A stretch of DNA of 64,000 bases from contig NZ_JBBOCJ010000001.1 in assembly GCF_038002345.1 (NCBI RefSeq), forward strand, positions 3,410,001-3,474,000. The letters are read 5' to 3'. Numbering within the stretch: the first letter of the stretch is position 1; each line of letters starts with the position of its first letter. This DNA comes from Paenibacillus sp. FSL M7-0420 (lineage in GTDB: Bacteria; Bacillota; Bacilli; Paenibacillales; Paenibacillaceae). Of this stretch, positions 1 through 64,000 are shown piece after piece. The notes beneath the pieces are model-generated. The model searched no databases and was not told where the DNA came from. It saw only the letters and a program-made list of their open reading frames with translations. The translations under genes and the position numbers were made by a program.

Positions 1-40
1 GTATAACAGCCAGTTCAAGCAGGCTTTTGAAGCCGGGTAA
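1..40 (+). CDS. 3' end of an unidentified gene (partial)
   Basis: Bases 2-40 read in one frame as YNSQFKQAFEAG followed by TAA, and a good intrinsic terminator follows 40 bases later. This suggests the last codons of a gene whose body lies before the window. Twelve residues are too few to assign a family. The strand call rests on the open frame plus the terminator orientation. Confidence 0.45.
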   Translation, partial: YNSQFKQAFEAG

Positions 41-79
41 GCAAGGCACGCCGATTAAGGTACGATGATTAAATAGCAG

Positions 80-121
80 ACAGCGATCCTCCGTTTAATA
101 GAGAATCGCTGTTTTGCGTTT
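80..121 (+). terminator. intrinsic terminator of the upstream gene
   Basis: The arm ACAGCGAT at 80-87 pairs with ATCGCTGT at 105-112. It is followed by TTTTGCGTTTT, a typical U-rich tail. It would end the transcript of the gene whose last codons are at 1-40. Confidence 0.7.
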
Positions 122-144
122 TGGCTTCAGCCGCTATTAGTCTG

Positions 145-330
145 AGGGAATTCCTGCACAGAATGCAACAATGTTCATAATCCAGCACCGTGCTGATGGA
201 AATCCTGCACTAATTACAACAATGTGTGTTCCTCAGCCGTGAATCGCAGCGAATTCCTGCACTAATTACAACAATGTTCATTATCTGAGCTCAAAACGGA
301 CAGAGTTCCTGCAAAAATTGCAACATTTGT
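145..330. repeat. intergenic array A: four units with 51-52 bp period
   Basis: The motif TCCTGCACTAATTACAACAATGT or a close variant occurs four times, with TCCTGCA starting at 152, 203, 255 and 307, giving spacings of 51, 52 and 52 bases. The second and third units are nearly identical over about 23 bases, while the sequence between units is not conserved. No gene can be supported across 41-430. Unlike a CRISPR, the repeats are degenerate and no cas gene is near. Function unknown. Confidence 0.8.
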
Positions 331-429
331 GTTCAGTGGGGCTACTTTCTCTTTCGGATTTTTGATAAGTGGCAAACTTTCTCTTTGAGTATGTTTGAGG
401 TTCAATCTAAGTAGCACTTTTAGCTCAAA

Positions 430-562
430 CAGCGGAGCGGGCGGAACGATTGTGGAAAAGCGGAGCGTTCGCCTTTGTGTCCGGATTTTCACCGATTAGG
501 TAAAAATAATAAAAATCTGGACACAACAGCGATTGTAACAACGTTCCGTTTGCGCAGCGTTC
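430..562 (+). repeat. structured palindromic intergenic element, copy 1
   Basis: This is a long imperfect palindrome. The inner arms TTGTGTCCGGATTTT (475-489) and AAAATCTGGACACAA (512-526) pair with one G:U. Outer arms CGGAACGATTGT (about 442-453) and ACAACGTTCCG (about 538-548) also pair. The apical region contains ACC-GATTA-GGT, a small hairpin. Related copies with different arm sequences but the same fold lie at 35639-35772 and 41095-41232. It lies about 175 bases upstream of the response-regulator gene, in the same orientation relative to that gene as the other two copies. No coding potential is evident. Confidence 0.8.
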
Positions 563-737
563 ATCCGAGCTAAGACGTACATCGTACTCTAAACCAAGGG
601 CCTTCCAAGTAACACCAACATGCTTTTCAGAACACAATATCTACCCATCTTTTCAGCCAATTTCACCCCAGGACACATAAAGGACATAACACTCGACTAT
701 GCTGAGAGGTATAAACGGGTTGAAAGCAGGGAGTACA

Positions 738-1418
738 TTGAACAAAAAGCTATTGCTTGTCGAAGACGAGCTGCGTATCCGTGAGCTGGTGTCGGATTAC
801 TTCATACAGGACGGCTGGGAGGTGCGCGAAGCCGATAATGGGCAGGACGCGCTCCTGTGGTTCGATTCGCTGATGCCGGATTTGCTGATTCTGGATATTA
901 TGATGCCCAAAATGGACGGATTTCAGGTATGCCGGGAGATCCGCAAGAAATCGGCGACCCCGATCATTCTGCTGACCGCCAAATCCGCTGATGACGACAA
1001 AATACACGGCTTCGAGCTGGGCGCCGATGATTATGTAACTAAGCCGTTCAGTCCAAAGGTGCTGGTGGCCCGGGCTGCCGCGCTGATGAAACGGGTCGAA
1101 GGCGCACACCAGCCAGAATCCGGTGTAGTGAGATTTGGCTCGGCCATTTTCAATACGATGGCGCACCGTCTAGAAGTGGAAGGCGCCGATGTCGAGCTTA
1201 CCCCGAAGGAGTATGATCTCCTGTGGCTGCTGATCCGCAACAAGGGCCATGTGGTCTCGCGGGATACCATCCTCAGCCGGGTGTGGGGAATTGAATTCGA
1301 GGGGGACTCCCGGGTCGTGGACAGCCACATCAAGAAACTGCGCAGCAAGCTGGGGTATGAATCCCGCCACATCCGCACGGTCATTGGAACCGGCTACAGA
1401 TTCGAGGACGAGGAATGA
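738..1418 (+). CDS. OmpR-family response regulator
   Basis: This is a cytoplasmic DNA-binding response regulator of 226 residues if started at TTG 738. An N-terminal receiver domain (about 1-120) carries the acidic pair in LLLVEDE, the phospho-acceptor Asp53 in LILDIMMPKMDG and the conserved Lys in DYVTKPF. A C-terminal winged-helix domain (about 130-225) ends with RTVIGTGYRFE, typical of OmpR/PhoB proteins. The TTG start is preferred because GCAGGGAG lies just before it and MNKKLLLVEDE is the usual family start; an in-frame ATG at 699 is possible but poorly placed relative to a ribosome site. The stop overlaps the kinase start by 4 bases, so the pair is translationally coupled. The target genes probably include the downstream lipid genes, by inference. 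Confidence 0.93.
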   Translation: MNKKLLLVEDELRIRELVSDYFIQDGWEVREADNGQDALLWFDSLMPDLLILDIMMPKMDGFQVCREIRKKSATPIILLTAKSADDDKIHGFELGADDYVTKPFSPKVLVARAAALMKRVEGAHQPESGVVRFGSAIFNTMAHRLEVEGADVELTPKEYDLLWLLIRNKGHVVSRDTILSRVWGIEFEGDSRVVDSHIKKLRSKLGYESRHIRTVIGTGYRFEDEE

Positions 1419-3169
1419 AAAGATGGGGTATTACCTTCAAGCTGTTCGTGATGACCGTAATCTTCTTCGTCTGTTTCTACGGGATGGTAATCCTCAGCCA
1501 GTTCCTGCTGTTCGACCGCTTCTACCAGACGCAGAAGGAGTCCCGTGTGGAGAAGCATCTCAAGAGCTTCGGGACAAGCTACACCAAAGAAGCCTGGGGC
1601 AGAACCCGGACTTCCCGCGAGCTGGTCCGGTTCATGCTGCGCAACAAGACACAGATGGTCATTCTGAAGCTGGACGGCCGGATGAAGTCGGAAGATCCGT
1701 TCCGCATGAAGCTGATTGACGATAAAGGCCAGACTCAGGTGATCCCTATGTCCCTGTTCATGAATCAGTTCGGGGATATGCTCCGGTCGGCCCATTTGAA
1801 AGAGAATGACCGGGTTACCATCCAGGGAGAGCTTGTCACTGGCGAGAATGACCTCGGCAATCAGTTTTTCCCGCTCATGATTACCAAACAGGGGTTCCAG
1901 CCGGTAGGCGAGGAGGCGGAGCTGGGCAACACAAGCATTACCGGGACGATTACGGAGCTGGTCCTGCCGGATCTGAAAATATGGAACCCGCGCCAGGGCA
2001 TCCTGTTCGAGGCCGTAGAGGACTGGTTCCCGTTAAATACGGGGCAGCTGGAGAGCCTGGGCAAACTGAACATGATCAAGGAAGAGTGGACGGCTCCCTG
2101 GAGCGGTATCCGCAATTCCGTGATGATTCTGCCCGTGAAGCAGGCAAGCGGGGAGATTGAGCTGTTGTTCTCAGTGACCTCGCTGCAGGATGTTAAGGAT
2201 TCCAATGAAGCGCTGCGCTGGTTCTTTTTATACTTAGGGCTTGGCGGGTTCGTGCTGATTCTGGTCCTCTCGCTGTTCTATTCCAAGATGGTGACCCGGC
2301 CCTTGATCAAGCTCAATAATACGGCCAAACGGATGGTAGCGCTCGATTTCACCGGCCATGCCTCCATCCGCCAGAAGGATGAGCTGGGCAACCTGTCCAG
2401 AAGCATGTTCACCTTGTCCCAAAGTCTGGATACTGCACTGGGCGAGCTTCGGGAGACGAATCAGCAGCTGGTGGAGGAGATGGAGCAGAAGAAGAAGCTG
2501 GAGCAGATGCAGCAGGACTTTTTTGCCAGTGCCTCCCATGAGCTGAAGACGCCGCTTAGCATCATCAAGGGCTTCGCCGAGGGTCTGGAGGATGGGGTGA
2601 GCGCCGGCAAGCAGGATCATTACATCAAGGTCATTATCGAAGAGGCTGACAAGATGGAGTTCCTGGTAAAAGATATGCTGGACCTGGCCCGGCTGGAGTC
2701 CGGCACGATCAAGCTGCGCAAAAGCTCATTCATGCTGAGCGAAATGACCGAAAAGGTGACCGGTAAACTGGTGCATTCCCTCCAGACTAAGCAGCTGGAT
2801 GTGGTCATTATTCCGGCGAATGAATTGCCTGTATATGCGGATGCTACATGGATTGAACAGGTGCTCAGCAATCTGCTGACCAACGCGATCCGTCATGCCG
2901 AAGAGAGCAGTACCATAACCGTTACATTGGAGAGTCAGCCTAAGAAGCTTCTGTTCACCATACACAATAAAGGGGAGAGAATCCCCGAGGATCAGCTGGC
3001 GCATATCTGGGAGCGCTTCTACCGGATCGAGGCTTCACGCAGCCGTCTGACGGGAGGAACCGGACTCGGATTATCCATTGCGAAGCAAATTTTAGATATG
3101 CATGGCTGCCGGTATGCAGTGATGAACACCACGGACGGCGTCTGTTTTAGTATAAGCTTTGAAGGCTGA
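1415..3169 (+). CDS. sensor histidine kinase
   Basis: This 584-residue membrane kinase partners the response regulator that overlaps its start. It has a transmembrane segment at about 8-30, a large extracytoplasmic sensor region of about 235 residues with no recognised motif, and a second transmembrane segment at about 270-292. A HAMP linker and coiled coil rich in Glu and Lys follow, then the HisKA motif FFASASHELKTPLS with phospho-acceptor His375, and an ATPase domain with the N-box SNLLTNAIRHA and G-box GGTGLGLSIAKQIL. Length and architecture are normal for this class. The signal sensed is unknown. The context with pssA and a DedA protein suggests envelope or membrane-lipid stress, which is inference only. 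Confidence 0.94.
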   Translation: MKRWGITFKLFVMTVIFFVCFYGMVILSQFLLFDRFYQTQKESRVEKHLKSFGTSYTKEAWGRTRTSRELVRFMLRNKTQMVILKLDGRMKSEDPFRMKLIDDKGQTQVIPMSLFMNQFGDMLRSAHLKENDRVTIQGELVTGENDLGNQFFPLMITKQGFQPVGEEAELGNTSITGTITELVLPDLKIWNPRQGILFEAVEDWFPLNTGQLESLGKLNMIKEEWTAPWSGIRNSVMILPVKQASGEIELLFSVTSLQDVKDSNEALRWFFLYLGLGGFVLILVLSLFYSKMVTRPLIKLNNTAKRMVALDFTGHASIRQKDELGNLSRSMFTLSQSLDTALGELRETNQQLVEEMEQKKKLEQMQQDFFASASHELKTPLSIIKGFAEGLEDGVSAGKQDHYIKVIIEEADKMEFLVKDMLDLARLESGTIKLRKSSFMLSEMTEKVTGKLVHSLQTKQLDVVIIPANELPVYADATWIEQVLSNLLTNAIRHAEESSTITVTLESQPKKLLFTIHNKGERIPEDQLAHIWERFYRIEASRSRLTGGTGLGLSIAKQILDMHGCRYAVMNTTDGVCFSISFEG

Positions 3170-3211
3170 GCCGCCCCAATTACCAATTTGTCTGGAAAGG
3201 AGTGAACAGCA

Positions 3212-3736
3212 ATGAAATGGAGCTGGCTGCCTTCAATGTGCACACTGGGGAACCTGGGCTTCGGATCAATTTCCCTGCTATTCACGATTGAGGAACGTTA
3301 TGATCTTGCTTTATTAATGATACTGCTGGCTGCAATATGCGATGTTATGGACGGACTGCTCGCCCGGATGCTCCATTGCACCAGTGATTTCGGCAAACAA
3401 CTGGACTCTTTGGCGGATATTATTTCGTTTGGTATCGCTCCCGTCTTTCTTATTCTGTTATACCGTCTGGAGAATGTGCAGTGGGTCGGACCTGTGGCTG
3501 CGGTCGCATTCCTGATCTGCGGGGCGCTGCGGCTGGCCAGATTCAATATCTCGGCTCCTTCCAAGGGCTTCGTGGGCATGCCGATTACGGCAGCCGGATT
3601 GCTTCTGTCGATGACCACACTTATAGGTGAGCGGCTGAAGCCGGAAATGGTCATTTTAATTATGGGACTGTTGTCCATACTGATGATAAGCAGGGTTCCA
3701 TTCCCTTCGTTCAAAAAATTCGTTAACAGGAAGTGA
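3212..3736 (+). CDS. pssA: CDP-diacylglycerol--serine O-phosphatidyltransferase
   Basis: This 174-residue integral membrane enzyme matches the CDP-alcohol phosphatidyltransferase family. The signature D-G-x2-A-R-x8-G-x3-D-x3-D is visible in DVMDGLLARMLHCTSDFGKQ and the following LDSLAD. The short length and N-terminal start WSWLPSMCTLGNLGFG resemble Gram-positive PssA, which makes phosphatidylserine from CDP-diacylglycerol and serine. Several hydrophobic helices follow. The start ATG at 3212 has AAAGGAG upstream. It lies 42 bases after the kinase and 6 bases before the DedA gene, so one operon is likely. In Bacillus subtilis the order pssA-ybfM(DedA)-psd is known; no decarboxylase (psd) follows here. 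Another phosphatidyl acceptor cannot be excluded. Confidence 0.85.
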   Translation: MKWSWLPSMCTLGNLGFGSISLLFTIEERYDLALLMILLAAICDVMDGLLARMLHCTSDFGKQLDSLADIISFGIAPVFLILLYRLENVQWVGPVAAVAFLICGALRLARFNISAPSKGFVGMPITAAGLLLSMTTLIGERLKPEMVILIMGLLSILMISRVPFPSFKKFVNRK

Positions 3737-3742
3737 TTGTTC

Positions 3743-4237
3743 ATGCCATGGGTCATCGAGATGATCTCACAATACGGTTATATAGCTATATTCGCGCTGC
3801 TGGCGCTGGGGCTTGTCGGACTTCCCGTTCCCGATGAGCTGCTGACGCTGTTCGTTGGCTATCTATCCTCTACCATGGTGCTGGATTTCTCGCTTTCGGT
3901 TCTGGTCTGTTTCATAGGCTCGATTACAGGCATGCTGATCAGCTATACCATCGGTCTCAGAGTGGGGCAGCCTGTCGTGGACCGGTACGGGAAATGGGTA
4001 GGCCTGACGCCCAAACGGTTCGCCTATGTCAAACGCTGGTTTTTCCGGTTCGGCAACTGGACGATCTTCATCGCTTATTTTGTTCCGGGCATCCGGCATG
4101 TGACCAGCTACATCTCGGGCATCAGCGCCATGTCCTTCCGAAAATATTTAATGGTCACCCTGGCCGGTGCCTTTATCTGGTCACTCCTGTTTGTCTCGAT
4201 TGGCTATCTGATCGGTTCGAGGCTAACCTTTGCTTGA
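3743..4237 (+). CDS. DedA-family membrane protein (possible phospholipid transporter)
   Basis: This 164-residue protein has the DedA (SNARE-associated/VTT) features: an N-terminal hydrophobic stretch with GLVGLPVPDELLT, a glycine-rich re-entrant-like region, RFGNWTIFIAYFVPGIRHVTSYISG containing the conserved F-x-R-(F/W)-x-P-x-x-R type motif (here FVPGIRH), and a final transmembrane helix. DedA proteins are known to move lipid carriers or phospholipids across the membrane. ATG 3743 is chosen because AGGAAG lies 9 bases upstream; the in-frame TTG at 3737 would be too close. Placement directly after pssA mirrors ybfM of Bacillus subtilis, a phosphatidylethanolamine transporter, so the same role is plausible but not proven. 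Confidence 0.85.
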   Translation: MPWVIEMISQYGYIAIFALLALGLVGLPVPDELLTLFVGYLSSTMVLDFSLSVLVCFIGSITGMLISYTIGLRVGQPVVDRYGKWVGLTPKRFAYVKRWFFRFGNWTIFIAYFVPGIRHVTSYISGISAMSFRKYLMVTLAGAFIWSLLFVSIGYLIGSRLTFA

Positions 4238-4363
4238 GTTAAGTAATAATCTTTTATAATCAAACAGGAACTTACAGCGGCTGAACGTTCTGTTATATAC
4301 TGCAAGTAGTATTTATGGCTATGAAGCTAGGAATTATAGCGTTTCTGAGGAGGTATGACTGTA

Positions 4364-7300
4364 ATGTCCGAATTACAAGAGATAGTTATTGAAGAATATG
4401 TGCCGGAGAGGCACGCTGCTTCCATTGCCGAGATGTGGAACAGAAGTGCAGAGAGCTGGGGCGGAGACGGAGCGTACCGGACAGAGGAAAGCGTGCTGCG
4501 GGAACACGAGAACAGCCCGATGCTCAAGTTATTCCTGGCGGTAAGCGGCTCAGAGGTCATCGGATACTGCAGCTTCTCCCATTATAAAGAAGATACCGGG
4601 GCGCTCTATATCGCTCTGCTCAACGTGAGACCAGATTATCATGGACGCAAGGTAGGCAAGGCGCTGGTAAGGCGTTCGATCGAAGAGACAATTAAGCTGG
4701 GCTGGCCGCGGCTGGATCTTTATACTTGGCCCGGTAATGTCAAGGCAGTGCCTACTTACAAGAAAAGCGGGTTCTTCTGGGAAAACCGGGATGACACCAC
4801 TCACCTGATGAACTTCATTCCCTCGGTGCTTCAGACCGGAGCGGTGAAGTCTTATTTCGAAAAGATAGACTGGTATAATGACAGCATCCGCGAGATCAAG
4901 GTGGAGCCTGACGGTCATGGGGAAAACGGCTTTGACTATTTTACATATGAATGGCTGAAGGACGGCTTGTCTCTGAAAATGGAATATGAGCGGACCGGCC
5001 GTGGCCTGCGCCTCATTGAGACGGAGGATTACCGGATACAGGTAACGATTCCTGCGCAGCATGAGCTGCCGTTCGGAGCGGAATACCCCGTCGTATATGA
5101 AGCTGTTAATAAAAGCGGGAAGCCCCTGTCGCTCCAGATTAGCGGTAAAAGCAATGCGCAAATCCGCATGGAGCTGGACGCTGCTCAGACAATTGAATCC
5201 CAGGCGCGGATCGAAGGCCGCTTCTTCATCCATCCGGTGAAGGAGGAGCAGGATCTCTATCAGACCCACCCTGTGGTGGAGGCTGAACTGCTCATTAACG
5301 GTCTTCCTGCCGTATTCAAGCTGGGCATTAAACCGAAGTTCCCGGTCAAGGTGAAGCTCCAGGTACCGGACAGAACGCTTTTCGCGGGCGAAGAGGTAGA
5401 GCTGGATGTAACGGTAGAGAATGAGTACAGCACAGACACCGTGTTCAGCTTTGAGCTGCCCGAGGATGAGATTCTGTCGTTCAGTCAAAAGCGTTACACC
5501 GTAGAGGTTCCGGCAAAGAGCCGGAGAACCGTCACCGCAGCGGCCCGGCTGCTCGGGTATGGCATTTGGCACCATACGGTGAGTATCCGCAGTGCAGAAG
5601 AAGGAGCCGATTCAGCTATACTGGAACAGGAGCTGAGCCTGGTCTTCTCCGGAGCAGAGACGGCCTTCGGCGGTCCGACCGACAAGGACTGGATCATCAG
5701 CAATGGCCGCTATTCGGCCGTTCTAAACAAAACAAACCACTGGCTTACTTTTTTCCAGAACCGTAAATATCTGATGAACCTGCCTTATCCTAAGCTGGGC
5801 TTGCCTTATACGAATGAATTCAAGAAATTCACGGCGCTGGATGTGAAGATCTCCAGGGATCAAGAGGCTATCGTGCTTGAGGCCACTTATGAGGCCGGCA
5901 TCAGAGAAGGCTTGCTACTGACAATGGTTGTGAAGCTGTTCGGCAACGGGATTGTCTCCCGTTATTTCCGAATCGACAATCCGCAGGCTACCGTTCAGGA
6001 GGAAGAGCTGTTCCTGAAGGATAGCTTCCGCTTCGGTCTGAATGGCGGCGTCATCCCTTACCGCGGCAAATATATAGATCTGAGCACAGGGCCTGAAGCC
6101 TCCGGCATGGATTACTGGGAAGCGAAGGATTTCACGGAGAACTGGATGTTCGCTGACGATGAAGGCTTCTCCAGAGGGATTAGCTGGCCGTCAGAGCTTA
6201 AGCTGATTCAGGACTCGTGGATGCATGCCGTAGAGCATTCTCTGGGGCGGATTCCCGCCGGCGGGCGTAAGGAGACGCCGCCGCTGCGGATCGCGCTGGG
6301 CACCTGGGACCATTGGCAGGATTTCCGGGCCTATGCGCTGCAAAGCGGCAACAAGAACGCTGATGAACTGGCCGCTACAGAACAGCTGGAACTGAGCTTG
6401 AATAACGGGAATCCGTTTATAAGCGGAGAGGCTATGCTTTTACTTAAGGACCAGAAGAAGAGCTATCTGGCGGGTGAGATTCGGCTCTCTTCCGATGCAG
6501 GCAGCATGGCGGAAGCGCGGCTATCAGTACATGAGGAAGCGAAGCTCAGAGAAGCGGCTCTGCCGCTGACTGTGCCAGCAGGAGCAGCCCCGGATGTGCT
6601 GACCCTGCATCTGGATATGGACAGTTATGTGCAGGATCAATCCTTCCTGGTCTTGCCGGTCGCGGATGAACCTGTCCGGCAGGAGAGACTTGTAGCAGAA
6701 GGAGCACAGGTACTGGCTGTGGACAACGGCATTCTGCGGATACAGGCCAGCCCTGACTTCGCGCCGGGATTGTTCTCGCTTGCCCATCAGGGCGAGGAAT
6801 GGCTTGAATCTTCTTTTCCGCAGCCGGTTGCGAAATCCTGGTGGAATCCTTGGGTGGGTGGTATCGTAACCAGTGTGGAAGAAATCGCCTTACGCAGCTT
6901 CATGGAGGAGCCGTTAACGGCTGATTTCGCGGAGTTGACCGATAACAAGGGAAACCGCTGGTCGGGGATACGGATGAGCGTAACCATTCAGAAGAATGAT
7001 AAATACAAAGGACTCGTACTGCATCAGTATTTCATGCTGCTGCCGGGCGTTCCGGTGCTTGCTTCTACAGTACATGTGGAGCAGAACACAGGCGGTCCGC
7101 TATGCCCGTTGCAGCTGGAGACTTCAACCTTCTATCAGGCTGCTTCTGACATCAAGGACGGTAGAGGGTACCTCAAGAACAGCAGAGGTGAACAACTGGT
7201 ATATAAGGCAGGCAAAGTACAGTCAGGAGCTAAAAGTTCTAACGGTCTTCTGCAACTGGGTTCTGAGGAGCGGAAGCAACGCTTGACGTTAATTGCAGCA

Positions 7301-7483
7301 CCTGAGCATTCCTCTCCCTCGCTTATGGTGAATGCAGATGCAATATTGTCATATACGGAGGAATACCTGCATCTGCAGGATGGCAAGGAGCAATTCAGCA
7401 AGCCGCAATTCTATCTGATCTCAGATCTCCAGGTACCTGATCAGGCTTATGGCGATCTGCTGTCGATCCGGTTCAAGAAGTGA
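4364..7483 (+). CDS. GNAT acetyltransferase fused to a long uncharacterised region
   Basis: The predicted protein has 1039 residues. Residues 1-150 form a GNAT N-acetyltransferase domain: VRPDYHGRKVGKALVRRSIEE is the acetyl-CoA binding motif, and PTYKKSGFFWENR near residue 130 is the usual C-terminal part. The other ~880 residues have no motif I recognise. They are rich in alternating beta-strand patterns and aromatic residues, with no signal peptide or membrane helix; carbohydrate-type beta-sandwich domains are possible. ATG 4364 is favoured over ATG 4355 because AGGAGG (4348-4353) is 10 bases before the former and only 1 before the latter. GNAT proteins normally have 140-200 residues, so this is a striking fusion. 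The amidohydrolase gene starts 20 bases downstream, suggesting co-transcription. Substrate unknown. Confidence 0.85.
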   Translation: MSELQEIVIEEYVPERHAASIAEMWNRSAESWGGDGAYRTEESVLREHENSPMLKLFLAVSGSEVIGYCSFSHYKEDTGALYIALLNVRPDYHGRKVGKALVRRSIEETIKLGWPRLDLYTWPGNVKAVPTYKKSGFFWENRDDTTHLMNFIPSVLQTGAVKSYFEKIDWYNDSIREIKVEPDGHGENGFDYFTYEWLKDGLSLKMEYERTGRGLRLIETEDYRIQVTIPAQHELPFGAEYPVVYEAVNKSGKPLSLQISGKSNAQIRMELDAAQTIESQARIEGRFFIHPVKEEQDLYQTHPVVEAELLINGLPAVFKLGIKPKFPVKVKLQVPDRTLFAGEEVELDVTVENEYSTDTVFSFELPEDEILSFSQKRYTVEVPAKSRRTVTAAARLLGYGIWHHTVSIRSAEEGADSAILEQELSLVFSGAETAFGGPTDKDWIISNGRYSAVLNKTNHWLTFFQNRKYLMNLPYPKLGLPYTNEFKKFTALDVKISRDQEAIVLEATYEAGIREGLLLTMVVKLFGNGIVSRYFRIDNPQATVQEEELFLKDSFRFGLNGGVIPYRGKYIDLSTGPEASGMDYWEAKDFTENWMFADDEGFSRGISWPSELKLIQDSWMHAVEHSLGRIPAGGRKETPPLRIALGTWDHWQDFRAYALQSGNKNADELAATEQLELSLNNGNPFISGEAMLLLKDQKKSYLAGEIRLSSDAGSMAEARLSVHEEAKLREAALPLTVPAGAAPDVLTLHLDMDSYVQDQSFLVLPVADEPVRQERLVAEGAQVLAVDNGILRIQASPDFAPGLFSLAHQGEEWLESSFPQPVAKSWWNPWVGGIVTSVEEIALRSFMEEPLTADFAELTDNKGNRWSGIRMSVTIQKNDKYKGLVLHQYFMLLPGVPVLASTVHVEQNTGGPLCPLQLETSTFYQAASDIKDGRGYLKNSRGEQLVYKAGKVQSGAKSSNGLLQLGSEERKQRLTLIAAPEHSSPSLMVNADAILSYTEEYLHLQDGKEQFSKPQFYLISDLQVPDQAYGDLLSIRFKK

Positions 7484-7503
7484 GTCAGAGAAAGGAAGCT
7501 TCT

Positions 7504-8376
7504 ATGAAAATCATTGACGCACATGTGCACTATTCCAATATTGCAGCCTTCCACGAAACGGCGCAGACCTTGGCTCATATCGATTATACCGGCAAGGGAC
7601 TCCTGGAGGAGTTCCGCCGCAGCGGTGTAATTGCCGGAGTCGGTATGGGAGTGACTGAGACGGTTGCCGGAGCTTTTCCCGATTCCGCTGCCCTCAATCC
7701 TATGCTGCTTGACCTGAGCGAGACCCTGCCGGACAATCTGTTCACCTGCGTGGGCATTAACCCGCTCACCCTTCATCTGGAGGGACAGCTTGAAGCACTG
7801 GAGCAATCATTGCAGCGGACGGATGTCGTTGGCATCAAGCTGTATGCCGGGTATTACCACTTCAATGTGGGGGATGAAATTTATGATCCGGTCTACAAGC
7901 TGGCTGCCGCTTACGGACTCCCGGTGGTCATTCATGGCGGATTGACTTACGCAGACCAGGGATTGCTGAAGTATTCCCATCCGCTGTCCATGGAAGAGAC
8001 CTTCCTGAAGCACCGGGAGATTACTTTCATGCTCTGCCACCTGGGCGATCCTTGGGTGATGGACACCGCAGCCCTGCTGGAGAAGAACCCTAACCTCTAC
8101 ACGGATTTGTCCGGCTGGATTGTCGGCGATCAGGCCAAGGTGGACCGGCTGCTGACCGAGCAGACCTATACCGATCATTTCCGCCGGGCGCTGGTGTTCG
8201 CCGAGAAATACGACCGGCTGGTCTTCGGCACCGACTGGCCGCTGGTCCCTCTGGATGCTTATATTACTTTCGTGAAGCACCTGGTGCCGGAGGCTTATCA
8301 TGAAGACGTCTTTTATAACAACGCACTCCGCGTGTTCCCTAAGCTTGCGGAGCGGATCAGAGAACTGAATCTATAG
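7504..8376 (+). CDS. TIM-barrel amidohydrolase (amidohydrolase_2 type)
   Basis: This 290-residue predicted metal-dependent hydrolase starts with MKIIDAHVHYS, whose H-x-H binds metal. Later motifs are GIKLYAGYYHFN, VVIHGG, MLCHLGDPW and LVFGTDWPL, the last with the catalytic Asp of this superfamily. ATG 7504 is chosen because AAAGGAAG lies just upstream and the barrel begins directly there; an in-frame GTG at 7480 overlapping the previous stop is less likely. It is the second gene of a pair with the GNAT fusion and is followed by a strong terminator. The family cleaves C-N, C-O or C-C bonds (decarboxylases, lactonases, amidases), so the reaction cannot be named. Confidence 0.88.
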   Translation: MKIIDAHVHYSNIAAFHETAQTLAHIDYTGKGLLEEFRRSGVIAGVGMGVTETVAGAFPDSAALNPMLLDLSETLPDNLFTCVGINPLTLHLEGQLEALEQSLQRTDVVGIKLYAGYYHFNVGDEIYDPVYKLAAAYGLPVVIHGGLTYADQGLLKYSHPLSMEETFLKHREITFMLCHLGDPWVMDTAALLEKNPNLYTDLSGWIVGDQAKVDRLLTEQTYTDHFRRALVFAEKYDRLVFGTDWPLVPLDAYITFVKHLVPEAYHEDVFYNNALRVFPKLAERIRELNL

Positions 8377-8395
8377 TGAGATGGGCTGCAGACTT

Positions 8396-8423
8396 CCCCC
8401 GGAATGGTATTCCGGGGGTTTTT
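8396..8423 (+). terminator. intrinsic terminator after the amidohydrolase
   Basis: The perfect arms CCCCCGGAAT (8396-8405) and ATTCCGGGGG (8409-8418) surround the loop GGT, followed by TTTTTA. It ends the GNAT/amidohydrolase transcript. Confidence 0.92.
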
Positions 8424-8577
8424 AGTTTGTTGCGCGGGTAAGCGGGGCGGGTTACTACTTCTGATGGACGACCTGTGGTAAGCTGTGAGTAGCGTGTTAA
8501 AGTCTGAGCATGAACATCGAGTTGATATTGGGGGCTGACACTGGGCAGGTACTACACCCGTTACCGACTTCTACTCT

Positions 8578-8740
8578 TAAATTTAAGTAGCTGATTGTAT
8601 TTCCTGCATTAGAAAAGGCATAGCTGACCGTAAAATGAGATTCTATTGTATTTCATACAGTGGAATGTTGAGTTTTGGGTGAAAAATGGCCTTTTTACAA
8701 TATTCTATTGCACTGAATACAATAGATGCTATTTTAAAGT
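8578..8740 (+). repeat. dispersed intergenic repeat, forward copy
   Basis: This stretch matches, base for base over most of about 150 bases, the reverse complement of 33531-33680. It contains ATTGTATTTCCTGCATTAGAAA and ATTGTATTTCATACAGTGGAA, starting 51 bases apart (8594 and 8645), then an inverted relative, TTCTATTGCACTGAATACAATAG, at 8704. It occupies most of the 504-base gap before the alpha/beta hydrolase. The rest of the gap (8424-8577) shows nothing I can name. Function unknown; the 51-base period is the same as in arrays A and B. Confidence 0.85.
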
Positions 8741-8880
8741 CTTTTTTAAAGCATTCTAATGTATAAAATGCAGTTACTATCATTCAAGTGCCCAGCATCC
8801 GAATGACTACTGTGCAAATAAGAAGCTGGCTCGTAAAGGTCCGGTAATGGTCTTTTTACATTCACAGAGGGAGAGGTATC

Positions 8881-9621
8881 ATGCCATACATACAGGTACA
8901 TGATCTTGAAATGTTCTATGAACAGATGGGCACCGGAGAACCGGTGATCTTCCTGCACAGTCATTATTCCCGCAGCATGCTGGCCTTTAGCAGCCAGGTT
9001 CTGGACTTCCAGAACCAATACAGTTGTTGCTTCCCGGATCTGAGAGGGCATGGAAGGACCAGATGCCGGAATCTGGACTGGTCTACTCCCCAAATTGCTG
9101 AGGATGTAGCCGGATTCATGGATAGGATGGATATTGAACGGGCACATCTTATTGGATACAGTATGGGAGCAGGCGTAGGGCTGTACCTGGCGGTGAATCA
9201 TCCGGGACGGATTGCTACGCTTACTACGATTGGAACCAGCGGATTCTGTGAACCGGCTGGAGCCGGAGAATACGAGCCTGAACAGCTGCTGGTGAATCAG
9301 CAGCAAGCCTTCATTAATCAGATGATCGAGAGGCATCAGGAGGCCCATCAGGGGAATTGGCAATACTATCTGCGGCAAACGGTGCAGGACTGGATCAGGT
9401 ACCCGGATCTCACGGAGGAACAATTGACCAGTATAACCTGCCCGGCACTGCTCATTACAGGTGAGCATGACCCGTTCGCGGGAGAGGATAGAACGGTGAA
9501 GCTCGCTTCCCTCCTTACGGATGCAAGGACACTGATCGTTCAGGGAGCGGGTCACCGCCCGCATATGCTAAGGGAACAGCCCATCCTGGTGAACGATACG
9601 ATTCTTGAATTCCTTGCATAA
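8881..9621 (+). CDS. alpha/beta hydrolase
   Basis: This 246-residue soluble alpha/beta-fold hydrolase has a nucleophile elbow GYSMGAG near residue 98, an oxyanion region VIFLHSHYS near residue 23, the acid in LLITGEHDPF and the catalytic His in GAGHRPHMLREQP near the C-terminus. Family members are esterases, lactonases or C-C hydrolases; the substrate is not visible. The ATG has GAGGGAGAGG upstream. It is 51 bases before the FAD oxidase, with which it probably forms a transcription unit; the peptide-type transporter operon follows with its own promoter. A role in degrading whatever that transporter imports is inference. Confidence 0.88.
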   Translation: MPYIQVHDLEMFYEQMGTGEPVIFLHSHYSRSMLAFSSQVLDFQNQYSCCFPDLRGHGRTRCRNLDWSTPQIAEDVAGFMDRMDIERAHLIGYSMGAGVGLYLAVNHPGRIATLTTIGTSGFCEPAGAGEYEPEQLLVNQQQAFINQMIERHQEAHQGNWQYYLRQTVQDWIRYPDLTEEQLTSITCPALLITGEHDPFAGEDRTVKLASLLTDARTLIVQGAGHRPHMLREQPILVNDTILEFLA

Positions 9622-9672
9622 AACCCTATCCACTAACACAAGGAGATATACACATCCAGAAAGGGCGTACAG

Positions 9673-10800
9673 ATGAAGAAAGTCATCGTAATCGGAGCAG
9701 GGATTCTTGGGGCATCGGCTGCCTACCAGCTGTCAGTGATGGGGGCAGAGGTGCTGATTATAGACCGTCAAGACCCTGGACAAGCTACGGATGCAGCGGC
9801 AGGCATTATCTGTCCCTGGCTGTCGCAGCGGCGCAATCAGGCCTGGTACCGGCTGGCGAAGGCGGGGGCACGGTTCTACCCTGAGCTGATTCAGCAGCTG
9901 GAGCAAGGCGGAGAAGCGAACACCGGTTATGCCCGGGTTGGAGCGCTTAGTATACATACGGATGAGAGCAAGCTCGACAGAATAGAAGAGCGGGCACGGA
10001 TGCGACTGGCGGATGCCCCGGAGATCGGAGTCATCACGCGGCTTAACGCTCAGGAGACCCGTGAACGGTTCCCGCTGCTGGCGGAAGGATACGCCTCGGT
10101 TCATATCAGCGGTGCTGCCAGGGTAGATGGCCGCGCCTTGCGGGACGCTCTGCTTCATTCTGCACAGCAGCAGGGCGCGGTCCTGGTTACTGATGACGCT
10201 GCGCTTGCTTTTGAACCGGGCCGGGTAACCGGAATCAACGCAGGGGGACACTATTATCCGGCGGATGAAGTGATTATCTGTGCAGGCGCATGGGCGAACC
10301 CGCTGCTCCGGCCGCTGGGCATGGACTTCAAGGTGAGCTACCAGAAGGGGCAAATCATGCATTTGCAGGTATCTGACCACAAGGATACGGAAGTCTGGCC
10401 GGTGGTGATCCCGCCAAGCGATCAGTACCTGCTCGCTTTTGCCCGGCAGCAGATTGTGATCGGAGCTACTCATGAGAATGACATAGAAGGATATAATACA
10501 AGAGTGACCGCCGGAGGGCTGCAGGAGATTCTAACTAAAGGACTGGAAGTGGCGCCTGGACTGGCGGATGGTACCTATAGTGAAGTGAGAGTCGGCTTCC
10601 GTCCGTTCACTCCGGGATTTCTGCCGGTCCTAGGGGCTGTCCCCGGGTGGAGCGGAGTCCTTGCGGCCAATGGTCTGGGGGCTTCTGGACTTACAATGGG
10701 GCCGTATATCGGTTATCAGCTGGCGAAGCTGGCACTCGGCAGGGAGTCTGATCTGGAGCTGGACGATTATAGCCTTCAGAGAGCCATAGCGGGCGGATGA
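9673..10800 (+). CDS. FAD-dependent amine oxidase / dehydrogenase (DAO family)
   Basis: This 375-residue protein belongs to the D-amino-acid oxidase/glycine oxidase fold. It starts with the Rossmann FAD motif KKVIVIGAGILGASAAYQLS and the following acidic residue in LIIDRQDPG. A middle substrate domain follows, then a C-terminal FAD-binding segment with RPFTPGFLPVLGAVPGWSGVLAANGLGASG, typical of DadA/ThiO/SoxB relatives. Such enzymes oxidise the C-N bond of amino acids or secondary amines, giving an imine or keto acid. Its neighbours (aminotransferase, amidohydrolase, dipeptide-like transporter) fit an amino-compound catabolic locus. The exact substrate cannot be read from sequence. Confidence 0.9.
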   Translation: MKKVIVIGAGILGASAAYQLSVMGAEVLIIDRQDPGQATDAAAGIICPWLSQRRNQAWYRLAKAGARFYPELIQQLEQGGEANTGYARVGALSIHTDESKLDRIEERARMRLADAPEIGVITRLNAQETRERFPLLAEGYASVHISGAARVDGRALRDALLHSAQQQGAVLVTDDAALAFEPGRVTGINAGGHYYPADEVIICAGAWANPLLRPLGMDFKVSYQKGQIMHLQVSDHKDTEVWPVVIPPSDQYLLAFARQQIVIGATHENDIEGYNTRVTAGGLQEILTKGLEVAPGLADGTYSEVRVGFRPFTPGFLPVLGAVPGWSGVLAANGLGASGLTMGPYIGYQLAKLALGRESDLELDDYSLQRAIAGG

Positions 10801-10864
10801 TTACGAATACATTTCCTTCATTGGAACATTATGATTTAATTCGGCTTGCCGGATGAATTTTTGT

Positions 10865-10893
10865 TTGACAGAAGTGAAGGTCTGATCCATAAT
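10865..10893 (+). promoter_or_regulatory. sigma-A-type promoter of the transporter operon
   Basis: TTGACA (10865-10870), 17 bases, then CATAAT (10888-10893). The -35 box is perfect and the spacing optimal. It precedes the substrate-binding lipoprotein gene and gives the transporter operon a transcription start separate from the hydrolase/oxidase pair. Confidence 0.7.
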
Positions 10894-10940
10894 ACAATCC
10901 ATACTAAACATATATGATTTATAGGAAGGGTGGATCACAC

Positions 10941-12560
10941 GTGATTAATTTAAAAGCTTCTATGAGAAAAACAGCAGGGCTGGGCACACTTGCGGTACTA
11001 TTCGTATCGCTGCTTGCCGGCTGCTCCGGGTCTGCCAATCCTGCGGATTCCAGTAATGGGGCTCAGGCCAGTACGGCTCCAGCCGCAACGGAAAGTGCAA
11101 GCACAGCAGAGCCTGCAACTGGAGGCACCTTCGTGTATGGCCGCCCGGCTTCCGTAACGTCGTTTGATCTGCATAACCAGATTACATCGAATAACGCATT
11201 TGCGATTGATAAAGTGTTTGAGTCACTGGTTGCTTTTGACAGCAAGGGTGAAATTACGGATCAGCTCGCAGCCTCGCATACGATCAGCGAAGACGGCTTA
11301 ACTTATACGTTCGTGCTGCGCGATGGCCTGAAGTTCTCGAACGGCACGCCGGTGACGGCAGAGGATGCGGTATTCTCCCTCCAGCGGCATCTGAAGGTTG
11401 GCGGTCCACTGGCCATCTCGGCCAAGGTTGATACGGTGAAGGCACAGGATGAGAAGACACTGGTAATCACGCTGAAAGAACCCTATACTCCGTTCATCTC
11501 GGAGTTGTCGAACTTCTCGAACGGGCTCATCCCGAATAACTTCGGCGGAGTGACCGAAGAGGAATTCTTCAAGAAGCCGGTAGGCACCGGGCCGTTCGTG
11601 ATTGAGACCTGGGACCCGGCAGGTGATGTCACCTTCACCAAGAATACCAACTACTGGAAGGAAGGCCAGCCTTATATCGACAAGCTTGTCTATAAGCTGA
11701 TCCAGGACGACAGCCAAGCCATCAACCAGCTTAAGGCGGGAGCAGTGAATGCAGTTGAAGCCCTGTCGCTACAGAATGCGGGTGAGATTAAGGATGGTGC
11801 AGACACAACAGTGGTAACGAACGGCAGCTGGGTGACAGAGCAGCTCTTCTTCAATACACTGGATAAGCATTTCTCCGATGTGCATGTCCGCCGGGCACTG
11901 GCACTGGCGCTTGACCGTGAGGGACTGACCAAGGCCCTGACCTTCGGCTATGCGCAGACGGCGACTTCGCTGCTGCCGTCAACGATCCCTTACAATGCCA
12001 ATGACAAGATCAAGGCACTGAGCTTCGATCCGGCGGCTGCCAAGGCAGAGCTGGCCAAATCGGCCTTCCCTGACGGATTCTCCACCAAGCTGCTGGTGGC
12101 TTCGGGCAACAGCACCCGGGCCCAGGAAGCCCAGATTATCCAGGCAGCCGGCCAGGCAATCGGGATCAAGATTGAGATTGAATCGGTGGAGCTGGCCACC
12201 TTCCGTGAACGCTTCTTCGCTTATGATTTCGCGGCGATGCTGAACAGCGGTCAGGCGGATTCCCCGGAAGCGAACTCGATTCTGGCGTTCCAGACCGACC
12301 CGGAAGGCTTCAGCAAATCGTATTGGACGCATTACACGAATGAGAAGGTAACCAAGCTGCTATATGAAGGCCAGAAGACAGCAGACGGTGAAGGACGGGC
12401 TACCATCTACACCGAGCTTTTACAGACGCTTGCCGATGAAGTTCCTTACATCCCGCTGTACTATCCTGATATCCTGATCGGCGCCCGTTCTTCAGTTGAC
12501 GGACTTGTGGTTCTGCCTAACGGCAGCATCCGTCTGGAAGATGTCCGACTATCTAAATGA
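10941..12560 (+). CDS. ABC transporter substrate-binding lipoprotein (family 5, peptide/nickel type)
   Basis: With GTG 10941 as start (GGAAGGGTGG about 7 bases upstream) the protein has 539 residues. A lipoprotein signal ends in LFVSLLAGC, so the mature Cys would be lipid-anchored outside the membrane. A Ser/Thr/Ala-rich linker follows, then a family 5 solute-binding domain with FVYGRPASVTSFDLHNQ, FSNGTPVTAEDAVFSL, PVGTGPFVIETWDP and HVRRALALALDRE, all characteristic of DppA/OppA-like proteins. It heads an operon with two permeases and two ATPases that overlap one another. Ligands of this family include peptides, opines, nickel chelates and other amino compounds; the downstream aminotransferase and amidohydrolase favour an amino-compound ligand. 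Confidence 0.92.
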   Translation: MINLKASMRKTAGLGTLAVLFVSLLAGCSGSANPADSSNGAQASTAPAATESASTAEPATGGTFVYGRPASVTSFDLHNQITSNNAFAIDKVFESLVAFDSKGEITDQLAASHTISEDGLTYTFVLRDGLKFSNGTPVTAEDAVFSLQRHLKVGGPLAISAKVDTVKAQDEKTLVITLKEPYTPFISELSNFSNGLIPNNFGGVTEEEFFKKPVGTGPFVIETWDPAGDVTFTKNTNYWKEGQPYIDKLVYKLIQDDSQAINQLKAGAVNAVEALSLQNAGEIKDGADTTVVTNGSWVTEQLFFNTLDKHFSDVHVRRALALALDREGLTKALTFGYAQTATSLLPSTIPYNANDKIKALSFDPAAAKAELAKSAFPDGFSTKLLVASGNSTRAQEAQIIQAAGQAIGIKIEIESVELATFRERFFAYDFAAMLNSGQADSPEANSILAFQTDPEGFSKSYWTHYTNEKVTKLLYEGQKTADGEGRATIYTELLQTLADEVPYIPLYYPDILIGARSSVDGLVVLPNGSIRLEDVRLSK

Positions 12561-13546
12561 TGAAATCCAGGCTAACCCTGAGGGGTGCAGCTGGAAACAA
12601 CGGTTCTTACAAGTGGCTGGCCCTAGCCCTTGTAAGAGCCTTACTTGTTATCCTCTGCGTAATGACGGCGGTCTTTTTCCTGATTCGAATAGTACCCGGC
12701 GACCCCGCCAAAATGATTCTCGGTGAATACAGCACACCTGAAGCGCTTAAGAATATGCACCACACGCTGGGACTGGATCTCTCCTTATGGGATCAGTTCA
12801 CCCGGTTCGTGAAGCTGCTGTTCACTCAGGGAGATACCGGAAACTCTATTATCGCGGGCACCTCGTCCAGAGAGCTGATTGCAGAGCGTGCTCCGGTCAC
12901 CTTGTTGCTGATTGTAATTGCCTCGGGGCTTGCGATGATTACAGCACTGCTGCTGGCAACGGTTGCTGCCACCAACAAGGACAAGCTGCTAGACCATCTC
13001 ATCCGCATTATTCCAGCAATCACCCTGGGGATGCCGGTCTTCTGGGTTGGCATTCTGTTCATTCTGTTCTTTAGCGTGCGGCTGGGCTGGTTCCCCGTAG
13101 GTGGAATCGGCGAGGGCTGGTCGGGTACGCTCCATAGTCTGGTGCTTCCGGCGGTCACGATTGCTTTTTCACAGATTCCTACGCTGGTCCGCTCGTTGCG
13201 TGCGCAAATGCTGGAGGTGCTCGAATCCGAATTCGTTGTCACTCTCCGGGCAGCAGGAATTCCGTCCAGGGTGATCCTGTTCAAGCATGTGCTGCGCAAT
13301 TCGGCATTGCCGACCCTAATGCTGCTTGGAGTGAATGTGTCCTACCTGATCGGGGGAACGCTCGTTGTGGAGCAGGTTTTTGGTATCAAGGGCATCGGCA
13401 GCCTGCTGTTCACCTCCATCTCAAACAGGGATTTTCCGGTGATTCAGGGGATTGCGCTCTATTGTGCGCTGGCTGTTGTGATCATCAGTCTGCTGATCGA
13501 AATCATCTCCGGGTGGCTTGATCCCAGAACGAAGGGGAAATCATGA
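12557..13546 (+). CDS. ABC transporter permease (DppB type)
   Basis: This 329-residue membrane protein has an N-terminal helix followed by FFLIRIVPGDPAKMILGEYST, the hallmark of DppB/OppB permeases. It has about six transmembrane segments and a cytoplasmic EAA loop around RAAGIPSRVILFKHVLRN, where it docks on the ATPases. Its start overlaps the stop of the binding-protein gene (ATGATG), giving tight coupling; a second ATG three bases later is equally possible. It forms the channel with the next gene product. Confidence 0.93.
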   Translation: MMKSRLTLRGAAGNNGSYKWLALALVRALLVILCVMTAVFFLIRIVPGDPAKMILGEYSTPEALKNMHHTLGLDLSLWDQFTRFVKLLFTQGDTGNSIIAGTSSRELIAERAPVTLLLIVIASGLAMITALLLATVAATNKDKLLDHLIRIIPAITLGMPVFWVGILFILFFSVRLGWFPVGGIGEGWSGTLHSLVLPAVTIAFSQIPTLVRSLRAQMLEVLESEFVVTLRAAGIPSRVILFKHVLRNSALPTLMLLGVNVSYLIGGTLVVEQVFGIKGIGSLLFTSISNRDFPVIQGIALYCALAVVIISLLIEIISGWLDPRTKGKS

Positions 13547-14412
13547 ATACTACACAGATAGACTCAACCTTACCGGACCTCGGGAAGCCCGCAAGCGGAC
13601 TCCGAAGAGTACTTCACACCCCGTCCTTGCTGATCGGGATCATTATGTTCGCTATACTTATACTGCTCGCCATATTCGTCCCTTACTTAAGTCCCTACAA
13701 TCCGACGGAGCAGAATCTGAGCGCCTTCCTGCAGCCACCCTCCGCAGCCCATTGGCTGGGTACTGACCAGCTTGGCCGGGATTTATTCACCAGACTGGTC
13801 TATGCCGCCCGGACGGATCTGACGATCATGGTGCTGGCTGAGATTATTCCGTTCTGCACGGGCGTCATGCTGGGCATGATCTCGGGGTACTATGGCAAAT
13901 GGACCGATAGAATTATATCGCTGATCACAGACACTTTTATTGCCTTCCCGTTCTATCTGATTGTCATTATCGTGGCCTTCGCCAGCGGGGCAGGGGAGCG
14001 CGGAATCTATATTACCTTTATTCTCGTAGGCTGGATTGTATTCGCCCGTGTGGTCAGAGGACTCAGCGCATCCTTCCGGAAGCAGGAATGGATTGCCTCG
14101 GCGCAGACGCTTGGTCTGCCCGGAACCCGCATCCTTCTGCGCCATCTTCTGCCGAATGTATTACCGCAAGCCGTTGTCGTGCTGATGACCGATATGATCG
14201 GACTCCTGGTAGCCATCGTTACGCTGGGTTATCTGGGTATCGGTATTGCCCCGCCTACGCCTGATTGGGGAACGATGATTGCAGACGGACAGCCCTTCAT
14301 TACCACAGCCTGGTGGCTGTCGGCGGTTCCCGGCTTCGCAGTCGTGTATACGGGAATTGCATTGTCTCTCCTGGGAGACGGACTGGCCGATATCTGGAGG
14401 AGAAAAGGATGA
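13543..14412 (+). CDS. ABC transporter permease (DppC type)
   Basis: This 289-residue permease has the DppC/OppC layout. An N-terminal helix follows a short cytoplasmic tail, then PYLSPYNPTEQNLSAFLQPP and HWLGTDQLGRDLFTRLVYAARTDL, the family signature, then further helices with the EAA-type loop AQTLGLPGTRILLRHLLPNVLPQ. It overlaps the upstream permease by 4 bases and the downstream ATPase by 4 bases. It pairs with the DppB-type protein to form the pore. Confidence 0.93.
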   Translation: MNTTQIDSTLPDLGKPASGLRRVLHTPSLLIGIIMFAILILLAIFVPYLSPYNPTEQNLSAFLQPPSAAHWLGTDQLGRDLFTRLVYAARTDLTIMVLAEIIPFCTGVMLGMISGYYGKWTDRIISLITDTFIAFPFYLIVIIVAFASGAGERGIYITFILVGWIVFARVVRGLSASFRKQEWIASAQTLGLPGTRILLRHLLPNVLPQAVVVLMTDMIGLLVAIVTLGYLGIGIAPPTPDWGTMIADGQPFITTAWWLSAVPGFAVVYTGIALSLLGDGLADIWRRKG

Positions 14413-15173
14413 CAACACAACCTGTACTTGAACTTGAAGCGTTGACACTCGCGGCTCTCTCCAAAGAAATCCTGGTGAACAGCGTCAGCTTCTCCCTTGA
14501 ACGCGGCGAAAGCCTCGGTCTGGTAGGCGAATCCGGCTCCGGCAAATCGCTGACGCTGCGGGCCATTCTCGGCCTGCTTCCGCGCGGTGTGGAGCAGACC
14601 GGCGGAGCGGTCCGCAGCAAGGTAAGCAGTGCCATGGTGTTCCAGGACCCCAGAGGAGCATTGGACCCGCTCTGTCTGGTAGTGAAGCAGCTGACCGAGG
14701 TTGTCTATTACAGACAAAGAACCAGTCTGAAGGCTGCGCGGCGCATTGCCCTGGAGCTGCTTGAACGGCTCGGTCTGCCAGCTTCGCTGAAGACAAAAGA
14801 CCGCTACCCGGGCCAGCTCTCCGGCGGCCAGTGCCAGCGTGTGGTCATTGCTCTGGCGCTGGCCTGCAAGCCGGGCATTCTGCTCTGCGATGAGCCGACT
14901 ACGGCGCTGGATGTGACGGTTCAGCGCCAGATTATAGATACGATTACAAGTCTGCAGCAGGAGCTGGGCTTCGCTATGGTCTTCGTGACCCACAACCTGG
15001 CGATTGCCGCCAATCTCTGCTCCAGACTGGTTGTAATGAAGCAGGGCCGGATCATTGAGCAAGGCGAGACACATAGCCTGCTGCGTCATCCGGCTGAGGC
15101 TTATACACAGATGCTAATGGATTCGGTGCTCCCTCTGCCGGAGCTGGAAGGAGGCGGGATCTCATGGAAGTAG
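14409..15173 (+). CDS. ABC transporter ATP-binding protein (DppD/OppD type)
   Basis: This 254-residue cytoplasmic ATPase carries Walker A GESGSGKS, signature LSGGQCQR, Walker B ILLCDEPTTALD and the H-loop VTHNL. The start at ATG 14409 is fixed by GGAGGAGAAAAGG just upstream and the overlap with the permease stop; a longer reading frame runs further upstream but would be unsupported. At 254 residues it is shorter than classic DppD (about 330) and lacks the usual C-terminal oligopeptide/dipeptide extension with the Fe-S-type Cys residues seen in some members. It overlaps the second ATPase by 10 bases. Confidence 0.92.
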   Translation: MTTQPVLELEALTLAALSKEILVNSVSFSLERGESLGLVGESGSGKSLTLRAILGLLPRGVEQTGGAVRSKVSSAMVFQDPRGALDPLCLVVKQLTEVVYYRQRTSLKAARRIALELLERLGLPASLKTKDRYPGQLSGGQCQRVVIALALACKPGILLCDEPTTALDVTVQRQIIDTITSLQQELGFAMVFVTHNLAIAANLCSRLVVMKQGRIIEQGETHSLLRHPAEAYTQMLMDSVLPLPELEGGGISWK

Positions 15174-15916
15174 CACTACAGGTGCAGGATGTAACTGTCC
15201 GTTATGGCGGGTTCACCGCCCTTGATCAGATCCGGCTGGAGCTTGCGCAGCATACCACGCTGGGGCTTGTCGGTGAGTCCGGCTCAGGGAAGTCTACGCT
15301 GGCCCGGGTCATTGCCGGACTGATCACTCCAGATGAAGGACAGCTTCTGCTGGGTGCGGAGCTCTTAGGCAGGAAGCGGAGCAAGGCACAGCATAAGCAG
15401 ATTCAGATGATTTTCCAGAACCCGGATTCTTCGCTGAATCCCCGGCATACCGTCAGGCAGATTCTGGCGGAAGCCTTGTTGTTCCACCGGATTGTAGAGC
15501 GTTCGCAGGTGGAGCGCAGAAGTAAGGAGCTGCTTAGCCGGGTGCAGCTGGATGCCAAGTCGCTGGACAGATATCCGTATGAATTCTCCGGCGGCCAGCG
15601 CCAGCGGATCGCCATTGCCCGCGCGCTTAGCGTGGAGCCTACCCTGCTGATCGCCGATGAGCCCACCAGCGCACTGGATGTCTCAGTGCAGCGCAGCGTG
15701 CTGGAGCTATTCCATACGCTGCAAGCCGAGCTTAATCTTACGATGCTGTTCATCTCCCATGATCTGGGAGTCATTCATGCCGTCAGCGATACCGTCGCTG
15801 TGATGCGTCAGGGCCAGCTGGTCGAGGTGAATTCGAAGGATGAATTCTTCGTCCGGCCGGGACATGAATACAGCCGTGAGCTATTGTCTGCGGTTCCCAA
15901 GATGCCGCAATATTGA
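15164..15916 (+). CDS. ABC transporter ATP-binding protein (DppF/OppF type)
   Basis: This 250-residue ATPase has Walker A GESGSGKST, Q-loop IFQNPDSSLNPRHTV (typical of DppF), signature FSGGQRQRIAIARAL, Walker B LLIADEPTSALD and H-loop ISHDLGVI. It lacks the C-terminal substrate-family extension, as does its partner. It completes a five-gene importer of lipoprotein, two permeases and two ATPases. The start ATG overlaps the previous ATPase; GGAGGCGGG precedes it. Confidence 0.93.
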   Translation: MEVALQVQDVTVRYGGFTALDQIRLELAQHTTLGLVGESGSGKSTLARVIAGLITPDEGQLLLGAELLGRKRSKAQHKQIQMIFQNPDSSLNPRHTVRQILAEALLFHRIVERSQVERRSKELLSRVQLDAKSLDRYPYEFSGGQRQRIAIARALSVEPTLLIADEPTSALDVSVQRSVLELFHTLQAELNLTMLFISHDLGVIHAVSDTVAVMRQGQLVEVNSKDEFFVRPGHEYSRELLSAVPKMPQY

Positions 15917-15941
15917 ACATTCAACACATCAGGAGGATTAT

Positions 15942-17006
15942 ATGAACCGTCAAAATACAGGATTCGTACCACTCACGCTATCTGAGCTGGATACATTAAC
16001 ACAGCAGCTGTCCCGGCTATTCGGGACCCAGCATCCTCCGGTAATCATTCCGGGGGAGGCGATTCTAGGCATTGAGGCGGTTGCGGCAGGAATTGCTGCG
16101 CCGGGACGTACGATTCTGAACATAGTGACCGGACCTTACGGCAGCTTGTTCGGCGAGTGGCTTACGCGCGGCGGGGCCACCGTTAAGGAAGTGAAGGTTC
16201 CCTTCGACCAGGTGGTTACGGTAGAGGAGGTGGCCGCAGCGATTGAGCTGCATCAGCCGGTTGCGATTTCTTTGGTGCAGGCAGAGGTAGTTACAGGCGG
16301 CTCGAACCCTGCGGAGGAGATCTTCAAGCTGGCCCGGAGGCATGACCTGATTACCGTAACGGATTCCGTGTCTGCTGTCGGGGGAGAGGCGCTTTCTGTG
16401 GATCAGTGGGCTGTGGATTTCGCTGTAATGGGTGCGCAAAAAGCGCTCGCCGGTCCTAACGGAATCAGCGCGGTCAGTATTTCTCCCCGCGGCTGGGCCT
16501 TCCTGGAGTCGAACGAACGGGCTCCGCGCAATTCCATTCTGTCCTTGCTCGATCTGCAGCCGTCCCCGGATGGAGCAGCGCAGCGTAGAGTCCCGCCGAA
16601 CATCCCGGTCCTGGAAGCCAGAGCCCTGATTGAAGCCCTGGAGGCTGTTGCCGAGGAGGGCCTGTCCCAGGTCATCAAGCGGCATGAACGGGCAGCGGCC
16701 TCTGCTGTCGCCGGGATCTCGGAGCTTGGGCTTGCACCTTGGCAGAAGGACAGCAGACATTACTCTACACTGACTACCACTGTTCGGATTGACGAGCAGC
16801 CGCTGCTGCTGATTAAGCAGCCTGTCGGTATCGTAGCTCCCGGGGACGGGGAATTATTCGGTCAATTGCTGCGGGTCAATCATTTCGGAACGAATGCCAG
16901 CCGCGAGAGTGTCGAAGCGGCGGTGCAGACGCTAGCCAGACTGCTGAAGCTGGAAGCTGAACCGGCAGTGCAGGCCGTCCGCCAGGTCTGGGGGGAAGCG
17001 GAATGA
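15942..17006 (+). CDS. class V PLP-dependent aminotransferase
   Basis: This 354-residue enzyme has the fold-type I class V pattern of alanine-glyoxylate, serine-pyruvate and ureidoglycine-glyoxylate aminotransferases. The N-terminal GPYGSLFGEWLTRGG region binds cofactor, VTDSVSAVGGE holds the Asp contacting the pyridine nitrogen, and VMGAQKALAGPNG contains the PLP-binding Lys. ATG 15942 is chosen because AGGAGGA (15931-15937) is 4 bases upstream; a longer frame overlapping the ATPase is unlikely. It sits between the transporter and an amidohydrolase whose start overlaps its stop, so it should act on the imported compound or its product. Amino donor and acceptor unknown. Confidence 0.88.
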   Translation: MNRQNTGFVPLTLSELDTLTQQLSRLFGTQHPPVIIPGEAILGIEAVAAGIAAPGRTILNIVTGPYGSLFGEWLTRGGATVKEVKVPFDQVVTVEEVAAAIELHQPVAISLVQAEVVTGGSNPAEEIFKLARRHDLITVTDSVSAVGGEALSVDQWAVDFAVMGAQKALAGPNGISAVSISPRGWAFLESNERAPRNSILSLLDLQPSPDGAAQRRVPPNIPVLEARALIEALEAVAEEGLSQVIKRHERAAASAVAGISELGLAPWQKDSRHYSTLTTTVRIDEQPLLLIKQPVGIVAPGDGELFGQLLRVNHFGTNASRESVEAAVQTLARLLKLEAEPAVQAVRQVWGEAE

Positions 17007-18157
17007 TCCTTAAGCAGCCGCAATTTCAGGCATACACTGGAATCCATATTGCAGGTATCCAGGGGAAACGCTTCGATATCGAGATTACGAACGGGCGGTT
17101 CACCGCCGTGGCAGAAGCGGGTCCGCAACCTGAACAGGCAGAAGGCTCCCGGCAGCAGCAGCTATGGATCAGTCCGGGCATTCTGGATCTGCACACCCAT
17201 CTGGCCTGGACCGACTTCGACCATGAGGATCAGCTCCGCCGGGACCCCCGAGAGATTGAGGTGATGCAGGCGGAGGCCTTCGCCGCTACCTTGCGGACGG
17301 GGGTAACAACAGCCCGCGACGCCGGCGGTATTCTGCCTGCCACGATCCGGCATCTCGTGAAGTATTACCAGCAGCCGCTGCGCGTGGAGACCAGCAGTGA
17401 AATGCTGGGAGCCGCCGATGCCAAGGGGATCAAGCATCTGGAGAAGCGCCTGACGGATATCTACGCGACCGGGGCAGGCTGGGTCAAAATCATGGCAACC
17501 GGCGGTCTTGGCGCACCTACCGAGCAGGTTACGGAGCCGAACTTCTCCGGGGAGGATTTCGCCTTCATCGTCCGTCATGCCCATGCGAACGGGAAGAAGG
17601 TATTGGTGCATACCTGGGGCGGGGTGACGATTGACTGGTCCATTCAGGCCGGTGTGGAATCTATTGAGCACGGGATGTTCATGACCTGGGATCAGGCCGG
17701 GAGACTGGCCGAATCCGGCGTAGCTTACGTGCCGACCACTTCCATCTACCGGATCGCCGCCGATCCGAAGGGAGTGCTCGCGCTAAGTCCGCTCATCTGT
17801 GAACGCGCAGCCCGGGCCGCCGATGCTCACGCCGTCGCGCTTGGTTATGCCAGAGAGGCAGGGGTGCGGCTGGGCTTAGGCACCGATTACGCTACGCCTG
17901 CGCTGCATGGCTACAACCTGCAGGAATTCGACACCCTGCTGGACTATGGACTGAGCCGCGCGGAAGCGTGGCGGTCGGCTACAGAAGACGCGGCGGGGAT
18001 TCTCGGAAGCGGCCATGAGCTGGGCCGGATTGCGGAAGGCTATATTGCCGATGCCGTAATCTACGCCGCCGATCCGTATCAGGCCAAAAATGCGGATCAA
18101 CTGCGCACAAGCATTGTTACGGTCATTACCGGCGCGCAGGAAGAGGATTTGCTGTAA
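17003..18157 (+). CDS. metal-dependent amidohydrolase (imidazolonepropionase-like)
   Basis: This 384-residue protein of the amidohydrolase superfamily has the small N-terminal beta domain followed by ISPGILDLHTHLAWTD, in which H-x-H binds metal. It continues with RTGVTTARDAGG, KIMATGGLGAP (metal-bridging Lys region), VLVHTWGG, SIEHGMF and LGLGTDYATP, whose Asp is catalytic. The C-terminal IAEGYIADAVIYAADP returns to the beta domain. Relatives are imidazolonepropionases, Xaa-Pro dipeptidases and N-acyl or carbamate hydrolases. It overlaps the aminotransferase by 4 bases and closes the operon before a hairpin. A hydrolytic cyclic-amide or dipeptide step is plausible. Confidence 0.88.
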   Translation: MILKQPQFQAYTGIHIAGIQGKRFDIEITNGRFTAVAEAGPQPEQAEGSRQQQLWISPGILDLHTHLAWTDFDHEDQLRRDPREIEVMQAEAFAATLRTGVTTARDAGGILPATIRHLVKYYQQPLRVETSSEMLGAADAKGIKHLEKRLTDIYATGAGWVKIMATGGLGAPTEQVTEPNFSGEDFAFIVRHAHANGKKVLVHTWGGVTIDWSIQAGVESIEHGMFMTWDQAGRLAESGVAYVPTTSIYRIAADPKGVLALSPLICERAARAADAHAVALGYAREAGVRLGLGTDYATPALHGYNLQEFDTLLDYGLSRAEAWRSATEDAAGILGSGHELGRIAEGYIADAVIYAADPYQAKNADQLRTSIVTVITGAQEEDLL

Positions 18158-18170
18158 CGGATGTGCAAAG

Positions 18171-18200
18171 AGGCTGTCCTTTCTGATGAAGGACAGCCTT
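18171..18200 (+). terminator. hairpin terminator of the transporter/aminotransferase operon
   Basis: The arms AGGCTGTCCTTTC (18171-18183) and GAAGGACAGCCT (18188-18199) pair with one bulge around the loop TGAT. The following TCTTGCGTTCT is only moderately U-rich, so efficiency is uncertain. Confidence 0.6.
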
Positions 18201-18220
18201 CTTGCGTTCTGATGGCCCTA

Positions 18221-18516
18221 GGCTGAATGTATGCGAAAAACCGATAACATTGGGGGGCAACTTAGGCGTGTGGTCCAAATGTAATCGAAAAACCGACTAC
18301 ATTAGGGCGCAACGTAGGCGTGTGGCCGAATGTAATCGAAAAACCGACTACATTAGGGCGCTACGCTGGCATGTGGCCGAATGGAATCGAAAAACCGACT
18401 ACATTAGGGCGCAGCATAGGCGTGTGGCCCAATGTAATCGAAAAACCGATCACAATGGAGCGCTGGAGGGCACGTGAGCTAAGTCTAATCGAAAAACCGA
18501 TCACATTGTGCCCCGC
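18221..18516. repeat. intergenic array B: six 51-bp hairpin units
   Basis: CGAAAAACCGA recurs at 18234, 18286, 18337, 18388, 18439 and 18490, giving spacings of 52, 51, 51, 51 and 51 bases. In the best units AATGTAATCG and CGACTACATT form a stem around AAAAAC. Later units replace the right arm by CGATCACA, which still pairs with TGTAATCG. The inter-stem sequence (GGGCGCAACGTAGGCGTGTGGCC-like) is also similar between units, unlike CRISPR spacers. Because 51 is divisible by 3 the array reads as an open frame of 17-residue repeats, which I take to be an artefact. Nothing else is seen in this 412-base gap. Confidence 0.88.
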
Positions 18517-18569
18517 TGAGCCTCCCAGCTTTTCACCCGCCAGCATCATTCAGTTCAAATTGTAACCAT

Positions 18570-19505
18570 TCACAGCTCCGTATACTGCTTAACCACCTGA
18601 TCCAGGTAAGCCTCTACCTCAGGTGTCTTCTTATTCCCGGCAGCGTCGAGCAGCGGCACCAGCTTGGACAGAATGTTCAGCACCTTATTGTCGCCTGGCC
18701 CCTCCATCAGAACCTGTTCGTAGGCTTTGCGCAGCTCAGGGTCCAGTTCCATAGTGTCATAATCGTAGGCAGGTGTATTGTCCGAGCCGAGCAGCACTAA
18801 GGGAACGGTATAGGACATTTCATTGCGGATGGCCGCTGTCCGGTTCGACTTCGGGTAGTCCTGGACATAATCACTCATAATGGCCGCTCTGCCGATCAGC
18901 TCATCCCAAGTGATCACGATACCTGCGTCGAAGGTCGACGGCATGTTGCTCTCCGTGGCCATGATATCAATATAAGCGGCGATATCCTTGCTGATATAGG
19001 GCTTGAATACCTTGAATCCTTCATAATGCATAACTGCATAATACATACCTTCGCTGGTCTCCAGCTTATAGCCTTTATCCCAGACCTCTTCAATGAGCTT
19101 GCGGACGGCAGGCTGCTTCACCCGCTTCAGGATCTCCGTATAGGTCATATCGTTGTTAATTTGGGCATCGAACAGAGCCTTTTGCACAGAATCACTATAG
19201 AGCTTTTCGGAGAACCGTTCTAACCCGGCCTTCTGGGCATTCTCCAGTTGAAGGGTCATGACCGTGCCGTACCAGGAGCCAACTTTGGAGATATGGTTCA
19301 TAAGATATTTGCGTGCTTGAGCCTGGCTGGCGGGATTGCTTACATATTTGCGGAACTGGTTATAGACCGCCTGGGCATCCGCTGTGGATGCCGCAGCCAC
19401 CGGCTGTGCACCTGCAAACACTGTGCCGCCTGCCAGAGTCAGCGCTGTACCGAGCAGCACCGCTCTTGCTGTTTTTTTTAGAGAATGTGGAATAGTTCTC
19501 ATCAT
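18570..19505 (-). CDS. secreted protein of unknown function
   Basis: This 311-residue protein has a clear signal peptide: two or three basic residues (HSLKKTAR), a hydrophobic core (AVLLGTALTLAGGTVFAG) and Ala-rich cleavage candidates near residue 38 (VAAAST). The mature part of about 270 residues is mostly helical by composition and rich in Tyr, Lys and Asp, with no Cys and no motif I recognise. On the minus strand CAGGAGGTAC precedes ATGATG, so the first or second ATG may be used. It stands alone, with array B at its 3' side and an HAD gene divergent at its 5' side. Function cannot be assigned. Confidence 0.82.
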   Translation of the reverse strand: MMRTIPHSLKKTARAVLLGTALTLAGGTVFAGAQPVAAASTADAQAVYNQFRKYVSNPASQAQARKYLMNHISKVGSWYGTVMTLQLENAQKAGLERFSEKLYSDSVQKALFDAQINNDMTYTEILKRVKQPAVRKLIEEVWDKGYKLETSEGMYYAVMHYEGFKVFKPYISKDIAAYIDIMATESNMPSTFDAGIVITWDELIGRAAIMSDYVQDYPKSNRTAAIRNEMSYTVPLVLLGSDNTPAYDYDTMELDPELRKAYEQVLMEGPGDNKVLNILSKLVPLLDAAGNKKTPEVEAYLDQVVKQYTEL

Positions 19506-19668
19506 GTACCTCCTGCGGGATAAAATGCTTGCTATGATGCGCTATCTTATCTATTTAGACAGACCCGGAATGAATGAATCGGGCGGCTCTTATGAAATAA
19601 CGCTTGACTTGGAACGCATTTCATAACCTATAGTTCAGTGGAAGACTAGACAAAGGGGAGAAGAGGAT

Positions 19669-20520
19669 ATGAATCAGACCAGCAGCAAGATTATTTTCAT
19701 AGATATTGACGGAACGCTTCTCATGGAGAATGGAATAGTCCCGGAATCGGCAGTGCAGGCATGCCAGCAGGCACGGAAGAACGGGCATTTGCTGTACCTG
19801 TGCACCGGACGCTCCAAGGCTGAAATCTATGATTATATCTGGGAGATCGGGTTCGACGGGTTGATTGGAGCGGCCGGCGGATATGTGGAGAGCCGTGGCG
19901 AAATGCTTTATCATAAAAAAGTGACCCCGGAGGATGCGAAGCATTTGATCGATTATTTTAACGCGAACGGGGTCGATTTCATTCTGGAATCCAATACGGC
20001 GCTTCACGGCAGCCGCCATTTACAGCCTCATCTGGAACGCAGAATCTATGGCGACTTGCTGAATGACCCCGAGGCGCAGGAGAGAAAACGGCTGTCGCCC
20101 CATCCCTATATCGCAACACTTACTTATGGGGACGAGGAATTATATCTGGATGATGTCAACAAAGTATGCTTCTTGGAGAGCAGTCTGCCCTTTGATCAGA
20201 TTCAGGAGGAATTGCAGGACCGGTTCACGGCGATTCAGTGCTCCATCCCGATCTTCGGAGAGAACAGCGGGGAGCTAATGATGCCTGGCGTTCATAAAGC
20301 TTCCGCTATTGCCGATGTCCTGCATCATTTGAATATCCCGCTTGAGAACAGTATGGCGATTGGAGACGGGCTGAATGATATGGAGATGCTGGAATATGTC
20401 CAGGTGGGGGTTGCCATGGGCAATGCCCGCGAGCCGCTCAAAGCAATTGCTGATGACATCACCGATTCAATTGAGAACGATGGACTGTATAACTGCTTCC
20501 TGAAGTACGGACTGATCTGA
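19669..20520 (+). CDS. Cof-type HAD-superfamily phosphatase
   Basis: This 283-residue cytoplasmic hydrolase starts with motif I IIFIDIDGTLL, whose first Asp is the nucleophile. It has the motif II Thr in LYLCTGRSKAE, a long C2-type cap from about residue 85 to 190 and motif IV AIGDGLNDMEML near residue 225. The pattern is that of the Cof/YidA/YwpJ group, which dephosphorylates sugar phosphates, FMN or similar small molecules. AGGGGAGAAGAGG precedes the ATG. No operon partner; the ABC-F gene downstream has its own promoter and leader. Confidence 0.9.
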   Translation: MNQTSSKIIFIDIDGTLLMENGIVPESAVQACQQARKNGHLLYLCTGRSKAEIYDYIWEIGFDGLIGAAGGYVESRGEMLYHKKVTPEDAKHLIDYFNANGVDFILESNTALHGSRHLQPHLERRIYGDLLNDPEAQERKRLSPHPYIATLTYGDEELYLDDVNKVCFLESSLPFDQIQEELQDRFTAIQCSIPIFGENSGELMMPGVHKASAIADVLHHLNIPLENSMAIGDGLNDMEMLEYVQVGVAMGNAREPLKAIADDITDSIENDGLYNCFLKYGLI

Positions 20521-20527
20521 ATGCGGG

Positions 20528-20556
20528 TTGATCTCCGGAAAGACTCGTGTTAAAAT
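20528..20556 (+). promoter_or_regulatory. promoter of the ABC-F leader transcript
   Basis: TTGATC (20528-20533), 17 bases, TAAAAT (20551-20556). It lies just after the HAD stop and would start a transcript with an untranslated leader of about 255 bases before the ABC-F start codon. Confidence 0.65.
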
Positions 20557-20590
20557 GCACTTAATTAAGCGATGGGAGTTGAAGAGTATC

Positions 20591-20611
20591 GTGCGGACAT
20601 TTCTTGCGTAA
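20591..20611 (+). CDS. putative leader peptide of the ABC-F attenuator
   Basis: A 6-codon open frame, GTG CGG ACA TTT CTT GCG TAA (MRTFLA), lies in the leader of the ABC-F gene, about 28 bases after the predicted transcription start. GGGAG is 12-13 bases upstream, longer than usual, so translation is uncertain. Short leader peptides on which drug-bound ribosomes stall are known to control ABC-F, erm and related resistance genes. Its assignment rests on position, not on similarity. Confidence 0.4.
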   Translation: MRTFLA

Positions 20612-20759
20612 TGTGACCAATAAACAAGCGTTATTTGCGGCGCGCAATTTATGGTTGATATGCAGGAAGGGTCTGCCTCTTTTCACTCTGGTCCAAATAT
20701 CCTTATTCAAGTCCGCCTGGAGATAAGTGTCCGGGTATGGGATTTGCTGTGTTTATTTG

Positions 20760-20797
20760 AGCTGCTGGAGGAGAACCTTCTTGCAGCTTTTATTTTT
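20760..20797 (+). terminator. leader terminator (attenuator) upstream of the ABC-F gene
   Basis: AGCTGC (20760-20765) pairs with GCAGCT (20783-20788). The stem continues inward past one mismatch through GGAGG/CCTTC-type pairs, and TTTTATTTTT follows. It lies between a good promoter and the AGGAGG (20806-20811) of the coding gene, so transcription should stop here unless an alternative fold forms. I could not identify the antiterminator arm with confidence. Confidence 0.75.
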
Positions 20798-20819
20798 GTA
20801 AATACAGGAGGATACGTGT

Positions 20820-22301
20820 ATGTCTTTGATTAATGTGAGCAACCTGACTTTTGCCTATGAGGGCACTTACGAACATATTTTTGAGAATGTGAGCTTTCAG
20901 CTGGATACAGATTGGAAACTGGGCTTCACCGGACGCAACGGCCGCGGCAAAACCACCTTCCTGAACCTGCTGCTCGGCAAATATGAATACAGCGGGACGA
21001 TATCCGCACAGGTGGGCTTCGAGTATTTCCCGTTTGCGGTGGCTGACCCTGCGGCTCTGACCGTGGATGTCATGCAGGAGATTGACCCGGAGATGGAGCA
21101 CTGGAAGCTGATGCGAGAGCTGTCGCTGCTGCGGGTGTCCGAGGATACGCTGTACCGGCCGTTTGAATCCCTGTCGAACGGGGAGCAGACGAAGGTGCTG
21201 CTGGCGGCTCTGTTCGCGCGCGAGAACCAGTTCCTGCTCATTGACGAACCGACGAACCATCTGGATGCGAAGGGCCGGAAGCTGGTCAGTGACTATCTGC
21301 GTACGAAGAGCGGGTATATTCTGGTGTCGCATGACCGTGCTTTTCTCGATAACTGTGTGGACCATATCTTGTCGATTAACAAGACCAATATTGAGATCCA
21401 GAAGGGCAATTTCAGCAGCTGGTGGGAGAACAAGTCCAGACAGGATCAGTTCGAGCTGGCGGAGGATGAGAAGCTGCGGAAGGACATCAAGCGCTTGTCG
21501 GACTCTGCCAAAAGAACAGGCGGCTGGGCGCATGAAGTCGAGAAATCCAAGAATGGCACCCGAAGCTCCGGCAACAAATTGGATAAGGGCTATGTCGGCC
21601 ACAAGGCCGCCAAGATGATGAAGCGTTCCAAGTCGATTCAGCAGCGGCAGGAATCCGCCATCGCCGAGAAGTCGAAGCTGCTGCGGAACTTGGAGAGCGC
21701 AGACAGTCTGAAGATCGCACAGCTTCCTTATCATAAGCAGCAATTGGTGGAGCTGGAGGATCTCTCGATCCGCTATGGGGATACAACAGTATGCTCCGGC
21801 GTTAGCTTCGCTCTGGAACAGGGGGACCGGATATCCCTCTCCGGCAGCAACGGCTCAGGTAAATCAAGTATTCTGAAGCTGATCTGCGGCGAGGACATAA
21901 GCTATACCGGTCACTTCCTGCGGGACAGCCAGCTGGCTATCTCTTATGTGTCTCAGGACACCTCGCACCTCCAGGGCAGCCTGAACGATTATGCCAGAGA
22001 ACGGGGAATCGACGAGAGCCTGTTCAAGGCCATCCTGCGGAAGCTTGATTTCACGCGGCTGCAATTCGAGAAGGAGTTGTCCACATACAGCGGCGGGCAG
22101 AAGAAAAAGGTGCTGATTGCCGCCAGCCTCAGCGAGCAGGTACATCTGCACATCTGGGATGAACCGCTCAACTTCATCGATGTCATCTCCCGGATGCAGA
22201 TCGAGGAGCTGCTGCTGGAATATACGCCGACCATCCTGTTCGTGGAGCATGACCGTGAATTCTGCGCGAATATCGCAACGAAGCAGGTTCTGCTAGACTA
22301 A
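20820..22301 (+). CDS. ABC-F ATPase, Lsa/Vga-like ribosome protection protein
   Basis: This 493-residue soluble protein has two ABC domains and no membrane segment. The first has Walker A GFTGRNGRGKTT, signature LSNGEQTKV and Walker B FLLIDEPTNHLD. The second has SLSGSNGSGKSS, YSGGQKKKV and LHIWDEPLNFID. The charged linker (about residues 185-300) is the region that enters the ribosome. Length, the start MSLINVSNLTFAYEGTYEHI and the NFID ending of the second Walker B resemble the Lsa group, which protects the 50S peptidyl-transferase centre from lincosamides, pleuromutilins and streptogramin A. The promoter, short frame and terminator upstream suggest drug-inducible attenuation. The drug spectrum cannot be read from sequence. 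Confidence 0.9.
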   Translation: MSLINVSNLTFAYEGTYEHIFENVSFQLDTDWKLGFTGRNGRGKTTFLNLLLGKYEYSGTISAQVGFEYFPFAVADPAALTVDVMQEIDPEMEHWKLMRELSLLRVSEDTLYRPFESLSNGEQTKVLLAALFARENQFLLIDEPTNHLDAKGRKLVSDYLRTKSGYILVSHDRAFLDNCVDHILSINKTNIEIQKGNFSSWWENKSRQDQFELAEDEKLRKDIKRLSDSAKRTGGWAHEVEKSKNGTRSSGNKLDKGYVGHKAAKMMKRSKSIQQRQESAIAEKSKLLRNLESADSLKIAQLPYHKQQLVELEDLSIRYGDTTVCSGVSFALEQGDRISLSGSNGSGKSSILKLICGEDISYTGHFLRDSQLAISYVSQDTSHLQGSLNDYARERGIDESLFKAILRKLDFTRLQFEKELSTYSGGQKKKVLIAASLSEQVHLHIWDEPLNFIDVISRMQIEELLLEYTPTILFVEHDREFCANIATKQVLLD

Positions 22302-22355
22302 GCTCAAGAGAAATCCGTAATACAAACTATATTCAGGAAAGCAGGGAACAAGTGA

Positions 22356-23336
22356 ATGGAATATACAAAAATGGGCAATACCGGCCTTGATGTCTCCAGA
22401 CTGTGTCTGGGTTGTATGAGCTTTGGCGATGCCAAGCGCTGGGTGCATCCGTGGGTGCTGGATGAAGAGCAGAGCCGGACGATGATCCGTGCCGCACTGG
22501 ACCTGGGCATTAATTTCTTTGATACGGCCAATGTCTATTCTGACGGCACGAGTGAAGAAATGCTCGGACGGGCTTTGAAGGACATGACTGCCAGGGATGA
22601 GGTGGTGATTGCCACCAAAGTATTCTTCCCTATGCGAACCGGACCGAACGGCGGGGGCTTGTCCCGCAAGGCGATTATGAGCGAGATCGACCACAGCCTG
22701 AAGCGGCTGGGCACCGATTATGTCGATCTGTACCAGATTCACCGCTGGGATTATACTACGCCGATTGAAGAAACAATGGAAGCCCTGCATGATGTGGTGA
22801 AGGCGGGAAAAGCCCGCTACATTGGCGCTTCCGCCATGTATGCCTGGCAGTTCCAGAAGGCGCTGCATGTTGCTGACAAGAACGGCTGGACCCGGTTCGT
22901 CTCCATGCAGAATCATCTGAATCTCATCTACCGTGAAGAGGAACGTGAAATGCTGCCGCTCTGTAAGGAAGAGGGCATCGCGGTCATCCCCTACAGCCCG
23001 CTGGCTTCCGGCCGGTTGACCCGGGACTGGGCGGAATCTACGCTGCGCTCGGAAACGGATCAGGTACAGAGATCCAAATATGATGCTACAGCCGATAAGG
23101 ACCGTCTGATTGTTGAGCAAGTAGCTGCCATTGCAGCAGAGCGCGGAGTTCCACGCATCCATGTTGCACTGGCCTGGCTGCTGCAGAAACAGCCGGTAAC
23201 TGCGCCGATTATCGGGGCGACGAAGCTGTCGCATATTACCGATGCGGTAGGGGCGCTATCTCTTCAGCTGACAGCTGAAGAAATTGCTCGGCTGGAAGAG
23301 CATTACGTCCCGCATGCCATCGTTGGAGCGCTTTAA
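22356..23336 (+). CDS. aldo/keto reductase
   Basis: This 326-residue NADPH-dependent TIM-barrel oxidoreductase has the YajO/Kvbeta-like pattern. Its start is MEYTKMGNTGLDVSRLCLG, the catalytic tetrad residues are visible as D-T-A-N-V-Y (Asp and Tyr), ATK (Lys) and the His in YQIHRWD, and the cofactor loop is IPYSPLASGRLTR. The C-terminal IIGATKLSHITDAVGAL is the usual phosphate-binding end. Substrates of this group are broad (aldehydes, sugars). It is monocistronic, with a strong terminator at 23380. Confidence 0.9.
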   Translation: MEYTKMGNTGLDVSRLCLGCMSFGDAKRWVHPWVLDEEQSRTMIRAALDLGINFFDTANVYSDGTSEEMLGRALKDMTARDEVVIATKVFFPMRTGPNGGGLSRKAIMSEIDHSLKRLGTDYVDLYQIHRWDYTTPIEETMEALHDVVKAGKARYIGASAMYAWQFQKALHVADKNGWTRFVSMQNHLNLIYREEEREMLPLCKEEGIAVIPYSPLASGRLTRDWAESTLRSETDQVQRSKYDATADKDRLIVEQVAAIAAERGVPRIHVALAWLLQKQPVTAPIIGATKLSHITDAVGALSLQLTAEEIARLEEHYVPHAIVGAL

Positions 23337-23379
23337 AAGTTTCCATTCAGCAGACAACGGAATCAGTTTCATCCCTTGA

Positions 23380-23412
23380 GCGCGTGCCGGTATCATCCGG
23401 CATGCGCTTTTT
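23380..23412 (+). terminator. intrinsic terminator after the aldo/keto reductase
   Basis: GCGCGTGCCGG (23380-23390) pairs with CCGGCATGCGC (23397-23407) around TATCAT, followed by TTTTT. One mismatch lies in the stem. Confidence 0.85.
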
Positions 23413-23466
23413 GCTGCATAGCCACTTCTGCCATATCCGCCTGTATCCCTCAAATACGCCTCAGCT

Positions 23467-23480
23467 GGTAAGCGCTTCAC
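23467..23480. promoter_or_regulatory. cre-like / LacI-type operator candidate
   Basis: GGTAAGCGCTTCAC has the AAGCGCTT core seen in CcpA catabolite-response elements and other LacI-family operators, about 95 bases before the sugar transporter operon. The flanks depart from the consensus at several positions, so this is tentative. Confidence 0.3.
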
Positions 23481-23573
23481 AAGATCAAATCAGAACGATA
23501 GATATCCAACCGCTGTTATATAGGCGGGGGAGGCAGTTCCTTTTATGATAGAAGTATCAAGGGGGGGAGACAA

Positions 23574-24467
23574 TTGTACAACAAATTCTACAAATACCGC
23601 TGGCAATATCTGATGATCCTGCCCGGAGTAGTCCTGCTGTTTCTGTTCAGCTATATCCCCATGGCCGGTATTCAGGTCGCCTTCAAGGATTTTCAGATTG
23701 GTACCTCGATCTGGGACAGCACCTGGGCGGGCTTGGATAACTTCACGTTCCTGGAAGACCCGCAGTTCCTGACCGTGGTCCAGAATACGCTGTACATTTC
23801 GGTGCTGAAGTTCATCTGCGGCTTCCCGGCCCCGATTCTGCTGGCGCTCCTGATCAACGAAGTGACCCGGCCGGCATTCAAGCGTTTCGTCCAATCGGTC
23901 AGCTATCTGCCGCATTTCTTCTCCTGGATCGTTGTTGCTTATATTCTGCAATCCTTCCTTACGCTGGATGGCGGGCTGGTCAATCAGTTTATCGGGCAGG
24001 CGGGGGGAGATCCGGTATTCTTCCTGGGTTCGACGGAGTGGTTCCGTCCAATCATTGTCTTCAGCGGCTTATGGAAAGAAACCGGCTGGAACACCATTCT
24101 CTATCTGGCAGCCATTACAACCATTGATCCGCAGCTGTATGAATCGGCGAAGGTGGAAGGTGCAGGCAAGCTGGCACAGATCCGCCATATCACCCTTCCC
24201 GGAATTATGCCAACCATCTCCATTGTGCTGATTCTGAGTATTCCGAGCTTAATTACAGTGGGAATGGATCAGATTTATCCGCTCATGAACTCTGCCAATC
24301 ATAGTGTTGCCGATGTGCTGGATACGTATATCCTCCGCAACGGCTTACAGCAGGGGTACTTCGGGATGGCGACGGCAGTAGGTTTATTGTCTTCGCTCAT
24401 CAGCCTGATCCTGGTCGTCTCAACCAATCAGCTATCCAGAAAACTAAACGGGGAAGGACTGTGGTGA
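23574..24467 (+). CDS. sugar ABC transporter permease (LplB/UgpA type)
   Basis: This 297-residue inner membrane permease has about six helices and the EAA loop YESAKVEGAGKLAQIRHITLPGI, preceded by YLAAITTIDPQL. The start YNKFYKYRWQYLMILPGVVLLFLF and the family layout match the LplB/YtcP importers typical of Paenibacillus polysaccharide loci. A TTG start at 23574 follows GGGGGGGAG; no ATG fits better. It pairs with the next permease. The ATPase is not encoded here; such systems commonly share an MsmX-like ATPase encoded elsewhere. Confidence 0.9.
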   Translation: MYNKFYKYRWQYLMILPGVVLLFLFSYIPMAGIQVAFKDFQIGTSIWDSTWAGLDNFTFLEDPQFLTVVQNTLYISVLKFICGFPAPILLALLINEVTRPAFKRFVQSVSYLPHFFSWIVVAYILQSFLTLDGGLVNQFIGQAGGDPVFFLGSTEWFRPIIVFSGLWKETGWNTILYLAAITTIDPQLYESAKVEGAGKLAQIRHITLPGIMPTISIVLILSIPSLITVGMDQIYPLMNSANHSVADVLDTYILRNGLQQGYFGMATAVGLLSSLISLILVVSTNQLSRKLNGEGLW

Positions 24468-24473
24468 AGGCAC

Positions 24474-25370
24474 ATGAAAGCAAGCCGAGGTGAAAAAATA
24501 GCAGAATACATCATTATTGTACTGCTATCCCTGTTATGCGTATCGGTGCTGTATCCGTTCCTCTACATGCTGGCGATATCGCTGAATGACGGTGCAGATG
24601 CAGCCAAAGGCGGGGTCTATCTCTGGCCGCGCAGCTTCACACTGATTAATTACGAGATTGTGCTCGGCAACGAGACCATCAGGCATTCCTATCTCATTAC
24701 AGTGGGCAGAACGGTAATTGGCACGGTTGGCGGGCTGCTGGTCACCCTGCTGGTGGCCTTTGGCCTCTCCTACCGGGGATTGCCGCTGCGCGGCACGATT
24801 CTCAGCTACATTCTGCTGACAATGCTGTTCAGCGGCGGACTCGTCCCCTTTTACATCCAGCTCAATAGTCTTGGCCTGATTAATACGTTCTGGGTATATA
24901 TTCTGCCGGGATTGTTCTCCGTCTGGAATATGTTCGTCATGCTGAAGTTCATTCAGGGCATCCCGGAAGCGCTCGTTGAGTCGGCGGAGCTGGATGGGGC
25001 CGGACCGGTCCGTATTCTATGGCAAATCATCGTGCCGTTATCGAAGCCAATGCTCGCTGCGCTGGGGCTGTTCACCGCAGTGGGCCACTGGAATGACTGG
25101 TTCGCCGGGGCCTTCTTCGTCACGAAACAGAATTTGATTCCTGTGCAGACCTTCCTGCAGCAGCTGCTGTCGGCACAGGATCTGTCGGCCGTGCTCGGCT
25201 CCAACAACAATCAGGAGGCACTGGCCCGCAGCTCGCAGCTACAGAATATTACGCTGATGTCGATCAAAATGTCTGTCGTGATGGTCAGTGCACTTCCGAT
25301 TCTCTGTGTGTATCCGTTCCTGCAGAAATATTTCGTCAAAGGTGTTCTCCTGGGGTCAGTGAAGGGCTGA
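24474..25370 (+). CDS. sugar ABC transporter permease (LplC/UgpE type)
   Basis: This 298-residue permease has a first helix IIIVLLSLLCVSVLYPFLYML and the LplC-family signature FSGGLVPFYIQLNSLGL. The EAA loop is VESAELDGAGPVRILWQIIVPL, and the C-terminal end LPILCVYPFLQKYFVKGVLLGSVKG is strongly typical of CUT1 LplC/YtcP proteins. It starts 6 bases after the partner permease. Together with the binding protein downstream it should import an oligosaccharide. Confidence 0.92.
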   Translation: MKASRGEKIAEYIIIVLLSLLCVSVLYPFLYMLAISLNDGADAAKGGVYLWPRSFTLINYEIVLGNETIRHSYLITVGRTVIGTVGGLLVTLLVAFGLSYRGLPLRGTILSYILLTMLFSGGLVPFYIQLNSLGLINTFWVYILPGLFSVWNMFVMLKFIQGIPEALVESAELDGAGPVRILWQIIVPLSKPMLAALGLFTAVGHWNDWFAGAFFVTKQNLIPVQTFLQQLLSAQDLSAVLGSNNNQEALARSSQLQNITLMSIKMSVVMVSALPILCVYPFLQKYFVKGVLLGSVKG

Positions 25371-25433
25371 TCTCTAAGTTAATGGCTATAGAACCATTTC
25401 ACTGTACAATAACCATATAGGGGGAGTATTCTA

Positions 25434-27137
25434 GTGACAATCAAACAAGCCCGGCTTACAGCTCTGGCCATGACGGCGCTGCTGACTATCGTCAGCGGGT
25501 GTTCCGGTTCCAATTCCGGCGGAGGAAATACGAAGGCAAGCAACAGCGGTACAGGAAATAAGAGTGCAACTACCCAAGGGGCAAGCGGTTCTACCAGCTT
25601 CAACCTCTGGCTTGGCTGGACGGCAACCATCAATAATGACAGCCTGGTGCAGAAGTATTGGCGGGAAGAGGAGCCGGGGGTGGATGTCAAGCTGGAGGCC
25701 ACACAGGGCGATGCGATGACAGCGCTTAACCTGAAGATCAATACCGGCGGGTTCGAGGATGCGGCGATCTTCAGCCGGAACGAGACGGTGAAAAGCGCCA
25801 TGCGGCGCTCCAAGCAGGTGCTGCCAGTGGAGCAATATTTCGACATGCCGGATAAATATCCGGGACTCGCGGCAATCCCGAAGCCGTATCTGGAGCTAAT
25901 GAAGGACGAGGACGGCCATATCTGGTCGATTCCGACCTGGTTTGACCAGAACCCGGAGGCGCCTTGGCCAGGCTGGGCATCGCAGGGCTGGTTCGTCAGA
26001 ACGGATGTGCTGGAGAAGACGGGCATGACTAGAGCCGATCTGTCCACACTGGATGGGGTTGAGGCCTTCCTGAAGAAAGCCGCTGAACAGAAAGACGCCT
26101 CCGGCAAAACACTGCTACCCATGTCCTTCCTTATGGACACTAATGATTCGCTCGGGTGGAGTGACGAGAATGCGGTGCTGACCGCATTTGGTGTCAGTAC
26201 CGGCGGCAATGGCATTCAGAAGCAAGGGGATGAATTTCTCTTCGCTTATGATAATCCTAATTATAAGGCCGCTTATCAATGGATGAACAAGCTGTACCGG
26301 GAGAAGCTGATTGATCCGGAAGTAGTAACCAATAAGGGAGAGCAGTATATAGAGAAGAACAAATCCGGCCGGGTTGCATTGAATGCAGGCAGCTTCTGGA
26401 ATATCAACGCTACAGCCTGGGAGACGCTGGATGGCCCTACGGAGCCAGGCTGGTTCTATGAAGTCATTCCTTTTCCGAAGGTTGCAGGGGTAGAGAAGCT
26501 GGGCATCAACCAGGTCACGAACCCGAATCCGGGGTATGATGTCTATATCAGCCAGAAGACCAAGAATCTTGAGGCGATTCTGAAATTCCTGGATTACAGC
26601 CTGCAGCCGAAGGCAGAACAGCAGCAGGTAATGAGCGAGGGGCCAGCAGGAAAGTACTGGGACTGGGTGGACCAGCCGCTGGGCAAGTGGAAATTTACAG
26701 ATGAGACGTACAAGACCGCACGCAATTCCGGCGATGCCGCCCAGAAATCCAAAGTCACACCGGAGCTCTACATGACCTCTTCCTACAGTAATAAGTGGTA
26801 TCCGTGGTGGAACACAGAAGACGGCGGCAAGGCAGGCGCAGCCAAGACGATTCAGTTCACCGAAGCCATCGGGAAGATGGGGACCATCCGTGTAGCAGAG
26901 CCTTATGATCTGATCGAGGTTAAGCAGGGCGGGGTATGGGAGAAATACTCCCTGGAGCTGGAGAATATCCGCAAGGAATACCGGGCTAAGCTGCTGATGG
27001 CGGGGGATGATGCCAAGTTCGAGGCGGAGTGGAACGGGTTCCAGGAAGCGCTGGAGAAACGCGGACATTGGAGTGAAGTCAAGGCCGAGTGGCTAAGCAG
27101 ATATGAGGAAGAAATGAATGCAGGCAGCCAGAAATAA
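25434..27137 (+). CDS. extracellular solute-binding lipoprotein (LplA-like)
   Basis: This 567-residue protein has a lipoprotein signal ending in LLTIVSGCSGSN, so the mature Cys is lipidated, and a Gly/Ser-rich linker. The large type 1 solute-binding domain contains DGHIWSIPTWFDQNPEAPWP and NEYSTD-free aromatic segments such as KWYPWWNTEDGGKAG that could stack on sugars. Its length, above the 430 of ordinary binding proteins, is normal for the LplA group. The GTG start follows GGGGGAG. It is the third gene of the import operon, followed by a hairpin and then the regulators. Confidence 0.9.
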   Translation: MTIKQARLTALAMTALLTIVSGCSGSNSGGGNTKASNSGTGNKSATTQGASGSTSFNLWLGWTATINNDSLVQKYWREEEPGVDVKLEATQGDAMTALNLKINTGGFEDAAIFSRNETVKSAMRRSKQVLPVEQYFDMPDKYPGLAAIPKPYLELMKDEDGHIWSIPTWFDQNPEAPWPGWASQGWFVRTDVLEKTGMTRADLSTLDGVEAFLKKAAEQKDASGKTLLPMSFLMDTNDSLGWSDENAVLTAFGVSTGGNGIQKQGDEFLFAYDNPNYKAAYQWMNKLYREKLIDPEVVTNKGEQYIEKNKSGRVALNAGSFWNINATAWETLDGPTEPGWFYEVIPFPKVAGVEKLGINQVTNPNPGYDVYISQKTKNLEAILKFLDYSLQPKAEQQQVMSEGPAGKYWDWVDQPLGKWKFTDETYKTARNSGDAAQKSKVTPELYMTSSYSNKWYPWWNTEDGGKAGAAKTIQFTEAIGKMGTIRVAEPYDLIEVKQGGVWEKYSLELENIRKEYRAKLLMAGDDAKFEAEWNGFQEALEKRGHWSEVKAEWLSRYEEEMNAGSQK

Positions 27138-27145
27138 AATAAACC

Positions 27146-27180
27146 GGAGCGCCCTTCACCTGTGAGGGGGGCTCCCTTTA
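27146..27180 (+). terminator. weak intercistronic hairpin between binding protein and kinase genes
   Basis: GGAGCGCCCTTCAC pairs imperfectly with GTGAGGGGGGCTCC, followed by CTTTATAG. The short U stretch suggests partial termination, which would give more transporter mRNA than regulator mRNA. Confidence 0.5.
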
Positions 27181-27199
27181 TAGTTCGTGGGAGGGCCAT

Positions 27200-28987
27200 A
27201 TGATCAAACAGAGCATAGAGAAAGCAATTATTCGTATGACCCGGTCCATGAACCTGAGAGGCAAAATTGTCCTGTTCTACGGCCTGATTGTATTCCTTCC
27301 GACGGTCCTGCTTGCAGCGGGAGCAGGCTACCTGATGCTGCAGACCGTCCGGGCCAATTATATTCTGACCATCAGGGAAGCGGTACGCCAGAGTGCGCAG
27401 AGCATTGAGTTCCGCAAGCAGAGCTATGACCTTCTAGCCACTAGGACAGCGACAGATGGTGAATTGATCTCAAGAATAACGCGGGATTATAAGGATATCA
27501 CAGAACAGCTTGGCACCGTCAATTACGTGGACAGATCCTTCCTGTTTACCAGCAAATACCTTCCGGGTATCGAGAACTTCCGCATCTACCATACCAATGA
27601 TACGCTGGTGCAGGATGGCGGCCTATTGTGGAAGCCAGAGGGGCGGATGCTGTCCGGACAGCGTGAGCAAGACTGGTATGCAGAGCGGCTATCTTCTCCG
27701 GATAATCTGGTATGGACCAATGCCAAGGATGACAGGAACAAGCTTGTCGTATCCCACAAAATCCTAGACAGCAACGGGGAGGTACACGGGCTGGTCTATC
27801 TGCTGCTGGATTATAAAAGCGTGTTCGCGGAATCCTTCGACCATCCCTTTGACGGCGCCGGGGAAATGTATATCGTCGACGGCAGTGAACGCATCATCGC
27901 CTCCTCAGAACCGTCCGAGATTGCTACTTCGTTATCCTCCTCCTCGTTAAGTGAATACTGGGGCAGCGCTGACGGAACAACCCGGACGAACAACGGAACG
28001 GTACTGATTACACAGGAGATCAAATCCGGCTGGCGGGTTGGCGCACTCGTGCATCTGGACCGCCTGGAGGAGCAGTCCAGACGGATTCTGTATTATATCG
28101 CAGCGGGAATTGCGTTCTTCCTGCTGCTGTCAATTTTCCTGATCATGGTTGTCCTGAAGAATATCATCTGGCGGATCCGCAAGCTGGGGAACCGGATGAC
28201 AGATATATCCGAAGGATACTTCGAAGTAAAGGTGAAGAACCGTGACAAGGATGAGCTGGGGGAGCTGGAGGTACTGTTTAACTCCATGTCCGGGCGGCTC
28301 GGGAAGCTGGTTGAAGAGCATACGGAAGCGCTGCTTAAGGAGCGTGAGCAATCCTTCCGGGCGCTGCAGGCACAAATTAATCCGCATTTCATCTATAATT
28401 CCCTCAGCCTGATCCGCTGGCGGGCGCTGGATCTGCAGGACGAGCTGCAAATCCGCACGATAGATGCACTGACGACCTTTTACCGGCTGGCACTGGGCAA
28501 TCAGGTCAATGTTACCCGGCTGCGCGATGAGCTGGAGCATGTGAAGGCGTATATAGATATCCAGCAGCTCCGCTACCCAGGCCAAGTGTCGGTGGAATGG
28601 GAGGTGGAACCAGAGATCCTTAATCTCTATACCATCAAGCTGATCCTCCAGCCGATTGTAGAGAACTGTTATCTGCATGGCGTCATTACGGCCAGGGAGC
28701 ATGCCTTTATTCAGATTACGGCTGAACGCAGAGGGGATGAGGTGCGCATCCAGGTGTTTGATAACGGGCAGGGGATTGGCCGGGAGAAGCTCGAAGAGAT
28801 ACGCGCCGGTACCTACAGGGGCAGCAGGAACGGGTTCGGCATGAACAATATCAGGGACCGTCTGGCGCTATATTTCGGCACCCAAGGCCGCCTTGAAATC
28901 GACAGCGTAGAAGACGAATGGACGGCGGTAACCATCCACATTCCGGTCTGCATAGAACGTCCCGAGCTGAAGAGGAAGGAGGGGTAA
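27200..28987 (+). CDS. YesM-type sensor histidine kinase
   Basis: This 595-residue membrane kinase has a first transmembrane segment at about 25-47, an extracytoplasmic Cache-like sensor of about 245 residues and a second transmembrane segment at about 295-320. HAMP and a coiled coil follow. The His_kinase domain has the motif ALQAQINPHFIYNSLS, with the likely phospho-acceptor His396, and the ATPase has LQPIVENCYLHG and NGFGMNNIRDRL. This is the standard YesM layout used for polysaccharide sensing. The response regulator begins one base after its stop. Regulation of the adjacent transporter and GH2 genes is inferred from proximity. Confidence 0.93.
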   Translation: MIKQSIEKAIIRMTRSMNLRGKIVLFYGLIVFLPTVLLAAGAGYLMLQTVRANYILTIREAVRQSAQSIEFRKQSYDLLATRTATDGELISRITRDYKDITEQLGTVNYVDRSFLFTSKYLPGIENFRIYHTNDTLVQDGGLLWKPEGRMLSGQREQDWYAERLSSPDNLVWTNAKDDRNKLVVSHKILDSNGEVHGLVYLLLDYKSVFAESFDHPFDGAGEMYIVDGSERIIASSEPSEIATSLSSSSLSEYWGSADGTTRTNNGTVLITQEIKSGWRVGALVHLDRLEEQSRRILYYIAAGIAFFLLLSIFLIMVVLKNIIWRIRKLGNRMTDISEGYFEVKVKNRDKDELGELEVLFNSMSGRLGKLVEEHTEALLKEREQSFRALQAQINPHFIYNSLSLIRWRALDLQDELQIRTIDALTTFYRLALGNQVNVTRLRDELEHVKAYIDIQQLRYPGQVSVEWEVEPEILNLYTIKLILQPIVENCYLHGVITAREHAFIQITAERRGDEVRIQVFDNGQGIGREKLEEIRAGTYRGSRNGFGMNNIRDRLALYFGTQGRLEIDSVEDEWTAVTIHIPVCIERPELKRKEG

Positions 28988-28988
28988 C

Positions 28989-30590
28989 ATGCGTGCATTG
29001 ATTGTTGACGATGAGCCTATGCAGATTCAAGGTCTGCTCAAGCATGTCCGCTGGGAGGCGCTTGGCTACAGGCCGCCGCTGACCGCCCGTTCCGGGATGG
29101 AAGCGCTCGCGGTATTGCAGGAGAACAAGGTGGATGTGCTCATTACCGATGTGGCGATGCCCGGGATGACCGGAATCGAGCTGCTCGCCAGAATCCAGGC
29201 TGATTATCCGCAGCAGTCCATGCAGACGGTAATCATCAGCGGCTTCGATGAATTTGAATTTGTGCAGGAGGCGATTCAGCTTGGGGCTAAGGCCTATGTG
29301 CTGAAGCCGGTCAAGACGCAGGAGCTGGAACAGAAGCTGGAGGCTCTCCGGGCAGCAGCTGAGAAGAAACAACGGCTGGAGCAGGAAACAGCCCTGCTCA
29401 GAGAGAAGGTTACAGAGAGCCGGGAAGTGCTGTTGGAGCGCTTCATTAAAGATCTGACCGGAGGCTGGATTCACAGTGATGAGCTGCTGGATTCATGGCG
29501 GCGTCTGCTGGATCTTCCGGCAGGCGAGTGGCAGGCGACATTGTTCCTGTTCGACTGTGACAGTCTGTACCTGCATCATAGCCATGATGCCAAGGAGCAG
29601 ATTCTGCTGGGTGAAGCATTGCAGAATGCGGTGAAGCTTGGGCTGGACGGGTTCTCCGGCGCTTATATCGGGAAAGCGGGAGCAGGCGAGACTGCGGTGC
29701 TGGTGCTGGAAGCGGTTCCGCAGGTGCGGGCCAGGCTGGAGAAGCAGTTAAGGTTCATTCAGGAAGTGCTTCAGGAGCAATATGATGCTTCCGTTACGGT
29801 CGGGGTCAGCAGAGAGGCCTGCGGCTGGACGGAAATTCCGCTCCTGTATAAAGAGGTGCGGCATATGATTGCTGATGCACGGCTGGCCGGATACGGGCAG
29901 ATTGTCTATTGTGACCGGCATCTGATGAACGAATACCAAGACTTCCGGCTGCGTGAGGAGTATATTCCGGAGATCGTCAGGCTGCTGGAGCTTGGGGAGA
30001 ATAGCAAGGCGTCGGCTTATGCAAGCCATGCTTTTGAGATGATGCTGGCCGGAGAGCCTATCTCCTTCTCTTACGTGCAGGCGTTCGGCATGGGACTGCT
30101 CAGCGAGCTGGCACGCAAGCTTAAGCGGAATCAGGATACGGATACCGAAACGAACATTCTGATGTGGCAGCGCTTAATTGACTGCACTGGAGTGGAGGAA
30201 GTGCGGAAGACCGTTCTGGAATATCTCGTCTATTATACACAGCATAAGCAGAAGGAGCAGACTGCACAGCAGCATCATCTGATCCGGCAGGTCCGGCAGC
30301 ATCTGGCCGATCATCTGCAGGAGAATCTGACGGTGAAGCAGCTGGCTGAGCTGTATCATCTGAATTCAAGTTATTTAAGTGTGCTGTTCAAAAAAGAAAC
30401 CGGCCAGACGATCTCCGAATATGTCCAGGAAACGCGGATGAATAAGGCCAAGGAGCTGCTCCGCGATCCTGGCATTAAGGTCTACGAAGTGGCGGAGCAG
30501 GTAGGTTTTCAGACGGCGGCCTATTTCACCTTCCTCTTCAAGAAGACCACCGGTACCACCCCGCAAGAGTATAGAGATTACCATTATTAG
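28989..30590 (+). CDS. YesN-type AraC response regulator
   Basis: This 533-residue cytoplasmic regulator has a receiver domain (1-120) with LIVDDEP, phospho-acceptor Asp54 in VLITDVAMPGM and the conserved Lys in YVLKPVK. A central region of about 300 residues is typical of YesN. A C-terminal AraC domain has two helix-turn-helix units, seen as LTVKQLAELYHLNSSYLSVL and VYEVAEQVGFQTAAYFTFLF. GAAGGAGGGG overlaps the end of the kinase gene. It should activate promoters of the local sugar-utilisation genes once phosphorylated by the neighbouring YesM protein. Confidence 0.93.
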   Translation: MRALIVDDEPMQIQGLLKHVRWEALGYRPPLTARSGMEALAVLQENKVDVLITDVAMPGMTGIELLARIQADYPQQSMQTVIISGFDEFEFVQEAIQLGAKAYVLKPVKTQELEQKLEALRAAAEKKQRLEQETALLREKVTESREVLLERFIKDLTGGWIHSDELLDSWRRLLDLPAGEWQATLFLFDCDSLYLHHSHDAKEQILLGEALQNAVKLGLDGFSGAYIGKAGAGETAVLVLEAVPQVRARLEKQLRFIQEVLQEQYDASVTVGVSREACGWTEIPLLYKEVRHMIADARLAGYGQIVYCDRHLMNEYQDFRLREEYIPEIVRLLELGENSKASAYASHAFEMMLAGEPISFSYVQAFGMGLLSELARKLKRNQDTDTETNILMWQRLIDCTGVEEVRKTVLEYLVYYTQHKQKEQTAQQHHLIRQVRQHLADHLQENLTVKQLAELYHLNSSYLSVLFKKETGQTISEYVQETRMNKAKELLRDPGIKVYEVAEQVGFQTAAYFTFLFKKTTGTTPQEYRDYHY

Positions 30591-30601
30591 GAGTGATAAT
30601 T

Positions 30602-33412
30602 GTGCTGTCAAAGATCAGCCTTGAAGGCGAATGGAAGCTGCAGCTGGAAGAGAAGGGTAAGGGACTGGTATTACCTTTTACCGATGCAATCATGCTGCCG
30701 GGAACTACGTCCCATGCCCGTAAAGGGCCGAAGAACAACGAAATTCTCGCAGGTGCACTAACGGATGAATATCTGTTCGAAGGACCGGTCTGGTACTCCA
30801 GAGAGGTTGTGATTCCAGAAGAGCTGGCGGGTAAGTGCTGCTGCTTATATCTGGAACGCACCCGGTTAACCACCCTCTGGGTGGACGGCGATGAGATCGG
30901 CAGCCGTGACAGCTTGAACACTGCGCATGTATATGAGCTGCCGGAGCTGCAGCCCGGGAGTCATACGCTTACGATCCGGGTGAACAACACCGGCTATCCG
31001 ACCAAAGGCGGGCATATGACCTCGCCGGACACCCAGACCAACTGGAACGGGATTACCGGCCGGATGGAGCTGCAGTTCTATGGGGAAGCCCGGATTAGCA
31101 GCATCCGGCTGAAGTCTGATCTGTCTGCACGTTCGGTGCGGATCTCGGCAACGCTGGAGAGCATGCAAGGTGCCACACTCGCGGTATCTGCCAATAGCTT
31201 CAATAGTGAGACAACACATTCCGTAGAGGAAGAGGAATATGTCATCGCACCGGGTCCGTTCACTATAGATTATGTTCTTGGTCCCGAGGCGCTGCTGTGG
31301 AGTGAATTCGCTCCCAATCTGTATACCGTCAGCCTTGTGCTCAAGGGCAGCGATGGAATTCCCGTTGACCGGCAGGAGGTGATCTTTGGGCTCAAGTCAT
31401 TCCGGGCCGAAGGCGATAAGTTCACCATTAACGGCGAGCAGACCTTCCTGCGCGGCAAGCATGACGGCCTGATCTTCCCACTCACTGGTTATGCTCCGAC
31501 CGATGTGGAGGAATGGGTACGAATTCTGGGGATCTCCAAGTCTTATGGGATCAATCATTACCGCTTCCACACCTGCTGCCCGCCGGAAGCTGCGTTCACC
31601 GCTGCGGATCTGCTCGGAATCTATATGCAGCCGGAGCTGCCGTTCTGGGGCACGATTACAGTAGAGACAGATGAAGGGCATAATCAGGCGGAGCAGGACT
31701 ATCTGATCAGCGAAGGATATGCCATCCTGCGGGAGTTCGGCAATCATCCTTCCTTCGTCATGATGTCGCTAGGCAATGAGTTATGGGGCAGCAAGGAGCG
31801 GATTGACTCATTCCTGAAGGACTACAAGGCATTCGATGACCGGCCGTTATACACCCAAGGCTCCAATAACCATCAATGGGTGCCGGAGGTGCTGGAGCAT
31901 GACGATTTCTTCAGCGGTGTGCGCTTCACGCGCGACCGGCTGTTCAGAGGCTCCTATGCGATGTGCGATGCTCCGCTCGGCCATGTCCAGACCTCGCTGC
32001 CAAGTACAATGAAGGATTATGACGACCAGATTGTTCCGCCGGATTTCCTGAATGGAGAGGGTGAGGCTGCGGCAACAGGCGGTGAAATTCAGATCCAGTA
32101 CGGTACCGAAGCCAAGACCGTGCAGGCTGGCGGTGAATCCGGTGAATGGATTCCCCGGGTACCCGTGGTTTCGCATGAGATTGGACAATATGCTACGTTT
32201 CCTAATTTCGCGGAGTTTGAGAAATATACAGGCCCGCTCAAAGCGGAGAATTTCATCCTCTTCCGAGAACGGCTGGAGAGTAAGGGGCTTGGCCATCTGG
32301 CCGATGCCTATTTCAGAAGCTCGGGACAGCTCGCTGTCGCTTGTTACAAGGAAGAACTAGAGGCTGCCTTCCGTTCCCGCCGGCTTGCGGGGTTCCAGCT
32401 TCTGGATCTCCAGGACTTTAGCGGCCAGGGTACAGCACTCGTAGGTGTTCTGGATGCCTTCATGGATTCCAAGGGGCTAATTAGCCCGGAAGAGTGGCGG
32501 ACCTTCTGTAATGATGCCGTGCTGCTGGCAAGATTCCCCAAGTATAACTACGGCGCTGGAGAGACCTTCGAGGCCCATGTGGAGCTGAGCTGCTTCCGCA
32601 GCGGCATGCCGGAAACCATCGAGCTGCACTGGGAGCTTGCGGTAGAAGGGGGAGCTCGGACAACGGGCTCAGCCGGAGCCTTTATTCCTGCCGGAACCCA
32701 TTACATTGACATATGCGATCTGGCGGTTGAGCTTCCGGCGGTTGACCGGATGAGCCGTGCGGAGCTTGCGCTCCGGGTCCAAGGAACGGATATCCGTAAG
32801 AGCTACGACTTGTGGATATATCCTGAGCAGAGTGATAACCCGCTTGAAGTTGAAGGCATCCATGTGTTCACAGAGCTGTCTGAGGAGGGAGTCTCCCTGC
32901 TGGAGCAAGGCGGTAACGTGCTGCTGATGCCGGAGCCGGAATCGGTTCAGAACGGAATCGAAGGCTACTATTGTACGGATTTCTGGTGCTACCCGATGTT
33001 CCGCTCGATCTCGGAGAGCATGAACCGGCCGGTTCCAATTGGTACGATGGGCCTGTTGATCGATAACCGGCATCCGGTACTGCGCGATTTCCCGAGTGAA
33101 GTCCATTCCACCTATCCGTGGTGGACCATCGTTGAGCATTCCAAATCGCTTATCATGGACGAGGCGGACCGCAGCTGGAATCCCATCGTGCAGACGATCG
33201 ATAATTTCGAGCGTAATCATAAGCTAAGTTTCCTCACGGAGTGCCGGGTGGGCAACGGTAACTTGCTGCTGTGTGCACTGGATGCCGCTAAGGTGAGCGG
33301 AACCCCTGAAGGCAGACAATTCCTGACCAGCATAGCGAATTATATGAATTCTGCTGATTTCCAGCCACAGTACCAGGCAACGGTTGAAGAGCTTCAGACT
33401 TTGATTCGTTAA
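30602..33412 (+). CDS. glycoside hydrolase family 2 protein
   Basis: This 936-residue enzyme shows the GH2 order: a sugar-binding jelly-roll (about 1-160, with GPVWYSREVVIPEE), an immunoglobulin-like domain, and a TIM barrel with acid/base Glu393 in MSLGNELWG and nucleophile Glu526 in PVVSHEIGQY. Further beta domains fill residues 600-936. GH2 members are beta-galactosidases, -glucuronidases and -mannosidases; this one is a divergent LacZ-like type whose substrate is unclear. No signal peptide is seen, so it acts inside on imported oligosaccharide. GTG 30602 is favoured because TAGGAG lies 8 bases upstream; it starts 12 bases after the AraC-type regulator and closes the operon at a strong terminator. 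Confidence 0.88.
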   Translation: MLSKISLEGEWKLQLEEKGKGLVLPFTDAIMLPGTTSHARKGPKNNEILAGALTDEYLFEGPVWYSREVVIPEELAGKCCCLYLERTRLTTLWVDGDEIGSRDSLNTAHVYELPELQPGSHTLTIRVNNTGYPTKGGHMTSPDTQTNWNGITGRMELQFYGEARISSIRLKSDLSARSVRISATLESMQGATLAVSANSFNSETTHSVEEEEYVIAPGPFTIDYVLGPEALLWSEFAPNLYTVSLVLKGSDGIPVDRQEVIFGLKSFRAEGDKFTINGEQTFLRGKHDGLIFPLTGYAPTDVEEWVRILGISKSYGINHYRFHTCCPPEAAFTAADLLGIYMQPELPFWGTITVETDEGHNQAEQDYLISEGYAILREFGNHPSFVMMSLGNELWGSKERIDSFLKDYKAFDDRPLYTQGSNNHQWVPEVLEHDDFFSGVRFTRDRLFRGSYAMCDAPLGHVQTSLPSTMKDYDDQIVPPDFLNGEGEAAATGGEIQIQYGTEAKTVQAGGESGEWIPRVPVVSHEIGQYATFPNFAEFEKYTGPLKAENFILFRERLESKGLGHLADAYFRSSGQLAVACYKEELEAAFRSRRLAGFQLLDLQDFSGQGTALVGVLDAFMDSKGLISPEEWRTFCNDAVLLARFPKYNYGAGETFEAHVELSCFRSGMPETIELHWELAVEGGARTTGSAGAFIPAGTHYIDICDLAVELPAVDRMSRAELALRVQGTDIRKSYDLWIYPEQSDNPLEVEGIHVFTELSEEGVSLLEQGGNVLLMPEPESVQNGIEGYYCTDFWCYPMFRSISESMNRPVPIGTMGLLIDNRHPVLRDFPSEVHSTYPWWTIVEHSKSLIMDEADRSWNPIVQTIDNFERNHKLSFLTECRVGNGNLLLCALDAAKVSGTPEGRQFLTSIANYMNSADFQPQYQATVEELQTLIR

Positions 33413-33424
33413 AATGACCTAATA

Positions 33425-33468
33425 GAGCTGCCCCCTACCGTGAAGCGGTGGCTTGGGGCGGCTCTTTA
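33425..33468 (+). terminator. intrinsic terminator after the GH2 gene
   Basis: GAGCTGCCCC (33425-33434) pairs with GGGGCGGCTC (33455-33464) with one G:U, then TTTATTTT. It closes the transporter/YesMN/GH2 region. Confidence 0.88.
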
Positions 33469-33530
33469 TTTTAGATATTTCGCCAGAATCCATAGGCTTC
33501 GCGCAATAAATTGTAGGCCGGAACGATAGT

Positions 33531-33680
33531 AACTGCATTTTGTACAATGGAATGCTGTAAAAAAGGCCCTTTTTCGCCCAAAACCCAACATTCTACTGTA
33601 TGAAATACAATAGAATCTCAATTTACGGTCAGCTATGCGTTTTCTATTGCAGAAAATACAATCAGCTACTTCAATTTAGG
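33531..33680 (-). repeat. dispersed intergenic repeat, reverse copy
   Basis: The reverse complement matches 8578-8740 closely, including AGCTGATTGTATTTTCTGCA, CATAGCTGACCGTAAA and TTCTATTGTATTTCATACAG. AAATACAAT recurs 51 bases apart (33603 and 33654). The repeat reaches into the end of the LysR gene: the bases coding its last three residues and stop (CCTAAATTGAAGTAG) lie in the region shared with the other copy. Confidence 0.85.
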
Positions 33681-34550
33681 TGCAGTCTCCCGAATATACT
33701 CCATGAATCTTCTGGCTGCGGGGGACAGATAATGGTCCCGGCGCCATTGCAGGCCCACCTCCCATTCCCAGCCCGGTTCCTGGATGGGAATCCAGACCAG
33801 ACCGTCAAGCATCAATCCCAGCGTCTGCGGAAGCACAGAGACGCCGAGTCCGGCTTTGATGAACCCTGCCACAGTAATCAGATCCTCAGCATAATAGGTA
33901 GAGGCCAGCTCGAAATTAGTATTTTGGAAGAGGGAGGTGATGGTGTGCTTGAGTCCGCAATTTGTCTTCAGTCCTACAAACGGCTCACCCGACAGCTCGA
34001 ACAGACTCAGCGAGGAACGCGAGGCGAACCGGTGGGAACTGGAGACCACAATATAAATTGGTAATCTGCGAATCACCACCCATTCCTTATTCTCCGCCGT
34101 AGTCTCTCTGGACGTAATCAGCATATCCGAGGTCCCGTTATCCAGCGCTTCGTCGATATCTCCGTGATTCCCCTGATACAGATCAAACTGCACCTTCGGA
34201 TGGTCTAACTGATAATCTCTGATAAGCGATGGAATCAGGTCCACGCCAAGAATATTCAGATAAGACAGATGAACGGTTCCACTCTCCGCATTGGACGACT
34301 CCTCAATCTCCCGCACTCCATTCCCGATATTGCGCAGCGCTTCTTCGACTCGTGAACTGAACATAACCCCATAGCGGTTGAGCTGGACATTGCGCCCCTT
34401 ACGCTCGAATAAAGGAACCCCCAGCTCACTCTCCAGTTTGGAAATCGCATGGCTCAGGGCAGGCTGCGTAATTCGCAACGCTTTGGACGCAGAGGTCATA
34501 TGCTCAAGCCGGGCTACGGTCAGAAAGTACTCCAATTGTGTAAGCTCCAT
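33666..34550 (-). CDS. LysR-family transcriptional regulator
   Basis: This 294-residue protein has the N-terminal winged helix-turn-helix of LysR (MELTQLEYFLTVARLEHMTSA, then ALRITQPALSHAISKLESEL) and a C-terminal effector-binding domain from about residue 90. On the minus strand AGGAGGCTGTCTGC precedes the ATG. It is transcribed divergently from the SDR gene, with about 155 bases between them, the usual LysR arrangement in which it controls the neighbour and itself. The inducer is unknown. Confidence 0.92.
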   Translation of the reverse strand: MELTQLEYFLTVARLEHMTSASKALRITQPALSHAISKLESELGVPLFERKGRNVQLNRYGVMFSSRVEEALRNIGNGVREIEESSNAESGTVHLSYLNILGVDLIPSLIRDYQLDHPKVQFDLYQGNHGDIDEALDNGTSDMLITSRETTAENKEWVVIRRLPIYIVVSSSHRFASRSSLSLFELSGEPFVGLKTNCGLKHTITSLFQNTNFELASTYYAEDLITVAGFIKAGLGVSVLPQTLGLMLDGLVWIPIQEPGWEWEVGLQWRRDHYLSPAARRFMEYIRETAPKLK

Positions 34551-34706
34551 GCAGACAGCCTCCTTTATATATTAATATTACTAATGAATTTAATGAAAAT
34601 AATAAATTAGACGCACAATTTAATCAAGCTTAAGATACATATATACCTTGAGCGGCTGGAACTTCCAGCTGGACTGAGGAATTTCAAATGAAATGAGGCT
34701 GCAGCA

Positions 34707-35501
34707 ATGACTATAGCTTATGCAAACCCAATGACAGAATACGAAGGTAAAAAAATTCTGGTCACAGGCGGTACCAAGGGAATGGGGGAAGCGATCGTAA
34801 ACAGATTCAAGGCGGCTGGAGCTACCGTGATGACAACCGCCCGCACCGTCCCGGAAGATTTGGCAGATTCGGGATGGTTCGTCCAGGCAGATCTGTCCAA
34901 GCAAGAAGGCGTGGAGAAAGTAATTACGGCAGTCAACGAACGTTTCGGCAGCATCGATATTGTAGTGAATAACATCGGAGGCAGCGCTACCCCTGCCGGA
35001 GGATTCCTGGCCGCAAGCGATGAACACTGGATGGATGCGCTGAACTTGAACCTGCTGGCAGCCGTCCGGCTGGACCGGGGGCTGATTCCTCTGATGCTGA
35101 AGCAGGGCAAGGGTGTAATTATCCATATCTCTTCGATTCAAAGAGTGCTGCCGCTGATCGAATCGACCATCCCCTATGCAGCCGCCAAAGCTGCGTTAAG
35201 CAATTACAGCAAAAGCCTGTCTAAGGAGTTCTCTCCCCAGGGTATCCGGGTAAACCGCGTAGCCCCGGGCTTCATTCAAACTACAGCAGCCGAAGCCTTC
35301 TTGAATAATATTGCGGAGGTGACAGGCAGTGTGGAAAGTGCGCTGCAGTCGGTAATGGACGCTCTGGGCGGCATACCCATCGGACGCCCCGGCTTCCCTG
35401 AGGAGGTGGGCGAGCTGGTGGCCTTCCTCGCTTCCGACCGCGCAGCCTCCATCACGGGTGCCGAGTACGTGATTGACGGGGGAACCGTACCTACGGTGTA
35501 A
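34707..35501 (+). CDS. short-chain dehydrogenase/reductase
   Basis: This 264-residue classical SDR has the cofactor motif ILVTGGTKGMGEAI (T-G-x3-G-x-G), NNIGG, a catalytic Ser in IIHISSIQR and the catalytic Y-x3-K in PYAAAKAAL, followed by RVAPGFIQT and the C-terminal ITGAEYVIDGGT. It would reduce or oxidise a small carbonyl or alcohol with NAD(P)H. GAGGCTG precedes the ATG. The divergent LysR regulator is its likely controller. Confidence 0.92.
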   Translation: MTIAYANPMTEYEGKKILVTGGTKGMGEAIVNRFKAAGATVMTTARTVPEDLADSGWFVQADLSKQEGVEKVITAVNERFGSIDIVVNNIGGSATPAGGFLAASDEHWMDALNLNLLAAVRLDRGLIPLMLKQGKGVIIHISSIQRVLPLIESTIPYAAAKAALSNYSKSLSKEFSPQGIRVNRVAPGFIQTTAAEAFLNNIAEVTGSVESALQSVMDALGGIPIGRPGFPEEVGELVAFLASDRAASITGAEYVIDGGTVPTV

Positions 35502-35554
35502 GGTGAAGCGTAACCCTCACCGATAATTGTTGCTTAAGTGATCCTCTCCCTAAT

Positions 35555-35600
35555 AGAACAGTCGGTTCAGCCATTTATTGGCTGTACAGCTGTTCTTTTT
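35555..35600 (+). terminator. intrinsic terminator after the SDR gene
   Basis: AGAACAG (35555-35561) pairs with CTGTTCT (35590-35596), an inner CAGCC/GGCTG stem extends it, and TTTTT follows. Confidence 0.8.
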
Positions 35601-35638
35601 GTATTGTTCGGTTATTGTTTTTTACGAAAAGCAAAAAG

Positions 35639-35772
35639 AAGCGGAGGGGAAATTTGGAACTGGAGGAGCGAATGCGACCGCCTTTGTGTTTGGATTTCTA
35701 CCGCGAGAAGCGGTTATATTCAGGAAATCCAAACACAACAGCGGCCGGAAGTCCAAATGTTCACCGCAGCGA
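35639..35772 (+). repeat. structured palindromic intergenic element, copy 2
   Basis: The inner arms TTGTGTTTGGATTTC (35684-35698) and GAAATCCAAACACAA (35724-35738) are perfectly complementary. The apical CCGC-GAGAA-GCGG forms a small hairpin, and the outer arms AAATTTGGA and TCCAAAT pair, with further pairing outward (GCGGAGGGG with TTCACCGC). It shares GGAACTGGAGGAGCG and CAACAGCGGCCGGA with copy 3. It lies 126 bases before the response-regulator gene and fills most of the 396-base gap with the terminator of the SDR gene. Confidence 0.85.
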
Positions 35773-35897
35773 CGACCAAGCTTTAAGTTGTAATAATTCT
35801 TTATCTTTTCTTTAGATTTGGTTTAGACTGGATTAAGAATGGCAGGCTATAGTTACAAAGAGCGCGGCTTGCATGACAAGATAGAGGGGGATTCACC

Positions 35898-36605
35898 ATG
35901 TATACCATTCTCATAGCCGATGACGAATCGGAGATTGTTGAGCTTCTGCAGCTGTATCTGGAGAAGGAATATAACATTTTGACGGCAGAGAACGGAATCG
36001 AAGCCTTGAAGCTGATGCAGAATAACAAGATTGACCTGGCGATACTGGATATTATGATGCCGGGGATGGACGGGCTGCAGCTGCTGAAGCGGATTCGGGA
36101 GCACGAGCATTTCCCTGTACTGTTCCTGTCCGCCAAGAGCCAGTATCATGACAAAATCCTGGGTCTGGAGCTTGGTGCGGATGATTACATCGCTAAGCCT
36201 TTTAATCCATTGGAGATTGTGGCGCGTGCCGGGGCCATGCTGCGGCGGGTACATCAGTTCGATGCCAAGGCAGCGGAGGAGGAGAAGCCGAATGAGCAGA
36301 TCGTGCTCGGCAGGCTGACACTGGACCGGAGCACCTGTCAGGTTGAGGTGGCCGGGGAGGCCGTCGCTCTGACTTCTACCGAATACAAAATCCTGGAGCT
36401 GCTGATGCAGCAGCCGGGCCGTGTGTTTACACGCAAGAAGATATATGAGACTGTCTGGGAAGATTTCTACGTCTACGAGGACAACAGCATTATGGTGCAC
36501 ATCAGCAACATCCGCGACAAGATCGAACGAGATTCCAAGAGACCGGAATACCTGAAGACGATCAGGGGATTGGGGTACAAAATTGAAGCACCCGTGGAAA
36601 AGTAG
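35898..36605 (+). CDS. OmpR-family response regulator
   Basis: This 235-residue DNA-binding response regulator has a receiver domain with TILIADDESE, phospho-acceptor Asp51 in LAILDIMMPGMDG and YIAKPFNPLEIV, and a C-terminal winged helix ending in LKTIRGLGYKIE. GAGGGGGAT precedes the ATG. It overlaps the kinase gene by 23 bases. The layout resembles VanR/YycF-type Gram-positive regulators, but the regulon cannot be named. Confidence 0.94.
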   Translation: MYTILIADDESEIVELLQLYLEKEYNILTAENGIEALKLMQNNKIDLAILDIMMPGMDGLQLLKRIREHEHFPVLFLSAKSQYHDKILGLELGADDYIAKPFNPLEIVARAGAMLRRVHQFDAKAAEEEKPNEQIVLGRLTLDRSTCQVEVAGEAVALTSTEYKILELLMQQPGRVFTRKKIYETVWEDFYVYEDNSIMVHISNIRDKIERDSKRPEYLKTIRGLGYKIEAPVEK

Positions 36606-38007
36606 AGATAACCGCCCGCTGCAGACGTCGCTGACCATCGACTTCCTGCTGTTCAACTGCATGCTGCTGATGCTGGTGTTAGTGGTCTACCTGTTCGTAC
36701 AAAAGGATATCGCCCAAGTCATCCGGGACCGGATGACGCCAGATCCCAATCTGTCCGTGGAGGCCGGGACGTACCGGGAGGAGCTGGGCCAGGGGCCGGA
36801 GAGTGAGCGTCTGCTGAAGAGCGGAGGCTGGCTGGAGCTGCTGGATTCCGGCAAGCGGGTGATTCAGGTCATTGGTGAGAAGCAGGATGATATTCAAGCT
36901 TATGAAGAGGACATGCTGTATCTGGGACTGGAGAACCGCAGCGACCAGCCCTTTTACTATTCCATCACGAGTGTTACGGAGCAAGACAGCGGGGCAGCCT
37001 GGATGTTGCTTAAGATTCCCCGCGATGTAATTAATATCTCCATTAACAACGAGTTTCTGGTCTCCTATCTGAATCATTCGGTGTTCTTTTATGTATTCCT
37101 GGTCAGCGGGTTGATTCTGCTGCTGATTTTTGTCTACAGCTATTGGGTCTCCAGACGGATCAAGAAGCCGCTGCGGGTGCTGAATCTAGGCTTGAACCGT
37201 ATGATGGAAGGGCATTACAACACCCGGATCGCCCTCTATGCGGAGACGGAGTTCCTGCGGATTGGCCACAGCTTCAACTATATGGCTGATGTGATCGAGA
37301 AGACCACCGAGGAGAAGCGCCTGGCTGAGAAAAGCAAGCAGCGGCTGATGGTCGATCTGTCGCATGACCTGAAGACCCCGATTACCAGCATCCAGGGGTA
37401 TGCGCAGGCCCTTATCGAAGGACGCGTGACCGACCCGGAGCGGCAGACGAAATATTTGAATTACATCTACACCAAGTCCGTGCAGGTCACCAAGCTCATT
37501 ACGCATATGCTGGATCTGCTTAAGCTGGACTCACCCGATTTCATCCTGCGCATAGAGCGCCTTGAACTGGGCGACCATCTGCGGGAGATTATTGCTGACA
37601 CCTACGGCGAGATTGAGCAAAAAGACTTCGAGCTTCACCTGCAGGTGCCCGAAGAAGAGGTCTATGCCCGTTATGATCCCGAGCTGTTCGCCAGTGTCAT
37701 CAACAACCTGATCGGCAATGCGCTGGCCTACAATCCCGAAGGGACGCGCATCCGGGTATCTGTGATTCCCGAGGACACGCAGATCAGGATCGAAATTGCG
37801 GACAATGGAGTCGGCATTCCGAGGGAGCTGTGGTCTACAATCTTTGACCCCTTTGTGCGGGGAGATGAAGCGCGGACTACGGCCAGCGGAGGAACCGGAC
37901 TGGGCTTGTCCATCGCCAAGAAGAATGTGGAGAAGATGGAGGGCACGCTGCTGCTGGAGAGCAGGGAAGGGGAGCTGACGGTGTTTGTGATCCGTATCCC
38001 GAAATAG
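36583..38007 (+). CDS. sensor histidine kinase
   Basis: This 474-residue membrane kinase has transmembrane segments at about 19-40 and 165-187, with an extracytoplasmic sensor of about 125 residues between them. HAMP, HisKA motif MVDLSHDLKTPITS with His261, and an ATPase domain with NNLIGNALAYNPEG and GGTGLGLSIAKKN follow. The TTG start at 36583, with GGGG upstream, is the only good start before the first helix. It partners the response regulator that overlaps it. The signal is unknown; a secreted stalk-domain protein gene follows 98 bases downstream. Confidence 0.93.
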   Translation: MKHPWKSRDNRPLQTSLTIDFLLFNCMLLMLVLVVYLFVQKDIAQVIRDRMTPDPNLSVEAGTYREELGQGPESERLLKSGGWLELLDSGKRVIQVIGEKQDDIQAYEEDMLYLGLENRSDQPFYYSITSVTEQDSGAAWMLLKIPRDVINISINNEFLVSYLNHSVFFYVFLVSGLILLLIFVYSYWVSRRIKKPLRVLNLGLNRMMEGHYNTRIALYAETEFLRIGHSFNYMADVIEKTTEEKRLAEKSKQRLMVDLSHDLKTPITSIQGYAQALIEGRVTDPERQTKYLNYIYTKSVQVTKLITHMLDLLKLDSPDFILRIERLELGDHLREIIADTYGEIEQKDFELHLQVPEEEVYARYDPELFASVINNLIGNALAYNPEGTRIRVSVIPEDTQIRIEIADNGVGIPRELWSTIFDPFVRGDEARTTASGGTGLGLSIAKKNVEKMEGTLLLESREGELTVFVIRIPK

Positions 38008-38105
38008 AGGAAATAATTAACTTCTTGTCGAATGTACTGATCTGGAAGATTCCGGCACCTTGCCGGGACACCTAACTTACATCGGGGGAAGGAATTAGAA
38101 CATCT

Positions 38106-39179
38106 ATGAAAAAACTTGCATTACTGCTCACCACTCTGCTGCTTACGCTCGGACTGGTCTATCCGGGAGGCGCCGGACAGGCAGCGGCCGCAGCCGCACC
38201 GGTGTACACGGAGATTGCTACGTTTGTCGAAGGTAACCTGCTTATTTCGCCAGTTAAATCTGTACTTGTGAACGGCTCTGCCTACGTACCGGTTAAGCTG
38301 GCCGGGCAGATTCCCGGTTTCACTGTGGCGGCAGATACTACTGGCGTAACGCTCACAGGCAGCAAAGGAAGTACCAAGCTGAACAAGGATAACTCCATCT
38401 TGTATAAGAACACCAACTACGTGGCCTTCAAAACCCTGCTGAAGCTCGGAGCGATCGACGGCAAATATGCCTCCAGCGCCATAGCGTTGTTCGTCTGGAG
38501 CACAGAGGATGGCAAAAATAAGAGCAACAGTATGCTCTACGCCATCAGCAAGCTGCCAGGTACCATGGGCATTGTGCTAGGCAAAAAGGTGTATTTATAT
38601 GGGCACCCAGGAAGCCATTGGGTGAAAAGTGTACAGTACGTTGATGACAACAACCAGAACTTTGTGATGCAAAATGAAGCCGGAGCCGAGTGGGTCCTGG
38701 ACTTGAACGATTTTGTGGACAATACCATGTATTATAGTGAGAATATCGATTATCTGAAGTATTACTATAATGGACAAACGGTGTGGACCCGGAACGCCAA
38801 GATTAGTGATAGTCCGTTCAAGAACTTTGAGAAAGCAACCATCGCCAATTTCCGCTCCAATCCTGTAAACGGGAATTTAGAGATGATCATCCGCCGGGCC
38901 AACGGGCAGGAGATTCCGGTGGAGATTGATCCAACTGCGGGTGATTATGGTGATTACGTCGAAGACATCTTATATTTCAAGAATCCGCAAACCACCTTCA
39001 AGATCAGCGATAAAATGTGGTCTGCCATCCGTGAAGAGCGGGCGGTCAGCGGCATGACGATCACAGAGCTTCTGCTCTCCTGGGGAGACCCGGACGAGGT
39101 TTATGACGGGTATGTAGTGTACGGCAACCAATATGTCTATTTCATCAATGATAAGGTCTTCTCTATAGTTAATTTGTAA
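38106..39179 (+). CDS. secreted stalk-domain (copper amine oxidase N-terminal-like) protein
   Basis: This 357-residue protein has a signal peptide (MKKLALLLTTLLLTLGLVYP, Ala-rich cleavage near residue 33) followed by the pattern LISPVKSVLVNGSAYVPVKL and TNYVAFKTLLKLGA, typical of the stalk domain common in Paenibacillus secreted proteins. The remaining ~220 residues are aromatic-rich with no catalytic motif. An approximate GGGGGAAGGA lies upstream. The preceding two-component genes may regulate it, by position only. It ends at a very strong terminator. Confidence 0.8.
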   Translation: MKKLALLLTTLLLTLGLVYPGGAGQAAAAAAPVYTEIATFVEGNLLISPVKSVLVNGSAYVPVKLAGQIPGFTVAADTTGVTLTGSKGSTKLNKDNSILYKNTNYVAFKTLLKLGAIDGKYASSAIALFVWSTEDGKNKSNSMLYAISKLPGTMGIVLGKKVYLYGHPGSHWVKSVQYVDDNNQNFVMQNEAGAEWVLDLNDFVDNTMYYSENIDYLKYYYNGQTVWTRNAKISDSPFKNFEKATIANFRSNPVNGNLEMIIRRANGQEIPVEIDPTAGDYGDYVEDILYFKNPQTTFKISDKMWSAIREERAVSGMTITELLLSWGDPDEVYDGYVVYGNQYVYFINDKVFSIVNL

Positions 39180-39211
39180 TTCAGCGTGGAAAAGCGGCTT
39201 CCCGTCAGCGG

Positions 39212-39256
39212 GCCTGCACAAGGAATTCACAGAATTCCTTATGCAGGCTCTTTTTC
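39212..39256 (+). terminator. intrinsic terminator after the stalk-domain protein
   Basis: GCCTGCACAAGGAATTC (39212-39228) pairs with GAATTCCTTATGCAGGC (39232-39248) around ACA, then TCTTTTTCT. One mismatch lies in a 17-base stem. Confidence 0.93.
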
Positions 39257-39367
39257 TGTTGCTTGGACAGGTTAGCAGGTGTAACTGTTCCAGTTTTGAG
39301 CTTCAGTGATTTCATGTATAATGAATGAACTGGAACCAGCTATTCTTTTACACTCTAGGAGGACATT

Positions 39368-39712
39368 ATGCAGCTCATTCAACCCGAGGCCATTCAGACT
39401 CGAATCGACAATTTCGTCTCTGAGGATCTATATATCCATCTTGAACTTACTAACGGAGCTTACGCCAGCCATTTCGACAGCTCTCGTGCTCCGGGCTCGG
39501 TGTTCATCAGCAATGCCGAGATCCGTTACACCCACGGCTCCATCTCAGGGACAGGACCTTACCGGGTCGGCCTGAAGACGGAGCAAGGCTGGATTTACGC
39601 CGAAGGACTTACCCATGTGGATGAGCACGATACGGAGCGGCTAATTCTGGCCGGGCATGACAGTCAGGGCAAGCTGATTGTGGCGTTGCAGCTTAGCCGG
39701 AGCCCTTTTTAA
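39368..39712 (+). CDS. yojF: YojF-family protein
   Basis: This 114-residue soluble protein starts MQLIQPEAIQTRIDNFVSED and includes ISNAEIRYTHGSISGTGPYR, the pattern of the YojF (DUF1806) family. In Bacillus subtilis yojF is directly upstream of yojG (bshB2), as here, where bshB2 begins 23 bases later. Its role is not established; the genetic link suggests an accessory function in bacillithiol metabolism. AGGAGG precedes the ATG. Confidence 0.85.
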   Translation: MQLIQPEAIQTRIDNFVSEDLYIHLELTNGAYASHFDSSRAPGSVFISNAEIRYTHGSISGTGPYRVGLKTEQGWIYAEGLTHVDEHDTERLILAGHDSQGKLIVALQLSRSPF

Positions 39713-39735
39713 TGATACTGGAGGAGTAAGCAGAC

Positions 39736-40452
39736 ATGAATAATAAATCTATGGACCATGCAAGAATCCTGGTGGTACTTCCCCATCCTGACGATGAAGC
39801 CTACTTCATATCCGGGACACTGGCGATGTATATCGCAGCAGGTGCAGAGGTGACCTATGCCTGCCTGACACTGGGAGAGATGGGCCGTAACATGGGCGTT
39901 CCGCTGATTGCAAACCGCACGACCCTGCCGGCCATCCGCCAAGCTGAGCTCGAAGCTTCCTGTAAGGCCATTGGGATTCAAGACCTCAGGATGCTGGGCT
40001 TCCATGACAAAATGATTGAGTTCGAAGACCCGGCGCTTCTGGATCAGCGGATTGCATCGCTCGTGAAGGAGCTTGCGCCGTCGCTGGTTATTACGTTCTA
40101 CGCCGGATATAGCGTGCACCCGGATCATGATGCCACCGGTGCTGCGGTGATCCGTACCATTGCCCGGCTGCCCGCAGCGGAACGTCCGGTTGTACATAGT
40201 GTGGCTTTCTCGAATAATCATCAGCAGCGGATTGGAGCAGCCGATGTAGTCATCGATGTCACGCCTTTTATCACTGTCAAAATCAACTCCATTCTGGCGC
40301 ACCGCACCCAGTTCCAGGCAGATAAAGTGCTTGGCGGCCTTAAACCCGCCGATCCGGCAATCTGCGGCAAGTACGGTACGGAACGCTTCTGGACCTATCC
40401 GTTCCCGGAATGCAAGGAACAGCCGGAGGAAGCGGCATTGTGCTGTAAGTGA
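39736..40452 (+). CDS. bshB2: BshB2-type bacillithiol biosynthesis deacetylase
   Basis: This 238-residue protein is a PIG-L/LmbE zinc deacetylase. LVVLPHPDDEAYFISGTLA carries the His and Asp metal ligands and catalytic Asp, and SVHPDHDATGAAV holds the third metal ligand region. BshB enzymes remove acetate from GlcNAc-malate during bacillithiol synthesis. The upstream yojF supports BshB2 rather than BshB1. GGAGGAGTAAG precedes the start. A very similar paralogue is at 44166. Confidence 0.88.
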   Translation: MNNKSMDHARILVVLPHPDDEAYFISGTLAMYIAAGAEVTYACLTLGEMGRNMGVPLIANRTTLPAIRQAELEASCKAIGIQDLRMLGFHDKMIEFEDPALLDQRIASLVKELAPSLVITFYAGYSVHPDHDATGAAVIRTIARLPAAERPVVHSVAFSNNHQQRIGAADVVIDVTPFITVKINSILAHRTQFQADKVLGGLKPADPAICGKYGTERFWTYPFPECKEQPEEAALCCK

Positions 40453-40494
40453 ACAATTATAATGTATACTATTGAGCGGATTGGAGATATTCAG

Positions 40495-41037
40495 ATGACA
40501 GAACAACGGGTATACATCCGGTTCCCCGAGGCGGGAGATGCCGCAGAACTGACGGAGATGTATTTGCGTAACCGTAAATTTTTTGAAGAGCATTCGCCTG
40601 ACATTGGTGAGGAATTCTATACCGTAGAGTATCAGCGCGAGCGGATTGCACAATATGAAGAGGATCGGGCAGCGGACGAGCGCTACGACTTCCTGGTCAT
40701 TCACAAGGCAGACCGGCGGATCATCGGCAGTGTCAGTCTGTCTTTTGTGGTGCGGGGACCGCTGCAGAGCTGTATGATCGGGTACAGCCTGGACAAGGAT
40801 TATAATGGTAAAGGCTATATGACGGAGGCGGTGCAGCAGGTCGTGCGCTATGCCTTCGAGGAGCTGAAATTCCACCGGATTACGGGGGAAGCCTCACCGG
40901 ATAATCCCGGCTCCATCCGTGTGCTGGAGCATGCAGGCTTCCACAAGGAAGGCATTGCCCGGCTGAACGTGAAGATCTGCGGGGTGTGGAAGGACCATCA
41001 GATTCTCGCGATTATCAACCCGGCCGATATTAGTTAA
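40495..41037 (+). CDS. GNAT N-acetyltransferase (RimJ/RimL type)
   Basis: This 180-residue acetyltransferase has RVYIRFPEAGDAAELTEMY at the N-terminus, IIGSVSLSFV, the acetyl-CoA motif YSLDKDYNGKGYMTEAVQQV and SIRVLEHAGFHKEGIARL, the pattern of RimJ/RimL-like proteins that acetylate N-terminal or small-molecule amines. ATG 40495 is preferred because TTGGAG is 8 bases upstream, while ATG 40462 has none. It may be co-transcribed with bshB2, 42 bases away. Confidence 0.9.
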   Translation: MTEQRVYIRFPEAGDAAELTEMYLRNRKFFEEHSPDIGEEFYTVEYQRERIAQYEEDRAADERYDFLVIHKADRRIIGSVSLSFVVRGPLQSCMIGYSLDKDYNGKGYMTEAVQQVVRYAFEELKFHRITGEASPDNPGSIRVLEHAGFHKEGIARLNVKICGVWKDHQILAIINPADIS

Positions 41038-41094
41038 CGGAGTTAACACACGGATTATTATATAGATTGAACAAAAAAATTAAGTTAAAGGAAA

Positions 41095-41232
41095 AGTGGC
41101 GGAGGGGAATTTTGGAACTGGAGGAGCGGTAGCGTCCGCCTTTGTCTGCGGATTTCAACCGTTAAAAACGGGATGAATTAAGAAATCTGCAGACAACAGC
41201 GGCCGGAGGTCCAAAACTTCTCTGGAGTCACG
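41095..41232 (+). repeat. structured palindromic intergenic element, copy 3
   Basis: The inner arms TTGTCTGCGGATTTC (41142-41156) and GAAATCTGCAGACAA (41182-41196) pair with one G:U. The apical CCGT-TAAAA-ACGG forms a small hairpin, the outer arms TTTTGGA and TCCAAAA pair, and GTGGCGGAGGGGAA extends to TTCTCTGGAGTCAC. The arm sequence differs from copies 1 and 2 while pairing is kept. It lies 72 bases before the next gene. Confidence 0.85.
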
Positions 41233-41303
41233 GCTAATCCTAAAACCTGAAAATCAATAGTTCAATTTATTAGCTTAAATATTAACATTGTGGAGGATCA
41301 CCA

Positions 41304-41612
41304 ATGAGCCAGCGTTTACGAATTACCCGTTCCATGCAGGAAGAGAATGCAGAGCAGGCGCTAACCCTAGAGGAATGCAAGCAATACTTTGCCGATAAAT
41401 CCGGCTTCAGCTATTCACAGGTCTACACTGTACAGGGTGCGGAGAGTGCGATGTCGATCGAGGGGGATTTTTTCATGTGGAGTCATGAGGGCGCGGAGTA
41501 CCCGTTCCGGCTGTATATGGGCGATCTGTACGTGGCCTTGTCCATGGAGGCGATTGTGCCTGTGATTCTTGAGATTGCCACGGACCTGCGGGCCGATGTG
41601 GTGGAGGGGTAG
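41304..41612 (+). CDS. small protein of unknown function
   Basis: The predicted protein has 102 residues, acidic and soluble, with no signal, Cys or motif I recognise; the aromatic-rich middle (GDFFMWSHEGAEYPFRLYMG) suggests a compact beta-containing fold. The ATG follows GTGGAGGATCACC, a good ribosome site, and codon use resembles the neighbours, so it is probably real. It sits alone between the palindromic element copy 3 and the MFS gene on the other strand. Function unknown. Confidence 0.7.
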   Translation: MSQRLRITRSMQEENAEQALTLEECKQYFADKSGFSYSQVYTVQGAESAMSIEGDFFMWSHEGAEYPFRLYMGDLYVALSMEAIVPVILEIATDLRADVVEG

Positions 41613-41761
41613 GGAACCAGAATGAATACATATCAGAACAGAATATGAGAGCTTCACACTCTGCTGACCCGCTTTATGGAGAATGGACCGTTTACCGGAT
41701 TGCAGGTGGGGATCGTTAGTAATAATGAGAGCTCAGATCAGATCCGTCTTCCAGAGGCTTC

Positions 41762-43159
41762 CTAGCGGTCATCAAGACTGTGATGGGAGCCTTTGGTTAG
41801 TGATCGCCGCCGGGACATGAACACCAGGCACAGGGCAATCCCGGTAAGGACGATCCCCAGAAAGCGGAATCCGCTGAAGCTGAACCGGTCGCCCATGATG
41901 ATTCCAATCAGCAGGGAGGACAGGATCGTCCCGAAGTATCTGGACGTACTGAATAAGCCGGAGGCTACCCCGATGATCTCTTTCGGCGAGTTGTTGAACA
42001 AGGCGGCTTGCATGGCGACATTGTTCAGTCCGTTGCTGATTCCGAAGGCAGCCAGGGCCAGAATAATACCCATTACAGGCGATGCCGGATTCAGCATCAC
42101 GATCCACACCGCCCCGACGGTCATGAGGATGGCCGAGACTGCCTGAGCAGGCCGGGGACCTGAGGCGTTGATCCATCTTCCGGCGATTGGAGACACGGCG
42201 AGCGAGCATAGACCCAGGCTTAACATCAGTAGCCCCGTGTGGAATTCACTGACCTGACGAACGAGCTGCAAATAAGAAGGAAGACCGAAGAAGACGGAAT
42301 AGAATAACAGATTAACCAGCATAAATTCAATATTGACCCGGATCAGCCCCGGATACCTGGCGAAGGTACGCAGAGGAATGAAGGGCATCGCTGCTCTTAA
42401 CTCATGTCTTACGAAGACCGCAAGCAGGATGAGCCCGGACAGGCCGATGATAACATTGAATAGGGAGACATGACCGGAGGACTTGGCGGACAGCAATTGC
42501 GCAAGCACAGCCACCAGCCCCGTGGCGAACAGCAGAATGCCTGGCACATCTATCCGGTTCATCCATTGCCGCAGGGACGGCTTGGGTAATGCGGCTGTGG
42601 ACGGCTTGTCTTGCGGGATGGTCCTCCAGGCTAACAGGAAGCTCGCCGTTACGAACGGCAGGTTGATGTAGAAGATGGAAGACCAGCCCCACACATGGAT
42701 CAAGACCCCGCCGATGAACGGTCCTGCCGCTGCCGCTCCCGATGTAAACATGGACAGCACGGACAGAGCGGAAGCCTGCTTGTCTGTAATATTCACCCGG
42801 ATGATCGCCATCCCGACCGCGACTACCATACTGGTTCCAATGGCTTGGACAATCCGCAGAACGATGAGTCCCCCGAAGCCCGCAGACCAAGGCGCGAGCA
42901 GGGAGGCTGCAAAGACGATCACCAGTCCGGCCAGGAAAATCCTCCTGCGGCCGAAGATGTCGCTGGCTCTGCCCATGACAGGCTGAGCAATAGCGCTGCC
43001 AATATAGAATGAAAAAATAATCCAGGAGACAACGGTGAACTCAAGCTTGAATGCTTGCTGCAGCCTGGGAATCGCCACAGCCACCATCGAAGAGTTAAGC
43101 GGGTTAAGCATCATTCCCAGCCCAACGGATATCATTAACCACCAGCTGCGTGCATTCAT
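41762..43159 (-). CDS. MFS transporter, DHA2 (14-helix) drug exporter type
   Basis: This 465-residue membrane protein starts with a helix containing GMMLNPLNSSMVAVAIPRLQ, the DHA2 motif D/N-x-T-(V/I)-x-x-A-x-P-like region. It has the motif A loop QPVMGRASDIFGRRRIFLAG and about 14 hydrophobic segments. Relatives (EmrB/QacA) expel drugs by proton antiport. GGGGGAATAAC precedes the ATG on the minus strand. It is divergent from the LysR gene at 43271, with an inverted repeat between them, suggesting that LysR controls it. Confidence 0.9.
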   Translation of the reverse strand: MNARSWWLMISVGLGMMLNPLNSSMVAVAIPRLQQAFKLEFTVVSWIIFSFYIGSAIAQPVMGRASDIFGRRRIFLAGLVIVFAASLLAPWSAGFGGLIVLRIVQAIGTSMVVAVGMAIIRVNITDKQASALSVLSMFTSGAAAAGPFIGGVLIHVWGWSSIFYINLPFVTASFLLAWRTIPQDKPSTAALPKPSLRQWMNRIDVPGILLFATGLVAVLAQLLSAKSSGHVSLFNVIIGLSGLILLAVFVRHELRAAMPFIPLRTFARYPGLIRVNIEFMLVNLLFYSVFFGLPSYLQLVRQVSEFHTGLLMLSLGLCSLAVSPIAGRWINASGPRPAQAVSAILMTVGAVWIVMLNPASPVMGIILALAAFGISNGLNNVAMQAALFNNSPKEIIGVASGLFSTSRYFGTILSSLLIGIIMGDRFSFSGFRFLGIVLTGIALCLVFMSRRRSLTKGSHHSLDDR

Positions 43160-43176
43160 TGTTATTCCCCCTCAAG

Positions 43177-43196
43177 TACTGTACAGTTATCGTACA
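43177..43196. promoter_or_regulatory. operator candidate between MFS and LysR genes
   Basis: ACTGTACAGT is a perfect palindrome (43177-43186), and CTGTAC is repeated inverted as GTACAG 7 bases further (43191-43196). It lies 18 bases from the MFS start codon and about 75 from the LysR start. It could bind the LysR protein or another repressor. Confidence 0.45.
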
Positions 43197-43270
43197 GGAT
43201 AAGAGTTATTTACTCCAACGCATTTCATGTTATGATTTCATAGACTTGAAGGAATGAATGGAGGCGGGAT

Positions 43271-44143
43271 ATGGAGCTTCTTCAATTGCAGTATTTTATC
43301 GCGGTTGCCCGCCTGGAGCATATGACCGAGGCCGCACACAAGCTGCATGTTACCCAATCCTCCCTGAGCAAGACCATTCAACGGCTGGAGGAGGATCTCG
43401 GAGTTTCATTGTTCGACCGGAGCGGGAGGAAGCTGCGGTTAAACGAGCCGGGACGCAGATTTCTTCAGCGTGCAGAGAAGGCGCTGTTTGAATTGGAGCA
43501 GGGGAAGCAGGAGCTTAAGGACCTGTTCAGCCTGGAGTCCGGCACCCTTGAGTTAGCGGTAACCACCGCAAGTACATTGCCCGCTATCCTCCGGGCGTTT
43601 CGCCTCAAGCAGCCGGACATCCATTTTCACGTGCAAATGCTGTCTATGCAGGAGATGATTACTCTTCTACAGAGAGGAGAAGTTGATTTCTGCTTGTCCT
43701 CTCCTCCGGTAAGAGGGAAGGATATTGAATGTCAGGTGGTCTGTAACGATCACATTTACCTTGCCGTTCCAGCCGCTCACCCTCTGGCAAACCACAAGAG
43801 CCTCGCCTTGATAGAGCTTAAGAATGAGCGGTTTGTCGGTGTCAAACAAGGCTACGGGATTCGTGATCTGGTGGATTCCGTCTGCCAAGCTTCAGGCTTC
43901 ATGCCACGCTATGTGTATGAGGGAGACGAACCGGCCCGCTTAATTGATTTGGTGGAAGCCGGGATCGGCCTGGCCTTCATACCGGGTACGGCGAGGAATA
44001 CGCACGATCATATCCGTCTGATTCCGCTGGAGGACCACGGGCTGGTCAGGGAAATCGCCTTGTTATGGCATAAGGACCGCTATATTTCACAGGCGGGCCT
44101 GATTTTCCGTGAGGTTGTTACCGAGTATTTCGCTACGCTATAA
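43271..44143 (+). CDS. LysR-family transcriptional regulator
   Basis: This 290-residue regulator has MELLQLQYFIAVARLEHMTE and LHVTQSSLSKTIQRLEEDL at the N-terminal helix-turn-helix and an effector domain after residue 90. GGAGGCGGG precedes the ATG. It is divergent from the MFS exporter and 22 bases upstream of the second BshB2-like gene, so it may control both. The N-terminal 20 residues resemble those of the LysR protein at 33666, a general family trait. Confidence 0.92.
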   Translation: MELLQLQYFIAVARLEHMTEAAHKLHVTQSSLSKTIQRLEEDLGVSLFDRSGRKLRLNEPGRRFLQRAEKALFELEQGKQELKDLFSLESGTLELAVTTASTLPAILRAFRLKQPDIHFHVQMLSMQEMITLLQRGEVDFCLSSPPVRGKDIECQVVCNDHIYLAVPAAHPLANHKSLALIELKNERFVGVKQGYGIRDLVDSVCQASGFMPRYVYEGDEPARLIDLVEAGIGLAFIPGTARNTHDHIRLIPLEDHGLVREIALLWHKDRYISQAGLIFREVVTEYFATL

Positions 44144-44165
44144 TGTCACCGGGAGGAATGAACCT

Positions 44166-44852
44166 ATGAACCGTACACAGCTTACAGAACATTCACGCAT
44201 ACTGGTGGTGTTCCCGCATCCTGACGATGAAGCCTTTGCTGCCGCAGGCACACTGGCACAGTATATAGAGCGAGGCGCCGAAGTGACCTATGCCTGCCTG
44301 ACGCTGGGGGAGATGGGGCGTAATATGGGGATTCCTCCGTTCGCGAACCGGGTTACGCTGCCAGAGATCCGCAGGGAGGAGCTTCGTGCTTCCTGCCAAG
44401 CTATTGGGATACAGGACTTAAGGATGCTGGGCTTCCATGATAAAATGATTGAGTTCGACGACCCGCGCCTGCTGGAGGATACGATGCTGTCCTTACTCCG
44501 CGAGCTGACTCCGTCCCTCGTGATCACGTTCTATCCCGGCTACAGTGTGCATCCTGACCACGATGCTACCGGAGCTGCTGTCATTCGCGCGGTCCGGCAG
44601 CTGCCGCCTGCGGAGCGGCCGGTTGTTCACTGCGTCGCCTTCGCCATCGGCCATGAGGAGCACATCGGTCTCCCGGATGTGCATGTCGATGTCACCGCAT
44701 ACCTGGACAAGAAGATGGCCTCTATCCAGGCACACCGTTCCCAATATCAGGCGGCGGAGCTGGTCGGTAACCAGGAGCTGACGGCGGAGGATATTCAGCT
44801 CCGCTTCGGGCAGGAAGCCTTCTGGACCTACCCCATGAACACACAACACTAA
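44166..44852 (+). CDS. second BshB2-like PIG-L/LmbE deacetylase
   Basis: This 228-residue zinc deacetylase has LVVFPHPDDEAFAAAGTLA and YSVHPDHDATGAAV. It is so similar to the BshB2 protein at 39736 that long stretches match (for example VTYACLTLGEMGRNMG and LRMLGFHDKMIEF). ATG 44166 is chosen because GGGAGG lies 10 bases upstream; the longer frame overlapping the LysR gene is not supported. No yojF accompanies it; its neighbours are a LysR gene and an O-acetyltransferase. It could be a redundant BshB, a bacillithiol-conjugate amidase (same superfamily), or a deacetylase of another sugar. Confidence 0.88.
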   Translation: MNRTQLTEHSRILVVFPHPDDEAFAAAGTLAQYIERGAEVTYACLTLGEMGRNMGIPPFANRVTLPEIRREELRASCQAIGIQDLRMLGFHDKMIEFDDPRLLEDTMLSLLRELTPSLVITFYPGYSVHPDHDATGAAVIRAVRQLPPAERPVVHCVAFAIGHEEHIGLPDVHVDVTAYLDKKMASIQAHRSQYQAAELVGNQELTAEDIQLRFGQEAFWTYPMNTQH

Positions 44853-44871
44853 GAGAAAGCGGGAATACCTT

Positions 44872-45492
44872 ATGAATCTTACGAATCAAAAAGATAGAAT
44901 GCTTGCAGGATTACCCTATAAAGCGTGGCTGGACGGATTAACCGAAGAGCGGACAGCCGCCAGGCTGCTGGTTCACCAGCTCAATTCACTTTCTCCAGAT
45001 GCTCATGAGGAGAGGGACGGGCTGATCCGCAGGCTTTTGGGCAAGACGGGGGAGCTTGTGCATATTGAGACTCCCTTCCGCTGCGATTATGGATCGAATA
45101 TCACTGTAGGGAATAATTTCTATGCCAATTTCAACTGTACGATTCTCGATGTAGGCAAGGTGGTCATCGGCGAGAATGTCATGTTCGCTCCGAATGTATC
45201 GCTTTACACAGCGGGCCATCCCATCCATCCCGATTCCCGGAATTCAGGCTATGAATACGGGATTGCCATCACCATCGGCAACAATGTGTGGATCGGCGGG
45301 AATGTCATTGTGAATCCGGGTGTAACCATCGGGAACAACGTAGTCATCGGGGCAGGCAGTGTGGTGACCAAGGATATCCCCGATAATGTGATCGCCGTAG
45401 GCAGCCCGTGCAGAATTGTCCGTGAGATCACGGAGGAGGACCGGAAATATTATTACAAGGATAGAGAGTTTGACGTCACGGACTACGTGTAG
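44872..45492 (+). CDS. maltose/galactoside-type O-acetyltransferase
   Basis: This 206-residue protein has the LacA/Maa pattern: an N-terminal KDRMLAGLPYKAWLD segment, then a left-handed beta-helix of hexapeptide repeats (NITVGNNFYANFNCTILD, ITIGNNVWIGGNVIVNPGV, TIGNNVVIGAGSVVTKDI), the catalytic His in AGHPIHPDSRN and the end VGSPCRIVREI. It transfers acetyl from acetyl-CoA to a sugar hydroxyl. It starts 19 bases after the second BshB2-like gene, so the two are probably co-transcribed. Confidence 0.92.
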   Translation: MNLTNQKDRMLAGLPYKAWLDGLTEERTAARLLVHQLNSLSPDAHEERDGLIRRLLGKTGELVHIETPFRCDYGSNITVGNNFYANFNCTILDVGKVVIGENVMFAPNVSLYTAGHPIHPDSRNSGYEYGIAITIGNNVWIGGNVIVNPGVTIGNNVVIGAGSVVTKDIPDNVIAVGSPCRIVREITEEDRKYYYKDREFDVTDYV

Positions 45493-45530
45493 AATCGCTG
45501 CTATACCGTCCTTAAGGGACAGAATTCGTT

Positions 45531-46199
45531 CTAAATAAGCACATAAGTAGCCCTCAGCGGTCCATGCACCCCGACCACCAGCTTCATTTCAATATCTGCG
45601 GAATTGGAGGGACCGGAGATGAAATTAATCGATGAACCCACCGGTTCTCCCGCCTGAATTCTACGGTTAAACACTGCGGCGGCATCCGTGGAGCGAAGCA
45701 CCAGCTTCTCACGTTCAATCACCGCAATATAATGGGCGGGGAGGAAATGGAGCGACCGTCCCTGATCGGGGCGGCTCTCCACCACAACCGTTCCAGATTC
45801 CGCAAGTGCGCAGTCGGCGAAGACAATGGCTGTATTCGCCGATTCAGCACGCCTGATATTCTCCGCCCGTCCCGCCGCTTCCTCCCATACGGCAGCATCC
45901 GGGAATGCCAGCCCGTACTCCCTGAACCGGGGATCACCGGAAGTCATCACATTCCCGCCGCCATTTGCCTCTAACAGATCATCTAACGTTCTCTGCAGCA
46001 GCTCCCGCGTCGTCTCAATCACCTGAGTGTGGATGAAGAAGCATTGCTCCTTAAGCATCTCGACAAGGTCTTCCTGGGTAAGCGGGCCGTAGCTATCGGG
46101 AATGAACTCCTGGATCGCCGGACGCTGAACCTCTGACTTCCGTGCCCGGCCCAGCTTGGCGGCAATGGTATTCAGAAAAGCCTCCTTATTCGTATTCAT
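45531..46199 (-). CDS. lutC: lactate utilisation protein C
   Basis: This 222-residue protein of the LUD/DUF162 family starts NTNKEAFLNTIAAKLGRARK and has the pattern VFADCALAESGTVVVES and NFISGPSNSADIEMKLVVGVHGP. LutC is the third subunit of the LutABC iron-sulfur complex that oxidises L-lactate to pyruvate. Its start is immediately after the LutB stop, in the usual order lutA-lutB-lutC on the minus strand. Confidence 0.95.
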   Translation of the reverse strand: MNTNKEAFLNTIAAKLGRARKSEVQRPAIQEFIPDSYGPLTQEDLVEMLKEQCFFIHTQVIETTRELLQRTLDDLLEANGGGNVMTSGDPRFREYGLAFPDAAVWEEAAGRAENIRRAESANTAIVFADCALAESGTVVVESRPDQGRSLHFLPAHYIAVIEREKLVLRSTDAAAVFNRRIQAGEPVGSSINFISGPSNSADIEMKLVVGVHGPLRATYVLI

Positions 46200-46200
46200 A

Positions 46201-47625
46201 TTACTCTGCCCCTCCTTTGCGCTTCTCCAGCCACACCCGGAAGCTGTCCTGCGGCTTGACGGGCTGCTTCAGGTCGCGCGAATGAATCCACCCCTGAATA
46301 ATTGCCGTCCCCCGTACAATACGTCCGTGCTTGCTCATGATCCGGCTGGCGGAATGAGCTAGTCTGAGGGTTTTGCCGAACAGGGCAGGGGAGGAGAGCA
46401 GCTTGGCGGCTGCCTTCATCTGGAATCGGTCAGCAGCGCCGGTTCTCTTCTGCTTCACTATGTTCTGACGGTGCATAATGAGCTGCTCATGCAGCGGGAT
46501 TTTTACTGGGCAGACATCGGTACACGCCCCGCAGAGGCTGGAGGCATACGGCAGCTCCTTATAATCGTCATAACCGCCAAGCAGCGGGGTTATGACTGCC
46601 CCAATTGGACCCGGATAGATGGAACCGTAAGCATGGCCGCCGATATGGCGGTAGACCGGACAGACATTCAGGCAGGCACCGCAGCGGATACATTGCAAGG
46701 CCTCGTTAAACTCACTTCCCAGAATATCGGAACGGCCGTTATCAACGACCACCAGATGGAATTCCTCCGGCCCGTCGGTCTCACCCGCCGCTGACGGTCC
46801 CATGACGGTGATATAGCTGGTCAGCTTCTGGCCGACAGCACTGCGGCAGAGCAGATTATCCAGAATCTCCATTTCTTCAAGTGTGGGTACAATGCGCTCC
46901 ATGCCCATAACTGCGATATGCGTCTTGGGGATCGCAGCGGTGAGATCTCCGTTCCCTTCATTCGTGACGAGATTAATTGCGCCCAGATTGGCGATGGCGA
47001 AATTACAGCCCGTAATCCCGACCTCCGCATCCAGGAACTTCTGGCGCAGGATGGTGCGGGCGAAACCGGCCAGCTTCTCCGGCGTCTCGTCGCCGGTATA
47101 TCCGAGCTTCTCTGCGAAGACGCGTCTGATCTGCTCCCGGTCTTTATGCAGTGCAGGGGCTACGATATGGGAGGGAGGGTCCCAGTCATCCATTTGCAGA
47201 ATGTACTCTCCCAGATCGGTCTCAATCAGCTCGCAACCGGCTTCAAGCAGCACACGGTTCAGTTCAATCTCCTCAGTAACCATGGACTTGGATTTGACGA
47301 TTCGCGTCGCCTGCTTGCGTACAATAACATCCCGTATATAACTGCTGGCCTCTTCCTTGGTTGCGGCAAAATAGATATGTCCGCCTTGCCGCTCAATATT
47401 ATCCGCAAGCTGCTCCAGATAAAAATCCAGATTCGCCAGCGTATGCTGACGGATAAGCTGGCCGGCCGACCGCCACTTCTCCCAATCTCCTAATGCGGTA
47501 GCCGCGGTCAGCCGCCTAGTCTTAAGGCTGTCCTGTGCCGCCCCCACGGCACTGCGCATGAAGGAATCCCCAAGGCCCTCCGAGGTCCGCTCGCTGAAGT
47601 TACGTGAATCCGTTTGCAGGCTCAA
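46201..47625 (-). CDS. lutB: lactate utilisation iron-sulfur protein B
   Basis: This 474-residue protein has an N-terminal LUD domain and two ferredoxin-type clusters near the C-terminal third, [19 protein letters not shown] and [14 protein letters not shown], followed by the LutB C-terminal domain. It overlaps lutA by 4 bases and is followed by lutC after one base. Length is typical of LutB (about 475). It supplies electron transfer in L-lactate oxidation. Confidence 0.95.
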
Positions 47626-48359
47626 GTCAGTTCCCCCCTTTGCGTATGCTGGTTCAGCACCTCTGCAATATGCATCACCCGTACCGGCTCACCCTTGCGG
47701 GACAGACGCCCGCCGATGTTCATCAGGCAGCCCATATCTGCACTGATCAGGATATCCGCTCCGGTATCCAGCACACAGCCGCATTTCTCTTCGGCCATCT
47801 GCCCGGAGATTTCAGGCATCTTCACTGCAAAAGTTCCGCCGAATCCGCAGCAGTTGTCGCTGTTCTTAAGCGGCTCAAGCTTCAGTCCCTTCACCTGCTC
47901 CAGCAGCTGGAAGGGAGTCTCCTTCTCACCCAGCAGCCTCGTCATATGGCAGGAGCGGTGGTAGGTGGCCGTACCTTCGAGCGTGGCACCGACATCAGTG
48001 ACACCCAGCACTTTTACAATGAACTGGGTGAGTTCATACGATTTTTCTTTTAGCGCAACCGCTTTCAATTCCCAGTCCGGGTCACCGCTGAAGATCTTCG
48101 GATATTCATGAAACATAGCGATGCAGGAACCGGACGGACCTACAACATAATCCGAAGCCTCGAAGGCCAGCATCATGTTCTGCATAGCAAGCTTAGATTC
48201 CTGCAAGTAACCGCTGTTGTACGTAGGCTGGCCGCAGCAGACCTGTGAAGCGGGGTAATCAATCTCGCACCCGAGCCGCTCTAGCACCTCCACCATGGCA
48301 ATACCGGCGTTCGGAGCCATAAGATCTACCAGACAAGTGGAAAAAATACTGACTCGCAC
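47622..48359 (-). CDS. lutA: lactate utilisation protein A
   Basis: This protein has 245 residues if started at GTG 48359, which gives [14 protein letters not shown], matching the known LutA N-terminus; GGGAGG lies 7 bases upstream. ATG codons at 48374 and 48365 are in frame but badly spaced. Two CCG domains are visible: [14 protein letters not shown] and [13 protein letters not shown]. It is the heterodisulfide-reductase-like subunit of the L-lactate oxidation complex. The divergent aldA gene shares its upstream region. Confidence 0.94.
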
Positions 48360-48454
48360 TCCCATCCCTCCCATCAATGAAAACTTATACTCACAGCTTA
48401 ACTCAACAAGTCAATGAAAAACAACACAAAAACAAATAAAAAATGTGAAACTTA

Positions 48455-48484
48455 TTGACAATAAATATTGATAGCGTTTACACT
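48455..48484 (+). promoter_or_regulatory. aldA promoter with overlapping cre site
   Basis: TTGACA (48455-48460), 18 bases, TACACT (48479-48484). TGATAGCGTTTACA (48469-48482) matches the catabolite-response element consensus TGWAANCGNTNWCA at 13 of 14 positions and overlaps the -10 region, so CcpA would be expected to repress aldA in good sugars. Its effect on the divergent lut genes is less clear. Confidence 0.6.
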
Positions 48485-48550
48485 ATGGGTGGGTAATTGG
48501 AGAAATGGAATAATCTACAATGGGATAATCTACCTTGAGGGGGATGAACA

Positions 48551-49996
48551 GTGACCAAGCATTTGATGTATATCAACGGCCAATTTACGGAATCCGAAGG
48601 CAAAGAGTGGATGGAAGTGACCAATCCGGCAACCGATGAAGTCATCTCACAGGTTCCTAAGGCAACCAGAAATGATGTTATACGTGCCATTGATGCAGCG
48701 GAGCAGGCCCAGGCAGCGTGGGAGGAGACTCCGGCGGTAGAGCGCGGCAAGTATTTGCATGCGATTGCTGACGGCATTCGGGCAGAGGCGGACAGCATCG
48801 CCAGGCTGATCTCGGAGGAAGTCGGCAAGACCCTGGAATTATCCACCGTAGAGGTTCATTTCACTGCGGATTATTTGGATTATATGGCGGAGTGGGCACG
48901 GCGTTATGAGGGGGAGATCGTACAGAGCGACCGTGATAATGAGCATATTTTTGTATTCAAAAGAGCGATTGGCGTTACCACGGGCATTCTGCCCTGGAAC
49001 TTCCCGTTCTTCCTGATCGCGAGGAAAATGGCCCCGGCGCTCATCACCGGCAACACGATTGTCGTGAAGCCCAGCGCGGAATCTCCAAACAATGCCATGG
49101 CGTTCAGCCGGATCGTGGATCAGGCCGGATTGCCTAAGGGGGTATTCAACCTTATTACTGGCAGAGGTGCGGAAGTGGGCAACGAGCTGTCCAGTAATGC
49201 CAAGGTAGGCATGGTTAGTCTTACAGGCAGCGTACCGGCAGGGCAGAAGGTTATGGAGGCGGCGGCTGAGAATATCATCAAGGTCAGCTTGGAGCTGGGC
49301 GGCAAAGCGCCTGCTATCGTCATGAAAGATGCCGACCTGGAGCTGGCTGTTCAGGCGATTGTGGCTTCCCGGGTCATTAATACAGGCCAGGTCTGCAACT
49401 GTGCGGAGCGTGTCTATGTCCATGAAGATATCAAGGAGGAGTTCACCACTCGGCTGGTTGAAGCGATGAAGGCCGTGAAGTACGGAGACCCGCTTAAGGA
49501 CACGGACATCCAGATGGGACCGCTCATCAACAAGGCCGCGCAGGATTCGGTACAGCAGAAGGTGGACCGGGCCGTTCAGGAAGGAGCCAAGATTGCCCTG
49601 GGCGGTAAAAAGGTAGAAGGAACCGGCAGCTTCTTCGAGCCGACAGTGATCACAGATGCTACGAATGAGATGGAGATTGTGCAGGATGAGATTTTCGGTC
49701 CGGTCATCCCCGTCATTTCATTCTCTACCCTGGATGAGGCGATTGCCCTCGCGAATGACAGTGAGTTCGGCTTAACCTCATCGCTATATACGCAGAATCT
49801 GAATGTTGCCATGAAAGTCATCAAGCGGCTGAAATACGGGGAGACGTACATCAACCGCGAGAATTTCGAAGCGATGCAGGGCTTCCATGCAGGCTGGAGA
49901 AAATCGGGCATCGGCGGCGCTGACGGCAAGCACGGCTTGAACGAGTACCTCCAGACGCATGTCGTCTACCTGCAGTATGATAAGTCGGTTAACTGA
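48551..49996 (+). CDS. aldA: aldehyde dehydrogenase, lactaldehyde dehydrogenase type
   Basis: This 481-residue NAD-dependent enzyme has the ALDH fold: GILPWNFPFFLIARKMAPAL, the catalytic Glu in LELGGKAPAIV and the nucleophile Cys282 in GQVCNCAERVYV, a sequence shared with AldA of Escherichia coli (L-lactaldehyde and glycolaldehyde). EIFGPVIPV closes the fold. The GTG start follows GAGGGGGATG. It is divergent from lutABC, so lactaldehyde made from rhamnose or fucose could be oxidised to lactate and on to pyruvate. A terminator follows. Confidence 0.88.
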   Translation: MTKHLMYINGQFTESEGKEWMEVTNPATDEVISQVPKATRNDVIRAIDAAEQAQAAWEETPAVERGKYLHAIADGIRAEADSIARLISEEVGKTLELSTVEVHFTADYLDYMAEWARRYEGEIVQSDRDNEHIFVFKRAIGVTTGILPWNFPFFLIARKMAPALITGNTIVVKPSAESPNNAMAFSRIVDQAGLPKGVFNLITGRGAEVGNELSSNAKVGMVSLTGSVPAGQKVMEAAAENIIKVSLELGGKAPAIVMKDADLELAVQAIVASRVINTGQVCNCAERVYVHEDIKEEFTTRLVEAMKAVKYGDPLKDTDIQMGPLINKAAQDSVQQKVDRAVQEGAKIALGGKKVEGTGSFFEPTVITDATNEMEIVQDEIFGPVIPVISFSTLDEAIALANDSEFGLTSSLYTQNLNVAMKVIKRLKYGETYINRENFEAMQGFHAGWRKSGIGGADGKHGLNEYLQTHVVYLQYDKSVN

Positions 49997-50024
49997 GTGA
50001 CTTCATAATTAACGCATATAAGAG

Positions 50025-50057
50025 AAATGCTCCCATGCAGTTTGGGAGCATTTTTTT
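50025..50057 (+). terminator. intrinsic terminator after aldA
   Basis: AAATGCTCCCA (50025-50035) and TGGGAGCATTT (50043-50053) form a perfect stem, followed by a run of T. Confidence 0.92.
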
Positions 50058-50102
50058 GTGTGAAGGTAAGAAGTTATAGGTTTGTCCGCAATTGAGCAGA
50101 TT

Positions 50103-50158
50103 CACAAACGATTTCACAGATTTGGGGGCCTTCGGATTCGGGAACCCGGTGCTATCAT
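50103..50158 (+). promoter_or_regulatory. shared operator/promoter, copy 1 (GH2 operon)
   Basis: CACAAACGATTTCACAG starts at 50103 and TATCAT, a -10-like hexamer, starts 50 bases later at 50153. The same box and spacing precede the permease pair (55032) and the binding-protein gene (56993). Confidence 0.55.
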
Positions 50159-50273
50159 TGGTAATGAAACGGTGAGCATTGTGGATTGTAAGCGCATTAA
50201 CGGGCTGGTGCCAGAGCCGTTCTTGGTTATACACAGCGCCACATTATCAGGGTTTGGGGGGACGGGAGAAGCT

Positions 50274-52919
50274 ATGAAGGAAATTCTGCTGAATGAAATG
50301 AACTGGGAAGTCAAAGGATACTGGCCTTGGGTGCCGCTGAAGGGTACAAGTATGGAGCTTGGCCAGGAATTAATGGGGGTCACCGGCTGGATGCCGGCAA
50401 CGGTGCCGGGGGGAGTTCATTACGATCTCTACAGACAGGGCTTGATTGCCAATCCCTATGAAGACTTGAACAGCTTGAGCTGCGAATGGGTAGAGAATCG
50501 CTGGTGGGTGTACCGTACGACCTTGCAGCAACCAGAGTTGAAGGGGGCCAGAGTGGAGCTGGTCTTCCAGGGACTCGATTATGAAGCAGCGGTATACGCT
50601 GATCATATCCTTCTTGGGGAGCATACGGGAATGTTTGAGCCGGCTGTGTTTGATGTCACAGAGCTGCTCTCCGTTCGGGAGAACCTTGAAATTTCCGTGC
50701 TTCTGAAGCAGGCGCCCGATGAAATGGGACAAATCGGCAAAACCTCGGCCACCTTCACGCAGAAGAGCCGGTTCAATTATAAGTGGGATTTCTCTACCCG
50801 GCTGGTTAACGTTGGAATCTGGGATGATGTGTTGCTAAGGATACATGAGGATTACTCGTGGGGCGAAATGTCCATCACAACCGATGCTGAGTTTGAAGAG
50901 GACGGCAGCACTCAGGTGACTGGCAGGATTGAAATACAGGCAGCCGTCCCATCCTTGGCTGGAGTTGAATCTGCCCGGAAACTGACGGCGAATATCTCCT
51001 GCTCTGATCCCGGAGGTAATCTGCTGCTGATGCAGACGCATCCCGTCTGTGCTGGAGCGATGCTCAAGACCGCGCTGGGTATCCCTGAACCGGAGCTATG
51101 GTATCCGAACGGTTACGGAGCGCAGCCGCTCTACAGCCTTGAACTGAAGCTGCTGGATGAAGCCGGGGAGGAGCTGGATACGCGGGTTATAAGAACCGGA
51201 ATCCGCAAGCTTGATTATATCCGCAATGTTGACAGTCCTGACAATGCTCTGCCCTACACGGTGGTCATCAACGGCCGCAGGATCTACATGAAAGGGGTGA
51301 ATATGACCCCTCTGGACCATCTCTACGGAAATGTATCCGTTGAACAGTATCAGCTGATGGTCCGTCTAATGAAAGCGGCTCATGTTAATCTTGTCCGGGT
51401 ATGGGGCGGCGGGATCATTGAGAAGAAGGTCTTCTATGACCTATGCGATGCGAACGGCATTATGGTCTGGCAGGAATTCATCCAGTCGAGCTCGGGAATT
51501 GACAATATTCCTTCCAAGCAGCCGGAATTCCTTGAACTGCTGCGCGGGTCTGCCCGCTCAGCACTCTGCGCGAAGCGCAATCATGTCGCCATGACGATAT
51601 GGAGCGGCGGCAATGAGTTAATGAGCGAGCCGAATAAGCCTTCGGACTTAAGCGATTCCAATCTGGCGATGCTGAAGGAACTGGTCGAGCAGTATGATCC
51701 GCAGCGGCTGTTCCTTCCAACCTCGGCTTCGGGTCCGGTGGAGTATATTACCGAGACCAAGGGCCAGGGACATGATGTTCATGGTCACTGGAAGTACATG
51801 GGTAACCCGTATCACTACGAGTTATACGGCAGCAACGACAATCTGCTGCACAGTGAATTCGGGGCAGACGGGCTGAGCTCACTCAAGAGTCTGGAGAAAT
51901 TCCTGGGAGCAGACAGCAGACAGCCGGTCTCCATGGAGAATAGTGCAGTCTGGAGACATCACGGGGAGTGGTGGGATACGCTGAGCCGGGATGAAAAAAT
52001 ATTCGGCAGCCTGACGGATCTGGCACAATTCTCCGCCTGCAGCCAGTGGATTCAGGCGGAGGGCATCCGCTTCGTGCTGGAGGCCAACCGGCGGCGCAAG
52101 TTCCGGAACAGCGGAAGTATTGTCTGGCAGCTCAACGAACCCTGGCCGAACGTGTCCTGTACCAATCTGGTCGATTATTATGGTGAACCGAAGATGGCCT
52201 ACCACTGGATGAAGATAGCCTTCCGTCCACTGCATGTATCGCTGGACTACCGGAGTCTGCTGCTTACACCCGGTACCGGTTTCCATGGAGATGTATATGT
52301 ACATGGCTGGGAAGGGGACAGGTTTGAAGCGGATGCGGAGGTCTTGGATGCTGCGGGCCGGAGCTTGCACCGGCAACGATTCGTAATCCGAGGAGACAGA
52401 GACCGGGCAGTCTGCGCCGGGAGCCTGAATTTCACAGTACCTGAGCAGGAGGACCGGTTATATTTCGTCAGATTGTCCTTCGTGAACTGTGAAGAAGAAC
52501 CGCAGCAGAATGTATATGTATTCTCTACCGCCAGGCAGCATCTGTACGCATCAGCGTTAACGCTTACAGGCGGCAATCTTCAGGTACGCCAGGAGAATAG
52601 ATGGCTGCCCGCTGTTACTGGAGAGCCGAATCTGCAAGCCAGCTTCACGGTAGCTAATACAGGCAGTGAAGCGTTGCTGCATGTACATGCTGAAGAGGAG
52701 GGGAACCGCTACTGGCTGGAAGCAGACAAGCAGTTCCTGACCTTGTTCCCGGGTGAGGCAAGAACGGTGACGGTGACCTGTACGCCGAAGCAGGCGGGAG
52801 GATTCCTGGCAGGGGAGAATCACAGCATCTCCGATGACCTGCCGGATATTCAATTCAAATCGTTCCTGAGTGCCCAGGGCACAAGCAAACCGGATGGAGG
52901 ACAGGAGAATCATGAGTAA
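50274..52919 (+). CDS. beta-mannosidase-like glycoside hydrolase family 2
   Basis: This 881-residue cytoplasmic enzyme has no signal peptide. The N-terminal domain GWMPATVPGGVHYDLYRQGL and WWVYRTT are typical of beta-mannosidases. The TIM barrel has VNLVRVWGGGIIEKKVFYDL, acid/base Glu448 in TIWSGGNELM and nucleophile Glu528 in LLHSEFGADG. C-terminal beta domains complete the fold. ATG 50274 is chosen because GGGAG lies 5 bases upstream; the longer frame reaching 50082 runs through the promoter. Its last 8 bases overlap the next gene. It probably cleaves terminal beta-mannose, but substrate choice in this family drifts. Confidence 0.88.
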   Translation: MKEILLNEMNWEVKGYWPWVPLKGTSMELGQELMGVTGWMPATVPGGVHYDLYRQGLIANPYEDLNSLSCEWVENRWWVYRTTLQQPELKGARVELVFQGLDYEAAVYADHILLGEHTGMFEPAVFDVTELLSVRENLEISVLLKQAPDEMGQIGKTSATFTQKSRFNYKWDFSTRLVNVGIWDDVLLRIHEDYSWGEMSITTDAEFEEDGSTQVTGRIEIQAAVPSLAGVESARKLTANISCSDPGGNLLLMQTHPVCAGAMLKTALGIPEPELWYPNGYGAQPLYSLELKLLDEAGEELDTRVIRTGIRKLDYIRNVDSPDNALPYTVVINGRRIYMKGVNMTPLDHLYGNVSVEQYQLMVRLMKAAHVNLVRVWGGGIIEKKVFYDLCDANGIMVWQEFIQSSSGIDNIPSKQPEFLELLRGSARSALCAKRNHVAMTIWSGGNELMSEPNKPSDLSDSNLAMLKELVEQYDPQRLFLPTSASGPVEYITETKGQGHDVHGHWKYMGNPYHYELYGSNDNLLHSEFGADGLSSLKSLEKFLGADSRQPVSMENSAVWRHHGEWWDTLSRDEKIFGSLTDLAQFSACSQWIQAEGIRFVLEANRRRKFRNSGSIVWQLNEPWPNVSCTNLVDYYGEPKMAYHWMKIAFRPLHVSLDYRSLLLTPGTGFHGDVYVHGWEGDRFEADAEVLDAAGRSLHRQRFVIRGDRDRAVCAGSLNFTVPEQEDRLYFVRLSFVNCEEEPQQNVYVFSTARQHLYASALTLTGGNLQVRQENRWLPAVTGEPNLQASFTVANTGSEALLHVHAEEEGNRYWLEADKQFLTLFPGEARTVTVTCTPKQAGGFLAGENHSISDDLPDIQFKSFLSAQGTSKPDGGQENHE

Positions 52920-55017
52920 ACCATTGTGTTTTGTACCAGGGCCATTCGTACCGCTAAGCCGGTACGTTCAAGCCGGCGGGCATGAGCCCGTCACCATTCC
53001 GGTAAGCCGGGCAGTGGCGGAGTATTTAAGACGGCATCACTCCATTCTGAAGCTGGCCTGTCAGCGCAGTGGCGAGGTGACCTACCTTAACGCAAAGTGG
53101 TCCACACTGTATGAAGATACCGTTGAAGTTGAAGCTGAATCAGCAGGGAACAGCAATACAGCAGAAGGCGTGTTCGTACTTGTCAGCCCGCTGCTTACTA
53201 ATATGTTTCCAGTCGTATCGCACTGGGATAACCATTCAGCAGAGGGAGGAGGCAGGTTCCGCTATGGAGGAACAGACGGCATTGGAACGCTGCGCATGGA
53301 CGAAGCGGGGGAGCAGGTTATTTCCGAGCATCTAAGGCTCTATAACAGTGACGCGGACAGCCCTTATGTATATAACACTGAAGATTATGAGCTGTTTGGG
53401 GAAGGTGAAGCGGAGAAAACACTGAAAACTCCCCAATTCGAGCATTACATCGGGGACCGCTACAGTCTCTATGCAGTCGATGATTTGGTTGCCGTATCCT
53501 TGAGTGACCGTATGCTCAAGACTTACGGATATCCTGTGGTCTTCATTAATGAATCCAGAGAAGAAGGGGCACTGGTAGATGATGCACCTGTATTCCAGCT
53601 GATCAGCAACAGTCTGCTGGTTTCGGAGAACCGCCATAGCCTGGCTTCCTATCTTCTCCCGCCTTATTGGAATCGGGCGAACGCCAAGAGGTATCCGCTG
53701 CTGTTCAATGGTTATTACGACGCCAATGAGAACACCTTCAGTACCGTGGGACCTTCCTTTCTGGAGATCATAGGTAAGACGCTGGCCAGCACGGGCCAGG
53801 GAGTGGTTGGCATTCTCTGGAACGGGGGAGGCTACATCGGAAGCCGTTCCCTGCAAGGCTCAATCTATGGAGGGATCGGGGCGGCAATTGCCAGAGCCCG
53901 GGACCACTATGGCGGTGATGCAGACCAGGTAGTGGCAGTAGGAGGTTCGCGCGGCGGATTGACAGCACTGCTGGCCGGAGGCAACCCGCACCGGCTGCCT
54001 TACCGGGTACGTTACACACTATGCTATGCACCGCCGCTGATTCTTAACGGACTTACCCGTGAGTATGCGGAAGGCGCCTGCCCGCTGATCTGGCATGTAG
54101 CAGAGGTGGACACCGGTTACCGCGATATCTGGAAGGATAACTGGAGGCATCCGGAGACCGGCAGTACCGCAATTGAGACTCTTCTGTGGACACTTACAGG
54201 CGAAAGTGACCCCGGCCGTCTGAAGGAAACTGCCGGACTGGAATCCGAGTTCTTCCTGTCGGGGCTGAAGGCGGGCGGTACGAAGCTGCTGATCAACCAC
54301 GGGACACATGATGCCTTCACTCTGAGCCGGTTCAGCTTTGCTTTTGCCGCACAGGTCCGAAGCTATGGCATTCCGCTGCGTCATGAGATTGGCTACCGTT
54401 TCGGCCATAACAACTGTACGGATCTTTACGAACAGGCAGCCCAATGCCTGAAGGCTCTGCTGCAGGATCAGGAGCTTGACTTCACCGGGACGGTGCATTA
54501 CCGCAGACGCAGTCCGGCTGCAGGGGAATGGGAACAGGCTGAACGGTTCAGTCCGGCCCATCAGCCGGTTTTTCTGGAGGCACCGAAGTTAGTACCCGCA
54601 GGCAGTCCGGTAGCTTGGACACTGTATGGAGAGCAAGGCATGGAATATCGGCTGGAGCTGGAGAGCCTGGATCAGCAGGCATGGGAACAGAACAAGCAAG
54701 TGATCATAAACAAGCGCATCACCCTTGCGTCCGGGGTATTGCCGGACAAGCGGCATCCCCTTGAAGTCTGCTCATGGCAGGAGGGGATAAGCCCATCCGC
54801 TGACGGATTAAGTGCAGGTTATTATCTGTACGGGCTAACCTACAGGCTGAGGGGCGAACTGGACTGGACCGAAGTCTCACCTTCTCGGGTGCCGCAGCCG
54901 GGTGTAGAGCCGCAGTCGCTTCTCCGCATTCTGGAGGAACAGCCTAATCCGGCTAGCGAGGCCTTCCGCGCGGAAGCGGCTGTGCTGTGCATCAGCTCCG
55001 GGCTGTCTGAAGCCTGA
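52912..55017 (+). CDS. alpha/beta hydrolase of the prolyl-oligopeptidase/esterase type
   Basis: This 701-residue protein has no signal peptide and an irregular beta-rich N-terminal half. The hydrolase core shows VVAVGGSRGGLTALLAG (nucleophile Ser346 in G-x-S-x-G), the probable acid/loop LLINHGTHDAFTLSRFS and the catalytic His in YRFGHNNCTDLYEQ. The C-terminal ~170 residues form an additional beta domain. The start ATG overlaps the GH2 stop; AGGAG is placed just upstream. It may remove an ester or peptide decoration from the glycan handled by this operon. The substrate is not visible, and the length exceeds most simple esterases. Confidence 0.78.
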   Translation: MSKPLCFVPGPFVPLSRYVQAGGHEPVTIPVSRAVAEYLRRHHSILKLACQRSGEVTYLNAKWSTLYEDTVEVEAESAGNSNTAEGVFVLVSPLLTNMFPVVSHWDNHSAEGGGRFRYGGTDGIGTLRMDEAGEQVISEHLRLYNSDADSPYVYNTEDYELFGEGEAEKTLKTPQFEHYIGDRYSLYAVDDLVAVSLSDRMLKTYGYPVVFINESREEGALVDDAPVFQLISNSLLVSENRHSLASYLLPPYWNRANAKRYPLLFNGYYDANENTFSTVGPSFLEIIGKTLASTGQGVVGILWNGGGYIGSRSLQGSIYGGIGAAIARARDHYGGDADQVVAVGGSRGGLTALLAGGNPHRLPYRVRYTLCYAPPLILNGLTREYAEGACPLIWHVAEVDTGYRDIWKDNWRHPETGSTAIETLLWTLTGESDPGRLKETAGLESEFFLSGLKAGGTKLLINHGTHDAFTLSRFSFAFAAQVRSYGIPLRHEIGYRFGHNNCTDLYEQAAQCLKALLQDQELDFTGTVHYRRRSPAAGEWEQAERFSPAHQPVFLEAPKLVPAGSPVAWTLYGEQGMEYRLELESLDQQAWEQNKQVIINKRITLASGVLPDKRHPLEVCSWQEGISPSADGLSAGYYLYGLTYRLRGELDWTEVSPSRVPQPGVEPQSLLRILEEQPNPASEAFRAEAAVLCISSGLSEA

Positions 55018-55031
55018 GTAATACGTAGCTT

Positions 55032-55087
55032 TACAAACGCTTTCGCAGGGTTACCGGATTTCAGGTTTCAGGAGGAAGCGCTATCAT
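55032..55087 (+). promoter_or_regulatory. shared operator/promoter, copy 2 (permease operon)
   Basis: TACAAACGCTTTCGCAG starts at 55032; TATCAT starts 50 bases later at 55082. TTTCAG lies 17 bases before TATCAT and could serve as a weak -35. Confidence 0.55.
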
Positions 55088-55158
55088 TTAGGTATAACAC
55101 CGATACAACGCCTGACCCGAGTGAATCAATAGCTTCGGGAGGAAGGAAGGACAGGAGC

Positions 55159-56091
55159 ATGATTGGAAGAATCACTGAACCACAGCCTTTTATGGCTAAG
55201 AAGAAGAACGGGAATCCTGTGCGGCGTCTGCTCAGAGATTGGTCATCCTGGATACTGATAGTGCCAACAGTGTTTGTCTTTTTCTTTTTTTCCTGGCAAC
55301 CGCTCGTCAAAGGGATTGTGCTCTCTTTTTTCAACACCGAGGGTTATAATGCCGTTAGTTTTGCCGGACTGCAGAACTACAAGGATGTGATTCAGAATTC
55401 GGCATTTCAGCAGACGCTGACCAATTCATTTATGTATGTGATCTGGTCGCTGCTGATCGGCTTTGCCGTCCCGATTGTAGTCGCTGTTGTGATTAATGAA
55501 CTCAGACACGGGAAGTCATTTTTCCGTTTTTCCGTCTTTTTTCCAAGTATGGTTCCCGGTATTGCCGCTTCAATGTTATGGATGTTCCTGTTTGAGCCCG
55601 GAGAAGGCGGTCTGCTGAATAGTATGCTCAGTGCCTTGGGCTTCCCGGTACAGCAGTGGCTCCAGGACCCGAAGATGACCATTATGCTGATTATATTCAC
55701 AATCACCTGGCGGAATTTCGGAGGGACGGTGCTGCTCTATCTGGCAAGCCTTCAGAGCATCAATCATGATCTGTATGAAGCAGCTTCGATCGACGGGGCC
55801 AATGTATGGCGGCGCTTCAGAAGCATTACCCTTCCGCAAATCTCCAGCATGATCGGACTGATGATGATTCTGCAGATCAGCGGGGTATTTCAGATCTTCA
55901 ATGAACCGCTGGTCATGACTGAGGGCGGACCGAATAATGCCTCAATGACGTTGATGCTCCAAAGCTATTATTATGCGTTCCGGAGTTTTGAAGCAGGCCA
56001 TTCTATGGCGCTGGGGGTTATTACTTTTCTTATCCTGATGGTGCTTACCGTTATTTATTTCAGGCTGGATAAGAAATTGAACAGGGAGTAG
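55159..56091 (+). CDS. sugar ABC transporter permease (UgpA/MalF type)
   Basis: This 310-residue CUT1 permease starts with a charged cytoplasmic tail, then WILIVPTVFVFFFFSWQPLV. Further helices follow, with the EAA loop YEAASIDGANVWRRFRSITLP and the motif EPLVMTEGGPNNASMTL, all typical of UgpA/MalF. AGGAG precedes the ATG. It starts 142 bases after the hydrolase gene and has its own operator/promoter. It pairs with the next gene to form the pore. Confidence 0.93.
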   Translation: MIGRITEPQPFMAKKKNGNPVRRLLRDWSSWILIVPTVFVFFFFSWQPLVKGIVLSFFNTEGYNAVSFAGLQNYKDVIQNSAFQQTLTNSFMYVIWSLLIGFAVPIVVAVVINELRHGKSFFRFSVFFPSMVPGIAASMLWMFLFEPGEGGLLNSMLSALGFPVQQWLQDPKMTIMLIIFTITWRNFGGTVLLYLASLQSINHDLYEAASIDGANVWRRFRSITLPQISSMIGLMMILQISGVFQIFNEPLVMTEGGPNNASMTLMLQSYYYAFRSFEAGHSMALGVITFLILMVLTVIYFRLDKKLNRE

Positions 56092-56096
56092 AAGCC

Positions 56097-56981
56097 ATGA
56101 AAACAAATGAAGCTTACGGCATTATCGGCAATATTGAATACAGATCACCCTGGGTGCGCCTGCTCTACTGGGGCTTGTTCCTTCTGATGCTTGCGCTCGC
56201 CGCCGTCTGTATCCTGCCTCCCGTCTGGATTATGGTCTCAAGCCTGAAGGACATTAAGGAGTTCTACGCGATTCCGCCTACCTTGATTCCCCGCACCTTT
56301 GATATCAGCAAGCTGTGGGAGACCTGGCAGGAGTTCAATTTTCTCAGTTACTATTTGAATACCGCTTACCTGGCTGCCGGTTCTGTACTGTTCTGTCTTA
56401 CCTTTAACGGGCTGGCCGGGTATTTCTTCTCCAAGCTGAAGCCGCGCGGGAGCGCGCTCTTGTTCGTGCTGATTGTATGGACGATGATGGTTCCGAATAC
56501 GGTGGGAATGGTGCCGCTGTTCAAGAACCTGATTGATTTTCCGCTGCTGCATGTGAATCTGACCAATACCTTCTGGCCGATGTGGTTCATGGCTGCTGTG
56601 AATCCGGTGGTGATTCTGATCTTCAAGAACTTCTTCGACTCTATTCCCCAGGCACTGCTGGAAGCGGCCAAGATAGACGGGGCGAGCACCATCGGCATCT
56701 TTATCCGGGTGATCCTTCCGCTCAGCGGCCCGGTCATGGCTACGATTACGATACTTACGATGAATAGTGTATGGCAGGATTTCTTTTGGCCCTTCATGGT
56801 ACTGAAGGATAAATCGACCTGGTCGGTCATTGTGGCCATCTATAATTTGAAAGCGACATTACCGCAGGACATTCAGTTTATTGCCCTGACGTTTGCCATC
56901 CTGCCGCCGATTCTGCTGTTTATTTTTTTCCAAAGGTACATTATGAACGGGCAAGCCTTCGGCGGCAGCATCAAAGGTTAA
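56097..56981 (+). CDS. sugar ABC transporter permease (UgpE/MalG type)
   Basis: This 294-residue permease has a first helix LLYWGLFLLMLALAAVCILP, IWTMMVPNTVGMVPLFKNLI and the EAA loop LEAAKIDGASTIGIFIRVILP, and ends in FFQRYIMNGQAFGGSIKG, a hallmark of UgpE/MalG proteins. It follows its partner by 5 bases. No ATPase gene is nearby; a shared MsmX-like ATPase is likely to drive it. Confidence 0.93.
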   Translation: MKTNEAYGIIGNIEYRSPWVRLLYWGLFLLMLALAAVCILPPVWIMVSSLKDIKEFYAIPPTLIPRTFDISKLWETWQEFNFLSYYLNTAYLAAGSVLFCLTFNGLAGYFFSKLKPRGSALLFVLIVWTMMVPNTVGMVPLFKNLIDFPLLHVNLTNTFWPMWFMAAVNPVVILIFKNFFDSIPQALLEAAKIDGASTIGIFIRVILPLSGPVMATITILTMNSVWQDFFWPFMVLKDKSTWSVIVAIYNLKATLPQDIQFIALTFAILPPILLFIFFQRYIMNGQAFGGSIKG

Positions 56982-56992
56982 TGTCACCCGAT

Positions 56993-57049
56993 CACAAACC
57001 ATTTCACAGTTTTGCCCCGTAGGGCGCTCTAAAGGGCGCATGGTAAGAT
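56993..57049 (+). promoter_or_regulatory. shared operator/promoter, copy 3 (binding-protein gene)
   Basis: CACAAACCATTTCACAG starts at 56993; TAAGAT, a -10-like hexamer, starts 51 bases later at 57044. Confidence 0.5.
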
Positions 57050-57120
57050 GATTTCAGAATTAAAGAAAGCGCTTTACAAAATGCAGAATTGCTATAAGAA
57101 TAATTCTAGGGGGAATTACA

Positions 57121-58548
57121 TTGAGAATGGCACACACCAAGAAACTAACCGCAACACTGGCGCTCACACTGCTGCTTACTGCCGGACTGGCCGGCTGCGG
57201 CGGCTCCAATGAAGGGAAAACAGGCGGGAGCGGAAATGCAGCAGCCAGCAAACAGGTTACGATTAAGGTCAGTAACTGGCCGAAGCCGAATGAGGAAGCC
57301 AAGATCGCCCAGTATGAACAGCTCATGGCGAAGATGAAAACTAATTATCCGAACATTACAGTGGATAAGGATGAATGGGGCTACGACGTCAGCTCGTTCC
57401 TGCCCAAAGCTGCGAGCGGGCAGCTTCCAACGGTATATGAGACCTTTTTCACCGAAACAAGCAAAATCATCAAAGCTAATTACGCAGCGGATATCACGGA
57501 CATGATGAAGAAGTATGGATATGACAAGGCCATTAACCCGGATCTTCTAAAAATGGTGACCAAGGACGGCAAGTATTACGGGATTCCGAAGGACGGCTAT
57601 GTCATCGGCATGCTCTACAATGTGAATCTCTTCAAGGAAGCGGGCCTTCTGGATGATAAGGGGATTCCGAAGTTCCCCAAAACATATGAGGAGCTGGCGG
57701 AAACTGCGCAGATCATCAAGCAAAAGACCGGCAAAGCCGGAATGTTCCTGCCAACGAAGAGCGGCCAGGGCGGCTGGATGTTCATGAATATTGCCTGGGC
57801 TTACGGTGCGGAATTCGAGAAGCAGGTTGACGGTAAATGGAAGGCTGTATTCAATTCTCCCGAGGCGGCTGCAGCTCTGCAATATGTGAAGGATTTGAAA
57901 TGGAAATACAATGTGCTGCCGGATAACAATCTGGTGGATGTGACCAATGACATGTTCCGTATGCTCGGCACCGATCAGGTTGCCATGAGCTTCGGCACCA
58001 ACGACTGGCCTCCGGTCATCCAGCAGCAGACCAAGATGTCCAAGGACAATATTGCCATGTCAGCACTGCCTGTAGGACCGATTGGACAACCTGTTACCCT
58101 GCTGGGGGGCGGCCTGTATATGTTCTCGCCGAATGTAACACCAGAGCAGATTGATGCCGGATTCAAATGGCTGAAGACCTACGGGTTCACACCAGAATCA
58201 TCAGAGGAGGCTCTGACCGGCTGGGATATCGAGAAGAAGACACTCAGCGATCAGGGGCTGATCGTCGGCCCTTACGGGCTGCGGATCTGGACCGATGAGA
58301 AGCGTATAGGTGAGGAACAGAAAATTCTCGACAAATACAACAACGTGAATCTGGACATGTTCCGTGATTATATGGACAACGGCAGCAAGGGGATGCGGGC
58401 GGAGGAACCCGTCAATGCCCAGGAATTGTATCAGAAGCTGGATGTCGTGCTGCAATCCGTGCTAACAGACAAGAATGCAGATCCGCAGAAGATCCTGGAC
58501 AAGGCGGCTGAAGAATTCCAGCGGGATTATCTCGATAAGGTAAAATAA
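57121..58548 (+). CDS. extracellular sugar-binding lipoprotein (CUT1)
   Basis: This 475-residue protein has a lipoprotein signal ending LLTAGLAGCGGSN, which gives a lipid-anchored Cys, then the type 1 solute-binding domain. The pattern ITVDKDEWGYDVSSFLPKAASG and GGWMFMNIAWAYGAEF is that of oligosaccharide-binding proteins. TTG 57121 is favoured because GGGGG lies 7 bases upstream; ATG 57127 is an alternative. It should deliver ligand to the two preceding permeases, although it has its own operator/promoter, which would allow higher expression. Confidence 0.92.
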   Translation: MRMAHTKKLTATLALTLLLTAGLAGCGGSNEGKTGGSGNAAASKQVTIKVSNWPKPNEEAKIAQYEQLMAKMKTNYPNITVDKDEWGYDVSSFLPKAASGQLPTVYETFFTETSKIIKANYAADITDMMKKYGYDKAINPDLLKMVTKDGKYYGIPKDGYVIGMLYNVNLFKEAGLLDDKGIPKFPKTYEELAETAQIIKQKTGKAGMFLPTKSGQGGWMFMNIAWAYGAEFEKQVDGKWKAVFNSPEAAAALQYVKDLKWKYNVLPDNNLVDVTNDMFRMLGTDQVAMSFGTNDWPPVIQQQTKMSKDNIAMSALPVGPIGQPVTLLGGGLYMFSPNVTPEQIDAGFKWLKTYGFTPESSEEALTGWDIEKKTLSDQGLIVGPYGLRIWTDEKRIGEEQKILDKYNNVNLDMFRDYMDNGSKGMRAEEPVNAQELYQKLDVVLQSVLTDKNADPQKILDKAAEEFQRDYLDKVK

Positions 58549-58627
58549 AACGCAGTCAAACACCGGCGCCGTCCTTCTGAAGGGCGGCGATGCCGTTTAT
58601 ATGAAGGTGAAGGGAGATAGGGATAAC

Positions 58628-61090
58628 ATGGCAGCAAAAGAATGGGGAGACTGGAGCGCCCGCTGGATCTGGCTGCAGGAAGAGCAAGAAACTACGGATA
58701 GGGAAGCGCGGCATGAGCGGGTATATTTCCGCAGAGTGTTTGAGCTGCCAGCCGGTACCGGAAAGGCTTACAGTATGAATGTGGCCATTACCGCAGACAG
58801 CCGCTACAGGCTGTTCGTCAATGGGCAGCGTCAATGGGCCGGTCCTTGCAAGGGGCATGAACATGTACACTATTATGAGGAATACAGCGTGGAGGGCGTC
58901 CTGCAGCCGGGAATCAATGTGATTGCTGTTACTGTGGTTCATTATGCCGGGACCGCTCCCTTTGAAATGGGGGAAGACGGTCCTTTATCGGTATGGCGTT
59001 CAGAGCAAGGCGGTCTGCTTGTAGAAGCGGAGATTACAGCGGACGGGCAGCTTGTGCAGGAACTGCCTACAGATACCTCCTGGAAATGTATCCGGGATCA
59101 CGGCTACCGGCTCCGCCCGTTTCCGATGATGCGCTGGATGGGCGGATTGGAGGAGACCGCAGGGGACACAGCACTCCGGGACTGGATGCTGCCGGAATAT
59201 GATGACAGTGCCTGGAGTGCTGCCCGGGTGGTGCAGCCGGTAAGGGATGAATACGGTCAATTAACCCCCTGGCAGCTGGCCCGGCGTCCGGTTCCGCTGC
59301 TCTATGAGCAGGAACAATGCTTCCTGAAGCTGATGCGCAGCAGCTGCGGGGAGGGGGATGCCCTCTTCACGGCCGGGCATAGCCTGGAGCTGAAGAATGG
59401 AGCCGGATGCACTTCCTCTTCTATTGTAGTGCCTGCTCAAGGTGTACTTGTCCAGGCGGGAGAGCAGCTCTGGCTGGAGCTGGATGCAGGCGAGCTGACG
59501 ACAGGTTATCCGCAGCTTAAGCTCCAGGGTGGCGGAGGCAGCCTCATTACACTCCAGTACGCCGAATGCTACGAAGAAGAGACAGGGAATGAGGAAATCC
59601 GCCGCAAAGCCGTCCGCGATGAGATGAGGGAACAGGTATTGCGGGGCGGTCACGACAGCTACCAGCCGGCCGGTTACGGTACAGAAGTCCAGCCCGAAGT
59701 ATATGAGCCTTTCTGGTTCCGTACCTTCCGTTATGTGAGGCTGGAGGTTCATGCCGGACACGAACCGCTGAGGATAACCGGACTCAGCTACAGGGAGACC
59801 GGATATCCGCTCCAGCTGCAAGGAAGCTTTCACTGCTCGGATGAACGGTATAACCGCCTCTGGGAGCTGTGTGTGCGGACGCTCAGGCGCTGTATGCACG
59901 AGACCTATGAGGACACTCCCTATTATGAACAGCTGCAATACACTATGGATACCAAGCTGATGATGGAATTTACGTACCTGCTGTCAGGAGACGACAGGCT
60001 GGCCCGCAGGGCTATGGAGGATTACAGAGCATCACAGCTGCCAAGCGGAATGCTGCAAAGCCGCTACCCCTCAGTGCTGCCGCAAGTCATTCCTTCCTTC
60101 TCCCTGTACTGGATCGGAATGATACATGATCACTACAGGTCCTTCAGGGATGTGGCTCTGGTGAAGCATTACCGGCCAGCCATACTCTCAGTGCTGGACT
60201 GGTTCGATCAGCGGCTGACTCCGCAAGGACTGGTCGACCGGACTCCGCGCCAATACTGGAATTATTACGACTGGGTAGAAGAATGGCCGCTCGGCGCACC
60301 GGATTGCACGAATCAGGCACCTGCCACTCTTATGAGTCTAATGTATGCCTATACGCTGGGGCAAGCGGCTGAGCTGCTGGAAGCCAGCGGCTGGACACAG
60401 ATTGCCGCTGAACTGGGCCAGCGCAAGGCCGCAGTCAACGCTGCGGTATTGGATAACTGCCGCCAAGCGGACGGTCCGTTCTTCCGCGACAGCCCGGAGG
60501 CAGGACCAGAGATACAGCTTAGCCAGCACACGCAGCTCTGGGCGGTGCTTGCCGGTACTGTGTCTGCTGCGGAAGGAGAGACTCTGCTGCAAACGGTACT
60601 GACCCATACGCCGATGGCTAAGCTCTCGCTGCCGATGAGCTATTATCTGTTCCGCGCGCTGGAGCTTTGCGGGATGTATGACCGGTCTTTCGGGCTATGG
60701 GCACGCTGGTTGAAGCAGCTGGAGCTGGGTCTGACCACACTTCCCGAGATCGACTCTGCCGACACCAGAAGCGACTGCCATGCCTGGAGCGCACTGCCGA
60801 TTACTGAATTCACCAGAGGAATATTGGGGGTCCGGCAGGAAAATGATGGCATCGTCTTGCAGCCTCATTGCGGAGAGCTACAATACGCCAGCGGAGCCGT
60901 AAGCACAGATCTGGGGCTTATAACCGTGAGCTGGGAGATCACTACCGAAGAAGAGATTGAAGTGTTCCACTTGGAAGCCGTCTGGACAGCCGGCTCAGCC
61001 ATTACTGTTATTCTGCCGAATGGAGAGGTACAGAAGACGGATACCGGTTTGCTTGAAGTAGAGATCGACATTAGCGGCTTTAACTGCTAG
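58628..61090 (+). CDS. alpha-L-rhamnosidase (GH78-like)
   Basis: This 820-residue cytoplasmic enzyme has an N-terminal beta domain (SRYRLFVNGQRQWAGPCKGH), then the rhamnosidase central helix barrel with HETYEDTPYYEQLQYTMDTK, which includes the acidic general-acid region of this family, and YWNYYDWVEEWPLGAPDCTN. The C-terminal rhamnosidase domain has SADTRSDCHAWSALPITEFT and ends in a beta sandwich. ATG 58628 is preferred over ATG 58601 because AGGGAT lies just before it, but either may be used. It would release L-rhamnose from imported oligosaccharide, which fits aldA and lutABC nearby. Family assignment is firm, exact linkage is not. Confidence 0.85.
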   Translation: MAAKEWGDWSARWIWLQEEQETTDREARHERVYFRRVFELPAGTGKAYSMNVAITADSRYRLFVNGQRQWAGPCKGHEHVHYYEEYSVEGVLQPGINVIAVTVVHYAGTAPFEMGEDGPLSVWRSEQGGLLVEAEITADGQLVQELPTDTSWKCIRDHGYRLRPFPMMRWMGGLEETAGDTALRDWMLPEYDDSAWSAARVVQPVRDEYGQLTPWQLARRPVPLLYEQEQCFLKLMRSSCGEGDALFTAGHSLELKNGAGCTSSSIVVPAQGVLVQAGEQLWLELDAGELTTGYPQLKLQGGGGSLITLQYAECYEEETGNEEIRRKAVRDEMREQVLRGGHDSYQPAGYGTEVQPEVYEPFWFRTFRYVRLEVHAGHEPLRITGLSYRETGYPLQLQGSFHCSDERYNRLWELCVRTLRRCMHETYEDTPYYEQLQYTMDTKLMMEFTYLLSGDDRLARRAMEDYRASQLPSGMLQSRYPSVLPQVIPSFSLYWIGMIHDHYRSFRDVALVKHYRPAILSVLDWFDQRLTPQGLVDRTPRQYWNYYDWVEEWPLGAPDCTNQAPATLMSLMYAYTLGQAAELLEASGWTQIAAELGQRKAAVNAAVLDNCRQADGPFFRDSPEAGPEIQLSQHTQLWAVLAGTVSAAEGETLLQTVLTHTPMAKLSLPMSYYLFRALELCGMYDRSFGLWARWLKQLELGLTTLPEIDSADTRSDCHAWSALPITEFTRGILGVRQENDGIVLQPHCGELQYASGAVSTDLGLITVSWEITTEEEIEVFHLEAVWTAGSAITVILPNGEVQKTDTGLLEVEIDISGFNC

Positions 61091-61140
61091 TCTTATTTCA
61101 GCTCAGTACACTCTAACACCGGAAGGGGATGGGGAAGCCT

Positions 61141-62136
61141 ATGTTCAGATCGTTCGGCCGCAACATCCGCCTCGTCCTGGTGTTGTTCATTACGGTCTAT
61201 ATCTCTGCTTCAAGCTTCATTCTGTTCCGCAATATGGAGCACCGTAGCCTGGATATGCTCAGGCAGTTGTCTGTCCAGTACACCGGCCAGCAGCATAAGA
61301 ATACACTGCTGTTCATGAACTGGCTGGAAGAGACCTCCAAGCTGATCTCCAATAATCAGGTGGTACAACAAGCGCTGAAGAAACCAGCGTATGACGGGGC
61401 CATCTCACCGATACTGGAAGGGATACGTTCTTCCAGCAGTGATATACTCGGCATTTACATTTGGGGGGAAGCAGGCGCAGCTTATTCTTCCAGCAATGTG
61501 TCGGGGCTGCTCCCGTTCACCGAGATCAAGAAGGACCCGGGAATGAAGCAATTCCTGGGAGATCGTGAGCAGACCTTACGCTGGACGGTCCTGAACCGGG
61601 AACAGCTGATGAATGCGCCTACGGATCTGCGTGACCGTCTGCTGCTTGAAGTGAAAATTCAGGATGCGGGAGGACGGGTCCTTGGTCTGCTCTCCCTTGA
61701 AGTGGAGATTGGCAAGCTGTACAGCTTCTACCTGTCAGACAAGAATTCGATCTACGGGGAGAATGAGGTCTACCTGCTGAAGGGTAACGGGGAGCTGCTG
61801 AAGGCAGCGGATATGCCCCTGGTGCGTCTTAAGGAAATCGGAGCAGCGCTGGCCACACCGGGGAAAAGCAGCCTGAATGAAACGGGCTTAAAGGAGCGCG
61901 AAACAGCAGACGGCCTAATTCTGCTCTATCCGCTGCCCGACTCAGAGGATCAGATTGTCACCTATATCTCTGCTGACGGCATGAACGCAGAGCTGCGGGC
62001 GTTCAAATATATCATGCTGGCATTGAACACCGCAGTATTCCTATTGTTCTGGCTGCTGATTTCTATGCTGAGCGGAAGTATTGTCAATCCGTTGAACCAG
62101 CTATACCTGAAGATCAATTCAACAATGAAAGAGTAA
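61141..62136 (+). CDS. kinase-less sensor protein (sensor module of a YesM-type kinase)
   Basis: This 331-residue protein has a transmembrane segment at about 6-26, an extracytoplasmic Cache-like region of about 260 residues, a second transmembrane segment at about 290-311 and the first residues of a HAMP-like linker (NPLNQLYLKINSTMKE), then a stop. No histidine-kinase or ATPase domain follows, and no continuation is visible in any frame before the convergent kinase gene. It therefore looks like a truncated YesM-type kinase or a stand-alone sensor. ATG 61141 is chosen because GGGGAAG lies shortly before it; ATG 61129 is an alternative. It starts 50 bases after the rhamnosidase gene. Confidence 0.75.
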   Translation: MFRSFGRNIRLVLVLFITVYISASSFILFRNMEHRSLDMLRQLSVQYTGQQHKNTLLFMNWLEETSKLISNNQVVQQALKKPAYDGAISPILEGIRSSSSDILGIYIWGEAGAAYSSSNVSGLLPFTEIKKDPGMKQFLGDREQTLRWTVLNREQLMNAPTDLRDRLLLEVKIQDAGGRVLGLLSLEVEIGKLYSFYLSDKNSIYGENEVYLLKGNGELLKAADMPLVRLKEIGAALATPGKSSLNETGLKERETADGLILLYPLPDSEDQIVTYISADGMNAELRAFKYIMLALNTAVFLLFWLLISMLSGSIVNPLNQLYLKINSTMKE

Positions 62137-62149
62137 GCCCTTTGTTTTT

Positions 62150-62196
62150 GAGCAGGATTCAACTTAAGCGCGCTTGGGTGGATGTTGATCCTGCTT
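62150..62196. other. inverted repeat between convergent genes
   Basis: GAGCAGGATTCAAC (62150-62163) is complementary to GTTGATCCTGCTT (62184-62196) with one bulged base. Neither strand has a U-run directly after the stem, so I do not call it a standard terminator, although it lies where both transcripts end. Confidence 0.55.
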
Positions 62197-62214
62197 AAAC
62201 ACACTGCCCTGATC

Positions 62215-63999
62215 TCATCTGGACAATTCCTTCTTCAAGCTGATGGTCACGGTGGTGCCTTGCCCGGGAGTGCTGGAGATACTAAGCCCATATTGGGGAC
62301 CATATTCCAGCTTAATGCGTTCGTCCACATTACGCAGTCCGTAGCCGCTCTGGAACAGCACATCCTCTTTGGCCTGGCTGAGTGTTGCCCCATTTGCGAA
62401 TCCGACTCCATCATCCGTCACGGTGAACCGGATCTCTTCCCCCCGAAGCTCCCCCTTAATCCAGATTCGGCCTGCGCCGCGCTTCTCGCTGATGCCATGT
62501 TTGATCGCATTCTCTGCAATAGGCTGGAGAATCAGCTTCAATATGCGGACGCCTTGCAAGGATTCATCTATCTCATATTCCACTCCGAACTTATCCGGGA
62601 ACCGCATTTGTTCGACCGTCACGAAGCTCTGCACCAGACGGATTTCCTCTTCGACCGTGACGAACTTATCCCCTTTATGCAGGCTGATCCGAAAAAAAGT
62701 GGCCAATGAGGAAATCAGCCGCTCAATGTCCGGCTGCTTCTTCAGCCGGGCAATCCAGGCAATCGCATCCAAGGTGTTGTATAGGAAATGGGGGTTAATC
62801 TGCGATTGCAGCGCAGTTAGTTCGGCCTTGCGCTGCTTTTCCTTCTCCTCATCCTTTTCCAGCATCAGTTGGCTGATCCGTTCCACCATTTGGTAATAGC
62901 TGTTCTCCAGTTGGCTAATCTCATCTACTTGTCCTCGTTGGTCATAGACAGCAGCCAGATCTTTTTTGCCGAAGAGCCCCAGCTTCTTCTTCAATTTCAG
63001 CAGCGGACGGGTAATTTGCGCTGCCAGATAGAAGGACAGCAGGAGCAGCACGATGAAGGTTACGCTGGCGAACAGGAGCGCATTGCGGTTGCCCTTGACG
63101 ATTCCCGCGAACAGCTTGTGGCTGGAGATCACGCTGGTGAATTCCCAGCTAACCCCAAGGGACTCCAGCCGGGGATTCAGCGGATAGGTCGCAATGATAT
63201 AAGTGTTGCCATTCTCCGACCAAGTACGGTAGCCTTCTTCCTTACCCGGACGAAGCGGTGCGCTCTCCTCCAGGAAATTGCCCAGAAGCCGTTTGTCAGG
63301 GTGGGAAATAATCCGGTTGCCGGACGTCAGGAAGGAGTAGCCGATGCCTGTGAAGCTGGAGGAATACAGTGCCGCCAAGGCGGACTCTCTGACATAAATA
63401 ATCACGACACCGATATTCTGCCCCGTATTGAAGTTGCGGAACTGCTGTCCGAAGGGAATGTAGGCATTGCCTTCGCCATCCCGTTTGATCTCACCAACCA
63501 CAGGCATACTGCTCTCTTGAATACGCTTGATGAACAGGGCTTCAGGAACCTCCAGCATCTGCTGCTTGGTCTGATAAGAATAGAGTACATTGTCATTGGT
63601 CTGGATGATAACATTGCCTGCCAAGAAGTTATCGGCCAGCATATCGTCAATAATGGCTCCGATTCGCGATTCCTTGTCTGCAGCCGGGAGGTGGTCATTA
63701 TTGATGATCTGATAGATGTCACTGTTCACCAGAAACCGCAGGAACAGCATCTGGATGTCATCGGCCATCAGCTCCACGCTCAGTCCAATCTGGCGCTGCG
63801 TCTGAACGACATGACGGTACAAGTCTTTTTGCAGATAGGTATAAGAGTAGAAATTGAAAATAACCAGCATCAGCACCAGATGCAGAGACAAGCCCGCTAA
63901 CAGGACAATTACAATCCGGCCCTTGATCTTGAACCGCCGCAGCCGGGAATTCATCCATTTCTCCAAATGTAGCTTAACCATAGGTTTTCGCATATTCAC
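62215..63999 (-). CDS. YesM-type sensor histidine kinase (5' end at window edge)
   Basis: At least 594 residues of a membrane kinase are present: transmembrane segments at about 25-47 and 300-322, a large Cache-like sensor domain between them, HAMP, the motif ALQSQINPHFLYNTLDAIAW with His404, and an ATPase domain with LQPIAENAIKHGI and DDGVGFANGA. The last start candidates on the minus strand are GTG at 63999 and ATG at 63993; no ribosome site is visible because the window ends, so the true start may lie outside. It is convergent with the kinase-less sensor gene. Its response regulator is not in the window. Control of the rhamnosidase/transporter locus is a reasonable inference. Confidence 0.9.
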   Translation of the reverse strand: MNMRKPMVKLHLEKWMNSRLRRFKIKGRIVIVLLAGLSLHLVLMLVIFNFYSYTYLQKDLYRHVVQTQRQIGLSVELMADDIQMLFLRFLVNSDIYQIINNDHLPAADKESRIGAIIDDMLADNFLAGNVIIQTNDNVLYSYQTKQQMLEVPEALFIKRIQESSMPVVGEIKRDGEGNAYIPFGQQFRNFNTGQNIGVVIIYVRESALAALYSSSFTGIGYSFLTSGNRIISHPDKRLLGNFLEESAPLRPGKEEGYRTWSENGNTYIIATYPLNPRLESLGVSWEFTSVISSHKLFAGIVKGNRNALLFASVTFIVLLLLSFYLAAQITRPLLKLKKKLGLFGKKDLAAVYDQRGQVDEISQLENSYYQMVERISQLMLEKDEEKEKQRKAELTALQSQINPHFLYNTLDAIAWIARLKKQPDIERLISSLATFFRISLHKGDKFVTVEEEIRLVQSFVTVEQMRFPDKFGVEYEIDESLQGVRILKLILQPIAENAIKHGISEKRGAGRIWIKGELRGEEIRFTVTDDGVGFANGATLSQAKEDVLFQSGYGLRNVDERIKLEYGPQYGLSISSTPGQGTTVTISLKKELSR

Positions 64000-64000
64000 T

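Follow-up and report, generated by a model that had tools for sequence, protein, structure and literature searches.

A structured intergenic repeat family of Paenibacillales, probably an mRNA element partly spread by small transposons

Three palindromic elements in a 64,000-nucleotide stretch of the Paenibacillus sp. FSL M7-0420 genome (the window, i.e., the whole stretch of DNA analyzed) belong to a large intergenic repeat family with a conserved fold. The family is probably a structured mRNA element of the bcr/ERIC kind, specific to Paenibacillales and partly spread by small transposons. The core fold is about 150 nt long and is present in about 100 copies in each of the two genomes in which copies were counted, the FSL M7-0420 genome and G253 (another genus of the same family).

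The three elements were noticed in a preliminary description made from the letters of the window; their positions were confirmed and the coordinates given there are right within a few bases. All three fold well (z scores listed below), and 0 of 200 shuffles was as good in each case. As had been described, the inner arms of copies 1 to 3 (TTGTGTCCGG, TTGTGTTTGG and TTGTCTGCGG) differ between copies while the partner arms still pair by Watson-Crick or G·U pairs, and the apical hairpins are changed on both sides. The outer stem of copy 1 (430-562) is unrelated in sequence to those of copies 2 and 3 and pairing is retained. Copy 3 is part of a 212-bp unit (41059-41270) that extends beyond the element, and the ends of this unit are found again in other genomes. 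The terminal repeats of copy 2 are unrecognizable in this genome and present in the G051 ortholog, as found by ortholog comparison. Bit scores below refer to the covariance model R1, of which all three copies are part; they match it by construction because the model was built with them. The features are:

420..569, + strand: copy 1, type C; fold z -5.49, R1 99.8 bits (copy part of the model)
copy 1, outer stem: GCGGGCGGAACG-TTGT paired with ACAACGTTCCGTTTGC
475..489, + strand: copy 1, inner-stem 5' arm TTGTGTCCGGATTTT
491..501, + strand: copy 1, apical hairpin ACC-GATTA-GGT (from the fold)
512..526, + strand: copy 1, inner-stem 3' arm AAAATCTGGACACAA, then conserved CAGCG
699..1418, + strand: OmpR/PhoB-type response regulator downstream of copy 1 (PF00072 and PF00486)
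35629..35781, + strand: copy 2, type A; fold z -5.82, R1 178.4 bits (copy part of the model)
35684..35698, + strand: copy 2, inner-stem 5' arm TTGTGTTTGGATTTC
35700..35714, + strand: copy 2, apical hairpin ACCGC-GAGAA-GCGGT (from the fold)
35724..35738, + strand: copy 2, inner-stem 3' arm GAAATCCAAACACAA
35898..36605, + strand: OmpR/PhoB-type response regulator downstream of copy 2 (PF00072 and PF00486)
41059..41270, + strand: copy 3, type B, whole 212-bp unit; terminal inverted repeats TATATAGATTGAAC (left) and GTTCAATTTATTA (right)
41087..41239, + strand: copy 3, core fold; z -4.99, R1 162.2 bits (copy part of the model)
41142..41156, + strand: copy 3, inner-stem 5' arm TTGTCTGCGGATTTC
41159..41171, + strand: copy 3, apical hairpin CCGTT-AAA-AACGG (from the fold)
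41182..41196, + strand: copy 3, inner-stem 3' arm GAAATCTGCAGACAA
41304..41612, + strand: 102-aa open frame downstream of copy 3, without a family match

From the outside in, the fold consists of an outermost stem whose sequence is free, then an outer stem (e.g., GGAAATTTGGAAC with GTCCAAATGTTC), a junction carrying AGGAGCGNNAGCG, which is read as a small hairpin GC-GNNA-GC, and a CU/CA internal loop between CGC/GCG and UUGU/ACAA. Inside UUGU/ACAA come six variable pairs, AUUUC/GAAAU and the apical hairpin; the inner stem is 15 bp long and has a covarying middle. The internal loop and the junction are nearly invariant and non-palindromic. In several copies without terminal repeats the outermost stems differ in sequence yet pair: GTTTAGGTG with CACCTAAAC, GTGTAGGTGGC with GCCACTTACAC (G·U included), and GAGGTT with AACCTC. 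An insert of about 39 nt that reads as a hairpin is found at the internal loop; it is similar in seven full-length copies of the FSL M7-0420 genome and is also found in two purM orthologs. The insert loci (L086, L088, L091, L096, L097, L101 and L118 (2001-2193); L186 and L193) belong to different subfamilies and species, and in some carriers the 3' side changes to match, with GGGCAGCG in place of CAACAGCG.

A BLAST search with copy 2 against the FSL M7-0420 genome gave 103 candidates, of which 40 were scored. Model R1 was built from 32 copies of this genome: 30 BLAST loci (copy 2 included) and copies 1 and 3. A search of Paenibacillus genomes with a covariance model had been proposed in the preliminary description; when run, it revealed a large family. 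The FSL M7-0420 genome (7.67 Mb) contains 110 R1 matches at E values up to 0.1 (150 of 1910 candidates scored). Fifteen were dropped (13 opposite-strand shadows and 2 weak fragments), which leaves a family of 95 copies. With up to 30 candidates scored per genome, R1 matches were found in 61 of 61 genomes of the genus (FSL M7-0420 included) and in 14 of 39 others of the order. In a survey of 398 genomes drawn from the class, with 7 candidates scored per genome and stricter filters than in the genus and order survey, 38 genomes had matches and all 38 are in Paenibacillales. An exact core-pattern scan of named genomes found only Paenibacillus among the matches listed (80 of 80). G253 has 107 R1 matches and G058 has four copies with equal score. 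The element search gave no matches in phages, and in the plasmid search one Paenibacillus plasmid was found to carry an element match. A known RNA family was ruled out by three Rfam searches: 4227 models gave no match over the window, copy 2 gave three matches at E values up to 10, all far below the gathering score, and a search of 20 loci found a T-box and a PyrR site only, with the element unmatched. No description was found in the open-licence literature either, in agreement with the first impression that this family is undescribed.

The three copies alone are too few to establish selection on structure, which had been proposed from their compensatory changes. In 32 copies of the FSL M7-0420 genome, 97.6% of the cells are paired and 23 of 44 pairs are changed on both sides; 90 cells are changed on both sides compared to a shuffle mean of 21, and slid structures are 33 to 46% paired. 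Since the copies of a repeat are non-independent loci, one orthologous site was examined. In 17 of 29 genus loci the element precedes purM by about 25 to 55 nt; in one more it is cut by an N run, and in 11 it was not found there. Pairs were counted in 15 of the 17 orthologs (the two with the 39-nt insert were excluded) on a structure that was hand-written after the alignment had been viewed. In these 15 genomes 97.8% of the cells in 43 pairs form. Two-sided changes affect 16 of the 43 pairs and 47 cells, compared with averages of 6.9 and 12.4, respectively, in the shuffles, and no slid structure exceeds 50.6% paired. Further pair types were not unusually numerous, their count being reached by 62 of 500 shuffles. 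The outer pairs 11-146, 12-145, 31-126 and 38-119 covary separately, and single-side steps are present. Gene conversion between copies could move whole hairpins and inflate covariation. It was concluded that covariation stands out against shuffled and slid structures, and that selection on the structure is supported both by the 32 copies and by a true orthologous site in 15 genomes. At leuS the element is found in 5 of 25 genus genomes; a partial match some 1.4 kb from leuS, at the L232 edge, and 10 opposite-strand shadows are excluded from the leuS and purM counts.

Part of the family carries the marks of a MITE. Two kinds of terminal inverted repeats with TATATA ends lie about 30 nt outside the core. 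The A/B end sequences were recognized on both sides of 27 of the 95 copies, on one side of 22 and on neither side of 46, whereas control stretches further out gave 0, 5 and 90, respectively; terminal inverted repeats are a property of part of the family only. The unit is short and non-coding (212 bp with recurrent ends, and no called gene over the 95 copies), and the 212-bp type B unit recurs end to end, with sharp ends, in other genomes. The type B repeat pattern has 43 matches in the FSL M7-0420 genome vs. 3 for the reversed control. The type A pattern has 23 vs. 20 at up to three mismatches, and because this count barely exceeds the reversed control only matches with 0 to 2 mismatches are informative. 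Types A to D are assigned by string rules, D being the residual class, and the 95 copies divide into 22 A, 16 B, 18 C and 39 D. Six of the D copies have recognizable repeats on both sides and nine on one side; 7 of the 22 A copies have none. For this reason pairing is compared below by the repeats present and not by class D. Mosaic copies are also present. A unit with these repeats and a transposase was not seen in the FSL M7-0420 genome, where the terminal-repeat search found some single sites and, where matches pair, pairs that span known copies. Four of the type A sites that lie away from known copies were examined: two are remnants with the 3' part of the element and two are likely chance matches. 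No transposase was recognized by eye among the open frames at the two remnant sites. The TATATA ends are what suggests a TA target duplication.

The site of copy 2 varies among close relatives. In G051 the unit is complete, terminal repeats included; in G059 and G042 only the 3' half is present. The downstream gene is shared by G038, G049 and G039, without the element; these are not clean empty sites because the match ends there and the upstream sequence looks like another gene. This variation indicates that copy 2 is dispensable, and the turnover at the copy-2, purM and leuS sites indicates that the family persists although individual copies are gained and lost. Taken with the 27 copies that have two-sided repeats, the variable site of copy 2 indicates that part of the family is or was mobile.

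Two side observations concern other repeats and clustering. In L166 (about positions 900-1300; G051, the place orthologous to copy 2) units of about 48 nt (ACCGAACACAATTGGACTGGGTGCACCGC...), unlike the element, are repeated in tandem. The word AAATGTATGCG is also found in the flanks of the FSL M7-0420 copies at 2109391 and 6042877, and a similar GAATGTATGCG is found near the L166 array; these shared words may reflect a second repeat family. In G253, 22 of the 107 copies lie in 9 clusters. Arrays of two to three copies in the same orientation within 500 bp, some nearly identical, are seen on G253:C1 at 502215, 606344, 779167, 1499873, 3776945, 5026353, 5109840 and 5421624 and their neighbors.

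The preliminary description had set compensated structure against recent copies of a transposable element with random drift. That alternative is partly borne out, as 27 of the 95 copies keep two-sided repeats. Among copies other than type C, the fraction of paired cells is 97.7% with repeats on both sides (n = 27), 98.0% with repeats on one side (n = 19) and 97.7% with none (n = 31), while identity in unpaired columns falls from 72% (both sides) to 62% (none). In the 31 repeat-less copies identity is 80% in paired columns, and drift alone is insufficient because these copies are 97.7% paired despite 62% identity in unpaired columns. Type C fits the fold less well (91.7% of cells paired, and 21 A·C cells, the most of any type).

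The element is intergenic and mostly in sense orientation relative to the downstream gene. None of the 95 copies overlaps a called gene, the gene calls behind these counts being crude. Tandem contexts comprise 52 sense and 12 antisense copies; 20 copies lie between convergent and 7 between divergent genes, and 4 are unclear. The sense to antisense ratios by label are 13:4 (A), 11:0 (B), 6:1 (C) and 22:7 (D), and 18 of 23 repeat-less copies other than type C in tandem contexts are in sense orientation. In G253 the context was determined for 57 of 107 copies, a non-random set (best-scoring copies, array neighbors and others picked), with 42 sense and 3 antisense tandem copies, one overlap with a called gene among the 57, and a median distance of 59 nt to the next start. 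In 43 tandem sense cases of the FSL M7-0420 genome, those with both genes near, a terminator-like site was found before the element in 11, after it in 1 (type C) and not at all in 31. In 40 such cases of G253 it was found before the element in 6 and after it in 3. Downstream genes include leuS, purM, purC, pheT, argG, prfB, a topoisomerase subunit and pyrR (names assigned by eye, except leuS and purM), and no common theme was found among the neighboring genes; a gene-specific leader was ruled out for lack of such a theme. In the Rfam search of 20 loci, the pheT copy was found to have a T-box some 1.2 kb upstream, and the copy ahead of pyrR a PyrR site some 100 nt downstream; both are on the strand of the element, and these stretches therefore look transcribed.

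An intrinsic terminator on the sense strand was also rejected: the mean T fraction at the 3' foot (20 nt) is 0.17 to 0.36 by type. The 5' foot is A-rich in types A and B (mean A fraction 0.62 and 0.53), which gives their antisense strand the look of a terminator and may account for some of the sense bias of A and B copies, and for less of that of the others. Type C copies lie between convergent genes in 10 of 18 cases. Several are followed by a separate terminator; for example, those at 1389248, 2991966, 6993810 and 3880842 (G000:C1) have a strong intrinsic-terminator-like hairpin within about 35 to 80 nt of the element, on its downstream side. Type C may be a 3'-UTR or stand-alone RNA form.

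Whether the fold acts as RNA or as a cruciform had been left open in the preliminary description, and the excess of G·U over A·C pairs favors RNA. Read from the opposite strand, a G·U pair becomes an A·C pair, and a DNA palindrome is therefore expected to contain the two equally often. With pairs set by geometry, independent of the model, the inner stem has 117 G·U vs. 32 A·C pooled over 139 distinct arm pairs; pair 9 alone contributes much, and without it the excess is modest, at 69 vs. 30 (p 1e-4). By set, the ratios are 46:9 in the FSL M7-0420 genome, 61:18 in a set drawn from 80 named loci and 20 others, 11:5 in the purM orthologs and 21:1 in G253; without pair 9 the small sets are non-significant alone (orthologs 7:4, G253 6:1). 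Counted once per position and type, the ratio is 15 to 11. At one pair, 58 of the 94 distinct copies have G·U. The rows used were 79 of 98, 21 of 33 and 105 of 119, the remainder being without anchor strings (insert, shadow and divergent rows), and 52 of 57 from G253. The excess is support and not proof, because related sequences are non-independent. It is improbable that the element is a DNA palindrome, i.e., a cruciform or single-stranded hairpin used by chromosome proteins or in replication, with arms kept by template switching. The long inverted repeats fit this view, and template switching can turn quasi-palindromes perfect, but neither a symmetric palindrome nor its correction predicts more G·U than A·C on the sense strand. 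The pair that is G·U in most distinct copies and the nearly invariant, non-palindromic internal loop and junction also speak against it. Strand also follows the chromosome halves (36+/12- and 9+/38- in the FSL M7-0420 genome; 42+/15- and 4+/46- in G253), and of the 27 copies in convergent or divergent contexts, 20 run with presumed replication (origin assumed near coordinate 0). Most of this bias can follow gene orientation, however, because 140 of 186 neighboring genes are co-directional as well; the bias of the element resembles that of genes, and the two can be separated in part only. More improbable still is a riboswitch-like leader with ligand-binding or attenuating control of the next gene. 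The short median distance to the downstream start and the clusters of two to three copies in G253 fit such a leader, as do the nearly invariant unpaired positions, but the neighboring genes have no common theme, a terminator-like site rarely follows the element (1 of 43 cases here and 3 of 40 in G253), and antisense and 3' copies exist. About 100 copies per genome is also far above the usual riboswitch numbers.

The main rival, which we consider unlikely but far less so than these two, is a purely selfish MITE, whose fold would be kept for movement (as single-stranded DNA, cruciform or RNA) with no gain to the host. The two-sided and one-sided repeats in excess of the controls, the 212-bp type B unit with ends that are sharp and recur, the copy-2 site with its complete, half-deleted and absent copies, the mosaic copies and the four equal-scoring copies in G058 are all in its favor. 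Against it are the 46 copies without recognizable repeats, 31 of which (all non-type-C) remain as well paired as the others and some of which have an unrelated outermost stem sequence. The orthologs upstream of purM are retained with compensated changes, the sense bias is strong in both the FSL M7-0420 genome and G253, and no unit with repeats and a transposase was seen in the FSL M7-0420 genome. The mRNA-element reading has its own difficulties: the lack of a shared gene theme, the high turnover, the antisense copies (12 of 64), covariation that gene conversion could inflate, a G·U excess that is modest without pair 9, the poorer fit and mostly convergent setting of type C, and, in G253, the three terminator-like sites after the element and the one overlap with a called gene.

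Under the mRNA-element reading, the element would be transcribed within mRNA leaders and operon spacers, and the RNA fold would be the target of selection. Subfamilies A and B presumably spread as small non-autonomous transposons with terminal inverted repeats, and many copies may then have lost the repeats and kept the fold. The long interrupted duplex could be recognized by a double-strand-specific ribonuclease or an RNA-binding protein, after which the two sides of the transcript would decay separately. That the element acts as such a processing or stability site is the most tentative part of this reading, possible though rather doubtful; such a role would suit a long duplex that lies in operon spacers and has a fixed internal loop, and similar repeats occur in B. 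cereus mRNA and are said to be regulatory in Yersinia (PMC3446304, PMC2267715). A broader version, doubtful too and a little more so, is a Paenibacillales-wide RNA module that has its own binding protein or nuclease, would place about 100 unrelated mRNAs per genome in one post-transcriptional network, and would itself be spread by short transposons. If true, regulatory or processing sites arise from a mobile repeat and are afterwards maintained by selection, e.g., in the pur operon. Structured intergenic repeats of bacteria are easily dismissed as small-transposon debris. Here the same fold can be traced from repeat-bearing copies to repeat-less, compensated copies beside an essential gene in part of the genus, so that a common soil genus allows a direct test of the old question of whether such repeats become functional RNA. 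For Paenibacillus riograndensis SBR5, whole-transcriptome and 5'-end data sets exist, in which motifs were annotated with Rfam (PMC5670726). With the covariance model, up to about 100 unlabeled features per genome would be annotated, and the nearly invariant loops offer a handle for finding a protein that reads the element.

Among known systems, the bcr repeats (bcr1-bcr18) of the Bacillus cereus group are described as high-copy and intergenic, bcr1-3 as MITE-like, and bcr10 and bcr18 as having a conserved secondary structure (PMC3446304). In strain ATCC 10987, 84 of 165 bcr copies are reported to be part of mRNA, in UTRs or operon spacers, and only bcr3, and not bcr1, correlated with decay rate in B. 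cereus (PMC3446304); Bcr1 is listed elsewhere with a predicted conserved structure (PMC2267715). Both bcr and the element are intergenic and high-copy, but the lineages differ; they were compared by description. The element core occurs both with and without terminal repeats, and its changes at an orthologous site are compensated. The hosts of ERIC belong to another phylum than those of the element. ERIC (or IRU) repeats of Enterobacteria, 127 bp in the literature column, are intergenic with a palindromic fold and are said to regulate neighboring genes in Yersinia via RNA hairpins (PMC2267715). ERIC is described as one long stem-loop (PMC2267715), whereas the element contains a junction and an internal loop that hardly varies, and an extra hairpin is optional. 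ERIC, too, was compared by its description. The Correia or NEMIS units of Neisseria are short, bounded by terminal inverted repeats and TA-rich at their ends; they are included in transcripts, where RNase III cleaves them. About half of the element copies, in contrast, have no recognizable repeats yet keep the fold, and the lineages differ. REP and BIME are, like the element, high-copy extragenic palindromes; REPs are given as 20-40 bp (PMC3733652) and the element is longer, at about 150 nt.
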